Source of the DNA: a virus | Strand: one strand, 5' to 3' | IMG/VR virus record: IMGVR_UViG_3300046715_000037 | Span: 1-34,697 of that record | DNA length: 34,697 bases | Shown here: positions 1 to 34,697 of the stretch, one piece after another | How positions within the stretch are numbered: position 1 is the stretch's first letter | How the letters are laid out: each line of letters begins with the position of its first letter | Program-made: the position numbers and the translations under genes | The notes under the pieces: generated by a model | The model's input: only the letters and a program-made list of their open reading frames with translations | What the model was told of the DNA's origin: nothing | Databases searched by the model: none

Positions 1-1
1 A

Positions 2-352
2 CGCTTCCTCGACGAGATTCGACCTGGCAACGTAGATCCCGCATGGAGACACAAGACGTGCACCATGCTAGAGCTCATGATTGCACTTGCCGACCGGTTC
101 GCCTTCGAGATTAACGGGCGACTGGACCAGTGCTTTTGGGAGCTTATGGAGAACCTAGGACTGGAGACGTATAACGACCATACTGATATTCCACGGCGAG
201 AGGTTGACGACATCCTCCGGGATGTTATTTGGCGCACGTATAAGAGGAACGGTCGCGGCGGCTTCTTCCCTCTAAAGAGGGCGGAAAAAGACCAACGGGA
301 TGAAGAGCTCTGGTACCAGCTCAACACCTATATCCTCGAGAACGATAGATAA
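2..352 (+). CDS. Hypothetical phage protein, 5'-truncated by window edge
   Basis: The frame is open from the first bases of the window to TAA at 350-352, so the true start lies upstream. The first in-frame ATG (position 65) has no ribosome binding site, and the residues before it (RFLDEIRPGNVDPAWRHK) look like ordinary protein, which argues for truncation rather than a start at 65. The visible product is about 116 residues, with a helical, acidic and Trp/Leu-rich middle (MLELMIALADRF, then FWELMENLGL) and a basic C-terminal third. I recognise the MLELMIALA...FWELMENLGL pattern as recurrent in actinophage hypothetical proteins, but no function is known to me. It sits 14 bases before the replication fusion gene and is probably cotranscribed with it. 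Confidence 0.75.
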   Translation, partial: RFLDEIRPGNVDPAWRHKTCTMLELMIALADRFAFEINGRLDQCFWELMENLGLETYNDHTDIPRREVDDILRDVIWRTYKRNGRGGFFPLKRAEKDQRDEELWYQLNTYILENDR

Positions 353-366
353 AGAAAGGAGGGTAG

Positions 367-3300
367 ATGGATTTCTTTCAGATCAAGACGAAAGAAGCCA
401 GGGGCGGAACCCTCGTTGTATATCCAGACTTCGTAGTCTCCCGTTCCAAAGACTTCATGGTTCGAGGCAAGAGCTTCTACGCCATTTGGGACGAAGAGAA
501 GGGTCTTTGGTCAACAGACGAATACGACGTTCAGCGCATTGTCGATGCCGAATTGAAGAAGTACGCTGACGAGCATGGCATCGAGAACGTCAACTACATG
601 CGGTCCTTCAGCACCAATGGCTGGAATCAATTCCGCAAGTTCATGAACCAGATCAGTGACAACAGTCATCAGCTCGACGACAAGCTCGTGTTCAAAAACA
701 CGCCAGTCAAGAAGTCGGACTATATTAGCCGACGCCTACCGTATGATCTAGCCGAGGGTGACCACAGCGCGTGGGACGAGCTTCTGGATACTCTCTACAC
801 TCCAGAAGAAAGAGCTAAGATCGAGTGGGCGATCGGTTCGGTCGTCGCGGGTGCAAGCAAGAAGATCGAGAAATTCCTCGTCTTCTACGGTCCGGGTGGC
901 ACCGGTAAGTCCACCATTCTGAAGATCATTCAGAAGCTGTTCGAGGGCTACGTCGTCATGTTCGACGCGAAGGCTTTGGTGGGGAACAACAACTCGTTCT
1001 CCACTGCGGTCTTCAAAGACCACCCGCTGGTCGCTATTCAGCACGACGGCGACCTGTCAAGGATCGACGACAACAGCAAGATCAACTCGATCATATCTCA
1101 TGAAGACATGACGATCAACGAGAAGTACAAGCCGGGGTACACCTCCAGCATCGTTGCGTTCCTCTTCATGGGGACTAACAAGCCCGTGAAGATCACGGAC
1201 GCCAAGTCGGGAATCATCCGACGACTTATTGACGTCCATCCCACCGGAGAATTGTTCACTCCGGAGAAGTACCATATCTTGATGGATCGCATTGCCTTTG
1301 AGTATGGTGCTATCGCCCAGCACTGTCTCGAGGTCTTCAAGGCCATGGGTAAGAACTTCTACAACGGGTACCAACCTGTCGAGATGATGCTTCAGACTGA
1401 CGTGTTCTTCAACTTCGTCGAGGCGCATTTCGAGACCTTCAGTGAGAACGACGGCACGACTCTGAGAAAGGCGTTCGAGCTCTACAAGGAGTTCTGTAAT
1501 TACGCCGGTATCGACAAGCCGTTGCCTCAGTACAAATTCCGTGAGGAGCTCAGAAACTACTTCCACGAGTTCAAAGATCGACACGCTATGCCAGATGGTA
1601 CATCGGCCAGGAGCTACTACCTAGGCTTCAAGGCCAAGTCGTATAAGGCCCCTGTCGATGATGACGTCCAGAAGTTCTCGCTCGTGTTGAAAGAGACGGA
1701 GTCGCTGCTTGATGATGTTCTCGCGGACCAGCCGGCACAGGGCTTCAAGATTGGCCCGGACGGTTCCGAGATCCCAGATCAGAAATGGTCGTACGTCCAT
1801 ACGACTTTGGGTGAGATCGACACATCGGGTCTGCACTATGTCAAGGTCCCTAAGGACCATATCGTCATCGACTTCGACCTGACGGACGACAAGGGTAACA
1901 AGTCGCTCGAGAAGAACCTTGAGGCCGCTAGCCATTGGCCTGCCACTTATGCAGAACTCAGCAAGGGTGGTTCGGGAGTACACCTGCATTACATATTTGA
2001 TGGAGATGTCGAGGAGCTTGCCAACAAGTACTCCGAAGGCATCGAGATCAAAACTTTGCTGGGTGATGCATCGCTTCGTCGCCGTCTGACGAAATGTAAC
2101 GACGTTCCAGTGGCGACCATAAGTAGCGGGCTGCCCTTCAAGGAGAAGAAGATGCTCGACGAGAAGGTCCTCAAGAGTGAGAAGGGCCTTCGGGACCTGA
2201 TCGCCAGGAACATGAGGAAGGAGATCCATCCGGGAACGAAACCCTCGATCGATTTCATCAAGAAGATCCTCGACGATGCGTATGCGTCGGGGATGGACTA
2301 TGACGTGTCGGACCTCAAGGGCCGGCTGATCATATTCGCCAACAACAGCAGCAACCAGCGCGAGACGTGCATCAAGACAGTGCTGTCGATGCGTTACAAG
2401 TCACAAGGCGAACTCGCACCTGCCGTCAGGCGGTCGACCCCTACGCCTAACTCTGACGAAGCTCCGCTCGCGTTCTTCGATGTCGAGGTTTACCCCAACC
2501 TCTTCGTCGTGGTGTGGAAGTTCGACGGTGGCGACAAGGTCCCGATGATCAATCCGACTCCGGAGATGATCGAGGGCCTGTTCAAGCTGCGGCTGGTTGG
2601 CTTCAACAACCGCAAGTATGACAACCATATTCTGTGGGCCCGGATGATGGGCTACAACAACGAGCAGCTCTACAACCTCTCACAGAAGATCATCAACAAC
2701 GTTCCGAACTCGACGTTCTCGGCAGCGTACGAGCTGTCCTACACGGATATTTATGACTACGCTTCCGTAAAGCAGAGTCTGAAGAAGTGGCAGTTCGCGC
2801 TGGGCATCAAGCACAAGGAGCTCGACCTTCCTTGGGACCAGCCGGTTCCCGATGACCGGATCCAGGATGTCGTCGACTACTGCGGCAACGATGTCGACTC
2901 GACTGAAGCCACGCACCACGCCCGTAAGGGCGACTTCCAGGCTCGGCAGATCCTTGCTGAGCTTAGCGGTCTCACGGTCAACCACACGACCCAGAAGCAC
3001 ACCGCGGCCATCATATTCAACGGCGATAGGAATCCACAGGCAGACTTCGTCTACACCAACTTGAGCAAGGAGTTCCCTGGGTACGTTTATGACTTTGGAA
3101 AGAGCACCTACCATGGTGAGGTTGTTGGCGAAGGCGGATACGTCTACGCCGAGCCAGGCATCTACGAAGACGTCGTATTGCTGGACGTTGCGTCGATGCA
3201 CCCGACATCGATCCGTGAACTCAATCTGTTCGGTCCGTACACGCCGAAGTTCACGGCGCTCATGGATGCTCGGCTCGCGATCAAACATCATGATCTCGAC

Positions 3301-4164
3301 ACCGCGAAGCAGATGCTGGACGGTAAGCTGGCTCCCTACCTCGAGAACGAGGAGGACGTTCAGGCTCTCTCGGATGCGCTGAAGATCGTCATCAACATCG
3401 TCTACGGACTCACGTCGGCGAAGTTCGACAACCCGTTCAGGGATATTCGGAACAAGGACAACATCGTCGCCAAGCGTGGCGCCTTGTTCATGATCGAGCT
3501 GAAGCACTTCATCCAGGAGGCCGGCTTCCAGGTCGTCCACATCAAGACCGACTCGGTCAAGATCCCGGGTGCGCCATCGTGGCTCATCGAGGACATCCAG
3601 AAGTTCGGCGAGAAGTACGGGTACACGTTCGAGCACGAGGCGACGTTCGAGAAGTTCTGTCTCGTGAACGACGCGGTCTATATCGCCAAGTACGGGTGGG
3701 CCCAGAAGGCGAAGAAGATCGGCAAGTGGGAGGCAGTGGGTGCACAGTTCCAGCACCCGTACGTCTTCAAGAAGCTGTTCGACCCGGGAGCGAACCTCAC
3801 CGAGAAGGACATCACTTTCGACGACCTGCGCGAGACGAAGCAGGTTTCGAAGGGGTCGATGTGGCTCGACTTCGATTCGGTCAAGCCGATGCACATGGTC
3901 GACGGCGAAGCGAAGATGCACTTCGTGGGCAGGACCGGTCAGTTCGTTCCTGTGCGAGAGGGTTTCGGTGGGGGCATCCTCTACCGAGTCCACGAAGGCA
4001 AGAACTACGCGGTGTCCGGCACCAAGGGCTATATCTGGGCCGAGGCATTCATGGTCGAGGAGTTCGGGATCGACTGCATCGACATGGACTACTTCGACAA
4101 GATCGCCGACAGCGCACGGAAGGCCATCGAGAAGTTCGGTAACTTCGAGGAGTTCGTGAGTTAG
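367..4164 (+). CDS. Multidomain replication protein: SF3 helicase, AEP primase, 3'-5' exonuclease and family-B DNA polymerase
   Basis: This 1265-residue chain starts at ATG 367 behind AGGAGGG (358-363). Domains in order: a D5/SF3-like ATPase with Walker A GPGGTGKS at residues 175-182, an acidic strand VAIQHDGD and a sensor-like FMGTNKP; a primase-polymerase (AEP) segment with IDFD (D502, D504) and SKGGSGVHLH (532-541); a DEDD exonuclease with FDVEVYPN (D705, E707), D752 and YCGNDVD (838-844); and a family-B polymerase palm with motif A DVASMHPTS (D940), motif B KIVINIVYG (1006-1014) and motif C IKTDS (D1062). It would unwind, prime and copy phage DNA. D5-like proteins usually place primase before helicase; here the order is reversed and a polymerase is appended. 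Motif C has Lys where family B usually has its first Asp, while the second Asp, the catalytic one, is kept. The palm region (about 330 residues) is short. Domain calls rest on motifs I can see; the fusion itself is an uninterrupted frame. Confidence 0.85.
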   Translation: MDFFQIKTKEARGGTLVVYPDFVVSRSKDFMVRGKSFYAIWDEEKGLWSTDEYDVQRIVDAELKKYADEHGIENVNYMRSFSTNGWNQFRKFMNQISDNSHQLDDKLVFKNTPVKKSDYISRRLPYDLAEGDHSAWDELLDTLYTPEERAKIEWAIGSVVAGASKKIEKFLVFYGPGGTGKSTILKIIQKLFEGYVVMFDAKALVGNNNSFSTAVFKDHPLVAIQHDGDLSRIDDNSKINSIISHEDMTINEKYKPGYTSSIVAFLFMGTNKPVKITDAKSGIIRRLIDVHPTGELFTPEKYHILMDRIAFEYGAIAQHCLEVFKAMGKNFYNGYQPVEMMLQTDVFFNFVEAHFETFSENDGTTLRKAFELYKEFCNYAGIDKPLPQYKFREELRNYFHEFKDRHAMPDGTSARSYYLGFKAKSYKAPVDDDVQKFSLVLKETESLLDDVLADQPAQGFKIGPDGSEIPDQKWSYVHTTLGEIDTSGLHYVKVPKDHIVIDFDLTDDKGNKSLEKNLEAASHWPATYAELSKGGSGVHLHYIFDGDVEELANKYSEGIEIKTLLGDASLRRRLTKCNDVPVATISSGLPFKEKKMLDEKVLKSEKGLRDLIARNMRKEIHPGTKPSIDFIKKILDDAYASGMDYDVSDLKGRLIIFANNSSNQRETCIKTVLSMRYKSQGELAPAVRRSTPTPNSDEAPLAFFDVEVYPNLFVVVWKFDGGDKVPMINPTPEMIEGLFKLRLVGFNNRKYDNHILWARMMGYNNEQLYNLSQKIINNVPNSTFSAAYELSYTDIYDYASVKQSLKKWQFALGIKHKELDLPWDQPVPDDRIQDVVDYCGNDVDSTEATHHARKGDFQARQILAELSGLTVNHTTQKHTAAIIFNGDRNPQADFVYTNLSKEFPGYVYDFGKSTYHGEVVGEGGYVYAEPGIYEDVVLLDVASMHPTSIRELNLFGPYTPKFTALMDARLAIKHHDLDTAKQMLDGKLAPYLENEEDVQALSDALKIVINIVYGLTSAKFDNPFRDIRNKDNIVAKRGALFMIELKHFIQEAGFQVVHIKTDSVKIPGAPSWLIEDIQKFGEKYGYTFEHEATFEKFCLVNDAVYIAKYGWAQKAKKIGKWEAVGAQFQHPYVFKKLFDPGANLTEKDITFDDLRETKQVSKGSMWLDFDSVKPMHMVDGEAKMHFVGRTGQFVPVREGFGGGILYRVHEGKNYAVSGTKGYIWAEAFMVEEFGIDCIDMDYFDKIADSARKAIEKFGNFEEFVS

Positions 4165-4168
4165 GACA

Positions 4169-4411
4169 ATGGCAACAAAGAAGCAGAAGCGTGAGGCGGC
4201 CCTCGCTCGCCGGGAGAAGTTCCTGGCCGATGAGAGGGCCGCCGGCCTGGCAGCTCAGGCGTTGGATCATGATGAGCAGGCAAAGAAGAATGCTCTGATG
4301 CAGGCGGAGGCCGATCGCATCAACCAGAAGTACGAGAACATCCTTCGTAGTGAGCTCCACAAGTTCCTTCCGGGTCTCAAGACGAATCGTCAAAAGGCAG
4401 CTGAAAAGTAA
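4169..4411 (+). CDS. Small charged hypothetical protein
   Basis: 80 residues, starting four bases after the stop of the replication fusion, with a weak AGGA before the ATG. The sequence is almost entirely charged and alanine-rich (KKQKREAALARREKF, then DHDEQAKKNALMQAEADRI) and should form one long helix or coiled coil. No catalytic motif is visible. Tight spacing suggests translational coupling to the polymerase gene, so an accessory role in replication is possible, but that is inference. Confidence 0.65.
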   Translation: MATKKQKREAALARREKFLADERAAGLAAQALDHDEQAKKNALMQAEADRINQKYENILRSELHKFLPGLKTNRQKAAEK

Positions 4412-4451
4412 ACGACCTGCCGTATCGGGGTCTATATCCAAGGAGCTCGTC

Positions 4452-4643
4452 GTGGGTGAGGTAAGGCTCAAGCGTAGTGCGGTTCTCCCGATTATCCGTG
4501 ATGGTGAACTGGCCGGTTACATGGACGTCGAGATCAGCGCAACGATGACGCTGGGCTCGGAGCTTCCAGAAGAGAAGGCGTCCGAGATCATACAGAACGT
4601 GGCCGACAAGTTCGGCAGGCTGGAGGACTTCGTCTCATGGTGA
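4452..4643 (+). CDS. Small hypothetical protein
   Basis: 63 residues from GTG 4452, chosen because AAGGAG (4440-4445) lies six bases upstream. An in-frame ATG at 4350 would overlap the preceding gene and lacks a ribosome binding site. The product alternates beta-type stretches (VRLKRSAVLPIIRDGELAGYM) with a helical C-terminus (EKASEIIQNVADKF). No function recognised. Its end overlaps the start of the next small gene by seven bases, as in a tightly packed early operon. Confidence 0.6.
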   Translation: MGEVRLKRSAVLPIIRDGELAGYMDVEISATMTLGSELPEEKASEIIQNVADKFGRLEDFVSW

Positions 4644-4795
4644 CCAGGATGCTTGGGCCGAACGGACACACCGGGCCTGGAGGACGTGATTGCCCCTGCT
4701 GCAACGTAGCGCCCGGTAAGGAGCGGCGAAAGCAGCGTCGTAGGAACAAGCGCAGTGAGCGCAACTCGTGGAAGGCGGCCTTGCGGAATGGATAG
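4637..4795 (+). CDS. Tiny Cys-containing basic protein
   Basis: A 52-residue frame from ATG 4637 to TAG 4793-4795. It carries RDCPCCNVAPGKERRKQ followed by a strongly basic tail and a final aromatic segment NSWKAAL. I recognise the CPCCNV-APGKERR pattern as recurrent in actinophage early regions; the Cys cluster plus basic tail suggests a nucleic-acid or zinc-binding mini-protein, but three cysteines alone do not prove a metal site. It overlaps both neighbours (4452-4643 and 4788-5036), consistent with coupled translation. Confidence 0.6.
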   Translation: MVTRMLGPNGHTGPGGRDCPCCNVAPGKERRKQRRRNKRSERNSWKAALRNG

Positions 4796-5036
4796 AGATC
4801 TCGAAAATCTCACCCGGCAGGCAGTTCACGCCTACTTCGAAGTTCCCGAGAAGAAACCTGTTCAGCGTTTCCGGCGGTTCGATGTCGTTCGTTGTTTGTG
4901 TGGTCGTTGCATGGGGCCACAGCAGATCCTCAGGATCGATAAGAAGTCGTCACCCGTCCGCTATAAGGTCGCGTACTACAACGCGATATTCGGCGGACGT
5001 CACTGGGTCACCGAAGGAAAGCTGGGATTTCTGTGA
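4788..5036 (+). CDS. Small hypothetical protein with CxCxxC motif
   Basis: 82 residues from ATG 4788, overlapping the stop of the preceding gene; a GTG at 4755 is an alternative start without a ribosome binding site. The middle contains RCLCGRCMGPQQIL, a compact Cys cluster, followed by a beta-rich region with aromatic residues (VAYYNAIFGG, HWVTEGKL). This could be a small metal-binding fold, but only three cysteines are seen. No family function known to me. Confidence 0.6.
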   Translation: MDRDLENLTRQAVHAYFEVPEKKPVQRFRRFDVVRCLCGRCMGPQQILRIDKKSSPVRYKVAYYNAIFGGRHWVTEGKLGFL

Positions 5037-5254
5037 AGCTCAAGACTATCTGGACCATACCTGGAATGACCAAGAAGGAGCGTTTCCGCCGAACGCGTGA
5101 GTGGGCAGCGCAGGTCGTGGCTACCAAGCTCCCGCTTCGGATTCGATACTGGGCAACCGTCAGCGAGATCACGAAGGCGACGATGGACCTCCCCGGCGAC
5201 GTCATGGCGACTCGCCTCGACGAGGTGTTGCAGAACCTCGATTACCCGGTCTAG
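5033..5254 (+). CDS. Small basic hypothetical protein
   Basis: 73 residues from GTG 5033, whose start codon overlaps the stop of the previous gene. The N-terminal half is basic (MTKKERFRRTREWAAQVV) and the C-terminal half helical and mixed-charge, ending NLDYPV. No motif of known function. Position within overlapping early genes suggests a takeover or replication accessory protein. Confidence 0.55.
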   Translation: MKLKTIWTIPGMTKKERFRRTREWAAQVVATKLPLRIRYWATVSEITKATMDLPGDVMATRLDEVLQNLDYPV

Positions 5255-5262
5255 GAGATCAG

Positions 5263-5766
5263 TTGTACACGAAACATGGCCACCATATTCCCGGAACCAT
5301 CCCCGAAGGTCCTGCCCCCAGTAGCAAAGCTCGTTGCGGTGGCGTGAGCTTGTGTACGATGTGCCTTCGTGAGGCCGCGGCGTTCCACGGCTACACCAAC
5401 ACGAATCAGGTCCTCGAACTCATGCACAAGCCTGCGACCGACGTAAAGATCTCGCCTCAGAAGAAGGCCATGGTCATCGTCGACGAGTACATCAAGGCCG
5501 GCCTTAAGTACCGTGAGGATAAGCCGGAGTACACCATTTACATCGTCTGGTTCTGCAAGACTTTGCAGCACTGGAAGGCGATGGTGTGCAGCGACCTTCC
5601 CGACCAGGAGTACTACGAGGTCACATACAACGGTGACAAAGAGGAGGCATATCTCGACGTCTACCGTAAGTACGACAACATTCGTATCGTCGACAACCAC
5701 AAGGGCGTCTTCAGAGATGGGAGCACGCGGGAAGAACCCCTCGACCATACCTTGTTCGGAGGTTAG
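5263..5766 (+). CDS. Two-part hypothetical protein: Cys-rich N-terminus plus DUF6275-like C-terminus
   Basis: 167 residues from TTG 5263, chosen because AGGAG (5253-5257) sits five bases upstream; the open frame extends further back but there overlaps the preceding gene. The N-terminal part has HGHHIPGT then RCGGVSLCTMCLREA, a layout common in actinophage small proteins. The C-terminal part (about residues 65-155) contains YIVWFCKTLQHWKAM, YYEVTYNGDKEEAYLDVY and KYDN, matching my memory of the DUF6275 family, widespread in phages of Gram-positive bacteria and of unknown function. The two halves are usually seen as separate proteins as far as I recall, so this may be a fusion. Confidence 0.65.
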   Translation: MYTKHGHHIPGTIPEGPAPSSKARCGGVSLCTMCLREAAAFHGYTNTNQVLELMHKPATDVKISPQKKAMVIVDEYIKAGLKYREDKPEYTIYIVWFCKTLQHWKAMVCSDLPDQEYYEVTYNGDKEEAYLDVYRKYDNIRIVDNHKGVFRDGSTREEPLDHTLFGG

Positions 5767-5826
5767 TTAGTACAGACCTCAACAGCTTCCCCATCTCTCC
5801 CGCATATTCAGAAGGAACACCTGAAC

Positions 5827-6048
5827 GTGGACGGCCCTCGGATCACGAACATCCCGGTCAAGAACCTCGATACCGTTGTCGGGACTGCTGAACTCGGAGC
5901 CGACGACAGGCTCGAGATCGAACTGAAGCACGGAGTTGCTGCTGAACTCAGGCAGCTTGTGATCATGGGTCTCGTGAGTGGTTTCGAACTCAACCCCAGC
6001 TATATCGCAGTTGTCCCGCACCCCAGGGACTCCACCGAAAACCTCTAG
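5827..6048 (+). CDS. Small hypothetical protein
   Basis: 73 residues from GTG 5827; AGAAGGA lies about ten bases upstream. The product is beta-rich, with NIPVKNLDTVVGTAEL and a DDRLEIELKHG strand and C-terminal PSYIAVVPHP. No family recognised. The 60-base leader before it contains one copy of the ATATTC motif (5804-5809). Confidence 0.55.
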   Translation: MDGPRITNIPVKNLDTVVGTAELGADDRLEIELKHGVAAELRQLVIMGLVSGFELNPSYIAVVPHPRDSTENL

Positions 6049-6065
6049 TTTTACTCTCTCCCCAT

Positions 6066-6082
6066 AAGGCGATCCACGCCTT
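6066..6082 (+). terminator. Perfect small hairpin between genes, terminator-like
   Basis: AAGGCG (6066-6071) pairs perfectly with CGCCTT (6077-6082) around the five-base loop ATCCA, followed by CATTTAA. The T-run is short, so termination would be weak or the hairpin may serve mRNA processing or stability. It lies in the 56-base gap between two small genes. Confidence 0.4.
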
Positions 6083-6104
6083 CATTTAAGGAAGACAATT
6101 TAAA

Positions 6105-6311
6105 ATGGGTAGGCACGAGAAGAAGCCTAAGAAGGACGATCCTAAGAAGGACGATCCTAAGAAGAAGGCCGAAGAGAAGAAGACAACCGGAAAGAAGCCA
6201 CTGCCTAAGGGGCCCACAGGCTCCTATGAGTCTCGTGGTGGTGAGACCGGTTCGAGTACGTCCGGCTCGTGGAACAACACAAATGAGTCGGACAAGAAAG
6301 AGAATGATTGA
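6105..6311 (+). CDS. Lysine-rich disordered hypothetical protein with tandem repeat
   Basis: 68 residues from ATG 6105 behind AAGGAAG. The N-terminal half is almost all Lys/Asp/Pro (KKPKKDDPKKDDPKKKAEEKK), encoded by 2.6 copies of a 15-base repeat (6126-6164), and the C-terminal half is Gly/Ser/Asn-rich. It is likely disordered and nucleic-acid or acidic-protein binding by charge alone. Its TGA overlaps the ATG of the probable ssDNA-binding protein, so the two are translationally coupled, which hints at a shared role. Confidence 0.6.
   Translation: MGRHEKKPKKDDPKKDDPKKKAEEKKTTGKKPLPKGPTGSYESRGGETGSSTSGSWNNTNESDKKEND
6126..6164 (+). repeat. 15-base tandem repeat, about 2.6 copies
   Basis: CCTAAGAAGGACGAT occurs at 6126-6140 and 6141-6155 and as a nine-base partial at 6156-6164. 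It encodes PKKDD units within the lysine-rich protein and keeps frame, so copy-number change would alter length without disrupting the gene. Confidence 0.85.
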
Positions 6312-6928
6312 TGGCACGCGGTGAAGTGGTAGCGAAGGCTACCGGAACGATTGCAAGACCTCGTAAGTTCCTGGAGACCCAGTACTTCAAGGACGCCCAT
6401 GTTCTGTTCCCGAACTTCGCAGGAAGGGAAGGGCAGTACAACAAGGAGGGCGACCGGAGCTTCGGTCTGCGCATCGACGATGAGGACCGGGCCATCGAGC
6501 TGCTCGCCCTCGGGTGGAACGTCAAGCGTCTCAAGGAGCGGGAGCCTGGCGAAGGACGGACGCCATGGATTCCCGTCTCGGTCGGCTACGACAAGGGCCG
6601 GCCGCCGAAGGTCATGATGATCACCTCAGAAGGCAAGAGCCTGCTGGGTGAGGATCTGGTCGCGGCTCTGGACGACGTCGAGTGGGAGTACTGCGACATC
6701 ATCATCCGGCCATATTCCTGGGGACCGATCTCCGGGAACTATGGCGTCAAGGCTTACCTCCAGTCGCTCGCCGTCACCGTTAAGGAGGACGAGATCGACA
6801 AGAAGTACCGGGACGTTCCGATGATCGGAGAGCCTCGGGTGCCTGTCGCTCTGGGCATCGAAGGCGGAGCACCTGTGAAGGTGATTCCCGGCAGTGTCGA
6901 GATCGACGACGATGACGTGGAGTTCTAA
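6311..6928 (+). CDS. ssb: Probable single-stranded DNA-binding protein
   Basis: 205 residues from ATG 6311, overlapping the stop of the previous gene; an in-frame TTG at 6308 is the alternative. The protein is beta-rich, with a central IIIRPYSWGPISGNYGVKAY and LQSLAVTVKEDEIDKKY, a pattern I associate with phage OB-fold ssDNA-binding proteins of the Enc34-like type. It ends in the acidic, aromatic tail EIDDDDVEF, as in SSBs, where such a tail recruits replication partners. It lies downstream of the helicase-primase-polymerase fusion, so it would coat the unwound strand. Assignment is by pattern and context, not by alignment. Confidence 0.6.
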   Translation: MARGEVVAKATGTIARPRKFLETQYFKDAHVLFPNFAGREGQYNKEGDRSFGLRIDDEDRAIELLALGWNVKRLKEREPGEGRTPWIPVSVGYDKGRPPKVMMITSEGKSLLGEDLVAALDDVEWEYCDIIIRPYSWGPISGNYGVKAYLQSLAVTVKEDEIDKKYRDVPMIGEPRVPVALGIEGGAPVKVIPGSVEIDDDDVEF

Positions 6929-7083
6929 GAGGCACTAACAAGTGCATACCCCGCTCTTTAGAACCACTCGCGTCATATTCACCAATCTATTCGCTGGAGG
7001 AGCGAGAAGAAGGCAGCGAGGTGTGATGTGTTCTGGGCCGTTATCGGGGGCATCCTTTCCATAGGTTTAGCAGACAAATTATT

Positions 7084-7108
7084 ATCCCGAGATCTCGGTT
7101 CTCGGGAT
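7084..7108 (+). promoter_or_regulatory. 9-base inverted repeat upstream of a start codon, possible operator or mRNA hairpin
   Basis: ATCCCGAGA (7084-7092) and TCTCGGGAT (7100-7108) are perfect inverted copies separated by seven bases, 15 bases before the ATG at 7124. The AT-rich stretch AAATTATTAT immediately before it could hold a -10 element, but no clear -35 is seen. It could be a repressor site or a 5'-UTR hairpin close to the ribosome binding site. Confidence 0.45.
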
Positions 7109-7123
7109 GTAAGGTGGAATGAT

Positions 7124-7570
7124 ATGACGTCTTTCGAGGTTCAGCGATACGTTCGGAAATCCTTCGACGTCGAGTGCGTTCAGGTGACCGAAGAGAACAT
7201 GTCCGCTGTTGCTCGTTGGTGCAAGGGCAGTATCCGTACCACCGAGCCGAGAAACCCGGCCACGGCCAAGCAGTACATTCACTTGAGTGTACCCAAGGTG
7301 AAGGACGAGCGACACGAGAGGGCCTACATCGGCGACTGGGTACTCCGTATGAACTACGGATTCAAGTTCTACAACGATCGCGCGTTCCACGAGGCGTTCG
7401 AGCTGCCGAAGCAGACTCCGACGCCCTCCGACATCGGCCAGCAGACGAACAGCGCCTCCGGCTTCTTCGCTAGGGTGCTGTCGCCCGAAGAGCACGATGC
7501 GCTGAAACTCGTCACGGCAGTCAGCAAAACCTTGGTCGAACTGGCCGGCTCGTCTGAGCGAGCGTCATAA
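7124..7570 (+). CDS. Conserved hypothetical phage protein
   Basis: 148 residues from ATG 7124, preferred because AAGGTGG (7111-7117) is six bases upstream. A GTG at 7028 (with GAGGTG before it) would add 32 residues beginning with a hydrophobic stretch (MFWAVIGGILSIGLADKLL), so a membrane-anchored form cannot be excluded. The core has VECVQVTEENMSAVARWC and ERAYIGDWVLRMNYGFKFY, then FHEAFE. This matches a small phage and bacterial family usually ending in GDYIV-G-FY-P-FE-YE, of unknown function. The C-terminal 50 residues are Ser/Ala/Pro-rich and probably flexible. A 514-base gene-free region follows. Confidence 0.6.
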   Translation: MTSFEVQRYVRKSFDVECVQVTEENMSAVARWCKGSIRTTEPRNPATAKQYIHLSVPKVKDERHERAYIGDWVLRMNYGFKFYNDRAFHEAFELPKQTPTPSDIGQQTNSASGFFARVLSPEEHDALKLVTAVSKTLVELAGSSERAS

Positions 7571-7591
7571 ATAGGCCTTAGGCTCAGAGCG

Positions 7592-8049
7592 GTTATAGGG
7601 TACCTTGTCCTTTATTAGGGCATCGGTATTAAACGGCCACGTCACACCTTCGCACAGATACGATCAAGTGACGGTAAGTGCGCCCTATAACGTGGTGACG
7701 TCAGGTTCGTACCTGGAAGAGCTAGGGAAATGGGAGTGAGCCTCCCCGTGAAGGGTTCTGACCCCACGTAGTGGCAAAGAGAACACGCCCTGGTAGGTAT
7801 ACGGACCTGACGTCATCTTAGATGGTGGCGTCAGGCTCTTGCGTTGCAAGTACTGGTTCAGATGTGGCACCTTCTCTCAGGTGAAGGTGGATAACCGAAA
7901 AGAGGCGCGGGTACACAGCCCCGCTACGCTAGAGTGGTGCGGTTCCAGACAGAGCGGTAGTTTCGCATAGTCGCAATGGTCATACCAATCCAGACGCGTA
8001 TGGTGTAGATGGTTGCACACTTACCAGTCACCAGGAGTCTGGCGTCACC
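7592..8049 (+). ncRNA. Candidate large structured non-coding RNA with three closed domains
   Basis: The 514 bases from 7571 to 8084 hold no credible gene but fold strongly. Domain I is closed by GTTATAGGG (7592-7600) with CCCTATAAC (7683-7691) and contains CGTCAC/GTGACG (7640-7645/7668-7673). Domain II is closed by 18 pairs (7694-7711/7800-7817) and contains 7722-7727/7788-7793, hairpin 7732-7736/7742-7746 and hairpin 7747-7756/7761-7768 with an AA bulge. Domain III is closed by 18 pairs (7824-7841/8032-8049) and contains 7852-7857/8023-8028, 7868-7874/7883-7889 and 7907-7911/7920-7924. Every non-Watson-Crick pair in the two long stems is G-U when read as + strand RNA; on the other strand these would be A-C mismatches, so the RNA is probably +. 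I could not match it to a tRNA or another known RNA. Size and complexity recall ornate phage RNAs such as GOLLD or ROOL, without any claim of homology. Confidence 0.7.
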
Positions 8050-8084
8050 TTCCCCCATATTACTCCGCATCAAGGAGCATCGTG

Positions 8085-8255
8085 ATGGCGATGGACTTCA
8101 ACAAGATTCACCAAGAGTACATGGACGATCTTCGCAACTTGCAGTTCTACTTCTCCACCCCTGAGAAGCCCGTCTCAGAGGAAGAGGCCAGGGAGTTCTT
8201 TAGTTCTTTGACCGACTCGGAGATCGATCAGCTCATCGACCTGGAGGTCATCTGA
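8085..8255 (+). CDS. Small acidic helical hypothetical protein
   Basis: 56 residues from ATG 8085, preferred because AAGGAG (8072-8077) is seven bases upstream; a frame opening at 8013 lies inside the structured RNA region and lacks a ribosome binding site. The product is acidic and helical (MDDLRNLQFYF, then SEEEAREFFSSLTDSEID). No family function known. Its TGA overlaps the next ATG, so the two are coupled. Confidence 0.6.
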   Translation: MAMDFNKIHQEYMDDLRNLQFYFSTPEKPVSEEEAREFFSSLTDSEIDQLIDLEVI

Positions 8256-8542
8256 TGTTCATCCCCGTCAATAGCTTCATGGCCCTGATGGTCTTTCTCT
8301 CGACCGAGGCGAAGCCGCTTTCACGAGCGGAGATGGACGAGTTTTGGGACTCCTGCTCTTTGTTGGAGAAGCACATGTTCATGTGCGCGGATCTCGGAGA
8401 TCGCCCGCTGCTGAAGATGAACACCGAAAACTGGTGCGCTGATCTTCCGTCGCATTACCACACCGAGAAGGGCCTCGTTCCTACTGATGTGGCGATATTC
8501 GACCCGCCCATCGACGCGCCTTACCCCGTAATAGCGTTCTAA
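8255..8542 (+). CDS. Small hypothetical protein
   Basis: 95 residues from ATG 8255 (TGATG overlap with the previous stop) with GGAGG about eight bases upstream. Begins with a hydrophobic stretch (FMALMVFLSTE) too short for a clear membrane span, followed by acidic helices and a Pro-rich C-terminus (FDPPIDAPYP). No known motif. Confidence 0.55.
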   Translation: MFIPVNSFMALMVFLSTEAKPLSRAEMDEFWDSCSLLEKHMFMCADLGDRPLLKMNTENWCADLPSHYHTEKGLVPTDVAIFDPPIDAPYPVIAF

Positions 8543-8578
8543 CATATTCATCACTCCGAATCTAGGAGCCATGTAAGT

Positions 8579-8803
8579 ATGAGCATCACTCTCCCCGCTG
8601 AAGACCTCGACAGGGACGGACGGGTCTTCTTTGATGGTGTGCTTGACAACAGCACGATGAAGGTCATCTTCAACGAGCATCCTCGTATGACTGAGGCATA
8701 TCTGCGGTGGGAAATCCCGGCGGAAAGCTGGGGGAACTATAGCGTGTGTTACGGTAAGAACCGTGTACTCGTTTCAGTCCAGACCTACCTGGGTGTGAGT
8801 TAA
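8579..8803 (+). CDS. Small hypothetical protein
   Basis: 74 residues from ATG 8579; TAGGAGCC is about ten bases upstream. The product is beta-rich and acidic, with RDGRVFFDGVLDNSTMKV and a C-terminal VLVSVQTYLG. No recognisable domain. The 36-base leader contains a copy of ATATTC (8544-8549). Confidence 0.5.
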   Translation: MSITLPAEDLDRDGRVFFDGVLDNSTMKVIFNEHPRMTEAYLRWEIPAESWGNYSVCYGKNRVLVSVQTYLGVS

Positions 8804-8804
8804 C

Positions 8805-8975
8805 ATGGGAAACGACGGACTCATCGATACTGTCGTCGGTACGGAAGAAGAAGCTTTCGAGCGTGCGTTCCAGTACGCCGATATTCTTCGTAAGAAGTTC
8901 GACATGGATGCGTTGGCCGTAAAGGTCAAAGCCGCCGGATGGAACACCTTCTACCTTTACGTCGTAAAGGCGTAG
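8805..8975 (+). CDS. Small hypothetical protein
   Basis: 56 residues from ATG 8805 to TAG 8973-8975, starting one base after the previous stop. The sequence is mostly helical (EEEAFERAFQYADILRKKF) with a C-terminal strand NTFYLYVVKA. Codon use and tight packing with the upstream gene support it as real; the function is unknown. Confidence 0.5.
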   Translation: MGNDGLIDTVVGTEEEAFERAFQYADILRKKFDMDALAVKVKAAGWNTFYLYVVKA

Positions 8976-9019
8976 ACCCCTACCATATTCTTCCCCCGCA
9001 TTTAAGGAACACTAGAATC

Positions 9020-9436
9020 ATGGGCACCGCTCAGCGCAACACCATCATCTTCATCATCTGCCTCGTCGGGGCATGCATCACGGCCGGCGTCATTGTCGCT
9101 CTTACCCCCGGTCACTTCAAGAAGGACTCGGGTGTCACGGCCTGCAAGACGATCTCGGAGAACATGGCCAAGAAGAAGACCGGCAGTGACAAGCCGATGA
9201 CCGAGGCCGAGTACAAGCGCCTTCGGGAGCCGTTCGAGAACTCGAGCCACGCGGACATCAAGGTGGCCGGCCTGAACATCCTCGACACGATCTATCAGGC
9301 GGACACGCAGCCGGACCCCAAGAACATCGGCGGCGCACTCATCCTGATGGGGACTCTCCAGGGCCAGTGGGGCCAACTTCAGACGGCATGCAGTAACCAG
9401 GGCGTGGACGTTCCCCAGCTGCCGATGGGCTCGTGA
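9020..9436 (+). CDS. Membrane-anchored hypothetical protein
   Basis: 138 residues from ATG 9020, with TTTAAGGAAC about ten bases upstream. Residues about 8-29 (TIIFIICLVGACITAGVIVAL) form one clear membrane segment preceded by few charges, so the remaining 108 hydrophilic residues are probably outside the membrane. They include two cysteines (ACKTIS and ACSNQG) that could form a disulfide. A role at the infected-cell envelope (exclusion or inhibition) is possible but unproven. Its TGA overlaps the next start. Confidence 0.6.
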   Translation: MGTAQRNTIIFIICLVGACITAGVIVALTPGHFKKDSGVTACKTISENMAKKKTGSDKPMTEAEYKRLREPFENSSHADIKVAGLNILDTIYQADTQPDPKNIGGALILMGTLQGQWGQLQTACSNQGVDVPQLPMGS

Positions 9437-9771
9437 TGAGACTCAGTCTTCTCTACCTGACCTCGGCTGCGCTTATTCTCGGGTCGGTGGCCTGTGCGCC
9501 TCCGCCTGAGAAGGGCGTAGTCATATCCACCATGTACAACCGGGCGCACTACGACGTGTACATGTACTGCGGGATGTACACGACCACCAGAAGCAACGGC
9601 GTCTCGTACACCAACTGCACTCTGTGGCTCACGGGTCACGACTGGGTTCCGGACGAGTGGTCTCTCAAGCTCAAGGATGGAAAGCATAAGGGTTGGAGGC
9701 AGGTCCCTCAGTCTGTCTACAACGGCCCATGTGGGCAACTGGACGCCATATATCCCGGCTGCATGAGTTGA
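9436..9771 (+). CDS. Probable secreted lipoprotein of phage early region
   Basis: 111 residues from ATG 9436, overlapping the previous stop. The N-terminus is a signal peptide (MRLSLLYLTSAALILGSVAC) whose end resembles a lipobox (SVAC) with Cys as the first mature residue. The mature part contains four more cysteines and an aromatic-rich core (YDVYMYCGMYTTTRSNG, WLTGHDWVPDEWSL). It would be exported and lipid-anchored on the host cell, next to the membrane protein before it; phage surface lipoproteins sometimes mediate superinfection exclusion, but that is inference. Confidence 0.6.
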   Translation: MRLSLLYLTSAALILGSVACAPPPEKGVVISTMYNRAHYDVYMYCGMYTTTRSNGVSYTNCTLWLTGHDWVPDEWSLKLKDGKHKGWRQVPQSVYNGPCGQLDAIYPGCMS

Positions 9772-9785
9772 TGGAGGAGAACGAC

Positions 9786-10796
9786 ATGGGCGACTTCGAC
9801 ATGAACGAACTTGTCGAGAGGTTCTACGTAATGAACCCCGAGACGGAGGACGTTCTTCCGACGGGTGAACAGCTGCGGAACGGTATGATCGTTCTGATCG
9901 AGTCGGCGGAGAGCAAGGCCGGACTCGAGTATGCCATCGAACCCGTCAAATTGGCCAACGCTCGTAAGACGAACCGTTGGTGCGAGGTGTCAGAGCTTCG
10001 TATCTGGCCCAACAGTCAGATCACCTTCATCGGCATCTACGCCGATGGCGTCAAGTGCCAGCGGACGGCACCTGTTCGTGACGCATGGCTCGTGACGATC
10101 GACAGCGTTCCCGACGCCGTGACCTCGGACACCGAGCCGCTCTACGTCAAGGAAGGCATCGACAAGCTGGCCACGATCAGCGACACGCTACAGACGCCCG
10201 AGAAATTCAACGACTGGTACAACACGGAAACCGCGTGGTGTTCGTCGATGCCCACCAGTTTGAAGGGCGTCGCGAAGGACTTCGCCTACGTTCCCAGCTT
10301 TGTCGAGACCCCCCTCGACTTCCACTGGGCCAAGCAACGTAAGCTCATCGATGAACACGAAACCCGCAACCTCATACATGGCCCGACGGTTCACCGACAG
10401 AACAATGTCGCCTGGCACGACCTCGATGTCGACGAGCAGGATGATCTGATTCGGTGGGCCAACAAGATGAGCAAGAGCCTCAACGAGGACGGCTACATCG
10501 AGGTCGAACCGACGTACGAGGTCCAGCTTAGGTCTGGCCTGCGGGTCGGCTTGGACAACCTCAAGATCCTCTTCCCCAAAGAGTTCGGGGTGGTCGAGGA
10601 GAAGAAGGTCGCAGTTAAGGATCAGGATCGCACGGCCAGCGTTAATGAGCTCTGGCAGCGATTCACGGACGCCGAGAAGGATGAGCTCATCGGGATCCAT
10701 CAGGTAACGGAGGGTCAGCTCGATGACGACGGCGAAATCATCCTGAAGTCGGGCGCCAAGATCTCGGGCTGGGAGTTCAAGAAACTATTCGAGTAA
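9786..10796 (+). CDS. Hypothetical protein with duplicated MNPETE domain (long paralog)
   Basis: 336 residues from ATG 9786, preferred because GGAGGAGA lies five bases upstream; ATG 9771 is an in-frame alternative. Residues about 8-110 contain VERFYVMNPETEDVL, GMIVLIES, NRWCEVSELRI and TFIGIYADGV. Nearly the same run of motifs recurs in 11049-11504, so the two genes share a paralogous domain. The remaining 220 residues are unique to this copy, with acidic helical segments and a repeated WHDL/ELWQRFTDAEKDELI pattern. No catalytic motif is obvious. It is probably an early accessory protein. Confidence 0.6.
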   Translation: MGDFDMNELVERFYVMNPETEDVLPTGEQLRNGMIVLIESAESKAGLEYAIEPVKLANARKTNRWCEVSELRIWPNSQITFIGIYADGVKCQRTAPVRDAWLVTIDSVPDAVTSDTEPLYVKEGIDKLATISDTLQTPEKFNDWYNTETAWCSSMPTSLKGVAKDFAYVPSFVETPLDFHWAKQRKLIDEHETRNLIHGPTVHRQNNVAWHDLDVDEQDDLIRWANKMSKSLNEDGYIEVEPTYEVQLRSGLRVGLDNLKILFPKEFGVVEEKKVAVKDQDRTASVNELWQRFTDAEKDELIGIHQVTEGQLDDDGEIILKSGAKISGWEFKKLFE

Positions 10797-10807
10797 GGAG
10801 GTGACGA

Positions 10808-10975
10808 ATGACCTTTGATGCGGTGCTCGACGAGAATTGGAAGCTCCTGTTCAACGACACGCCGGCCATGGTGAGAAAGTGGCTGAACGACCAGCCTTCC
10901 ACAAGCCACATGATAGTCGTCCCTGGCGACACCCTGAAGCAGAAGACGGTAGAAGAGTACCTGCACGGACTGTAG
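10808..10975 (+). CDS. Small hypothetical protein with ideal ribosome binding site
   Basis: 55 residues from ATG 10808 to TAG 10973-10975. The ribosome binding site AAGGAGGTGA (10795-10804) is a full complement of the 16S anti-Shine-Dalgarno region, which suggests strong translation. The product is compact and mixed-charge (MTFDAVLDENWKLLF, ending KTVEEYLHGL). No known family. Confidence 0.6.
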   Translation: MTFDAVLDENWKLLFNDTPAMVRKWLNDQPSTSHMIVVPGDTLKQKTVEEYLHGL

Positions 10976-11048
10976 GACCATACCCTGGGCATGATGTAAA
11001 AAGGCCCAGCAAGCTCGTCCCCCGAGAGCTCTATATAAGGAGTATCCA

Positions 11049-11504
11049 GTGCTTAAGCGTCTGCTCAAGAAGGTTCTGTCCTCATACCAGATCCCCGTGT
11101 ACGAGGGTGAGGCCTACCGCGGTATCGTCGAGCAGTACTACGAGATGAACCCCGAGACGGAGACGCTTCTGTTCGATGGCGACGCTCTTCAGGACGGAAT
11201 GACCGTCCTCATCGACAGTGGTTACAGGCAGGACTTGGACGAGATCGAGTCCCACTACGACTACCACAAAGCTCGCATCAACAACCGCTGGTGCACGGTG
11301 TCGAATCTGATCCAGAAGGGTGACCTTCTCACGTTCATCGGCACCTACGAAGACGGTGTCATGGAGAAGCGCACCTTCAACAGCTCGATCGCATGGCTCG
11401 TGAAGCTCAACACCATCCCGGAGAGCAAGGACGAGAACGACGTCCCGGCCGGGGGAACCAGGCTGGCATATCTGACAGAGTTCGTCAAAAACCGCTCGAT
11501 CTGA
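11049..11504 (+). CDS. Hypothetical protein with MNPETE domain (short paralog)
   Basis: 151 residues from GTG 11049 behind AAGGAG (11037-11042). It carries VEQYYEMNPETETLL, GMTVLIDS, NNRWCTVSNL, TFIGTYEDGV and AWLVKLNTIPE in the same order as the N-terminal half of 9786-10796, and lacks that protein's C-terminal extension. A 25-residue basic N-terminus (MLKRLLKKVLSSYQIP) is specific to this copy. The function is unknown; the conserved Trp/Cys and acidic positions suggest a shared fold. Confidence 0.6.
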   Translation: MLKRLLKKVLSSYQIPVYEGEAYRGIVEQYYEMNPETETLLFDGDALQDGMTVLIDSGYRQDLDEIESHYDYHKARINNRWCTVSNLIQKGDLLTFIGTYEDGVMEKRTFNSSIAWLVKLNTIPESKDENDVPAGGTRLAYLTEFVKNRSI

Positions 11505-11521
11505 CCTCGAAAGCGAGAGGT

Positions 11522-11698
11522 ATGTACCGCCACAGGGTACGAGATGAGAACAACCGAACCATATTCCACGACATCCCCTCGATGACTCGGCTCTGGTTGG
11601 AGAACCAGGACTTCATCGAAGCGTGGACGGTTCAACTCGGCGCGAACGGGTGTGTCATATCCGCGGAGAAGTATCTCGAGATGAAGGAGGAGGAGTAA
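11522..11698 (+). CDS. Small hypothetical protein
   Basis: 58 residues from ATG 11522 to TAA at 11698, with only a weak GAGAGG close to the start. The product is YRHRVRDENNRTIFHD followed by an aromatic helix and an acidic tail EKYLEMKEEE, whose codons include the AAGGAGGAGG that serves the next gene. The start is uncertain. Confidence 0.45.
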   Translation: MYRHRVRDENNRTIFHDIPSMTRLWLENQDFIEAWTVQLGANGCVISAEKYLEMKEEE

Positions 11699-11700
11699 CA

Positions 11701-11940
11701 GTGTGGTTTTCCTGGTTCCTTCTGGGAACAATTCAAGCCATAGCGTGGTCGGCCTTCTTTCGGATCAAGAGGGCTAGGGCCGGCTACAGTCCCGGAAAGT
11801 GGTGGAGGGTCCTCGGCCCAGAGGAGGAGTTGTGGTGTGAGACCAGCTCTGAGAAGGAAGCTAGGGCCATAATGCGACCGGGGGATATCCTGGAGCGTCA
11901 CTACGTGAAGCATGACGCTCAATGGAGGCGGGTGAAGTAA
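11701..11940 (+). CDS. Small membrane-anchored protein, paralog of 12841-13017
   Basis: 79 residues from GTG 11701 with AAGGAGGAGG upstream inside the previous gene's end. Residues 2-22 (WFSWFLLGTIQAIAWSAFF) form a membrane helix followed by basic residues, so the rest is probably cytoplasmic. The soluble part (WWRV, then ELWCETSSEKEARA, LERHYV and a final WRRVK) lines up with the whole of the small protein at 12841-13017. Function unknown. Confidence 0.55.
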   Translation: MWFSWFLLGTIQAIAWSAFFRIKRARAGYSPGKWWRVLGPEEELWCETSSEKEARAIMRPGDILERHYVKHDAQWRRVK

Positions 11941-12167
11941 TGGCTCTCCTATGGCTCGCACTGGGTTTCGCGATCGGTACATATTCCAGCGGCTGGCCTC
12001 TGTTCAAGATCATGAAGAAGTACATCGATCGTCGGGTGAAGGAGCTCAAGGAAGACTACGACGAGCAGATCGACGTCGCTGAACAGACCGGCTGGCACGA
12101 TGCTCTGCGAGACGACGTCGCGGTCGCGAAGGCCTACAAGGAGATATTCGGAGAGCCTCTGGGGTGA
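11940..12167 (+). CDS. Small membrane-anchored hypothetical protein
   Basis: 75 residues from ATG 11940, which overlaps the preceding TAA; an in-frame ATG at 11922 is an alternative. Residues 2-19 (ALLWLALGFAIGTYSSGW) look like a membrane segment, followed by a basic and then acidic amphipathic helix (MKKYIDRRVKELKEDYDEQ). The topology resembles the gene before it. Function unknown. Confidence 0.5.
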   Translation: MALLWLALGFAIGTYSSGWPLFKIMKKYIDRRVKELKEDYDEQIDVAEQTGWHDALRDDVAVAKAYKEIFGEPLG

Positions 12168-12234
12168 CTCCGCCGGGGATTTTTGTTCGCGGGGAATACA
12201 CGGACTCTAATAGGACCCCCACTAAGGAGCCACC

Positions 12235-12477
12235 ATGTCCGACGACCCGCGTCGCGAAATGAACGCCTATGAGGCCGCCATCTATCTGGTCTTGAAAAAG
12301 AACCCCGGCATGGTGCACATTACCGAGGATGGAACCAAGCTATATCTGCTTGACCCCCATTCCGAAGGAATTATTTGCATCACGTCGACCACCAACTTCA
12401 AGACCATGACCGATGACGAAATCAGCAAGTTCGTCGCTGACTGCGCAACCGGAGACTGGACCCCCGTAGAAGAGTAG
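12235..12477 (+). CDS. Small hypothetical protein
   Basis: 80 residues from ATG 12235 with a strong AAGGAG (12223-12228). The protein begins acidic and helical (NAYEAAIYLVLKKN), has a beta-rich centre (KLYLLDPHSEGIICITS) and an acidic end. No family recognised. It is the last gene before a strong hairpin terminator, so it closes a transcription unit. Confidence 0.55.
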   Translation: MSDDPRREMNAYEAAIYLVLKKNPGMVHITEDGTKLYLLDPHSEGIICITSTTNFKTMTDDEISKFVADCATGDWTPVEE

Positions 12478-12484
12478 TCCCAAA

Positions 12485-12519
12485 AAAAGCAGGGCACCGA
12501 TACACGGTGTTCTGTTTTT
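12485..12519 (+). terminator. Strong rho-independent-type terminator, probably bidirectional
   Basis: Fifteen consecutive pairs join 12485-12499 to 12505-12519 around the loop ATACA, with three G-U pairs on the + strand. The 3' arm ends in TTTTT (12515-12519) and the 5' arm starts with seven A residues, so the structure can act in either direction. It begins eight bases after the stop of 12235-12477. Confidence 0.8.
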
Positions 12520-12552
12520 GCCTTAAGAATCAGACAAAAAGGACACGGAACG

Positions 12553-12768
12553 ATGCGTAGTACAGTTAGTGGTTATCGCGTTGCGATTTACCAGGAGTGG
12601 GCCATCCCTCAGGTGGCTGCGATCTACAAGAAGGACGAGTCAGAGCTGAAGAAGCTCTGGGAACACTCGAAGCAGTGCGGGGTCGTCTGCGCCTTCGAGT
12701 ATACGGGAGAGTCGAAGGCCGGCAGTGTGACGCCGAGGTCTAAGGGCAGCTATAAATTCGGAGCGTAA
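12553..12768 (+). CDS. Small hypothetical protein
   Basis: 71 residues from ATG 12553 with AAAAAGGA about ten bases upstream. It contains YRVAIYQEWAIPQVAAIY, a helical KKDESELKKLWEHSKQ and a basic C-terminus (PRSKGSYKFGA). It is the first gene after the terminator, so a promoter should lie in 12520-12552; I see no convincing -35/-10 pair there. Confidence 0.5.
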   Translation: MRSTVSGYRVAIYQEWAIPQVAAIYKKDESELKKLWEHSKQCGVVCAFEYTGESKAGSVTPRSKGSYKFGA

Positions 12769-12769
12769 C

Positions 12770-12832
12770 GTGGGGATGGTAATACTAATCGTTGGGTTCG
12801 TGATCATGATGCTGCTCGTATCTTCGGCATAG
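12770..12832 (+). CDS. Possible 20-residue membrane peptide
   Basis: GTG 12770 opens a 20-residue frame (MGMVILIVGFVIMMLLVSSA) that is one hydrophobic helix and nothing else; ATG 12776 would give 18 residues. It fits exactly between two genes and its stop lies in the ribosome binding region of the next. Such tiny membrane peptides occur in phages, but a frame this short could be chance. Confidence 0.3.
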   Translation: MGMVILIVGFVIMMLLVSSA

Positions 12833-12840
12833 GAGACGAC

Positions 12841-13017
12841 ATGGATTTCGAAGCAAGCGATGCGACGAACATTTGGCGTGTCATATGCTGCATCGATGGG
12901 GCTATCTGCATCGAAACTCAATCAGAGGAAGAGGCTAGGGCCAAGGCTGAGGTACCAGGCCATAGACTCGAGCGACTCTACGAGAAGATGGTGCAAGAGT
13001 GGAAGCAGGTGGTATGA
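12841..13017 (+). CDS. Small hypothetical protein, soluble paralog of 11701-11940
   Basis: 58 residues from ATG 12841 to TGA 13015-13017, with AGGAGA (12831-12836) upstream. The sequence [37 protein letters not shown] and the final WKQVV line up with the soluble part of the membrane protein at 11701-11940. The two therefore derive from one domain, with and without a membrane anchor. Its stop overlaps the start of the helicase gene. Function unknown. Confidence 0.55.
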
Positions 13018-14255
13018 CGATAAATCTGGTCAAGGCCTTTGATGCGATCGGTCTACACGAGCATCAGAGAGATGCCCTCGGTAAGCTGACTAATGGTCGC
13101 ATATTGTGTGGTGGTGTAGGGTCAGGTAAGTCTCTTACGGCTGCTGCATATTACATGAAGAACGAGGCCCCTAGACCCGTCTACGTGATCACCACAGCCA
13201 AGAAGAGAGACTCTCTGGACTGGGAGGAAGAGTTCGTTAAGTTCGGTGTGGGAACGCAGGAGGGGGCTACTACGGCCGGCGTTCTGATAGTGGACTCGTG
13301 GAACAACATCAAGAAGTACAGCAACGTCTACGGTGCATTCTTCATATTCGACGAGCAAAGACTGGTGGGGTCGGGTGCTTGGACTAAGTCGTTTCTCAAG
13401 ATCGCCAAGAAGAACCACTGGCTACTACTTTCGGCCACACCCGGAGACACTTGGATGGATTACGTCCCTGTCTTCGTGGCGAATGGATTCTATAAGAATC
13501 GAACTGAATTCAAACGCGAGCACGTGGTCTACAACACGTTCAGCAACTACCCGAAGATCGATCGATACGTTAACATTGGACGACTTCTACGCCTTCGCCG
13601 AGAACTTCTGGTGGAGATGCCGTTCGATCGCCACACTATACGAAGACCAACGCACATCCAGGTCTCGTATGACAAGGAGGCGTTCAATAAGGTTCTCAAA
13701 GACAGATGGCATGTCTACGAGGATCGGCCGATCAAAGATGTCGGCGAGCTATACCATGTCATGCGGCGCGTGGTCAATAGCGATCCGTCTCGTCTTGAAG
13801 CGATCAAACGGCTCTTGGTGAAACACCCACAACTGATCATCTTCTATAGCTTCGATTACGAGCTAGATATCCTTAGAACGCTGGCTAATGAACGCAGCCC
13901 GCTTGCCTCCACTATGGGGGAGAAGGTTACAGTGGCCGAGTGGAACGGACACAACCACCACGAGATCCCGGACACTGACAGCTGGGTATATCTGGTTCAG
14001 TATACAGCCGGTGCTGAAGGGTGGAACTGCATCACCACGAATGCGACGGTTTTCTACTCCTTGCAGTACTCGTGGAAGACCTACGAGCAGTCGCACGGGC
14101 GCATCGATCGGATGAACACGCCCTATATCGACCTCTTCTACTACACTCTTCGCAGTCCGTCCTTCATCGACAAAGCGGTCTGGGCCAGCCTCTCGCAGAA
14201 GAAGAACTTCAACGAAAAACGCTTCACGGCCCGATTTCTAGATACCGACCGGTGA
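13014..14255 (+). CDS. SF2 (SNF2/DEAD-like) helicase
   Basis: 413 residues from ATG 13014, overlapping the preceding stop, with AGGTGG close upstream. Motif I is GGVGSGKS (33-40), motif II FIFDEQR (DEQR at 113-116), motif [14 protein letters not shown] (137-147), motif [11 protein letters not shown] and motif [10 protein letters not shown] (359-366). These give a complete two-lobe SF2 ATPase that would translocate on duplex DNA. Such SNF2-like helicases sit in many actinophage replication modules next to VRR-NUC and Cas4-like nucleases, as here, and may act in replication restart or recombination. The very end of the gene carries a copy of the AGATACC sequence that recurs around the downstream HNH cassette. 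Confidence 0.85.
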
Positions 14256-14278
14256 AAATGTCCGGATTTTCTCTCCGT

Positions 14279-14455
14279 CATGTCAAAACCAAGATGCTCG
14301 ACAAAAAGTTTTAATTTTTTGCACGCTCGGTATCTAGATTCTGGGGTGTTTCTGTCATATCCTAGCGTAATCCCTCCCCTATAAATGATTAAAATAATAG
14401 ATACCAAGTATGCAAAAAATAAAAACTTTTTGTTCGAGGTCTTGGATTTGACATG
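14279..14455 (+). repeat. Large AT-rich imperfect inverted repeat
   Basis: Bases 14279-14322 match the reverse complement of 14412-14455 at about 40 of 45 aligned positions with one gap per side. The similarity continues inward as GGTATCTA (14329-14336) with TAGATACC (14398-14405). A competing perfect 12-base pairing joins 14237-14248 with 14327-14338. The arms contain A5 and T6 runs, so the structure could terminate transcription in both directions or be the core of a small mobile element. This 225-base gap (14256-14480) has no credible gene and is strikingly AT-rich compared with its surroundings. Confidence 0.75.
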
Positions 14456-14480
14456 GCACCCCTCAAGTGGAGTTTGCCTC

Positions 14481-14972
14481 ATGGAAGACTGGCGCGCGAT
14501 CCACTCCTTCCAGATGTACTCGGTGAGTACTCTTGGTCGCGTCCGTAATGAGAAATCGGGTCGAATCATGGCCCTGCGTATCAACGACCGAGGGATCGTC
14601 TTCGTCGGTCTAGTTAGAGAGAAGGTTCAGTACAAGAGGGCGATCAATATTCTGGTCGCCAACGCTTTCCTTCCACCTCCACCCAATCGAGCTTTCGACT
14701 CAGCCATCAACCTTGACGGCGAACGGACGAACAATCATGTGGAGAATCTTACGTGGAGGCCTCGGTGGTTCGCGAGGCGATATTACTATCAGTTCCGGCC
14801 AGAAGCACCTCGAGGATTCACAGTGCCGGTCGAAGAAGTCAAGACGAAGGAAGTCTTCAACACGTCGTGGGATGCCGCCGTGAAGTACGGACTGCTGGAT
14901 CGTGAGATATTCATCGCGACCCTGAACCACACCTTCGTTTTCCCTACCTTCCAACAGTTCCGCAAGATCTAG
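14481..14972 (+). CDS. NUMOD4/HNH-type homing endonuclease, possibly catalytically altered
   Basis: 163 residues from ATG 14481 with GTGGAG about eight bases upstream; the open frame extends back to 14385 but that part lies inside the inverted repeat. The N-terminus WRAIHSFQMYSVSTLGRVRN is a NUMOD4 DNA-binding motif. The core NLDGERTNNHVENLTW matches the HNH consensus (usually NHIDG-NN-NL-W), except that the first His position appears to be Asn. The C-terminal part (TSWDAAVKYGL) resembles a NUMOD1-like helix. Homing endonucleases nick near their own insertion site. This one sits in an AT-rich insertion between replication genes. The missing His could mean reduced activity or a shifted alignment. 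Confidence 0.7.
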   Translation: MEDWRAIHSFQMYSVSTLGRVRNEKSGRIMALRINDRGIVFVGLVREKVQYKRAINILVANAFLPPPPNRAFDSAINLDGERTNNHVENLTWRPRWFARRYYYQFRPEAPRGFTVPVEEVKTKEVFNTSWDAAVKYGLLDREIFIATLNHTFVFPTFQQFRKI

Positions 14973-15007
14973 AAAAAAAGATACCAACCAGTACGAAATA
15001 CATGGAT

Positions 15008-15013
15008 TATAAT
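15008..15013 (+). promoter_or_regulatory. Candidate -10 promoter element
   Basis: TATAAT at 15008-15013 is a perfect sigma-70-type -10 in an AT-rich gap upstream of the nuclease genes. The -35 region 17 bases upstream (CAACCA) does not match TTGACA, so it is either a -10-driven promoter or a chance match. A C/T-rich tract (TTTTCTCTTTTTT) follows before the next gene. Confidence 0.4.
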
Positions 15014-15074
15014 AGAAGGGATAGAATCAAGCTCGACTCGTTTTCTCTTTTTTATGTGGCGGGAGTTGAATAAC

Positions 15075-15383
15075 GTGCTGGAGAGCATCTATCAAGCTAG
15101 ATTGATTAAGAAGCTCGAGCACATGTTCCCGGGCTGCATAATACTGAAGAACGACGCCAATCGTCGCCAAGGCATTCTGGATCTTTTGATTCTCTACAGA
15201 GTGTACTGGGCAGCGCTTGAAGTGAAGGCCTCAGCGAACGCACCCCACCAGAAGAACCAGGACTACTACGTTCGTCTGCTTGACGGGATGTCGTTCGCGG
15301 CTTTCATCTATCCCGAGAATGAAGAGGAAATCCTTCGTGGACTTCAACGTACATTCGAACCTGAGTGGACACGCGTTCCTTAG
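15075..15383 (+). CDS. VRR-NUC-type nuclease (Holliday-junction-resolvase-like)
   Basis: 102 residues from GTG 15075, chosen because GGGAG lies about ten bases upstream and relatives I remember begin MLES-YQA-LIKKL. An in-frame ATG at 15054 follows a T-run without a ribosome binding site. The PD-(D/E)XK core is visible: KNDANRRQGILDLLIL (D36), LEVKAS (E49, K51) and Q59 in PHQKNQ. The C-terminal MSFAAFIYPENEEEIL is also typical of the phage family. It would cut branched replication or recombination intermediates. It lies directly before the Cas4-like exonuclease, whose start is inside this gene. Confidence 0.75.
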   Translation: MLESIYQARLIKKLEHMFPGCIILKNDANRRQGILDLLILYRVYWAALEVKASANAPHQKNQDYYVRLLDGMSFAAFIYPENEEEILRGLQRTFEPEWTRVP

Positions 15384-15894
15384 CCCGAGCAGTCCTGCTT
15401 GGTTGAACTACAACGAGGACAAGCTCAGTCGGGTATATCTGGCGTCGATCGCTGCCGCCAAAGGAACGCGAAAGCATGCCGTTGCGCATGAGCTCATTGA
15501 TCTGAGGATCAAGCTCCCCGACGACGGTAAGACCATGAGTCTTTATGTGAACGACGCTATCGGTTACCAGATGGCGTGCGAGCAACCTCTCGTGTTCGGG
15601 CCGCACTGCTGGGGCACAGCAGACACCATGTGCTACAGACATGAAACACTTCGTATTCATGATCTGAAGACCGGTGCGAACGAAGCCTCGATGGTTCAAC
15701 TCGAGATTTACGCCGCTCTGTTCTGTCTCGAATACCAGTTCAACCCGTTCGAGCTCCCGATGGAGCTCCGAATCTACCAGAACAACGGGGTCAAAGTCCA
15801 TATTCCTAAGGGCACTGATATAGTGCCCATCATGGACAAGATCATCGCCTACAGCAAGCTGATCGAGCAGATAAGATCGGAGGTGCGTTTGTGA
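15337..15894 (+). CDS. Cas4/RecB-like PD-(D/E)XK exonuclease
   Basis: 185 residues from GTG 15337, chosen because AGAGGAAA lies about seven bases upstream and because phage homologs I recall begin MDF-VH-LSGHAFLSPS. The nuclease core is HAVAHELI after GTRKH (H47), GTADTM (D96), IHDLKTG (D109, K111) and QLEIYAALF (Q121, Y125), the RecB/Cas4 arrangement. It probably resects DNA ends during phage recombination, together with the VRR-type nuclease and SF2 helicase encoded just upstream. No Cys cluster for an iron-sulfur site is evident, unlike true Cas4. Confidence 0.75.
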   Translation: MDFNVHSNLSGHAFLSPSSPAWLNYNEDKLSRVYLASIAAAKGTRKHAVAHELIDLRIKLPDDGKTMSLYVNDAIGYQMACEQPLVFGPHCWGTADTMCYRHETLRIHDLKTGANEASMVQLEIYAALFCLEYQFNPFELPMELRIYQNNGVKVHIPKGTDIVPIMDKIIAYSKLIEQIRSEVRL

Positions 15895-18650
15895 TCATTT
15901 CTGAAGAAGAGCACGCGAGAATGAACCGCGGCGCCCTCCATAGTTCGGACCTCGATGAAGAAGAGGTCGATGATACTCCTGAAGGAGAGATCAAGCACTA
16001 CGGCATCCTCCGTAGGTCAGGCCGATACCCTTGGGGTTCGGGTGGCAGTCAAGCTGCTCGTAGTTCGGAGTTCCTCAACATCGTTGACGGGCTGCGTAAA
16101 GAAGGTCTCAGTGAAGTAGAGATCGCTCGCGGCTTCGGTATGACTGTGACCCAGCTTCGTAACACGAACACCATCGCGAAGAACGCCAAGAAGCAGGCCG
16201 ATATTGACATGGCCCAGCGTCTTAGCGAAAAGGGTATGTCGAACATCGCCATCGGCAGACAGATGAAGATCAACGAGTCTTCGGTTCGTGCGCTACTGGC
16301 TCCGGGTCAGAGGGACAAACTCAACGTTCTCCACACCACCGCAAATATGCTTCGTGAGCAGGTGGATGCGAAGGGCGCAATCGACATCGGTACAGGTAAC
16401 GAGAACTATCTCGGCATCAGCAAAGAGAAGCTCGCTACCGCGGTCGCCATCCTCAAGGACGAGGGCTATAAGGTCCATCAGGTTAAGGTGCCTCAGCTTG
16501 GCACCAACAAGCCGACTACGATCAAGGTTCTCGCCAAAGAAGAAGTACAGTGGCATGATCTGGTCAAGGACCCGAGCAAGATCAAGTCTCTCGTGCAATA
16601 CTCAGAAGATGGTGGACGATCCTACAACGGAATCAGTCCACCTCTTCAGGTCAACTCCAAACGAATCGGCATTCGCTACGCCAAGGACGGTGGCGCAGAT
16701 GCTGATGGTGTGATCTATGTCAGGCCAGGTGTCGAAGATCTCTCCCTTGGTAAGGGACGCTATGCTCAGGTTCGTATCGCTGTTGACGGTACGCACTACC
16801 TCAAGGGTATGGCAATGTACAGAGACGACCTGCCGGCTGGCGTAGACCTTCTCTTCAACACCAACAAGAACAACACGGGTAACAAGCTCGACGCCATGAA
16901 GCCGATCAAGGAGGACGAAGAGAGCCCGTTCGGGGCAATCGTTCGACAGATCAAGAGTCCTGATGGCAAGGTCACCTCAGCGATGAACATCGTTGGTGGT
17001 AAAGAGGGCATGGGCGAAGAAGGTGGTTGGGACGCGTGGTCTAAGACTCTGTCGTCTCAGATGCTTTCTAAGCAGAGCCCTAAGCTGGCCAAGTCACAGC
17101 TCGACATGACGTACGAGCAGAAGCGAAACGATCTCGACGAGATCAAGAAGCTGACCAACCCATCCGTCAAGAAGAAGTTGTTGCAGTCCTACGCTGATGA
17201 TGTCGATTCCTCAGCCGTCCATCTCAAGGCTGCGCACCTGCCTAGGCAGGAGACTAAGGTAATCCTTCCGATCAACTCTCTGAAGGAGAACGAGATCTAT
17301 GCGCCTACCTTCCGTGATGGTGAACGAGTAGTACTGATTCGCTACCCTCATGGTGGCGTCTTCGAGATTCCAGAACTCACCGTTAACAACAGGCACCCTC
17401 AAGCTAAGAAGCTGATCGATCAGGCTCCCGATGCTGTGGGTATCAGCCATAAGGTAGCAGCCAAACTGTCGGGTGCTGACTTCGATGGTGACACAGTTCT
17501 GGTCATCCCGAACAACCACAAGAAGATCAAGACTAAGCCACCTCTTGAGGGCTTGAAGGGATTCGATCCTCAGCGTGCGTACCCTGGTTATGAGGGTATG
17601 ACGAAGATGGATGCACGAACTAAGGGTCGTGAGATGGGGCAGGTTTCTAACCTCATCACCGACATGACCATCAAGGGTGCTAGTGATGGCGAGCTTGCTC
17701 GAGCCGTTCGCCATTCCATGGTAGTCATCGACGCTGAGAAGCATGGCCTTGACTGGAAACGGTCTGCTATAGACAACGGCATTCCCCAGTTGAAGGAGAA
17801 GTATCAGGGCAAGAAGAATGGTGGCGCTTCAACCCTGATCTCGAAAGCTACGTCACCAATCAACGTTCTTGAAAGAAACCCCCGCCCTGCATCAAAGGGC
17901 GGTCCTATCGATCCAGCTACAGGTAAGAAGGTCTTCGAGCCTACTGGTCGTAGCTACGTCAAGACGAAGGTTAACAAGCGTACTGGTGCGGTGACAGAGA
18001 AGGTCATCGACCGTATGGAGCGTTCTCAGAAGCTTGCTGAGACGGACAATGCACACACCCTGTCTTCTGGTACGTCCATAGAGAAGGTGTACGCAGACCA
18101 CTCTAACAAGCTTAAGAGTCTGGCTAACGAAGCTAGGAAGGAACTGGTTCACACTAAGAACATTCCTTACTCTCCGTCAGCTAAGAGAATCTATGCTGAT
18201 CAAGTAGCCTCCCTGTCCAGGAAACTGGACATTGCCAAGAGGAATGCCCCACTCGAAAGGCAAGCCCAGGTCATAGCCAATGCCAAGGCATCGGCAAAGA
18301 TCAAGGCGAACAAAGATCTCGAAGCTTCTGAGATCAAGAAGATCAAGTATCAAGCTCTTACTGATGCTCGCATTCGTACCGGGGCAGAGAAACAACGCAT
18401 CAACATCACACCAGATGAGTGGGCTGCCATTCAAGCTGGTGCCATAACATCACACAGACTCAAAGAGATCTTGGACAACACAGACGATGATGTAGTCAAG
18501 CAGTTGGCTACACCTAAGTCTAAGGTCTTGATGACCAACACTAAGAAGCAACGAGCCCAGATCATGTTGGCTGGTGGCTACACACAGGCTGAGATAGCTG
18601 ATGCTCTTGGTGTGTCTGTCTCTACACTCAAGCGAAGTCTTGGTGAGTGA
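15891..18650 (+). CDS. Two-barrel (YonO/QDE-1-like) RNA polymerase candidate with HTH segments and RSGRYPWGSG tag
   Basis: 919 residues from GTG 15891, overlapping the preceding stop. An N-terminal tag HYGILRRSGRYPWGSG lies at residues 36-51. Two HTH-like segments follow (GLSEVEIARGFGMTVTQL at about 72-89 and GMSNIAIGRQMKINESSV at about 115-132). Residues 480-540 read like a beta-prime double-psi barrel: VVLIRYPHGG, then SGADFDGDTVLVIP with the DxDGD triad D530, D532, D534, which binds the catalytic magnesium in cellular and YonO-type RNA polymerases. A basic helical region follows and a third HTH (GYTQAEIADALGVSVSTL) ends the protein. The likely role is phage gene transcription. The tag is of a kind I associate with phage structural or packaged proteins, and the gene borders the late module, so a virion-carried enzyme is possible. 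Codon use is less GC-rich at third positions than in the capsid gene. The polymerase call rests mainly on one motif region. Confidence 0.65.
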   Translation: MIISEEEHARMNRGALHSSDLDEEEVDDTPEGEIKHYGILRRSGRYPWGSGGSQAARSSEFLNIVDGLRKEGLSEVEIARGFGMTVTQLRNTNTIAKNAKKQADIDMAQRLSEKGMSNIAIGRQMKINESSVRALLAPGQRDKLNVLHTTANMLREQVDAKGAIDIGTGNENYLGISKEKLATAVAILKDEGYKVHQVKVPQLGTNKPTTIKVLAKEEVQWHDLVKDPSKIKSLVQYSEDGGRSYNGISPPLQVNSKRIGIRYAKDGGADADGVIYVRPGVEDLSLGKGRYAQVRIAVDGTHYLKGMAMYRDDLPAGVDLLFNTNKNNTGNKLDAMKPIKEDEESPFGAIVRQIKSPDGKVTSAMNIVGGKEGMGEEGGWDAWSKTLSSQMLSKQSPKLAKSQLDMTYEQKRNDLDEIKKLTNPSVKKKLLQSYADDVDSSAVHLKAAHLPRQETKVILPINSLKENEIYAPTFRDGERVVLIRYPHGGVFEIPELTVNNRHPQAKKLIDQAPDAVGISHKVAAKLSGADFDGDTVLVIPNNHKKIKTKPPLEGLKGFDPQRAYPGYEGMTKMDARTKGREMGQVSNLITDMTIKGASDGELARAVRHSMVVIDAEKHGLDWKRSAIDNGIPQLKEKYQGKKNGGASTLISKATSPINVLERNPRPASKGGPIDPATGKKVFEPTGRSYVKTKVNKRTGAVTEKVIDRMERSQKLAETDNAHTLSSGTSIEKVYADHSNKLKSLANEARKELVHTKNIPYSPSAKRIYADQVASLSRKLDIAKRNAPLERQAQVIANAKASAKIKANKDLEASEIKKIKYQALTDARIRTGAEKQRINITPDEWAAIQAGAITSHRLKEILDNTDDDVVKQLATPKSKVLMTNTKKQRAQIMLAGGYTQAEIADALGVSVSTLKRSLGE

Positions 18651-18659
18651 GGTGAGAAC

Positions 18660-18905
18660 ATGCAACTACACATGCTAACTACTGTAGACAATCCGTTCGA
18701 TCCTTACACACAGTTCGATGAGTGGAGACTGTGGGACGAGGATCATGGCTACTACTCACTCAGCCTACTGGCCAGGGTGGTGGTCACCTCTGACGACTTG
18801 TCTGATTCGGATCAAGATGTTGCACTAGAAGATGCGATCAACGAGATCGTAAAAGAAAACGTTTCAGGAATGCACACTAAGGTGGCTGTGTCCAAAGCTG
18901 CTTAA
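18660..18905 (+). CDS. Small conserved actinophage hypothetical protein
   Basis: 81 residues from ATG 18660 with GAGGTGAG upstream. The layout TTVDNPFDPYTQFDEW, WDEDHGYYSLSLLARVV, TSDDLSDSDQ, AINEIVKENVSG and a final HTKV is familiar from many actinophages, always without a known function. It is the last gene before the hairpin-rich gap that separates the early and late modules. Confidence 0.65.
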   Translation: MQLHMLTTVDNPFDPYTQFDEWRLWDEDHGYYSLSLLARVVVTSDDLSDSDQDVALEDAINEIVKENVSGMHTKVAVSKAA

Positions 18906-18925
18906 GGATTAGGTAGTTCGGTGAT

Positions 18926-18957
18926 GGGGGGAGGGGTCTCGCAAAAGTGACCCCCCC
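18926..18957 (+). other. G/C-run hairpin, candidate for terminator or genome-end (cos) region
   Basis: GGGGTC (18933-18938) pairs with GACCCC (18949-18954); with A18932 bulged, three further G-C pairs extend it (18929-18931/18955-18957). The loop is TCGCAAAAGT. There is no T-run after it. It lies in the 168-base gene-free gap (18906-19073) between the replication-side genes and the packaging/structural genes, the usual place for phage genome ends. Confidence 0.45.
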
Positions 18958-18976
18958 TCTGCATCGCCGCCCTCCT

Positions 18977-18997
18977 AAAAAATGCTCCGGGGGAGCA
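18977..18997 (-). terminator. Hairpin with T-run on the minus strand
   Basis: TGCTCC (18983-18988) pairs with GGAGCA (18992-18997) around GGG. Read on the minus strand it is followed by TTTTTT (complement of 18977-18982), a rho-independent layout. No minus-strand gene is visible, so it may block antisense transcription, or the A-runs may be incidental. Confidence 0.4.
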
Positions 18998-19037
18998 AAA
19001 ACCACAACGTTTCTACTTTTTCGTAGACAAATCCTAC

Positions 19038-19043
19038 TATAAA
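19038..19043 (+). promoter_or_regulatory. Weak candidate -10 element before the late module
   Basis: TATAAA (19038-19043) lies about 30 bases before the first late gene in an AT-rich stretch. No TTGACA-like hexamer is found 16-18 bases upstream. A small inverted repeat TCTAC/GTAGA (about 19012-19027) overlaps the region where a -35 would be. Confidence 0.3.
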
Positions 19044-19073
19044 CTGCTAACGAACTAGATGGGAAGTTTGGGA

Positions 19074-19277
19074 ATGTCCAACCAAAGTGATGTGGGCGTC
19101 GGTACTCCCGCCGGCACCAGCAAGCCGAAGAACCAGGCCGCTCTGAATCTCGTTCTTCCGGCGGGCGCCAAGGCCGCAGCCCAGGCCGATTCCACGGCAA
19201 CGGACGTCGCCGGCCTCAAGACCGACTTCAACTCCCTCCTCGCCAAGCTTCGGACCGCAGGGCTTCTCGCTCCCTGA
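19074..19277 (+). CDS. Small head-fibre/decoration-like protein
   Basis: 67 residues from ATG 19074; ATG 19059 is an in-frame alternative, and neither has a strong ribosome binding site (GGGAAG is nearest, upstream of 19074). The body is Ala/Gly/Thr-rich, ending in DVAGLKTDFNSLLAKLRTAG. That repeat-like helical end resembles the C-terminal segment of small phage head-fibre or decoration proteins, which trimerise through it. It is the first gene of the late module, which fits a virion role, but the match is by pattern only. Confidence 0.5.
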   Translation: MSNQSDVGVGTPAGTSKPKNQAALNLVLPAGAKAAAQADSTATDVAGLKTDFNSLLAKLRTAGLLAP

Positions 19278-19313
19278 TCGACGCTGTATCTCCGACTCGA
19301 AAGGAGTTGTACA

Positions 19314-19670
19314 TTGCCTCCTCGTCGAGCAAAGGAACCAGACGACAAGCCCCCTCGGCGTAGACAGGCTAAGACTCCTGAAGCTCGAGAGAATCAGATG
19401 ATTGCCAAAGCTGTCGCTCTCGCAGAGAAGCAACTCGAGAATGGAACGGCCTCGGCTCAGGTGGTAACCCATTACCTGAAGCTGGGGTCGTCTCGAGAAA
19501 GACTCGAACAAGAACGTCTCTTCCACGAGAACCAACTTCTTCAAGTCAAGCGTGAAGCGATTGAGTCCGCACAGCGAATGGAAGTCATTTACCAAGAAGC
19601 TCTCAATGCCATGAAGTCTTACTCCGGCGCTCCGCCGGAAGAGGATGACTCAGATGACTACGAGAATTAG
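19314..19670 (+). CDS. terS: Terminase small subunit candidate
   Basis: 118 residues from TTG 19314 with AAGGAG about eight bases upstream. A basic Pro/Arg-rich N-terminus (MPPRRAKEPDDKPPRRRQ) is followed by a helical core (ARENQMIAKAVALAEKQL, THYLKLGSSRERLEQERL) and an acidic C-terminus. This pattern occurs in a phage family usually called small terminase, the DNA-recognition subunit that loads the large terminase. Helices and charge fit DNA binding and oligomerisation. The large subunit is unusually far away (23082). Confidence 0.6.
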   Translation: MPPRRAKEPDDKPPRRRQAKTPEARENQMIAKAVALAEKQLENGTASAQVVTHYLKLGSSRERLEQERLFHENQLLQVKREAIESAQRMEVIYQEALNAMKSYSGAPPEEDDSDDYEN

Positions 19671-20070
19671 ATCCTACTCGGAGCTCAGAAGCATTGAGAC
19701 GCTTGAGGATCGCTTCAAGTACCTAGCTCTTCGTGGTTCTGTTGGACAGGCGACCTTCGGGTTCGATCGTTACATCAACCAACAGTTCTACGTGTCCAAG
19801 CAATGGCGTGACGTCCGCAATCATGTCATCGTTAGAGACAACGGTTGCGACCTCGGTGTTGAGGGTTACGATATTCATGAGCGAATCACGATTCACCATT
19901 TGAATCCGATGACGCCCGCCGACATAATCGAAGGCGACATGAGTATTCTCGATCCCGAGTTTCTCATCACAACCACGCTCCCAACTCATAACGCCATTCA
20001 CTATGGCGACGAAAGACAACTTCCCCGGCCTTTCGTCGAACGTAGACCTGGCGACACGAAACTGTGGTAG
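19654..20070 (+). CDS. HNH endonuclease of the packaging module
   Basis: 138 residues from ATG 19654, chosen because GGAAGAGG lies nine bases upstream; ATG 19645 sits directly on that site. It overlaps the end of the small terminase gene. The core has FYVSKQWRDVRNHVIVRD, then NGCDLGVEG, IHHLNPM and THNAIHYGDE, the His-His-Asn/His layout of HNH nucleases. HNH proteins next to terminase genes are often required for efficient cos cleavage and packaging in siphoviruses, so this is more likely a packaging component than a homing enzyme. Confidence 0.75.
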   Translation: MTTRIRSYSELRSIETLEDRFKYLALRGSVGQATFGFDRYINQQFYVSKQWRDVRNHVIVRDNGCDLGVEGYDIHERITIHHLNPMTPADIIEGDMSILDPEFLITTTLPTHNAIHYGDERQLPRPFVERRPGDTKLW

Positions 20071-20083
20071 AGAAAGGAGGATG

Positions 20084-20332
20084 ATGACAGCAGTTGCTGA
20101 CGAGCCGGTCGGTATCGGTACTGGACCCCAGTTGGTTCAGAACCTCGGTCCCGACGTTATTTACGTTGGTGGTCCGAATGTCGACGACACGACCGGCTTC
20201 ACGGTTCAGTCTGGCGAGACCTTTGCCATGCTCTACAACGGAACGCCGTCTTACGCCGTTTCAGCAGGAACCTCTGACGTTCGGCGTCTGCCTGGCGGAA
20301 GCGGTATGTACGCATCGCCGCCGCCCCCGTAG
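20084..20332 (+). CDS. Small virion-associated hypothetical protein
   Basis: 82 residues from ATG 20084 (or ATG 20081) right behind AAAGGAGG (20073-20080); the spacing is short for either start. The beta-rich sequence VQNLGPDVIYVGG, TGFTVQSGETFAMLYNG and AVSAGTSDVRRLPGG resembles small phage decoration or cement proteins with an RNLG-VYVGG motif. It ends in a proline run. A head-surface role is inference from pattern and location. Confidence 0.5.
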   Translation: MTAVADEPVGIGTGPQLVQNLGPDVIYVGGPNVDDTTGFTVQSGETFAMLYNGTPSYAVSAGTSDVRRLPGGSGMYASPPPP

Positions 20333-20343
20333 AAAGGAGAAAG

Positions 20344-20541
20344 GTGATCTACGACAATCCTTTCAACGACCACCACTTCCTTCCGGAGGATCACCCGGAT
20401 TTCATTCCGCCACCGGATGAACCCTTCATGGACGCAAGCGGTCCTACGGATCGCAACGCTCCAGATCTGGGTCGAATTCTTGACCCGAATGTTGGCGAGG
20501 TGACTGATGCCGACTGCAACGCTGACGAGGCCGACTCGTAA
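20344..20541 (+). CDS. Small acidic hypothetical protein before the endolysin
   Basis: 65 residues from GTG 20344 behind AAGGAGAAAG. The product is Asp/Pro-rich (HHFLPEDHPDFIPPPDEP, then DPNVGEVTDADCNADEADS) and probably flexible. Its last 35 bases overlap the start of the endolysin gene. Its GAGGTGA supplies that gene's ribosome binding site, so translation is coupled. Function unknown. Confidence 0.55.
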   Translation: MIYDNPFNDHHFLPEDHPDFIPPPDEPFMDASGPTDRNAPDLGRILDPNVGEVTDADCNADEADS

Positions 20542-21472
20542 GCAGTATGTCGACTACATGGGCAGCCTCGTTGGCGCCTATGGTCCGGCCAAGGGACTCG
20601 CGAACAACGACAACCCCTTCAACACCTGGTACTACGGTCGTCGTGTTTCCGGCAATAACTATGCCTGGTGCGCCGTTACCGAATGTTATGTCGAGAACCA
20701 CTTCGGCATTCTCATGGCCAACGGCGGCAAGGTCGCCTATGTTCCGAACATGGTCTCTGTCGCTCACAGCGTCGGAGCTCAGGTCTGGCACAGGCCTTCG
20801 TCGGTTCCGAAGCAGGGTACGTCCTGGGCCAAGCCCGGTAACAAGCTGTGCTTCGACTTCAACCGAACTGGTGAAGCCGAGCACACCGGAACATTCATCA
20901 GGCGCTTGTCTGCTACGACGTTCCTCTCTCGCGAGGGCAACACGAGCAGCGGCAGGGGCAGCGACGTCATCGATGACAAGCCACGCAGCGTTCACGATGT
21001 GCTCGACTGCATCGAACTTCTCGGCGTCGCTGATTCAGGGTCGTCGCTATCACTGGAGGATCTCATGGACCTTCCCTACGTCTCGCTCGGCATGAGCAAG
21101 CCGCAGGCGGTCAAGGCCGGGGAGCACCCCCACGCCATCTTCGATCTCGAGTACGGAGACGCCGACAAGGACCACGCCGGCGAAGGCAAGGGGACGAAGA
21201 AGGACGCCTATCCCGGCATTCTTTCGGGTGGCAAGAAGAAGACCATCATCTGGGCGACCGTCGAGGTCCCTGCGGAGATGGGTACTTGGCGTCTGGTCGA
21301 AACTGACCCGGCCCACGACTACAAGGTCACCAAGAACTACCCGATCCGAAAGGGTCCGTTCACGGAGACCGGCAAGGTCGAGCCGAACCAGCATCTCTAC
21401 GTCGAGCTTCACCCGACGGTCGATGGTCAGGTCACGGTTGCTGTGAAGGTCCCGCACCTCCACATCAGCTGA
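20507..21472 (+). CDS. lysA: Endolysin with CHAP-type peptidase domain
   Basis: 321 residues from ATG 20507 with GAGGTGA upstream. The N-terminal 165 residues form a CHAP-like Cys/His peptidase: NNYAWCAVTECYVENHFG gives the catalytic Cys (C55), GEAEHTGTFI gives His126, and REGN (142-145) supplies the third polar residue. This domain would cut peptidoglycan amide or cross-bridge bonds at the end of infection. Residues about 180-321 form a separate beta-rich region (WATVEVPAEMGTWRLVE, VEPNQHLYVELHP) that may bind the wall. No adjacent holin is recognised: the small neighbours lack membrane segments. Its place between small terminase and connector genes is unusual. Confidence 0.75.
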   Translation: MPTATLTRPTRKQYVDYMGSLVGAYGPAKGLANNDNPFNTWYYGRRVSGNNYAWCAVTECYVENHFGILMANGGKVAYVPNMVSVAHSVGAQVWHRPSSVPKQGTSWAKPGNKLCFDFNRTGEAEHTGTFIRRLSATTFLSREGNTSSGRGSDVIDDKPRSVHDVLDCIELLGVADSGSSLSLEDLMDLPYVSLGMSKPQAVKAGEHPHAIFDLEYGDADKDHAGEGKGTKKDAYPGILSGGKKKTIIWATVEVPAEMGTWRLVETDPAHDYKVTKNYPIRKGPFTETGKVEPNQHLYVELHPTVDGQVTVAVKVPHLHIS

Positions 21473-21540
21473 CCTTCCCTTCCCCTTTAGATCCCCATCC
21501 CATCCAGTCAAAATGATAGTAAATCGAGGAGGTGGTCCAC

Positions 21541-21933
21541 GTGGACGATCGAATTCTCACCACCGTCAAGAAGCTTCTCAACATGGAAGAGAATTACACG
21601 GCGTTCGATACCGACATCACGCTGTTCGTCAACTCAGCAATCGGGACGCTGACCCAACTCGGGATCGGCCCAGCCGAAGGTTTCGAAATCGCAGACGCCA
21701 CGGCCACGTGGACCGACTTCCTCGGTGATGACCCCCGGCTTAACTCGGCTAAGACTTACGTCTATCTCCGAGTCCGATTGGTCTTCGACCCGCCGTCGAC
21801 GTCATTCGTCATCAACGCACTCACAGAGCAAATGAAAGAGCTGGAATGGCGGCTCAACGTTCAGCGGGAAGGAGAAGCATGGGTCGATCCAAGGACAATC
21901 GTCGCGACGGACTACGTTCCCACTACGCCATAG
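21541..21933 (+). CDS. Head-tail connector protein (gp6-like)
   Basis: 130 residues from GTG 21541, eight bases after GAGGAGG; GTG 21532 overlaps that site and is less likely. The sequence ILTTVKKLLNMEENYTAFD, NSAIGTLTQLGIGP, YVYLRVRLVFDPP and KELEWRLNVQREG is typical of the phage head-tail connector family that forms a ring under the portal. In most siphoviruses it follows the capsid gene. Here it precedes the large terminase, an altered order. Confidence 0.7.
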   Translation: MDDRILTTVKKLLNMEENYTAFDTDITLFVNSAIGTLTQLGIGPAEGFEIADATATWTDFLGDDPRLNSAKTYVYLRVRLVFDPPSTSFVINALTEQMKELEWRLNVQREGEAWVDPRTIVATDYVPTTP

Positions 21934-22325
21934 TAGACGAGATCCAGGATTGGGCTAACGACACCGATCTAGACGATCTCATCGAGCACCACGGTGTCAG
22001 AGGTATGCACTGGGGCGTTCGTCGTTCTCGCGCACAGCTCGATGCTGCATCTGAAGACTTCAAGAAGGTCTCCGGACACAAGGAGACCATCAAGACGCAT
22101 GGCGGAACACACGCCCTTCAGAACAACGAACTCCAGTTCGTCATTACTCGTCTCAATCTCGAGCAGCAGTACAGCCGGCTTACCGAGCAGCCGAGCCAAC
22201 TCAAGCAGGGTCAGAAGGTCATCAAGGAAGTTCTTGGTGTCGGCAAGACCATCCAAGAGGTTCACAGCTTTGTTAACAGTCCGCTGGGCAAGAGCGTCAA
22301 AAGCCAGCTCAAGAAGAAGAAGTAA
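21879..22325 (+). CDS. GMHWGVR-tagged protein, type 1
   Basis: 148 residues from ATG 21879 behind AAGGAG (21869-21874), overlapping the connector gene. Residues about 35-50 are LIEHHGVRGMHWGVRR, a tag shared with 24824-25180 and 25246-26037. The remainder is helical and charged (QLDAASEDFKKVSGHKE, NLEQQYSRLTEQPSQ), ending in a run of lysines. I know this tag from actinophage genes of the packaging/head region. Its function is unestablished; a signal for inclusion in the head or for proteolysis by the prohead protease is my inference. Confidence 0.6.
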   Translation: MGRSKDNRRDGLRSHYAIVDEIQDWANDTDLDDLIEHHGVRGMHWGVRRSRAQLDAASEDFKKVSGHKETIKTHGGTHALQNNELQFVITRLNLEQQYSRLTEQPSQLKQGQKVIKEVLGVGKTIQEVHSFVNSPLGKSVKSQLKKKK

Positions 22326-22335
22326 GGATACCACT

Positions 22336-22653
22336 GTGGCACCTGAGCAGAAGCGCAACGAGATGTACCTCGACGTTCTCAAGGAGACGCTCAAGAGCAT
22401 CGAAGAGAACGACACGAACTACAAGGTTCGTTACGACCTCGTTCTGCGTGCCATGTTGTTCGCGAACGACCTCGGCTTCGCGACCGGGATCCGAATCGAT
22501 TACGACCAGCAGGAATGGCCCGTTGTCTACATCGAGCTCCCGACTGGCCAGGTGTCCTGGCACATGCCTCAGCACGTCGTCGCCTGGGACGGACACGACA
22601 CGAGGACCAAGTACCAGCGTATCAACGAATGGGTGAAGAGTAAGGCGTCATAG
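22336..22653 (+). CDS. Conserved actinophage hypothetical protein
   Basis: 105 residues from GTG 22336 with AAGGA seven bases upstream. The sequence YKVRYDLVLRAMLFAND, IRIDYDQQEWPVVYIELP and TGQVSWHMPQHVVAWDGH belongs to a widespread actinophage family that I know only as hypothetical. The invariant Trp/His-rich SWHMPQH could be a binding or catalytic surface. It lies between a tagged protein and the Acb2-like protein. Confidence 0.6.
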   Translation: MAPEQKRNEMYLDVLKETLKSIEENDTNYKVRYDLVLRAMLFANDLGFATGIRIDYDQQEWPVVYIELPTGQVSWHMPQHVVAWDGHDTRTKYQRINEWVKSKAS

Positions 22654-22655
22654 TT

Positions 22656-23066
22656 ATGAGCGAACCAAAAGAGCTTCGGGATCTCCCTTCTTCAGTGCGT
22701 CAACTAGTACATTCCGTTGATGCCCTGCGCGACGGCTGGGCTGAAGCTAGCGATTCCCGACGCAAAGAGCTATGGCATGGCGTTCATTCAGCAAGCGACG
22801 CCGTGTGGAATGGAGAATCTCCAATGGCACTAGGCAAGGACGGGATCGAGCATCGTTTCGGTTTCCACAAGGCAACTGTCGAAGGCGTGAACGCCACCCT
22901 CCCGAAGCATCGAGACACTCGTCTCAAGTTCCGTGAGTTTGCGGAGTTCCTGGACCAGCTTCTGCCTGATGGAGAAGCAAAGACGGTGGCGTTCATCGAG
23001 CTCCAGAGTACTTCGATGTGGTGTCACAAGGCCATCGCGGAACTGGCTCCAGCGCTCGAAGAGTAA
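22656..23066 (+). CDS. acb2: Acb2/Tad1-like cyclic-nucleotide sponge candidate (anti-CBASS/anti-Thoeris)
   Basis: 136 residues from ATG 22656, two bases after the previous stop. Residues 66-130 show the pattern of the Acb2/Tad1 helical hairpin: FGFHKAT (68-74), a spaced H85, REFAEFLDQLLPDG (93-106) and, after KTVAFIELQ, MW (121-122) with a final AIAEL. In known Acb2 proteins this two-helix hexamer sequesters the cyclic oligonucleotides that activate CBASS, and related forms act on Thoeris signals. About 60 residues of helical N-terminal extension are not part of that fold as I know it. Placement among late genes is odd for an anti-defence protein, which would need early expression. Assignment is by pattern. 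Confidence 0.6.
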   Translation: MSEPKELRDLPSSVRQLVHSVDALRDGWAEASDSRRKELWHGVHSASDAVWNGESPMALGKDGIEHRFGFHKATVEGVNATLPKHRDTRLKFREFAEFLDQLLPDGEAKTVAFIELQSTSMWCHKAIAELAPALEE

Positions 23067-23081
23067 GAAGGGAGGTTAGCG

Positions 23082-24827
23082 GTGAGCTTGTCTAACCGAG
23101 CTGTGCCAAATTACTACGGGCAGTTTCGTGAAGCAGTACTTGCGGGCGATATTCCTGTGAATCGGGAAATCGAGATGGAGATGAACCGCATTGACAAGCT
23201 CATCGCTAACCGCAAGTTCTACTATGACGATCAAGCGGTCGAGGGGTTCATTCGTTATTGCGAGAATGAACTCACACTGACGGATGGAAGCGACCTATAT
23301 CTGCTTCCGACATTCAAGCTCTGGGCAGAACAGATCTTTGGATGGTACTACTTTGTTCAACGTCGTGTTTACGAGCCCTTTCCGAACAATCGTGGAGGGC
23401 ATTATCGAAACAAGACAATCAAAAAGCGGCTTATCACAAAGCAGTACCTGATCGTCGCTCGAGGTGCGGCTAAGTCGATCTACGAGTCTTGCCTCCAGAG
23501 TTATTTTCTGAATGTAGACACATCCACGACTCACCAAATCACGACTGCTCCAACAATGAAGCAGGCTGAAGAAGTGATGTCCCCCATCCGCACCGCTATT
23601 ACGCGGAGCCGCGGCCCACTCTTCAAATTCCTAACTGAAGGATCCCTTCAGAACACCACAGGTTCTCGAGCCTTGCGTCAAAAGCTAGTGCCCACAAAGA
23701 AGGGCATTGAGAACTTCTTGACCGGCTCGATAATTGAGATCCGCCCCATGTCGATCAACAAGCTTCAGGGTCTCAGAACCAAGTTCTCGACCGTTGACGA
23801 ATGGCTTTCCGGAGATCTCCGAGAAGACGTCATCGGTGCGATCGAGCAGGGTGCATCTAAGCTGGACGATTATCTAATCGTCGCCGTAAGCTCGGAGGGT
23901 GTCGTCCGGAATGGAGCGGGCGACACCATCAAGATGGAGCTCGCCACAATTCTAAAGGGCGAGTACTATGCCCCGCATATTTCCATCTGGCATTACAAAC
24001 TCGATAGTGTCGAGGAAGTCGCCGACCCATCAATGTGGCTTAAGGCGCAGCCTAACCTCGGAAAGACTGTCACCTATGAAACTTACCAACTGGATGTTGA
24101 GCGAGCCGAGAAAGCCCCCGCGGCTCGAAACGATATCCTGGCTAAGCGTTTCGGTATACCCATGGAAGGATACACCTACTTCTTCACTTATGAAGAAACC
24201 CTTCCTCATCGCCCTCGAGATTTCTGGCAAATGCCCTGCTCGCTTGGTGCAGACCTCTCACAAGGCGACGACTTCTGCGCATTCACTTTTCTCTTCCCTC
24301 TAGGTCGAGGCGAATTCGGCATTAAGACGCGGAGCTATATTACCGCGCTTACCTTGTCGAAACTCCCAGGCGCTATGCGTGCCAAGTACGAGGAATTCAT
24401 CAGCGAGGGTAGTCTTCATGTTCTAGAAGGCACGATTCTCGACATGATGGAGGTCTACGATGACCTCGACGCCTTCATCTTGAAGGAAGAGTATGACGTT
24501 CGTACGTTCGGTTTCGACCCGTACAACGCCAAGGAATTCGTAGCTCGCTGGGAAGCCGAGAATGGTCCCTATGGGATCGAGAAGGTTATTCAAGGTGCGA
24601 GGACTGAGTCCGTTCCGCTTGGTGAACTGAAGAAGCTTAGCGAAGAACGCATGCTTCTATTCGATCAGGCATTGATGTCATTCGCCATGGGCAATGCCAT
24701 TACTCTTGAAGATACTAACGGCAACCGTAAGCTCTTCAAGAAACGCCAGGATGAAAAGATTGACAACGTGGCAGCTATGATGGACGCCTTCGTAGCATAC
24801 AAGAACAACAAGGAGGCGTTCGAATGA
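23082..24827 (+). CDS. terL: Terminase large subunit
   Basis: 581 residues from GTG 23082 with GGGAGG about nine bases upstream. The ATPase half has the Walker A variant VARGAAKS (125-132), an acidic pair TVDEW (D239, E240) and an AVSSEG coupling-type motif. The nuclease half has GADLSQGDD (D391), FGFDPYNA and KIDNVAAMMDAF, the three acidic clusters of an RNase-H-like fold. It pumps DNA into the prohead through the portal and cuts the concatemer. Length and motif order match the HK97-like terminase family. It ends overlapping a tagged gene by four bases. Confidence 0.9.
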   Translation: MSLSNRAVPNYYGQFREAVLAGDIPVNREIEMEMNRIDKLIANRKFYYDDQAVEGFIRYCENELTLTDGSDLYLLPTFKLWAEQIFGWYYFVQRRVYEPFPNNRGGHYRNKTIKKRLITKQYLIVARGAAKSIYESCLQSYFLNVDTSTTHQITTAPTMKQAEEVMSPIRTAITRSRGPLFKFLTEGSLQNTTGSRALRQKLVPTKKGIENFLTGSIIEIRPMSINKLQGLRTKFSTVDEWLSGDLREDVIGAIEQGASKLDDYLIVAVSSEGVVRNGAGDTIKMELATILKGEYYAPHISIWHYKLDSVEEVADPSMWLKAQPNLGKTVTYETYQLDVERAEKAPAARNDILAKRFGIPMEGYTYFFTYEETLPHRPRDFWQMPCSLGADLSQGDDFCAFTFLFPLGRGEFGIKTRSYITALTLSKLPGAMRAKYEEFISEGSLHVLEGTILDMMEVYDDLDAFILKEEYDVRTFGFDPYNAKEFVARWEAENGPYGIEKVIQGARTESVPLGELKKLSEERMLLFDQALMSFAMGNAITLEDTNGNRKLFKKRQDEKIDNVAAMMDAFVAYKNNKEAFE

Positions 24828-25180
24828 CATACTCATACGAGGAGAAACCTTCTCTTGAGGATCTGTCCCATCACGGCGTCAAAGGCATGCACTGGGGCGT
24901 CCGGAAAGCTCGTACCGGAAACATCGACGAACAGACCAAGGTTCTCGATCGAGTCGCTGGCGGACGTGGCTCAACTCTGGACAAGGTCCGGGTGGCCGGT
25001 TCATCCAGTGTCGGAAGACTGGTGAAGTCAGGCGGTCTGAAGAGCGAAGCGGCTCGCCAAAGCGCAGACCTGAAAGCTCAGCGTGCGAGACTCGTGGCCG
25101 GAAAGGCCACCATGAGTGATGTTCTGAAAGCCTACGGCAGTGTCTCTGTCATCGACGTTCTTCGCTCCACGAGAGACTGA
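24824..25180 (+). CDS. GMHWGVR-tagged protein, type 2
   Basis: 118 residues from ATG 24824, overlapping the large terminase stop (ATGA). The leader YEEKPSLEDLSHHGVKGM and HWGVRKA (about residues 5-29) is nearly the same as in 25246-26037. After the tag comes a helical, basic body (KVLDRVAGGRG, EAARQSADLKAQRARL) with no known motif, different from the bodies of the other tagged proteins. The tag plus unrelated cargo suggests a common fate of these proteins. Confidence 0.6.
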   Translation: MTYSYEEKPSLEDLSHHGVKGMHWGVRKARTGNIDEQTKVLDRVAGGRGSTLDKVRVAGSSSVGRLVKSGGLKSEAARQSADLKAQRARLVAGKATMSDVLKAYGSVSVIDVLRSTRD

Positions 25181-25245
25181 CGAAAGCTAGTTCGATGCTT
25201 GAAAACTTGGAACATCACCACACTCAAGTAGAGAGGAGGTAACTC

Positions 25246-26037
25246 GTGACTATGTTGTATGGAGAAGAGAAGCCTCCTCTCGAAGACCTCGTTCACTTTG
25301 GCGTTAAGGGTATGCACTGGGGCGTCCGTAAACAACCGGTTCAACTCAGTAATGAAACACGCGTCATCAAAAAAGGTCAATCGTTTCAAAACGTAAGTGC
25401 CGGTAAAGTTCCATCGCTTGATCGAAGAGTTTTTACTTCTCATACAGTCAAAGATAACCTTGCGTATCGAAGCACTTACGCTAAGGGTTTGAAAATCTTG
25501 AGCGATGGTCAGGCTACATACGTCAACACGATAACACCAAAGAGGAATTTGAAAGTCGGTTCAGAGAAACAAGCTTTCGATGCTTTCAAAAAGCTGTATG
25601 AAGCCGACAAGCCTGGGATGATTCGCGCTATTGCCGACTCCTACGAAGAGCTGTCTCGTACCATGTTGTTTCTTGGAGATGTCAAAGACCAAAAAATTGC
25701 TGATCAGAATTTCAAATCCTTCAGTAAGAAGGGTGAAGACTGGTTGAACAAACGCGGTTATGACATATTCTTGACCGGTGCCGGAACAGCCCACATCGAT
25801 AAGAAACTTGCCGACTCATACTACACCAGCTTGGCAAGACAAGGACTTGACGCCATCGTTGATCAAGTCGACAAGAAAGCCAAACTCGGGGATGATCCAA
25901 TCATCATTCTCGAACCCAAGAAGACGGCGAAGCTTACGAGCAGTATTCCTCTTAGCGAAAACGACATCAAAATCGCTGGAAAGAAATACAAGGAAGAAAA
26001 ACGTAAGCAAAAAAAAGAGGCTAAGGCTAATCGATGA
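25246..26037 (+). CDS. GMHWGVR-tagged protein, type 3, with long AT-richer body
   Basis: 263 residues from GTG 25246 behind GGAGGT (25235-25240); ATG 25252 is an alternative. The leader EEKPPLEDLVHFGVKGM precedes HWGVRK. The body has VFTSHTVKDNLAYRS, VNTITPKRNLKV, GYDIFLTGAG, GLDAIVDQVDKKAK and DDPIIILEPKK, ending in a lysine-rich tail. The GxDAIVD...PIIIL-P-K pattern is reminiscent of phage proteins suspected to be ADP-ribosyltransferase-like, but I see no firm catalytic triad. Codons are clearly AT-richer than in the neighbours, which points to more recent acquisition. If packaged like other tagged proteins it could be an ejected effector; that is speculative. Confidence 0.55.
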   Translation: MTMLYGEEKPPLEDLVHFGVKGMHWGVRKQPVQLSNETRVIKKGQSFQNVSAGKVPSLDRRVFTSHTVKDNLAYRSTYAKGLKILSDGQATYVNTITPKRNLKVGSEKQAFDAFKKLYEADKPGMIRAIADSYEELSRTMLFLGDVKDQKIADQNFKSFSKKGEDWLNKRGYDIFLTGAGTAHIDKKLADSYYTSLARQGLDAIVDQVDKKAKLGDDPIIILEPKKTAKLTSSIPLSENDIKIAGKKYKEEKRKQKKEAKANR

Positions 26038-26087
26038 TGTATTTGAATCACGAAAAGTCGCCTCTTGAAAAAAACCAAGCTACATGA
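26037..26087 (+). pseudogene. Possible remnant of a third tagged-protein leader
   Basis: A 16-residue frame (MYLNHEKSPLEKNQAT) from ATG 26037 resembles the leaders MLYGEEKPPLEDL and YSYEEKPSLEDL of the two tagged genes upstream, then stops before any GMHWGVR tag. The DNA match is GAAAAGTCGCCTCTTGAA against GAGAAGCCTCCTCTCGAA. The ribosome-binding stretch TAGAGAGGAGGT that follows (from 26093) also occurs before 25246. It may be debris of a duplicated tagged gene. Confidence 0.35.
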
Positions 26088-26110
26088 TTCTTTAGAGAGG
26101 AGGTGAGTTC

Positions 26111-27442
26111 ATGGCAGGCATGGCGGTCGTAGGAAATCGTCTCAAACACGCTTGGAATGCCTTCTTCAATCGAGGGGATCCTCTCGACTACCCCAACATC
26201 GGGGCGAGCTATGGCTATAACCCCAGCCGTGTTCGAATGCGTTTCTCGAATGAGCGCTCGATCATCTCGTCGATCTATACTCGATTGAGTATTGACGTGT
26301 CGGGTGTCGATATTCGACACGTTCGTCTGGATGACGAAAAGCGATACACGGGTGAGATCGATAGCAGCTTGAATGACTGTCTCACAGTCGAAGCGAACAT
26401 CGACCAAGCGGCACGGGCCTTCCGTCAAGACATAGCTCTGACCCTCTTCGATAAGGGCGTCGCTGCTCTAGTTCCAGTGGATACAACGCTCGATCCAGCA
26501 GTTTCTGGAAGCTACGACATTCAGACAATGCGTGTTGGGGAAATCGTTGCTTGGTACCCCCGGCATGTGCGTGTGAATGTCTACAACGATGACCCTAAGA
26601 AGGGCTATCGGGAAGAGATCACGCTACCGAAGAAGCAGGTCGCGATCGTTCCGAACCCGCTTTACGCGGTTATGAACGAGCCGAACTCGACTCTTCAGCG
26701 ACTCATCCGGAAACTCAACATGCTGGACGCTATCGACGAGCAGTCGGCATCCGGCAAGCTCGACCTGATCATTCAGCTGCCCTACGTCATCAAGTCGGAT
26801 GCACGAAGGACGCAGGCTGAACAGCGTCGAACGGACATCGAGCAGCAGCTCAAGGGCAGTCAGTATGGCATTGCCTATACTGATGGCACTGAGAAGATCA
26901 CTCAGTTGAACAGGCCGGCTGAGAACAACCTCATGGGACAGATTGAGTATCTCACCAAGATGCTTTATGCCCAACTCGGTCTTACCGAAGAGGTGATGAA
27001 CGGTACCGCAGACGAAGCAGCAATGCTGAACTATCGAATGCGCACCATCGAGCCGATTCTCGATGCCGTTGTCGAAGCCATGAGGCGCACCTTCTTGACT
27101 AAGACGGGTCGCTCTCAGGGACAGTCGATCATGTACTTCCTGGACCAGTTCAAGCTGGTTCCGATGAGTCAGATCGCTGACATCGCAGATAAGCTCACTC
27201 GAAACGAGATCGCGTCGTCCAACGAAATTCGCCAGGCGATTGGCTGGAAACCTCACAAGGATCCAAAGGCCGATCAACTGGTGAACAGCAACATGCCTCA
27301 AGCAGACGGGACGAACGGCGCAGCAGTCGACAACACGGGCAATACGGACGATCCTGCTGTTCAGTCCGGGTTGGATTCAGTGAACCAAACCATCGACCAG
27401 ATCTACGCTGATCTTGGAATTGATGAGAATGCAATCGGCTGA
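26111..27442 (+). CDS. Portal protein
   Basis: 443 residues from ATG 26111 with AGAGAGGAGGTGAG upstream. Landmarks are NERSIISSIYTRLSIDVS near the N-terminus, a stem-like RTQAEQRRTDIEQQLKGSQ, GLTEEVMNGTADEAAMLNY (a pattern common in portal proteins that binds the clip region) and KLTRNEIASSNEIRQAIGW near the end. Portal proteins form the 12-subunit ring through which terminase packages DNA and to which connectors bind. The C-terminal 60 residues are Asn/Asp/Gly-rich and probably flexible. Position between terminase and capsid genes fits. Confidence 0.85.
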   Translation: MAGMAVVGNRLKHAWNAFFNRGDPLDYPNIGASYGYNPSRVRMRFSNERSIISSIYTRLSIDVSGVDIRHVRLDDEKRYTGEIDSSLNDCLTVEANIDQAARAFRQDIALTLFDKGVAALVPVDTTLDPAVSGSYDIQTMRVGEIVAWYPRHVRVNVYNDDPKKGYREEITLPKKQVAIVPNPLYAVMNEPNSTLQRLIRKLNMLDAIDEQSASGKLDLIIQLPYVIKSDARRTQAEQRRTDIEQQLKGSQYGIAYTDGTEKITQLNRPAENNLMGQIEYLTKMLYAQLGLTEEVMNGTADEAAMLNYRMRTIEPILDAVVEAMRRTFLTKTGRSQGQSIMYFLDQFKLVPMSQIADIADKLTRNEIASSNEIRQAIGWKPHKDPKADQLVNSNMPQADGTNGAAVDNTGNTDDPAVQSGLDSVNQTIDQIYADLGIDENAIG

Positions 27443-27968
27443 CGCGGTCATCGCTCACCTTCTAGCACCATACGACCCCGTCAAGGCTCACGAGTACTAC
27501 CTGAGAACCAGACAGCTTAAGGGTCGTCAGGCCGGAACCGAGCAACTCACCATAGGCAGGACGAGTAAAGCTGCCCCGCTGCCCGCCAAGAAGCCAGCGA
27601 AGTCGAAGAAACAAACGGCTTTTGAAGCCCAGATTGCTGCCCTACAGGGGCGGCTCGAAAAGCTTCGTACGGTTCTTGCCGAGCTGACTAAGCAAGCCCA
27701 GGCTCGTAGCGGCGTCACACCAACTGCCCCAGCTAAATCTGGCGACAAGCCGACTAAGCAGACCAGTAAGCAAAAGGCTGCCGCTTCAAAGAAAGCGAAG
27801 GCGTACTACGAGAAACACAAGAATGACAAGAAGACGCCTTCGCAGCAAGTGAAAGAGCTAGAGACAAAGATCAAGGCCATTCAGGCTAAGATCAAGAAGA
27901 TGAAGGCTGAAATCGCCGCGGCAGACAAGAAGAAACACAAAACTGGTTCCGTCGGGGCCAGTAAGTAG
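27423..27968 (+). CDS. Lysine-rich coiled-coil protein, possible scaffold or internal head protein
   Basis: 181 residues from ATG 27423, overlapping the portal stop. The N-terminus YDPVKAHEYYLRTRQLKGR is a motif I know from actinophage genes beside the portal, followed by a Lys/Ala/Thr-rich linker and long predicted coiled coils (LQGRLEKLRTVLAELTKQ and ETKIKAIQAKIKKMKAEI). The composition suits a scaffold or DNA-binding internal protein. The downstream protease/capsid fusion may also provide its own scaffold, so the role is uncertain. Confidence 0.55.
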   Translation: MRMQSADAVIAHLLAPYDPVKAHEYYLRTRQLKGRQAGTEQLTIGRTSKAAPLPAKKPAKSKKQTAFEAQIAALQGRLEKLRTVLAELTKQAQARSGVTPTAPAKSGDKPTKQTSKQKAAASKKAKAYYEKHKNDKKTPSQQVKELETKIKAIQAKIKKMKAEIAAADKKKHKTGSVGASK

Positions 27969-28003
27969 CTTGGCTATTCAAGATTAGGAAGGAGCCAGTC
28001 AAA

Positions 28004-30022
28004 ATGGAAGCCGACTTCAGCGGCTACGCCACCAAGTCTGGCATCAAGTGCTCCGACGGCCGTACTGTTACCGCGGAAGCGTTCAAGCACCAGAACGCGA
28101 TGACGGTCCCACTGGTCTGGCAGCATGGTCACAACAAGCCGGACAATGTTCTCGGCCACGGCATTCTCGAAGCCCGTCCGGACGGCATGTACGTTCAGGG
28201 TTTCTTCAACGACAGCCCTGCTGGCAAGACCGCGAGGGAACTCGTCCAGCACAAGGACATCAACGCGCTGTCCATCTACGCCAACGGGCTCGTCGAGAAG
28301 ACGAAGACCGTTCTTCACGGCACCATCCGGGAGGTCAGTCTCGTTCTCGCAGGCGCCAATCCCGGAGCACTGATCGACTTCGTTCGTGTCGCCCATGCGG
28401 ATGGCACGATCGAGGACACCGATGACGAGGCCGTCATCTACATGGATCAGCCTCTCGTTCACGGCGACGGTACTCAGGAGACTGAGGAGACCGAAGAGGT
28501 GGAAGAGGAAGACGACGTCGAGCCCGAGGAGGCTCTGGCCCACGCGGCTCAGACCGTCCAGGACGTCGTCGATGGCTGGTCGGACGAGGACAAGAATGTC
28601 GTCGCGTTCCTCATCGGGGCCGCTCTCGATCAGGCCAAGGCTGACGCTACGGCCGCACATTCTGACGACATCGACACCGAGGGCGACCTCGAGCACCAGG
28701 AAGGTAAGAACGACATGACTCGAAACGTCTTCGAGCAGAAGGACGAAGGCAAGGCGCTCCGCCACTCCGTCTCGAGCGACGACATGCACGGCATCATCCA
28801 GGACGCGGCGAAGCTGGGCTCTCTCCGTGACGCCGTCGAGGGCTTCGCCCTCAAGCACGGCATCGACGACATCGATGTCCTGTTCCCGGACGCGCAGACC
28901 CTCGACCAGATGCCGCAGTTCAACAAGCGGCGGACCGAGTGGGTCCAGGGCGTTCTGAACGGCACCCACCACAGCCCCTTCTCCCGGGTCAAGACCGTCT
29001 GGGCGGACATCACGCAGGACGAGGCGCGGGCCAAGGGCTACATCAAGCAGAACTACAAGATCGAAGAGTGGTTCAACGTGATGAAGCGCGTTACCACTCC
29101 CACCACGGTCTACAAGAAGCAGAAGCTGGACCGCGACGACATCGTCGACATCACCGACTTCGACGTCATCGCGTGGATCAAGATGGAAATGCGAGTGATG
29201 CTCGAAGAGGAGCTCGCCCGCGCCATCCTGATCGGCGATGGTCGTGCTGTCGACGATCCCGACAAGATCAAGGACCCGGGTGCGGCTCCGGCCGGCGACG
29301 GTATCCGCGCGATCATCAATGACCACGAGCTGTTCGTCACCACGATGAACGTGAACGTGACGTCTGCGTCCTCCTACGACACCGTCGTGGACGAGGTCAT
29401 GAACACGATGGAGTACTACAAGGGCACCGGCACGCCGACCCTGTACACCACCATCAAGCAGCTCAACCGCTTCCTTCAGGCGAAGGACGGCATGGGGCGT
29501 CGTCTGTACGCAGACAAGGCGGCTGCCGCTCGGGCTCTGGGCGTCGACGACATCGTGACGGTCGACGTCATGAACGACGTGCCCGACCTGATCGGCATCA
29601 TCGTCAACCTCACCGACTACAACATCGGTGCGGACAAGGGCGGCGAGGTCTCGCTGTTCGACGACTTCGACATCGACTACAACCAGCAGAAGTACCTGAT
29701 CGAGACGCGTCTGTCGGGCGCTCTCACCAAGATCAAGTCGGCCATCGTCATCAGGTCGACCGGTGCGACTGACCAGACGCTGCCCGACCCGACTCCGCCG
29801 ACGTACGTCTCGGCCACCGGCGTCGTGACCATCCCGACCACGGCTCACGTCGTCTACAAGAACGCGGACACCACGGCCACCCTGAGCGCTGGTGCTCAGA
29901 CGGCTCTGACGTCGGGTCAGCGTCTGAACGTGCAGGCGGTGCCTGCGGCGGGTTACTACTTCGCCAATGACGCCAACACCCTGTGGCCGTTCTACAAGCG
30001 TCCGGCTCAGTCGGGCTCTTGA
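28004..30022 (+). CDS. Prohead protease / major capsid protein fusion
   Basis: 672 residues from ATG 28004 with AAGGAG upstream. Residues 1-130 are a prohead protease: WQHGHN (H41), NALSIYANG (S90) and IREVSLVLAGANP (E110). An acidic linker (150-240, EETEEVEEEDD) could act as scaffold. From about residue 238 the HK97-type capsid begins (MTRNVFEQ, then FPDAQTLDQMPQFNKRRTEW, RVTTPTTVYKKQKLDRDDI, LARAILIGDGR and DYNIGADKGGEVSLFDDFD). The last 65 residues (TYVSATGVVTIPTTA...AGYYF) form an extra beta domain also seen on the tail tube protein. Codons are very GC3-rich, as expected for the most highly made protein. Fusions of this kind are known in actinophages. An internal start may yield capsid alone. 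Confidence 0.9.
   Translation: MEADFSGYATKSGIKCSDGRTVTAEAFKHQNAMTVPLVWQHGHNKPDNVLGHGILEARPDGMYVQGFFNDSPAGKTARELVQHKDINALSIYANGLVEKTKTVLHGTIREVSLVLAGANPGALIDFVRVAHADGTIEDTDDEAVIYMDQPLVHGDGTQETEETEEVEEEDDVEPEEALAHAAQTVQDVVDGWSDEDKNVVAFLIGAALDQAKADATAAHSDDIDTEGDLEHQEGKNDMTRNVFEQKDEGKALRHSVSSDDMHGIIQDAAKLGSLRDAVEGFALKHGIDDIDVLFPDAQTLDQMPQFNKRRTEWVQGVLNGTHHSPFSRVKTVWADITQDEARAKGYIKQNYKIEEWFNVMKRVTTPTTVYKKQKLDRDDIVDITDFDVIAWIKMEMRVMLEEELARAILIGDGRAVDDPDKIKDPGAAPAGDGIRAIINDHELFVTTMNVNVTSASSYDTVVDEVMNTMEYYKGTGTPTLYTTIKQLNRFLQAKDGMGRRLYADKAAAARALGVDDIVTVDVMNDVPDLIGIIVNLTDYNIGADKGGEVSLFDDFDIDYNQQKYLIETRLSGALTKIKSAIVIRSTGATDQTLPDPTPPTYVSATGVVTIPTTAHVVYKNADTTATLSAGAQTALTSGQRLNVQAVPAAGYYFANDANTLWPFYKRPAQSGS
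28698..28717 (+). promoter_or_regulatory. Internal ribosome binding site and start for stand-alone capsid protein
   Basis: AGGAAGGTAAG (28698-28708) lies about six bases before an in-frame ATG (28715) at residue 238 of the fusion, exactly where the capsid-like part begins (MTRNVFEQK). Initiation here would give a 435-residue capsid without the protease and acidic linker, letting the two products be made in different amounts. Confidence 0.45.
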
Positions 30023-30037
30023 TCGGGTAACACCAAG

Positions 30038-30382
30038 ATGGCAAAGTTCCACGGTGTTATCGGCTACGGCGAAAACGTGGAGACTGTACCTGGCGTGTGG
30101 GAAGATACCATTGTCGAGTATTCATATTTCGGCGATGTCATTCGGAACACACGCCAGATGCAGGATGGAACGAAAGTCAATGACGATCTTTCCGTCAACA
30201 ACTCCATAAGTATCGTCGCTGACGCGTACGCCAACGATCATTTCTTTGCCATTCGCTATATTCAGTGGTCGGGGTCTCTGTGGACGGTTTCAGACGTCGA
30301 AGTGCAGAGGCCCCGACTGCTATTGCGGTTGGGAGGTGTCTATGACGGACCAACGGCGCCTGGATCTCCAGACGCTGCTTGA
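30038..30382 (+). CDS. Head-tail connector / stopper-type protein
   Basis: 114 residues from ATG 30038; only GGGTAA lies near as ribosome binding site. The sequence MAKFHGVIGYGENVETVPG, YSYFGDVIRNTR, NNSISIVADAYANDHF and RPRLLLRLGGVYDG matches a conserved actinophage protein between the capsid and tail genes that I take to be a stopper or second connector. It is beta-rich, as stopper proteins are. It overlaps the next gene by 41 bases. Confidence 0.65.
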   Translation: MAKFHGVIGYGENVETVPGVWEDTIVEYSYFGDVIRNTRQMQDGTKVNDDLSVNNSISIVADAYANDHFFAIRYIQWSGSLWTVSDVEVQRPRLLLRLGGVYDGPTAPGSPDAA

Positions 30383-30647
30383 GGCTTTTTCAGACAACGT
30401 ATATTTCCAACCGCCGGCTAGTGTGCAAATGAAGTACCCGTGCATCGTCTATAACCGAGATGAAGCGGTTACTAAGTTCGCTGGCAACGCCCCATATCGC
30501 TATACAAAGCGATACCAGGTGACCATCATTGACCGGAATCCCGACAGCGATATTCCAGCCAAAGTCGCCGCTCTGCCCATGTGTATCTTCAACCGATTCT
30601 TTGTGGCGGACAATCTCAACCACGATGTCTACAACCTATATTTCTGA
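30342..30647 (+). CDS. Tail terminator-like protein
   Basis: 101 residues from ATG 30342, with GGGAGGTG upstream inside the preceding gene. The sequence MKYPCIVYNRDEAVTKFAG, KRYQVTIIDRNPDSDIP, VAALPMCIFNRFFVADNL and DVYNLYF is a highly conserved actinophage type placed directly before the major tail protein. Tail terminators cap the tail tube and join it to the head connector. Size and place agree; the fold itself is not demonstrable by eye. Confidence 0.65.
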   Translation: MTDQRRLDLQTLLEAFSDNVYFQPPASVQMKYPCIVYNRDEAVTKFAGNAPYRYTKRYQVTIIDRNPDSDIPAKVAALPMCIFNRFFVADNLNHDVYNLYF

Positions 30648-30659
30648 TGTGGGGTAAGA

Positions 30660-31538
30660 ATGAGTAAGCTCGCATGGGACCAGGCTGGTGAGCGTAAGTA
30701 TGAGGCCGGCGTCGACCACGGTGTCCTCTACATTCCGGACAACACTGGTTCCTACATCACTGGCTTCGCGTGGAACGGTCTCACGACCGTCACGGAGTCG
30801 CCTTCGGGCGCCGAGGCCAACCCGCAGTACGCGGACAACCAGAAGTACCTGAACCTGAAGTCAGCTGAGGAGTTCGGCGGCACCATCGAGGCCTTCACCT
30901 ACCCGACCGAGTTCGGTCAGTGTGACGGTACGGCCTCGCCGCAGGCGGGCGTCTACATCGGTCAGCAGAACCGGAAGACCTTCGGTCTGTCCTACAGGAC
31001 CAAGGTGGCCAACGACCTCAACCCCGAGGCCGGCTACAAGTACCACCTGGTCTACGGCGCTGATGCGGCTCCTTCGGAGAAGGCCTACGCGACGATCAAC
31101 GACTCGCCGGAGCCGATCGGCTTCAGCTGGGACTTCACCACCACTCCGGTGGAGGTCGGGACCATCGATGGTGTCGAGTACAAGCCCTCGGCCACGCTGG
31201 TCATCGACTCGACCGAGGTGGATCCCGCGGCTCTGACCAACCTGCTCGACATGCTGTACGGGACCGAGGGTACCAACCCGGAGCTCCCGCAGCCCGCCGA
31301 TGTCATCGCTCTGTTCAGCGGCAGCGTCACCACCGTGCAGCCGACCGCTCCGACCTTCGCGTCGGGTACCAACACCATTACCATCCCGACGGTGACCGGT
31401 GTCGAGTACAAGATCGATGGCGAGGTCGTCACTGGCGCGATCGTCATCACGGCGAACACCGTGGTCAAGGCCAACCCGTTGGCCGGCTACCGGTTCCCGC
31501 CGGTGACGGACGACGACTGGTTGTTCACTCACGTCTGA
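30660..31538 (+). CDS. Major tail (tube) protein
   Basis: 292 residues from ATG 30660 with GGGGTAAG upstream. Core landmarks are RKYEAGVDHGVLYIPD, GFAWNGLTTVTESPSG, EFGGTIEAFTYPTEFGQ, FGLSYRTKVAND, the KYHLVYG segment and LLDMLYGTEG. This is the common actinophage tail tube family whose hexamers stack into the tail. Residues about 225-292 (PTFASGTNTITIPTVTGVE, then ANPLAGYRFPP and DWLF) form an extra C-terminal domain of the same type as on the capsid fusion, probably displayed on the tail surface. Confidence 0.85.
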   Translation: MSKLAWDQAGERKYEAGVDHGVLYIPDNTGSYITGFAWNGLTTVTESPSGAEANPQYADNQKYLNLKSAEEFGGTIEAFTYPTEFGQCDGTASPQAGVYIGQQNRKTFGLSYRTKVANDLNPEAGYKYHLVYGADAAPSEKAYATINDSPEPIGFSWDFTTTPVEVGTIDGVEYKPSATLVIDSTEVDPAALTNLLDMLYGTEGTNPELPQPADVIALFSGSVTTVQPTAPTFASGTNTITIPTVTGVEYKIDGEVVTGAIVITANTVVKANPLAGYRFPPVTDDDWLFTHV

Positions 31539-31583
31539 TCGTCAACTCTTTTGGTAAGACGAATTTGAAAGGAGGACCAGAGA

Positions 31584-32126
31584 ATGCTCGAAATCACAGT
31601 AGCTGGAACCAAGTTCTACGACGAAGAGAACGAAAAGTTCATCATAAGGGACGAGTTCCGACTGGAGCTTGAGCATTCTCTGGTTTCTCTGTCAAAATGG
31701 GAGTCGCACTTCGAGAAGCCGTTTCTTGGTGACGACAAGAAGACTTCAGAAGAAACGCTTTGGTACGTCAAAGCGATGATAAAGACCCCCAATACTCCTC
31801 CGGAGGTTTTCCAGAGGCTTAGTGAAGCCAACATTCTTGAGATCAACAAGTACATTGGTTCCAAGAGGACGGCCACTACCTTCAGGGAAACGAAACCTAA
31901 GCCTGGGCCTAGGGACATCATCACGTCAGAGATCATCTACTATTGGATGATCAGTTTGAACATCCCATTCGAGTGTCAGCATTGGCATTTGGATAGGTTG
32001 CTTACGCTCATTAGAGTGTGCAACGAGAAGAACGCGCCTCCAAAGAAGATGAACAAGCGCGAAATGGCGGCAGAACGACGCCGTCTGAATGAAGAGCGTC
32101 GGGCAAAGTACGGAACTAGTGGCTGA
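31584..32126 (+). CDS. Tail assembly chaperone-type protein
   Basis: 180 residues from ATG 31584 behind GAAAGGAGG. The landmarks LELEHSLVSLSKWESHFEK, TSEETLWYVKAMI, EIINKYIG-like EINKYIGSKRTATTF, EIIYYWMISLNIPFECQHW and a final basic RRAKYG are those of a conserved actinophage family placed after the tail tube gene and regarded as tail assembly chaperone. Chaperones of this kind bind the tape measure during tail assembly and are often extended by ribosomal frameshift. I see no long downstream frame that would form such an extension, and the next gene is not a tape measure. Confidence 0.7.
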   Translation: MLEITVAGTKFYDEENEKFIIRDEFRLELEHSLVSLSKWESHFEKPFLGDDKKTSEETLWYVKAMIKTPNTPPEVFQRLSEANILEINKYIGSKRTATTFRETKPKPGPRDIITSEIIYYWMISLNIPFECQHWHLDRLLTLIRVCNEKNAPPKKMNKREMAAERRRLNEERRAKYGTSG

Positions 32127-32140
32127 GAGGAGGGACCTCA

Positions 32141-32932
32141 ATGACAAGGCTTAGCTGGGCCAATTTCGGCGAAAAGTTCTATGAACTCGGCATCGATCGA
32201 GGAGTTCTTTACGTCGATTCCGATGCGGGCGTCGCATGGAGCGGACTCGTGTCAGTAGCAGAGACTCCCTCCGGCGGCGGGGCTAAACCCTTTTACCTCG
32301 ACGGTTACAAGTACCTGAACATCGCTGACAGCGAAGAGTTCGAAGCGAAGATCAGTGCTTTTTACAGCCCTAAAGAATTCGATGAATGCGACGGGATCGT
32401 CGAAGTACAGCCAGGGCTATATGCAACACAGCAACGACGGAAGCCATTCGGTCTGAGTTACCGGACCAAAATCGGCAACGACATCGACTATGAGAACCAC
32501 TCCTACAAGATTCATCTCGTGTTCAACGCTTTGGCTGAACCGACAGACCATACTTACGCGTCTCTTGATGAGAAGAACGACGCGCCGGTTCTCGCATGGT
32601 CGATCACTACGAAGCCCGTTTATATTCCTGGCGTGGGTTATGTCGCGCATCTGGTAATCAACGCGTCAGAGGCTACGCCCTATGCTTTGAACCAGCTCGA
32701 GGACATGCTGTACGGGACCGACGATGATCCTCCTCGAATGCCTACCGCTTCAGACGTCGCGGCCATGTTCGAAGACGCTGCACCTCTCCAGGTCCTCGAC
32801 GCTGGTGGGGATGAATTCATCATCAGTGGTAACGGCCTGGCCGTTAAGCAGCTTGACGAGGATACATACCAGATCACCGGCGACACCATCGTGGAAATCG
32901 ACGCCAACACATATTCAATCAGCTCGGAATAG
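32141..32932 (+). CDS. Second tail-tube-like protein (paralog of major tail protein)
   Basis: 263 residues from ATG 32141 with GAGAGGAGGGA upstream. It follows the same plan as 30660-31538: FYELGIDRGVLYVD, AWSGLVSVAETPSGG, EFEAKISAFYSPKEF, FGLSYRTKIGND, YKIHLVFNA, QLEDMLYGTDD. It lacks the TIPTVTG C-terminal domain and instead ends in a repetitive segment (DTYQITGDTIVEIDANTYSI). It is less GC-rich at third positions than the main tube gene. It could be a minor tube ring, a tip component or a distal tail subunit. Confidence 0.7.
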   Translation: MTRLSWANFGEKFYELGIDRGVLYVDSDAGVAWSGLVSVAETPSGGGAKPFYLDGYKYLNIADSEEFEAKISAFYSPKEFDECDGIVEVQPGLYATQQRRKPFGLSYRTKIGNDIDYENHSYKIHLVFNALAEPTDHTYASLDEKNDAPVLAWSITTKPVYIPGVGYVAHLVINASEATPYALNQLEDMLYGTDDDPPRMPTASDVAAMFEDAAPLQVLDAGGDEFIISGNGLAVKQLDEDTYQITGDTIVEIDANTYSISSE

Positions 32933-32945
32933 AAAGGGGCCTTAA

Positions 32946-34001
32946 GTGGGTACCGTTAACGTTCTTACCTCCGAAAGGACTCTAGAACTCACGGGCGCAG
33001 CTGTCGTTGGCGCCGTCATCAACGTGGACGACGATCTTATTCTCACCACACAGGCTGGGGATACGATCAATGCCGGCGGTGTCGGATCGGTAGTGGACAC
33101 TTCCGGTCTTCGTGCTCAGTCCAATGCAGATATTCAGCTTCAGGGTGGCGACGTAGAAGGTGTCGTTGAGACTGTCACCGTCAATGATGATGGAACAGCC
33201 ACGACAGGTTGGGTGAACCGCCTCGTTTACAAGTTCCTCCCCGTCGGCGGCACCGCTCGCAATACGACATATTTCAACGAGTACGGAGAGCTTCGTGCGG
33301 CTCCTGCCAAAGAGACCACCACTGCCATCAGGGCTTACGTCAAGTATGACCCTACTAACCCTTCTGCGGCGAGATCAGCCACTGTACCTGTCGTGGAACT
33401 CGTTGACGATCCGGTCAACCGAAATAATCTCCGCGGGTGGCTCGGTGATGGGTCGCAAGTCGTCAAGGGCATCAAGATGGCCGACGTACTTGTACTTGGA
33501 CCTACGGACGCGATCCCGGCTGGAACGCCTTCGGGAACACTGATCCTTCGTTCTTCTTCTCCGGTTCCTTTGAACCTCAACCCGGATTTCGAGACGAATG
33601 CGTCAAGTTGGACTGCCGCTGGTGGAACTCTCACGAGAGACACCACCCAGCACAACACCGGTGCGGCTTCAGGCAAGCTCGTGGCTACCGGCAGCGTGGC
33701 GACGTCCATAACGTCCGAGAAGGAACCGATCACCGCCGGAAACACTTACAAGACCGACGGATATTTGCGTGCAAGCATCGCGACGACCGTCAACATGAAC
33801 GTGACTTGGTACACGGCGGCGAACGCGGTTGTGTCAACATCGACTGGTTCTATGAGCGTCACTGCGAACACGTGGTCGCATATTTCCAACTCGTTCGTAG
33901 CTCCGGCGACCGCCACGCAGGCGTCGATCGTCCTGTCTCTGTCCGGTACTCCTGCGGCTGGCGTTACCTTGTGGGTCGACGACGTCACTCTTAGCGTCTA
34001 A
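32946..34001 (+). CDS. Minor tail protein with C-terminal carbohydrate-binding-module-like domain
   Basis: 351 residues from GTG 32946 with AAAGGGG upstream. The N-terminal 200 residues are beta-rich, with a region (NVDDDLILTTQAGDTINAG, GWVNRLVYKFLPVGG) typical of minor tail proteins. Residues about 210-351 (LNPDFETNASSWTAAGGTL, HNTGAASGKLVATG, WYTAANAVVSTST, then VTLWVDDVTLSV) have the jelly-roll pattern of CBM4/9 domains, which bind cell-wall sugars in other phages. It probably contributes to host recognition at the tail tip. Confidence 0.7.
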   Translation: MGTVNVLTSERTLELTGAAVVGAVINVDDDLILTTQAGDTINAGGVGSVVDTSGLRAQSNADIQLQGGDVEGVVETVTVNDDGTATTGWVNRLVYKFLPVGGTARNTTYFNEYGELRAAPAKETTTAIRAYVKYDPTNPSAARSATVPVVELVDDPVNRNNLRGWLGDGSQVVKGIKMADVLVLGPTDAIPAGTPSGTLILRSSSPVPLNLNPDFETNASSWTAAGGTLTRDTTQHNTGAASGKLVATGSVATSITSEKEPITAGNTYKTDGYLRASIATTVNMNVTWYTAANAVVSTSTGSMSVTANTWSHISNSFVAPATATQASIVLSLSGTPAAGVTLWVDDVTLSV

Positions 34002-34010
34002 GGGGTACTT

Positions 34011-34697
34011 ATGGGTGTCATCGCTAAGTGGTCTGGAGACGGTCTCACTACTGGTACCGCACTAGGTACTACTGTTGGCGCAGCCTCCGATACGAAGTTC
34101 GATGTGGTGGCCGTGGTATCGCCAGCCACATGTCTTGTTCTGGCCGACTTTAGTCTTTATGGGCCACGTCTTGAGCTTAAGACCGCTGGAGCAATATCGA
34201 CCACGGCAGCAAACTGGTACTGGCAAACGGCTCTCGGTACCGGTCCATTTCCACAACACGCTGTTCGATGCTATATCGAATTTGCGGATCGTCCTTCTGG
34301 GAACGCACAGCTTTTCTCAGTAAGAGACGGATCAAATGCTCAAATGTGGTGGTTGGACATAACCGCCGCCGGAATTCTTCGCCTTCGTAATAACGGAGGG
34401 ACGGCAGTAGCGCTTTCGAAGGCACCACTGCCCGTGAACCAAGTGCTACGTATCGAAGTTACATGTAATCTCGGGAATGTCGTAGCTACCGTGTCCCGAG
34501 GCGATACGACAGTTCCATTCGAAACTCTGGCCGGAAATGTTGGCACTACGATTAGCCCTCTTCGGTGTTTCTTTGGAACTCTGAACAACGCGCAACTTAT
34601 ACCGCACATGTACTGGGACGAGTTTGCATTCTCCAATACGTCAGATCTGATCGGCCCGAACTGGCCTTCTCGACCGCCGTTTACGGTTTGGGATGGC
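34011..34697 (+). CDS. Minor tail or tail-fibre protein with LamG-like domain, 3'-truncated by window edge
   Basis: The frame opens at ATG 34011, nine bases after the previous stop, and stays open for 229 codons to the window end. A weak AAGGGG precedes it. The visible part is beta-rich: WSGDGLTTGTALGTTVGA, YIEFADRPSGNAQLFSVRD, MWWLDITAAGILRLRNNGG, VNQVLRIEVTCN and HMYWDEFAFSNTSDLIGP. This is the concanavalin/LamG-like layout seen in phage tail proteins that contact cell-surface sugars. The rest of the gene lies beyond the window. Confidence 0.65.
   Translation, partial: MGVIAKWSGDGLTTGTALGTTVGAASDTKFDVVAVVSPATCLVLADFSLYGPRLELKTAGAISTTAANWYWQTALGTGPFPQHAVRCYIEFADRPSGNAQLFSVRDGSNAQMWWLDITAAGILRLRNNGGTAVALSKAPLPVNQVLRIEVTCNLGNVVATVSRGDTTVPFETLAGNVGTTISPLRCFFGTLNNAQLIPHMYWDEFAFSNTSDLIGPNWPSRPPFTVWDG

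Follow-up and report, generated by a model that had tools for sequence, protein, structure and literature searches.

A Pistol ribozyme with an enlarged P3 stem ahead of a structured RNA in a phage operon, and the recurrence of Pistols in front of large phage RNAs

A Pistol ribozyme with an enlarged P3 stem has been identified directly ahead of two long-stemmed RNA domains in a viral sequence of 34,697 bases (IMG/VR record IMGVR_UViG_3300046715_000037; the whole stretch is called the window below), where it probably serves as a head that releases a structured phage RNA of the ornate type, which also leads the downstream mRNA. This reading, held with moderate confidence, stands on the identity of the Pistol, the anatomy of its P3 and the covariation of that stem against a syntenic viral contig, a module shared with the P3 of other Pistols, and the fact that Pistols repeatedly precede large RNAs. 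The Pistol fold is already known, whereas the structured P3 insert, the two downstream domains, and the link between Pistols and large RNAs are new. The more interesting result, which reaches past the window, is the recurrent link: Pistols repeatedly head large structured phage RNAs, including GOLLD, in a pattern that is apparently new.

The polymerase and other genes of the window match those of actinobacterial phages (Streptomyces, Gordonia, Arthrobacter, and Rhodococcus), and the structured RNA is located in the early/replication operon. All features described here lie on the + strand. The upstream gene (7028-7570, 180 aa, phrog_35556) has a homolog that precedes a Pistol in the viral contig L026, and its stop codon (7568-7570) sits within the conserved AUAAAUA of the ribozyme. 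The Pistol element thus begins in the last codons of this gene, about 45 nt before position 7592, a start that the earlier note on this DNA had missed. On the other side, a Shine-Dalgarno sequence (AAGGAG, 8072-8077) and a gene of 56 aa (8085-8255) form a unit at 8072-8255, which by eye is homologous to the post-Pistol gene of L026, and this ribosome site begins 23 nt past the last structured domain.

A cmscan search against Rfam placed the Pistol ribozyme (RF02679) at 7548-7622 with 37.5 bits against a gathering threshold of 34.5 (E-value 0.0016 over the whole window and 3.6e-5 over the region), and this was the sole Rfam family reported in the window. The earlier note had seen a three-domain RNA, a new or divergent example of the ornate phage RNAs. 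Its stems are real, but the domains are not equivalent, as domain 1 is the P3 of the Pistol and a cut is predicted before domain 2. Novelty accordingly falls away for domain 1, which belongs to a known family, and is retained just for the 357 nt of structured RNA after the predicted cut, for which no homolog was found.

The Pistol with its expanded P3 spans 7548-7696; its boundaries were redrawn by hand on the cmscan result because the Rfam model is built for a short P3 and misaligns this arm. According to the Rfam alignment and the sequence, P1 has 4 bp (7548-7551/7560-7563) around a loop at 7552-7559, from which CUGAGC (7554-7559) pairs with GCUCAG (7582-7587) in a 6-bp pseudoknot of the P1-loop/J2-3 type (PMC4604425). 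The 5' strand of P2 is GGCC at 7574-7577, of which 7575-7577 form 3 bp with G7694-U7696, the same P2 as in the Pistol of L026; these last three bases double as the first three of the domain 2 stem. P3 consists of 9 bp (7592-7600/7683-7691) and carries an insert of 82 nt (7601-7682), and a Pistol parser that was applied to all Pistols recovered the same P3 independently. According to Harris et al. 2015 (PMC4604425), Pistol ribozymes cut in a junction of exactly two nucleotides, usually GU, and in the window such a junction, G7692 U7693, separates the 3' strand of P3 from that of P2. With P1, P2, P3, and the P1-loop pseudoknot all present and the conserved AUAAAUA, UUAGGC, and GAGCG intact, the ribozyme would, by this position rule, cleave itself at G7692/U7693. 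As the predicted cut falls directly before domain 2, domains 2 and 3 would together be the 3' cleavage product. In addition, the window Pistol carries a 3-nt insert between P1 and AUAAAUA, which, together with the 3-bp P2, could reduce its activity.

A simpler version of this arrangement was found in L026, where a homolog of the upstream gene is followed, straight after its stop codon, by a Pistol and then by what is, by eye, a homolog of the downstream gene. This Pistol has an ordinary short P3, lacks domains 2 and 3, and leaves about 50 nt from the cut to the next gene. Two compensatory changes (U-A to C-G and A-U to G-C) distinguish the P3 stem of the window from that of L026. Relative to this simpler Pistol at the same place, domains 2 and 3 as well as the P3 insert are thus additions. 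When relatives were sought via the upstream gene and the DNA polymerase, L026 alone was syntenic with a Pistol; a Pistol at the corresponding place was absent from eight contigs with related polymerases (L140-L147), and no comparable gap was seen at that place in RosaAsantewaa, ReqiPoco6, and Perkunas, the isolated phages with the nearest polymerases.

The three closing stems proposed earlier were recovered in both the MFE and the centroid folds. The first is the P3 stem, with no G-U pair; the second closes domain 2 (7694-7817) with 18 bp (7694-7711/7800-7817), including 2 G-U; and the third closes domain 3 (7824-8049) with 18 bp (7824-7841/8032-8049), including 4 G-U. All six exceptions to Watson-Crick pairing among the 45 pairs are G-U on the + strand, as the earlier note had pointed out. 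The nested hairpins that it listed within these stems also occur in the sequence, and the one at 7747-7756/7761-7768 has 8 bp with an AA bulge. Folding of 7560-8080 gave -201.2 kcal/mol against -173.4 +/- 6.8 for shuffled sequences (z -4.1, with 0 of 100 as stable), which agrees with the expected excess of stability. The excess was z -5.0 for domain 2 and z -3.9 for domain 3, whereas the interior of each domain reached only z -0.6, indicating that by energy the nested hairpins are within chance. Domains 2 and 3 together had z -5.1, about the best 3% of the windows of this genome; as 5% of its 360-nt windows fall below z -4.7, a low z by itself is weak evidence here. The P3 stem and the two 18-bp stems are beyond chance, and the nested hairpins are not. 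An alternative four-arm fold, in which the 5' arm of domain 2 pairs with the 3' arm of domain 3, is possible and about 10 kcal/mol worse.

If the stems of domains 2 and 3 were products of chance or relics, the Pistol would be the only functional element, and the modest rank of the region among the genome windows and the failure to find homologs would both be expected. However, two adjacent uninterrupted 18-bp stems are very improbable (none of 300 shuffles for domain 2 and one of 300 for domain 3), and intergenic space is scarce in phages, which makes this explanation extremely unlikely.

No homolog of domains 2 and 3 was detected in Pistol-bearing and related loci totalling about 2.9 Mb, nor did blastn find any above chance in phages and plasmids. 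A pattern drawn from the domain 2 stem gave seven chance matches with no Pistol nearby. As no homolog was found, no covariation could be obtained for these domains, and the claim that they function as RNA is based on the two improbable stems and on analogy. The region is not a tRNA, in agreement with the first impression (ARAGORN reported 0, and Rfam gave no tRNA or tmRNA match). Among the ornate phage RNAs, GOLLD (RF02032) had no match in 7400-8200 by cmscan at E-values up to 10, and ROOL (RF03087) had no covariance-model match in the window. The search for a terminator or processing site marking the 3' end of the structured RNA found none. It is also conceivable, if very unlikely, that domains 2 and 3 are a small mobile DNA insertion with the outer arms GGTGACGTCAGGTTC and GAGTCTGGCGTCACC as terminal inverted repeats. 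These arms are able to pair over 15 bp, and the syntenic L026 lacks the insert; nevertheless, the arms number four instead of two, every one of the six mismatches is G-U on a single strand, and neither further copies nor direct repeats were identified. A tandem duplication as the origin of the two domains was rejected as well, their likeness being confined to 15-nt arms.

From this arrangement we infer cleavage, an order of events, protection of the ends, and an RNA function of domains 2 and 3, which may be outlined as follows. The Pistol at the stop codon of the early gene would form the 5' head of domains 2 and 3, which run into the next mRNA. During transcription of the operon, the ribozyme would fold and cut at G7692/U7693, leaving the upstream mRNA with a 3' end at the base of the P3/M1 structure (M1 being a module of the P3 insert that is described below) and the downstream RNA with a 5'-OH U and an 18-bp helix one base from its end. 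The domain 2 helix may then reclaim G7694-U7696 from P2 and push the ribozyme away; because these bases are common to P2 and the domain 2 stem, the completed stem could displace P2 and render the cut irreversible. Once freed, the RNA would be stable and do its work as one of the "large ornate" phage RNAs; as it extends into the ribosome site of the following gene, it may serve as a leader, as a free RNA, or in both roles.

The main rival to an ornate RNA is protection of mRNA, a rather doubtful reading in which the Pistol merely splits a polycistronic mRNA, stems 2 and 3 shield the 5'-OH end and insulate the next ribosome site, and there is no ornate RNA that has an independent function. It would account for the predicted cut one base ahead of an 18-bp helix, for the ribosome site only 23 nt past domain 3, for domain interiors that are within chance, and for the failure to find conserved sequence in domains 2 and 3. 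However, end protection needs far less than 357 nt (L026 does with its ~50 nt), and elsewhere Pistols with long P3 loops precede conserved RNAs whose loops are conserved in sequence. An ornate RNA is preferred on the strength of the RNAs that accompany long-P3 Pistols elsewhere.

The P3 insert contains a three-way-junction module, M1 (7598-7685), which consists of GGG (7598-7600), hairpin H1 (7601-7628), UUAAACGGC (7629-7637), H2 (7640-7645/7669-7674), and GCG-CCC (7680-7685); it sits across the predicted cut from domains 2 and 3. A descriptor of this module (GGG-hairpin-UUAAACGRC...GYGCCC) was drawn up from an element recurring in the Pistol regions of other phages, and it matched eight times in all when both strands of 3.0 Mb of fetched sequence were searched, in each case on the strand of a Pistol core and 55-862 nt 3' of it, with no match away from a Pistol in these 3.0 Mb. 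Seven of the eight, the window included, were in view when the descriptor was drawn up, and the fair claim is hence that M1 is rare elsewhere and that the only new match, the second one in L132, is again preceded by a Pistol. The core words of M1 arose in 5 of 200,000 shuffles of the P3 insert of the window. Automatic alignment of M1 (A2) fails to register its closing stem. A pattern of P3 with UUAAACG also matched L148 and L149, by chance, within coding DNA and with no Pistol.

In the window, L076, and L082, the module is part of P3; in L022, L086, L116, and L132 (twice), it stands at a greater distance 3' of the Pistol. The conserved UUAAACGRC junction within three P3 stems could point to a natural aptazyme, in which the P3 insert senses a ligand or protein and sets the cutting of the transcript, with domains 2 and 3 simply following; tRNA-like sequences within the P3 of L080 and of Microbacterium phage Count, and P2 bases that are common to the domain 2 stem and could gate cleavage, would fit as well. 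Nevertheless, M1 is also found away from P3, at distances of up to 862 nt, and is thus not tied to the control of cleavage, so that such a sensor is unlikely. Another module, GGGCG-CUAAG..CUUAC-UGUCUG..GUCAG-RCCGCCC, shifts its position among P3, the stretch before the Pistol, and the 3' end of the RNA, being found upstream of the Pistol in L154 and L156, at the 3' end in L080, and in the P3 of many class-1 loci (see below). Similarly, tRNA-like sequences occur just before the Pistol in Microbacterium phage Camille, in addition to the P3 of Count and L080 (L034 3041-3180; L160 4955-5110; L080 P3), and none was called a tRNA by any tool.

Beyond the window, a Pistol pattern run over IMG/VR yielded at least 139 parsed Pistols, including that of the window. 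Among the matches listed, a noncoding stretch of at least 150 nt followed the cut in 27 of 36 Pistols with a P3 loop of at least 40 nt, compared with 25 of 70 others (Fisher p 2e-4). In 4 of 38 further Pistol-bearing records, GOLLD was found on the strand of the Pistol and 3' of it, at distances of about 0.3, 0.3, 1.4, and 1.5 kb, which suggests that GOLLD can have a Pistol as its processing head. These loci are L021 1867-2616, G001 5514-6263, G016 17-1803, and G035 9101-11039. ROOL gave no match in the same 38 records, in which its controls were equally silent. In Gordonia phages GMA2 and Orchid, a Pistol lies ahead of tRNA or tmRNA genes. A literature search of partial coverage returned no paper pairing "pistol ribozyme" with GOLLD, and a cryo-EM paper on GOLLD and ROOL leaves self-cleavage unmentioned; in view of this coverage, the pattern is called apparently undescribed.

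At least about twenty-five Pistols among the matches listed share a conserved RNA right 3' of the cut, the GUGAAGG/AAACAAAAAACCG class (class-1), in which hairpin A (CUGUG-AAGGnnA-CACAG or relatives) is followed by hairpin B, AAACAAAAAACCG, and further stems. Its loci include L105, L085, L111, L101, L113, L097, and L151-L159, and the isolated Microbacterium phages Count and Camille bear related RNAs. A search for this RNA that did not require a Pistol retrieved 15 viral stretches, and a Pistol was directly 5' in all 14 that had upstream sequence. In the members scanned, Rfam reported the Pistol alone, and no Rfam family covers the RNA. A covariance model (R1) was built from 19 members, which score 30-75 bits; the window reaches 3.2 bits at best and hence is not of this class. 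In bacterial genomes, the class-1 pattern gave one chance match, at a Pseudomonas terminator. The apical loop of hairpin B at class-1 loci is mostly the palindrome UGAUCA, and variants are also six-base palindromes (UAGCUA in L097, AUCGAU in L022, and UGGCCA in L125), while the loops of L157 and L158 are non-palindromic; judging from these sequences, the palindromic loops hint at possible loop-loop homodimers. Pairing between the loops of hairpin A and of the P3 module was dropped as an idea, because these loops vary with no corresponding changes in each other.

It is possible, and proposed only tentatively, that the window belongs to a large and as yet undescribed superfamily, GOLLD included, of Pistol heads combined with exchangeable modules, whose RNAs would be cut free in transcription and form RNA particles. 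The modules, which could occupy P3, the stretch before the ribozyme, or the 3' end, would be M1 and related three-way junctions as well as tRNA-like units. If the Pistol is a built-in 5' processing head, the natural roles of Pistol ribozymes and of GOLLD-type RNAs become jointly testable: the cut site would give the exact 5' end of the mature large RNA, and one point mutation in the ribozyme would probe whether release matters. In addition, a long-P3 Pistol followed by a gene-free gap provides a handle for large RNAs outside Rfam.

Several other features of the window were recorded. An A+T-rich gap at 14237-14455 has nested inverted repeats of 58 bp and 22 bp with three TAGATACC arms; its folding z-score is the lowest in the window, and it is possibly an origin or regulatory site. 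A protein of 919 aa (15891-18650) is related to genes of Gordonia phage Avazak and Streptomyces phage Scarif that are annotated as "RNA-dependent RNA polymerase"; its Pfam match is limited to a C-terminal HTH, and it is perhaps a phage RNA polymerase. A candidate terminator-like hairpin with a T-rich tail lies at 12480-12520, after the gene at 12235-12477 (z -6.8 for its 360-nt window).

Compared with known systems, the window has in common with Pistol RF02679 P1, the P1-loop pseudoknot, the conserved AUAAAUA, UUAGGC, and GAGCG, P3, the GU junction, and P2. It departs from the typical Pistol in the 82-nt structured P3 insert that Rfam misaligns, the 3-nt insert after P1, a 3-bp P2 common to the next helix, and ~357 nt of structured RNA 3' of the cut. 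Like GOLLD (RF02032) and ROOL (RF03087), it has a structured phage RNA in a gene-free gap, whereas it shows no sequence or model match to them, has 357 nt against their 600-800, and has no tRNA nearby; the likeness to ornate phage RNAs drawn in the earlier note thus remains one of context, and Rfam excludes a known GOLLD or ROOL. The GUGAAGG/AAACAAAAAACCG RNAs resemble the window in having a Pistol head, an enlarged P3, and then structured RNA (250-450 nt in the class) before the next gene, and four members (L022, L116, L132, and L086) also carry M1, while the window is without hairpin A, hairpin B, and the A-rich element. Finally, the Theta (HDV-like) ribozymes of gut phages are located at tRNA boundaries (PMC10879173); they have another fold and concern tRNA processing with no large RNA, and, like the window Pistol, they are self-cleaving ribozymes of phages that lie at the boundaries of structured RNAs.
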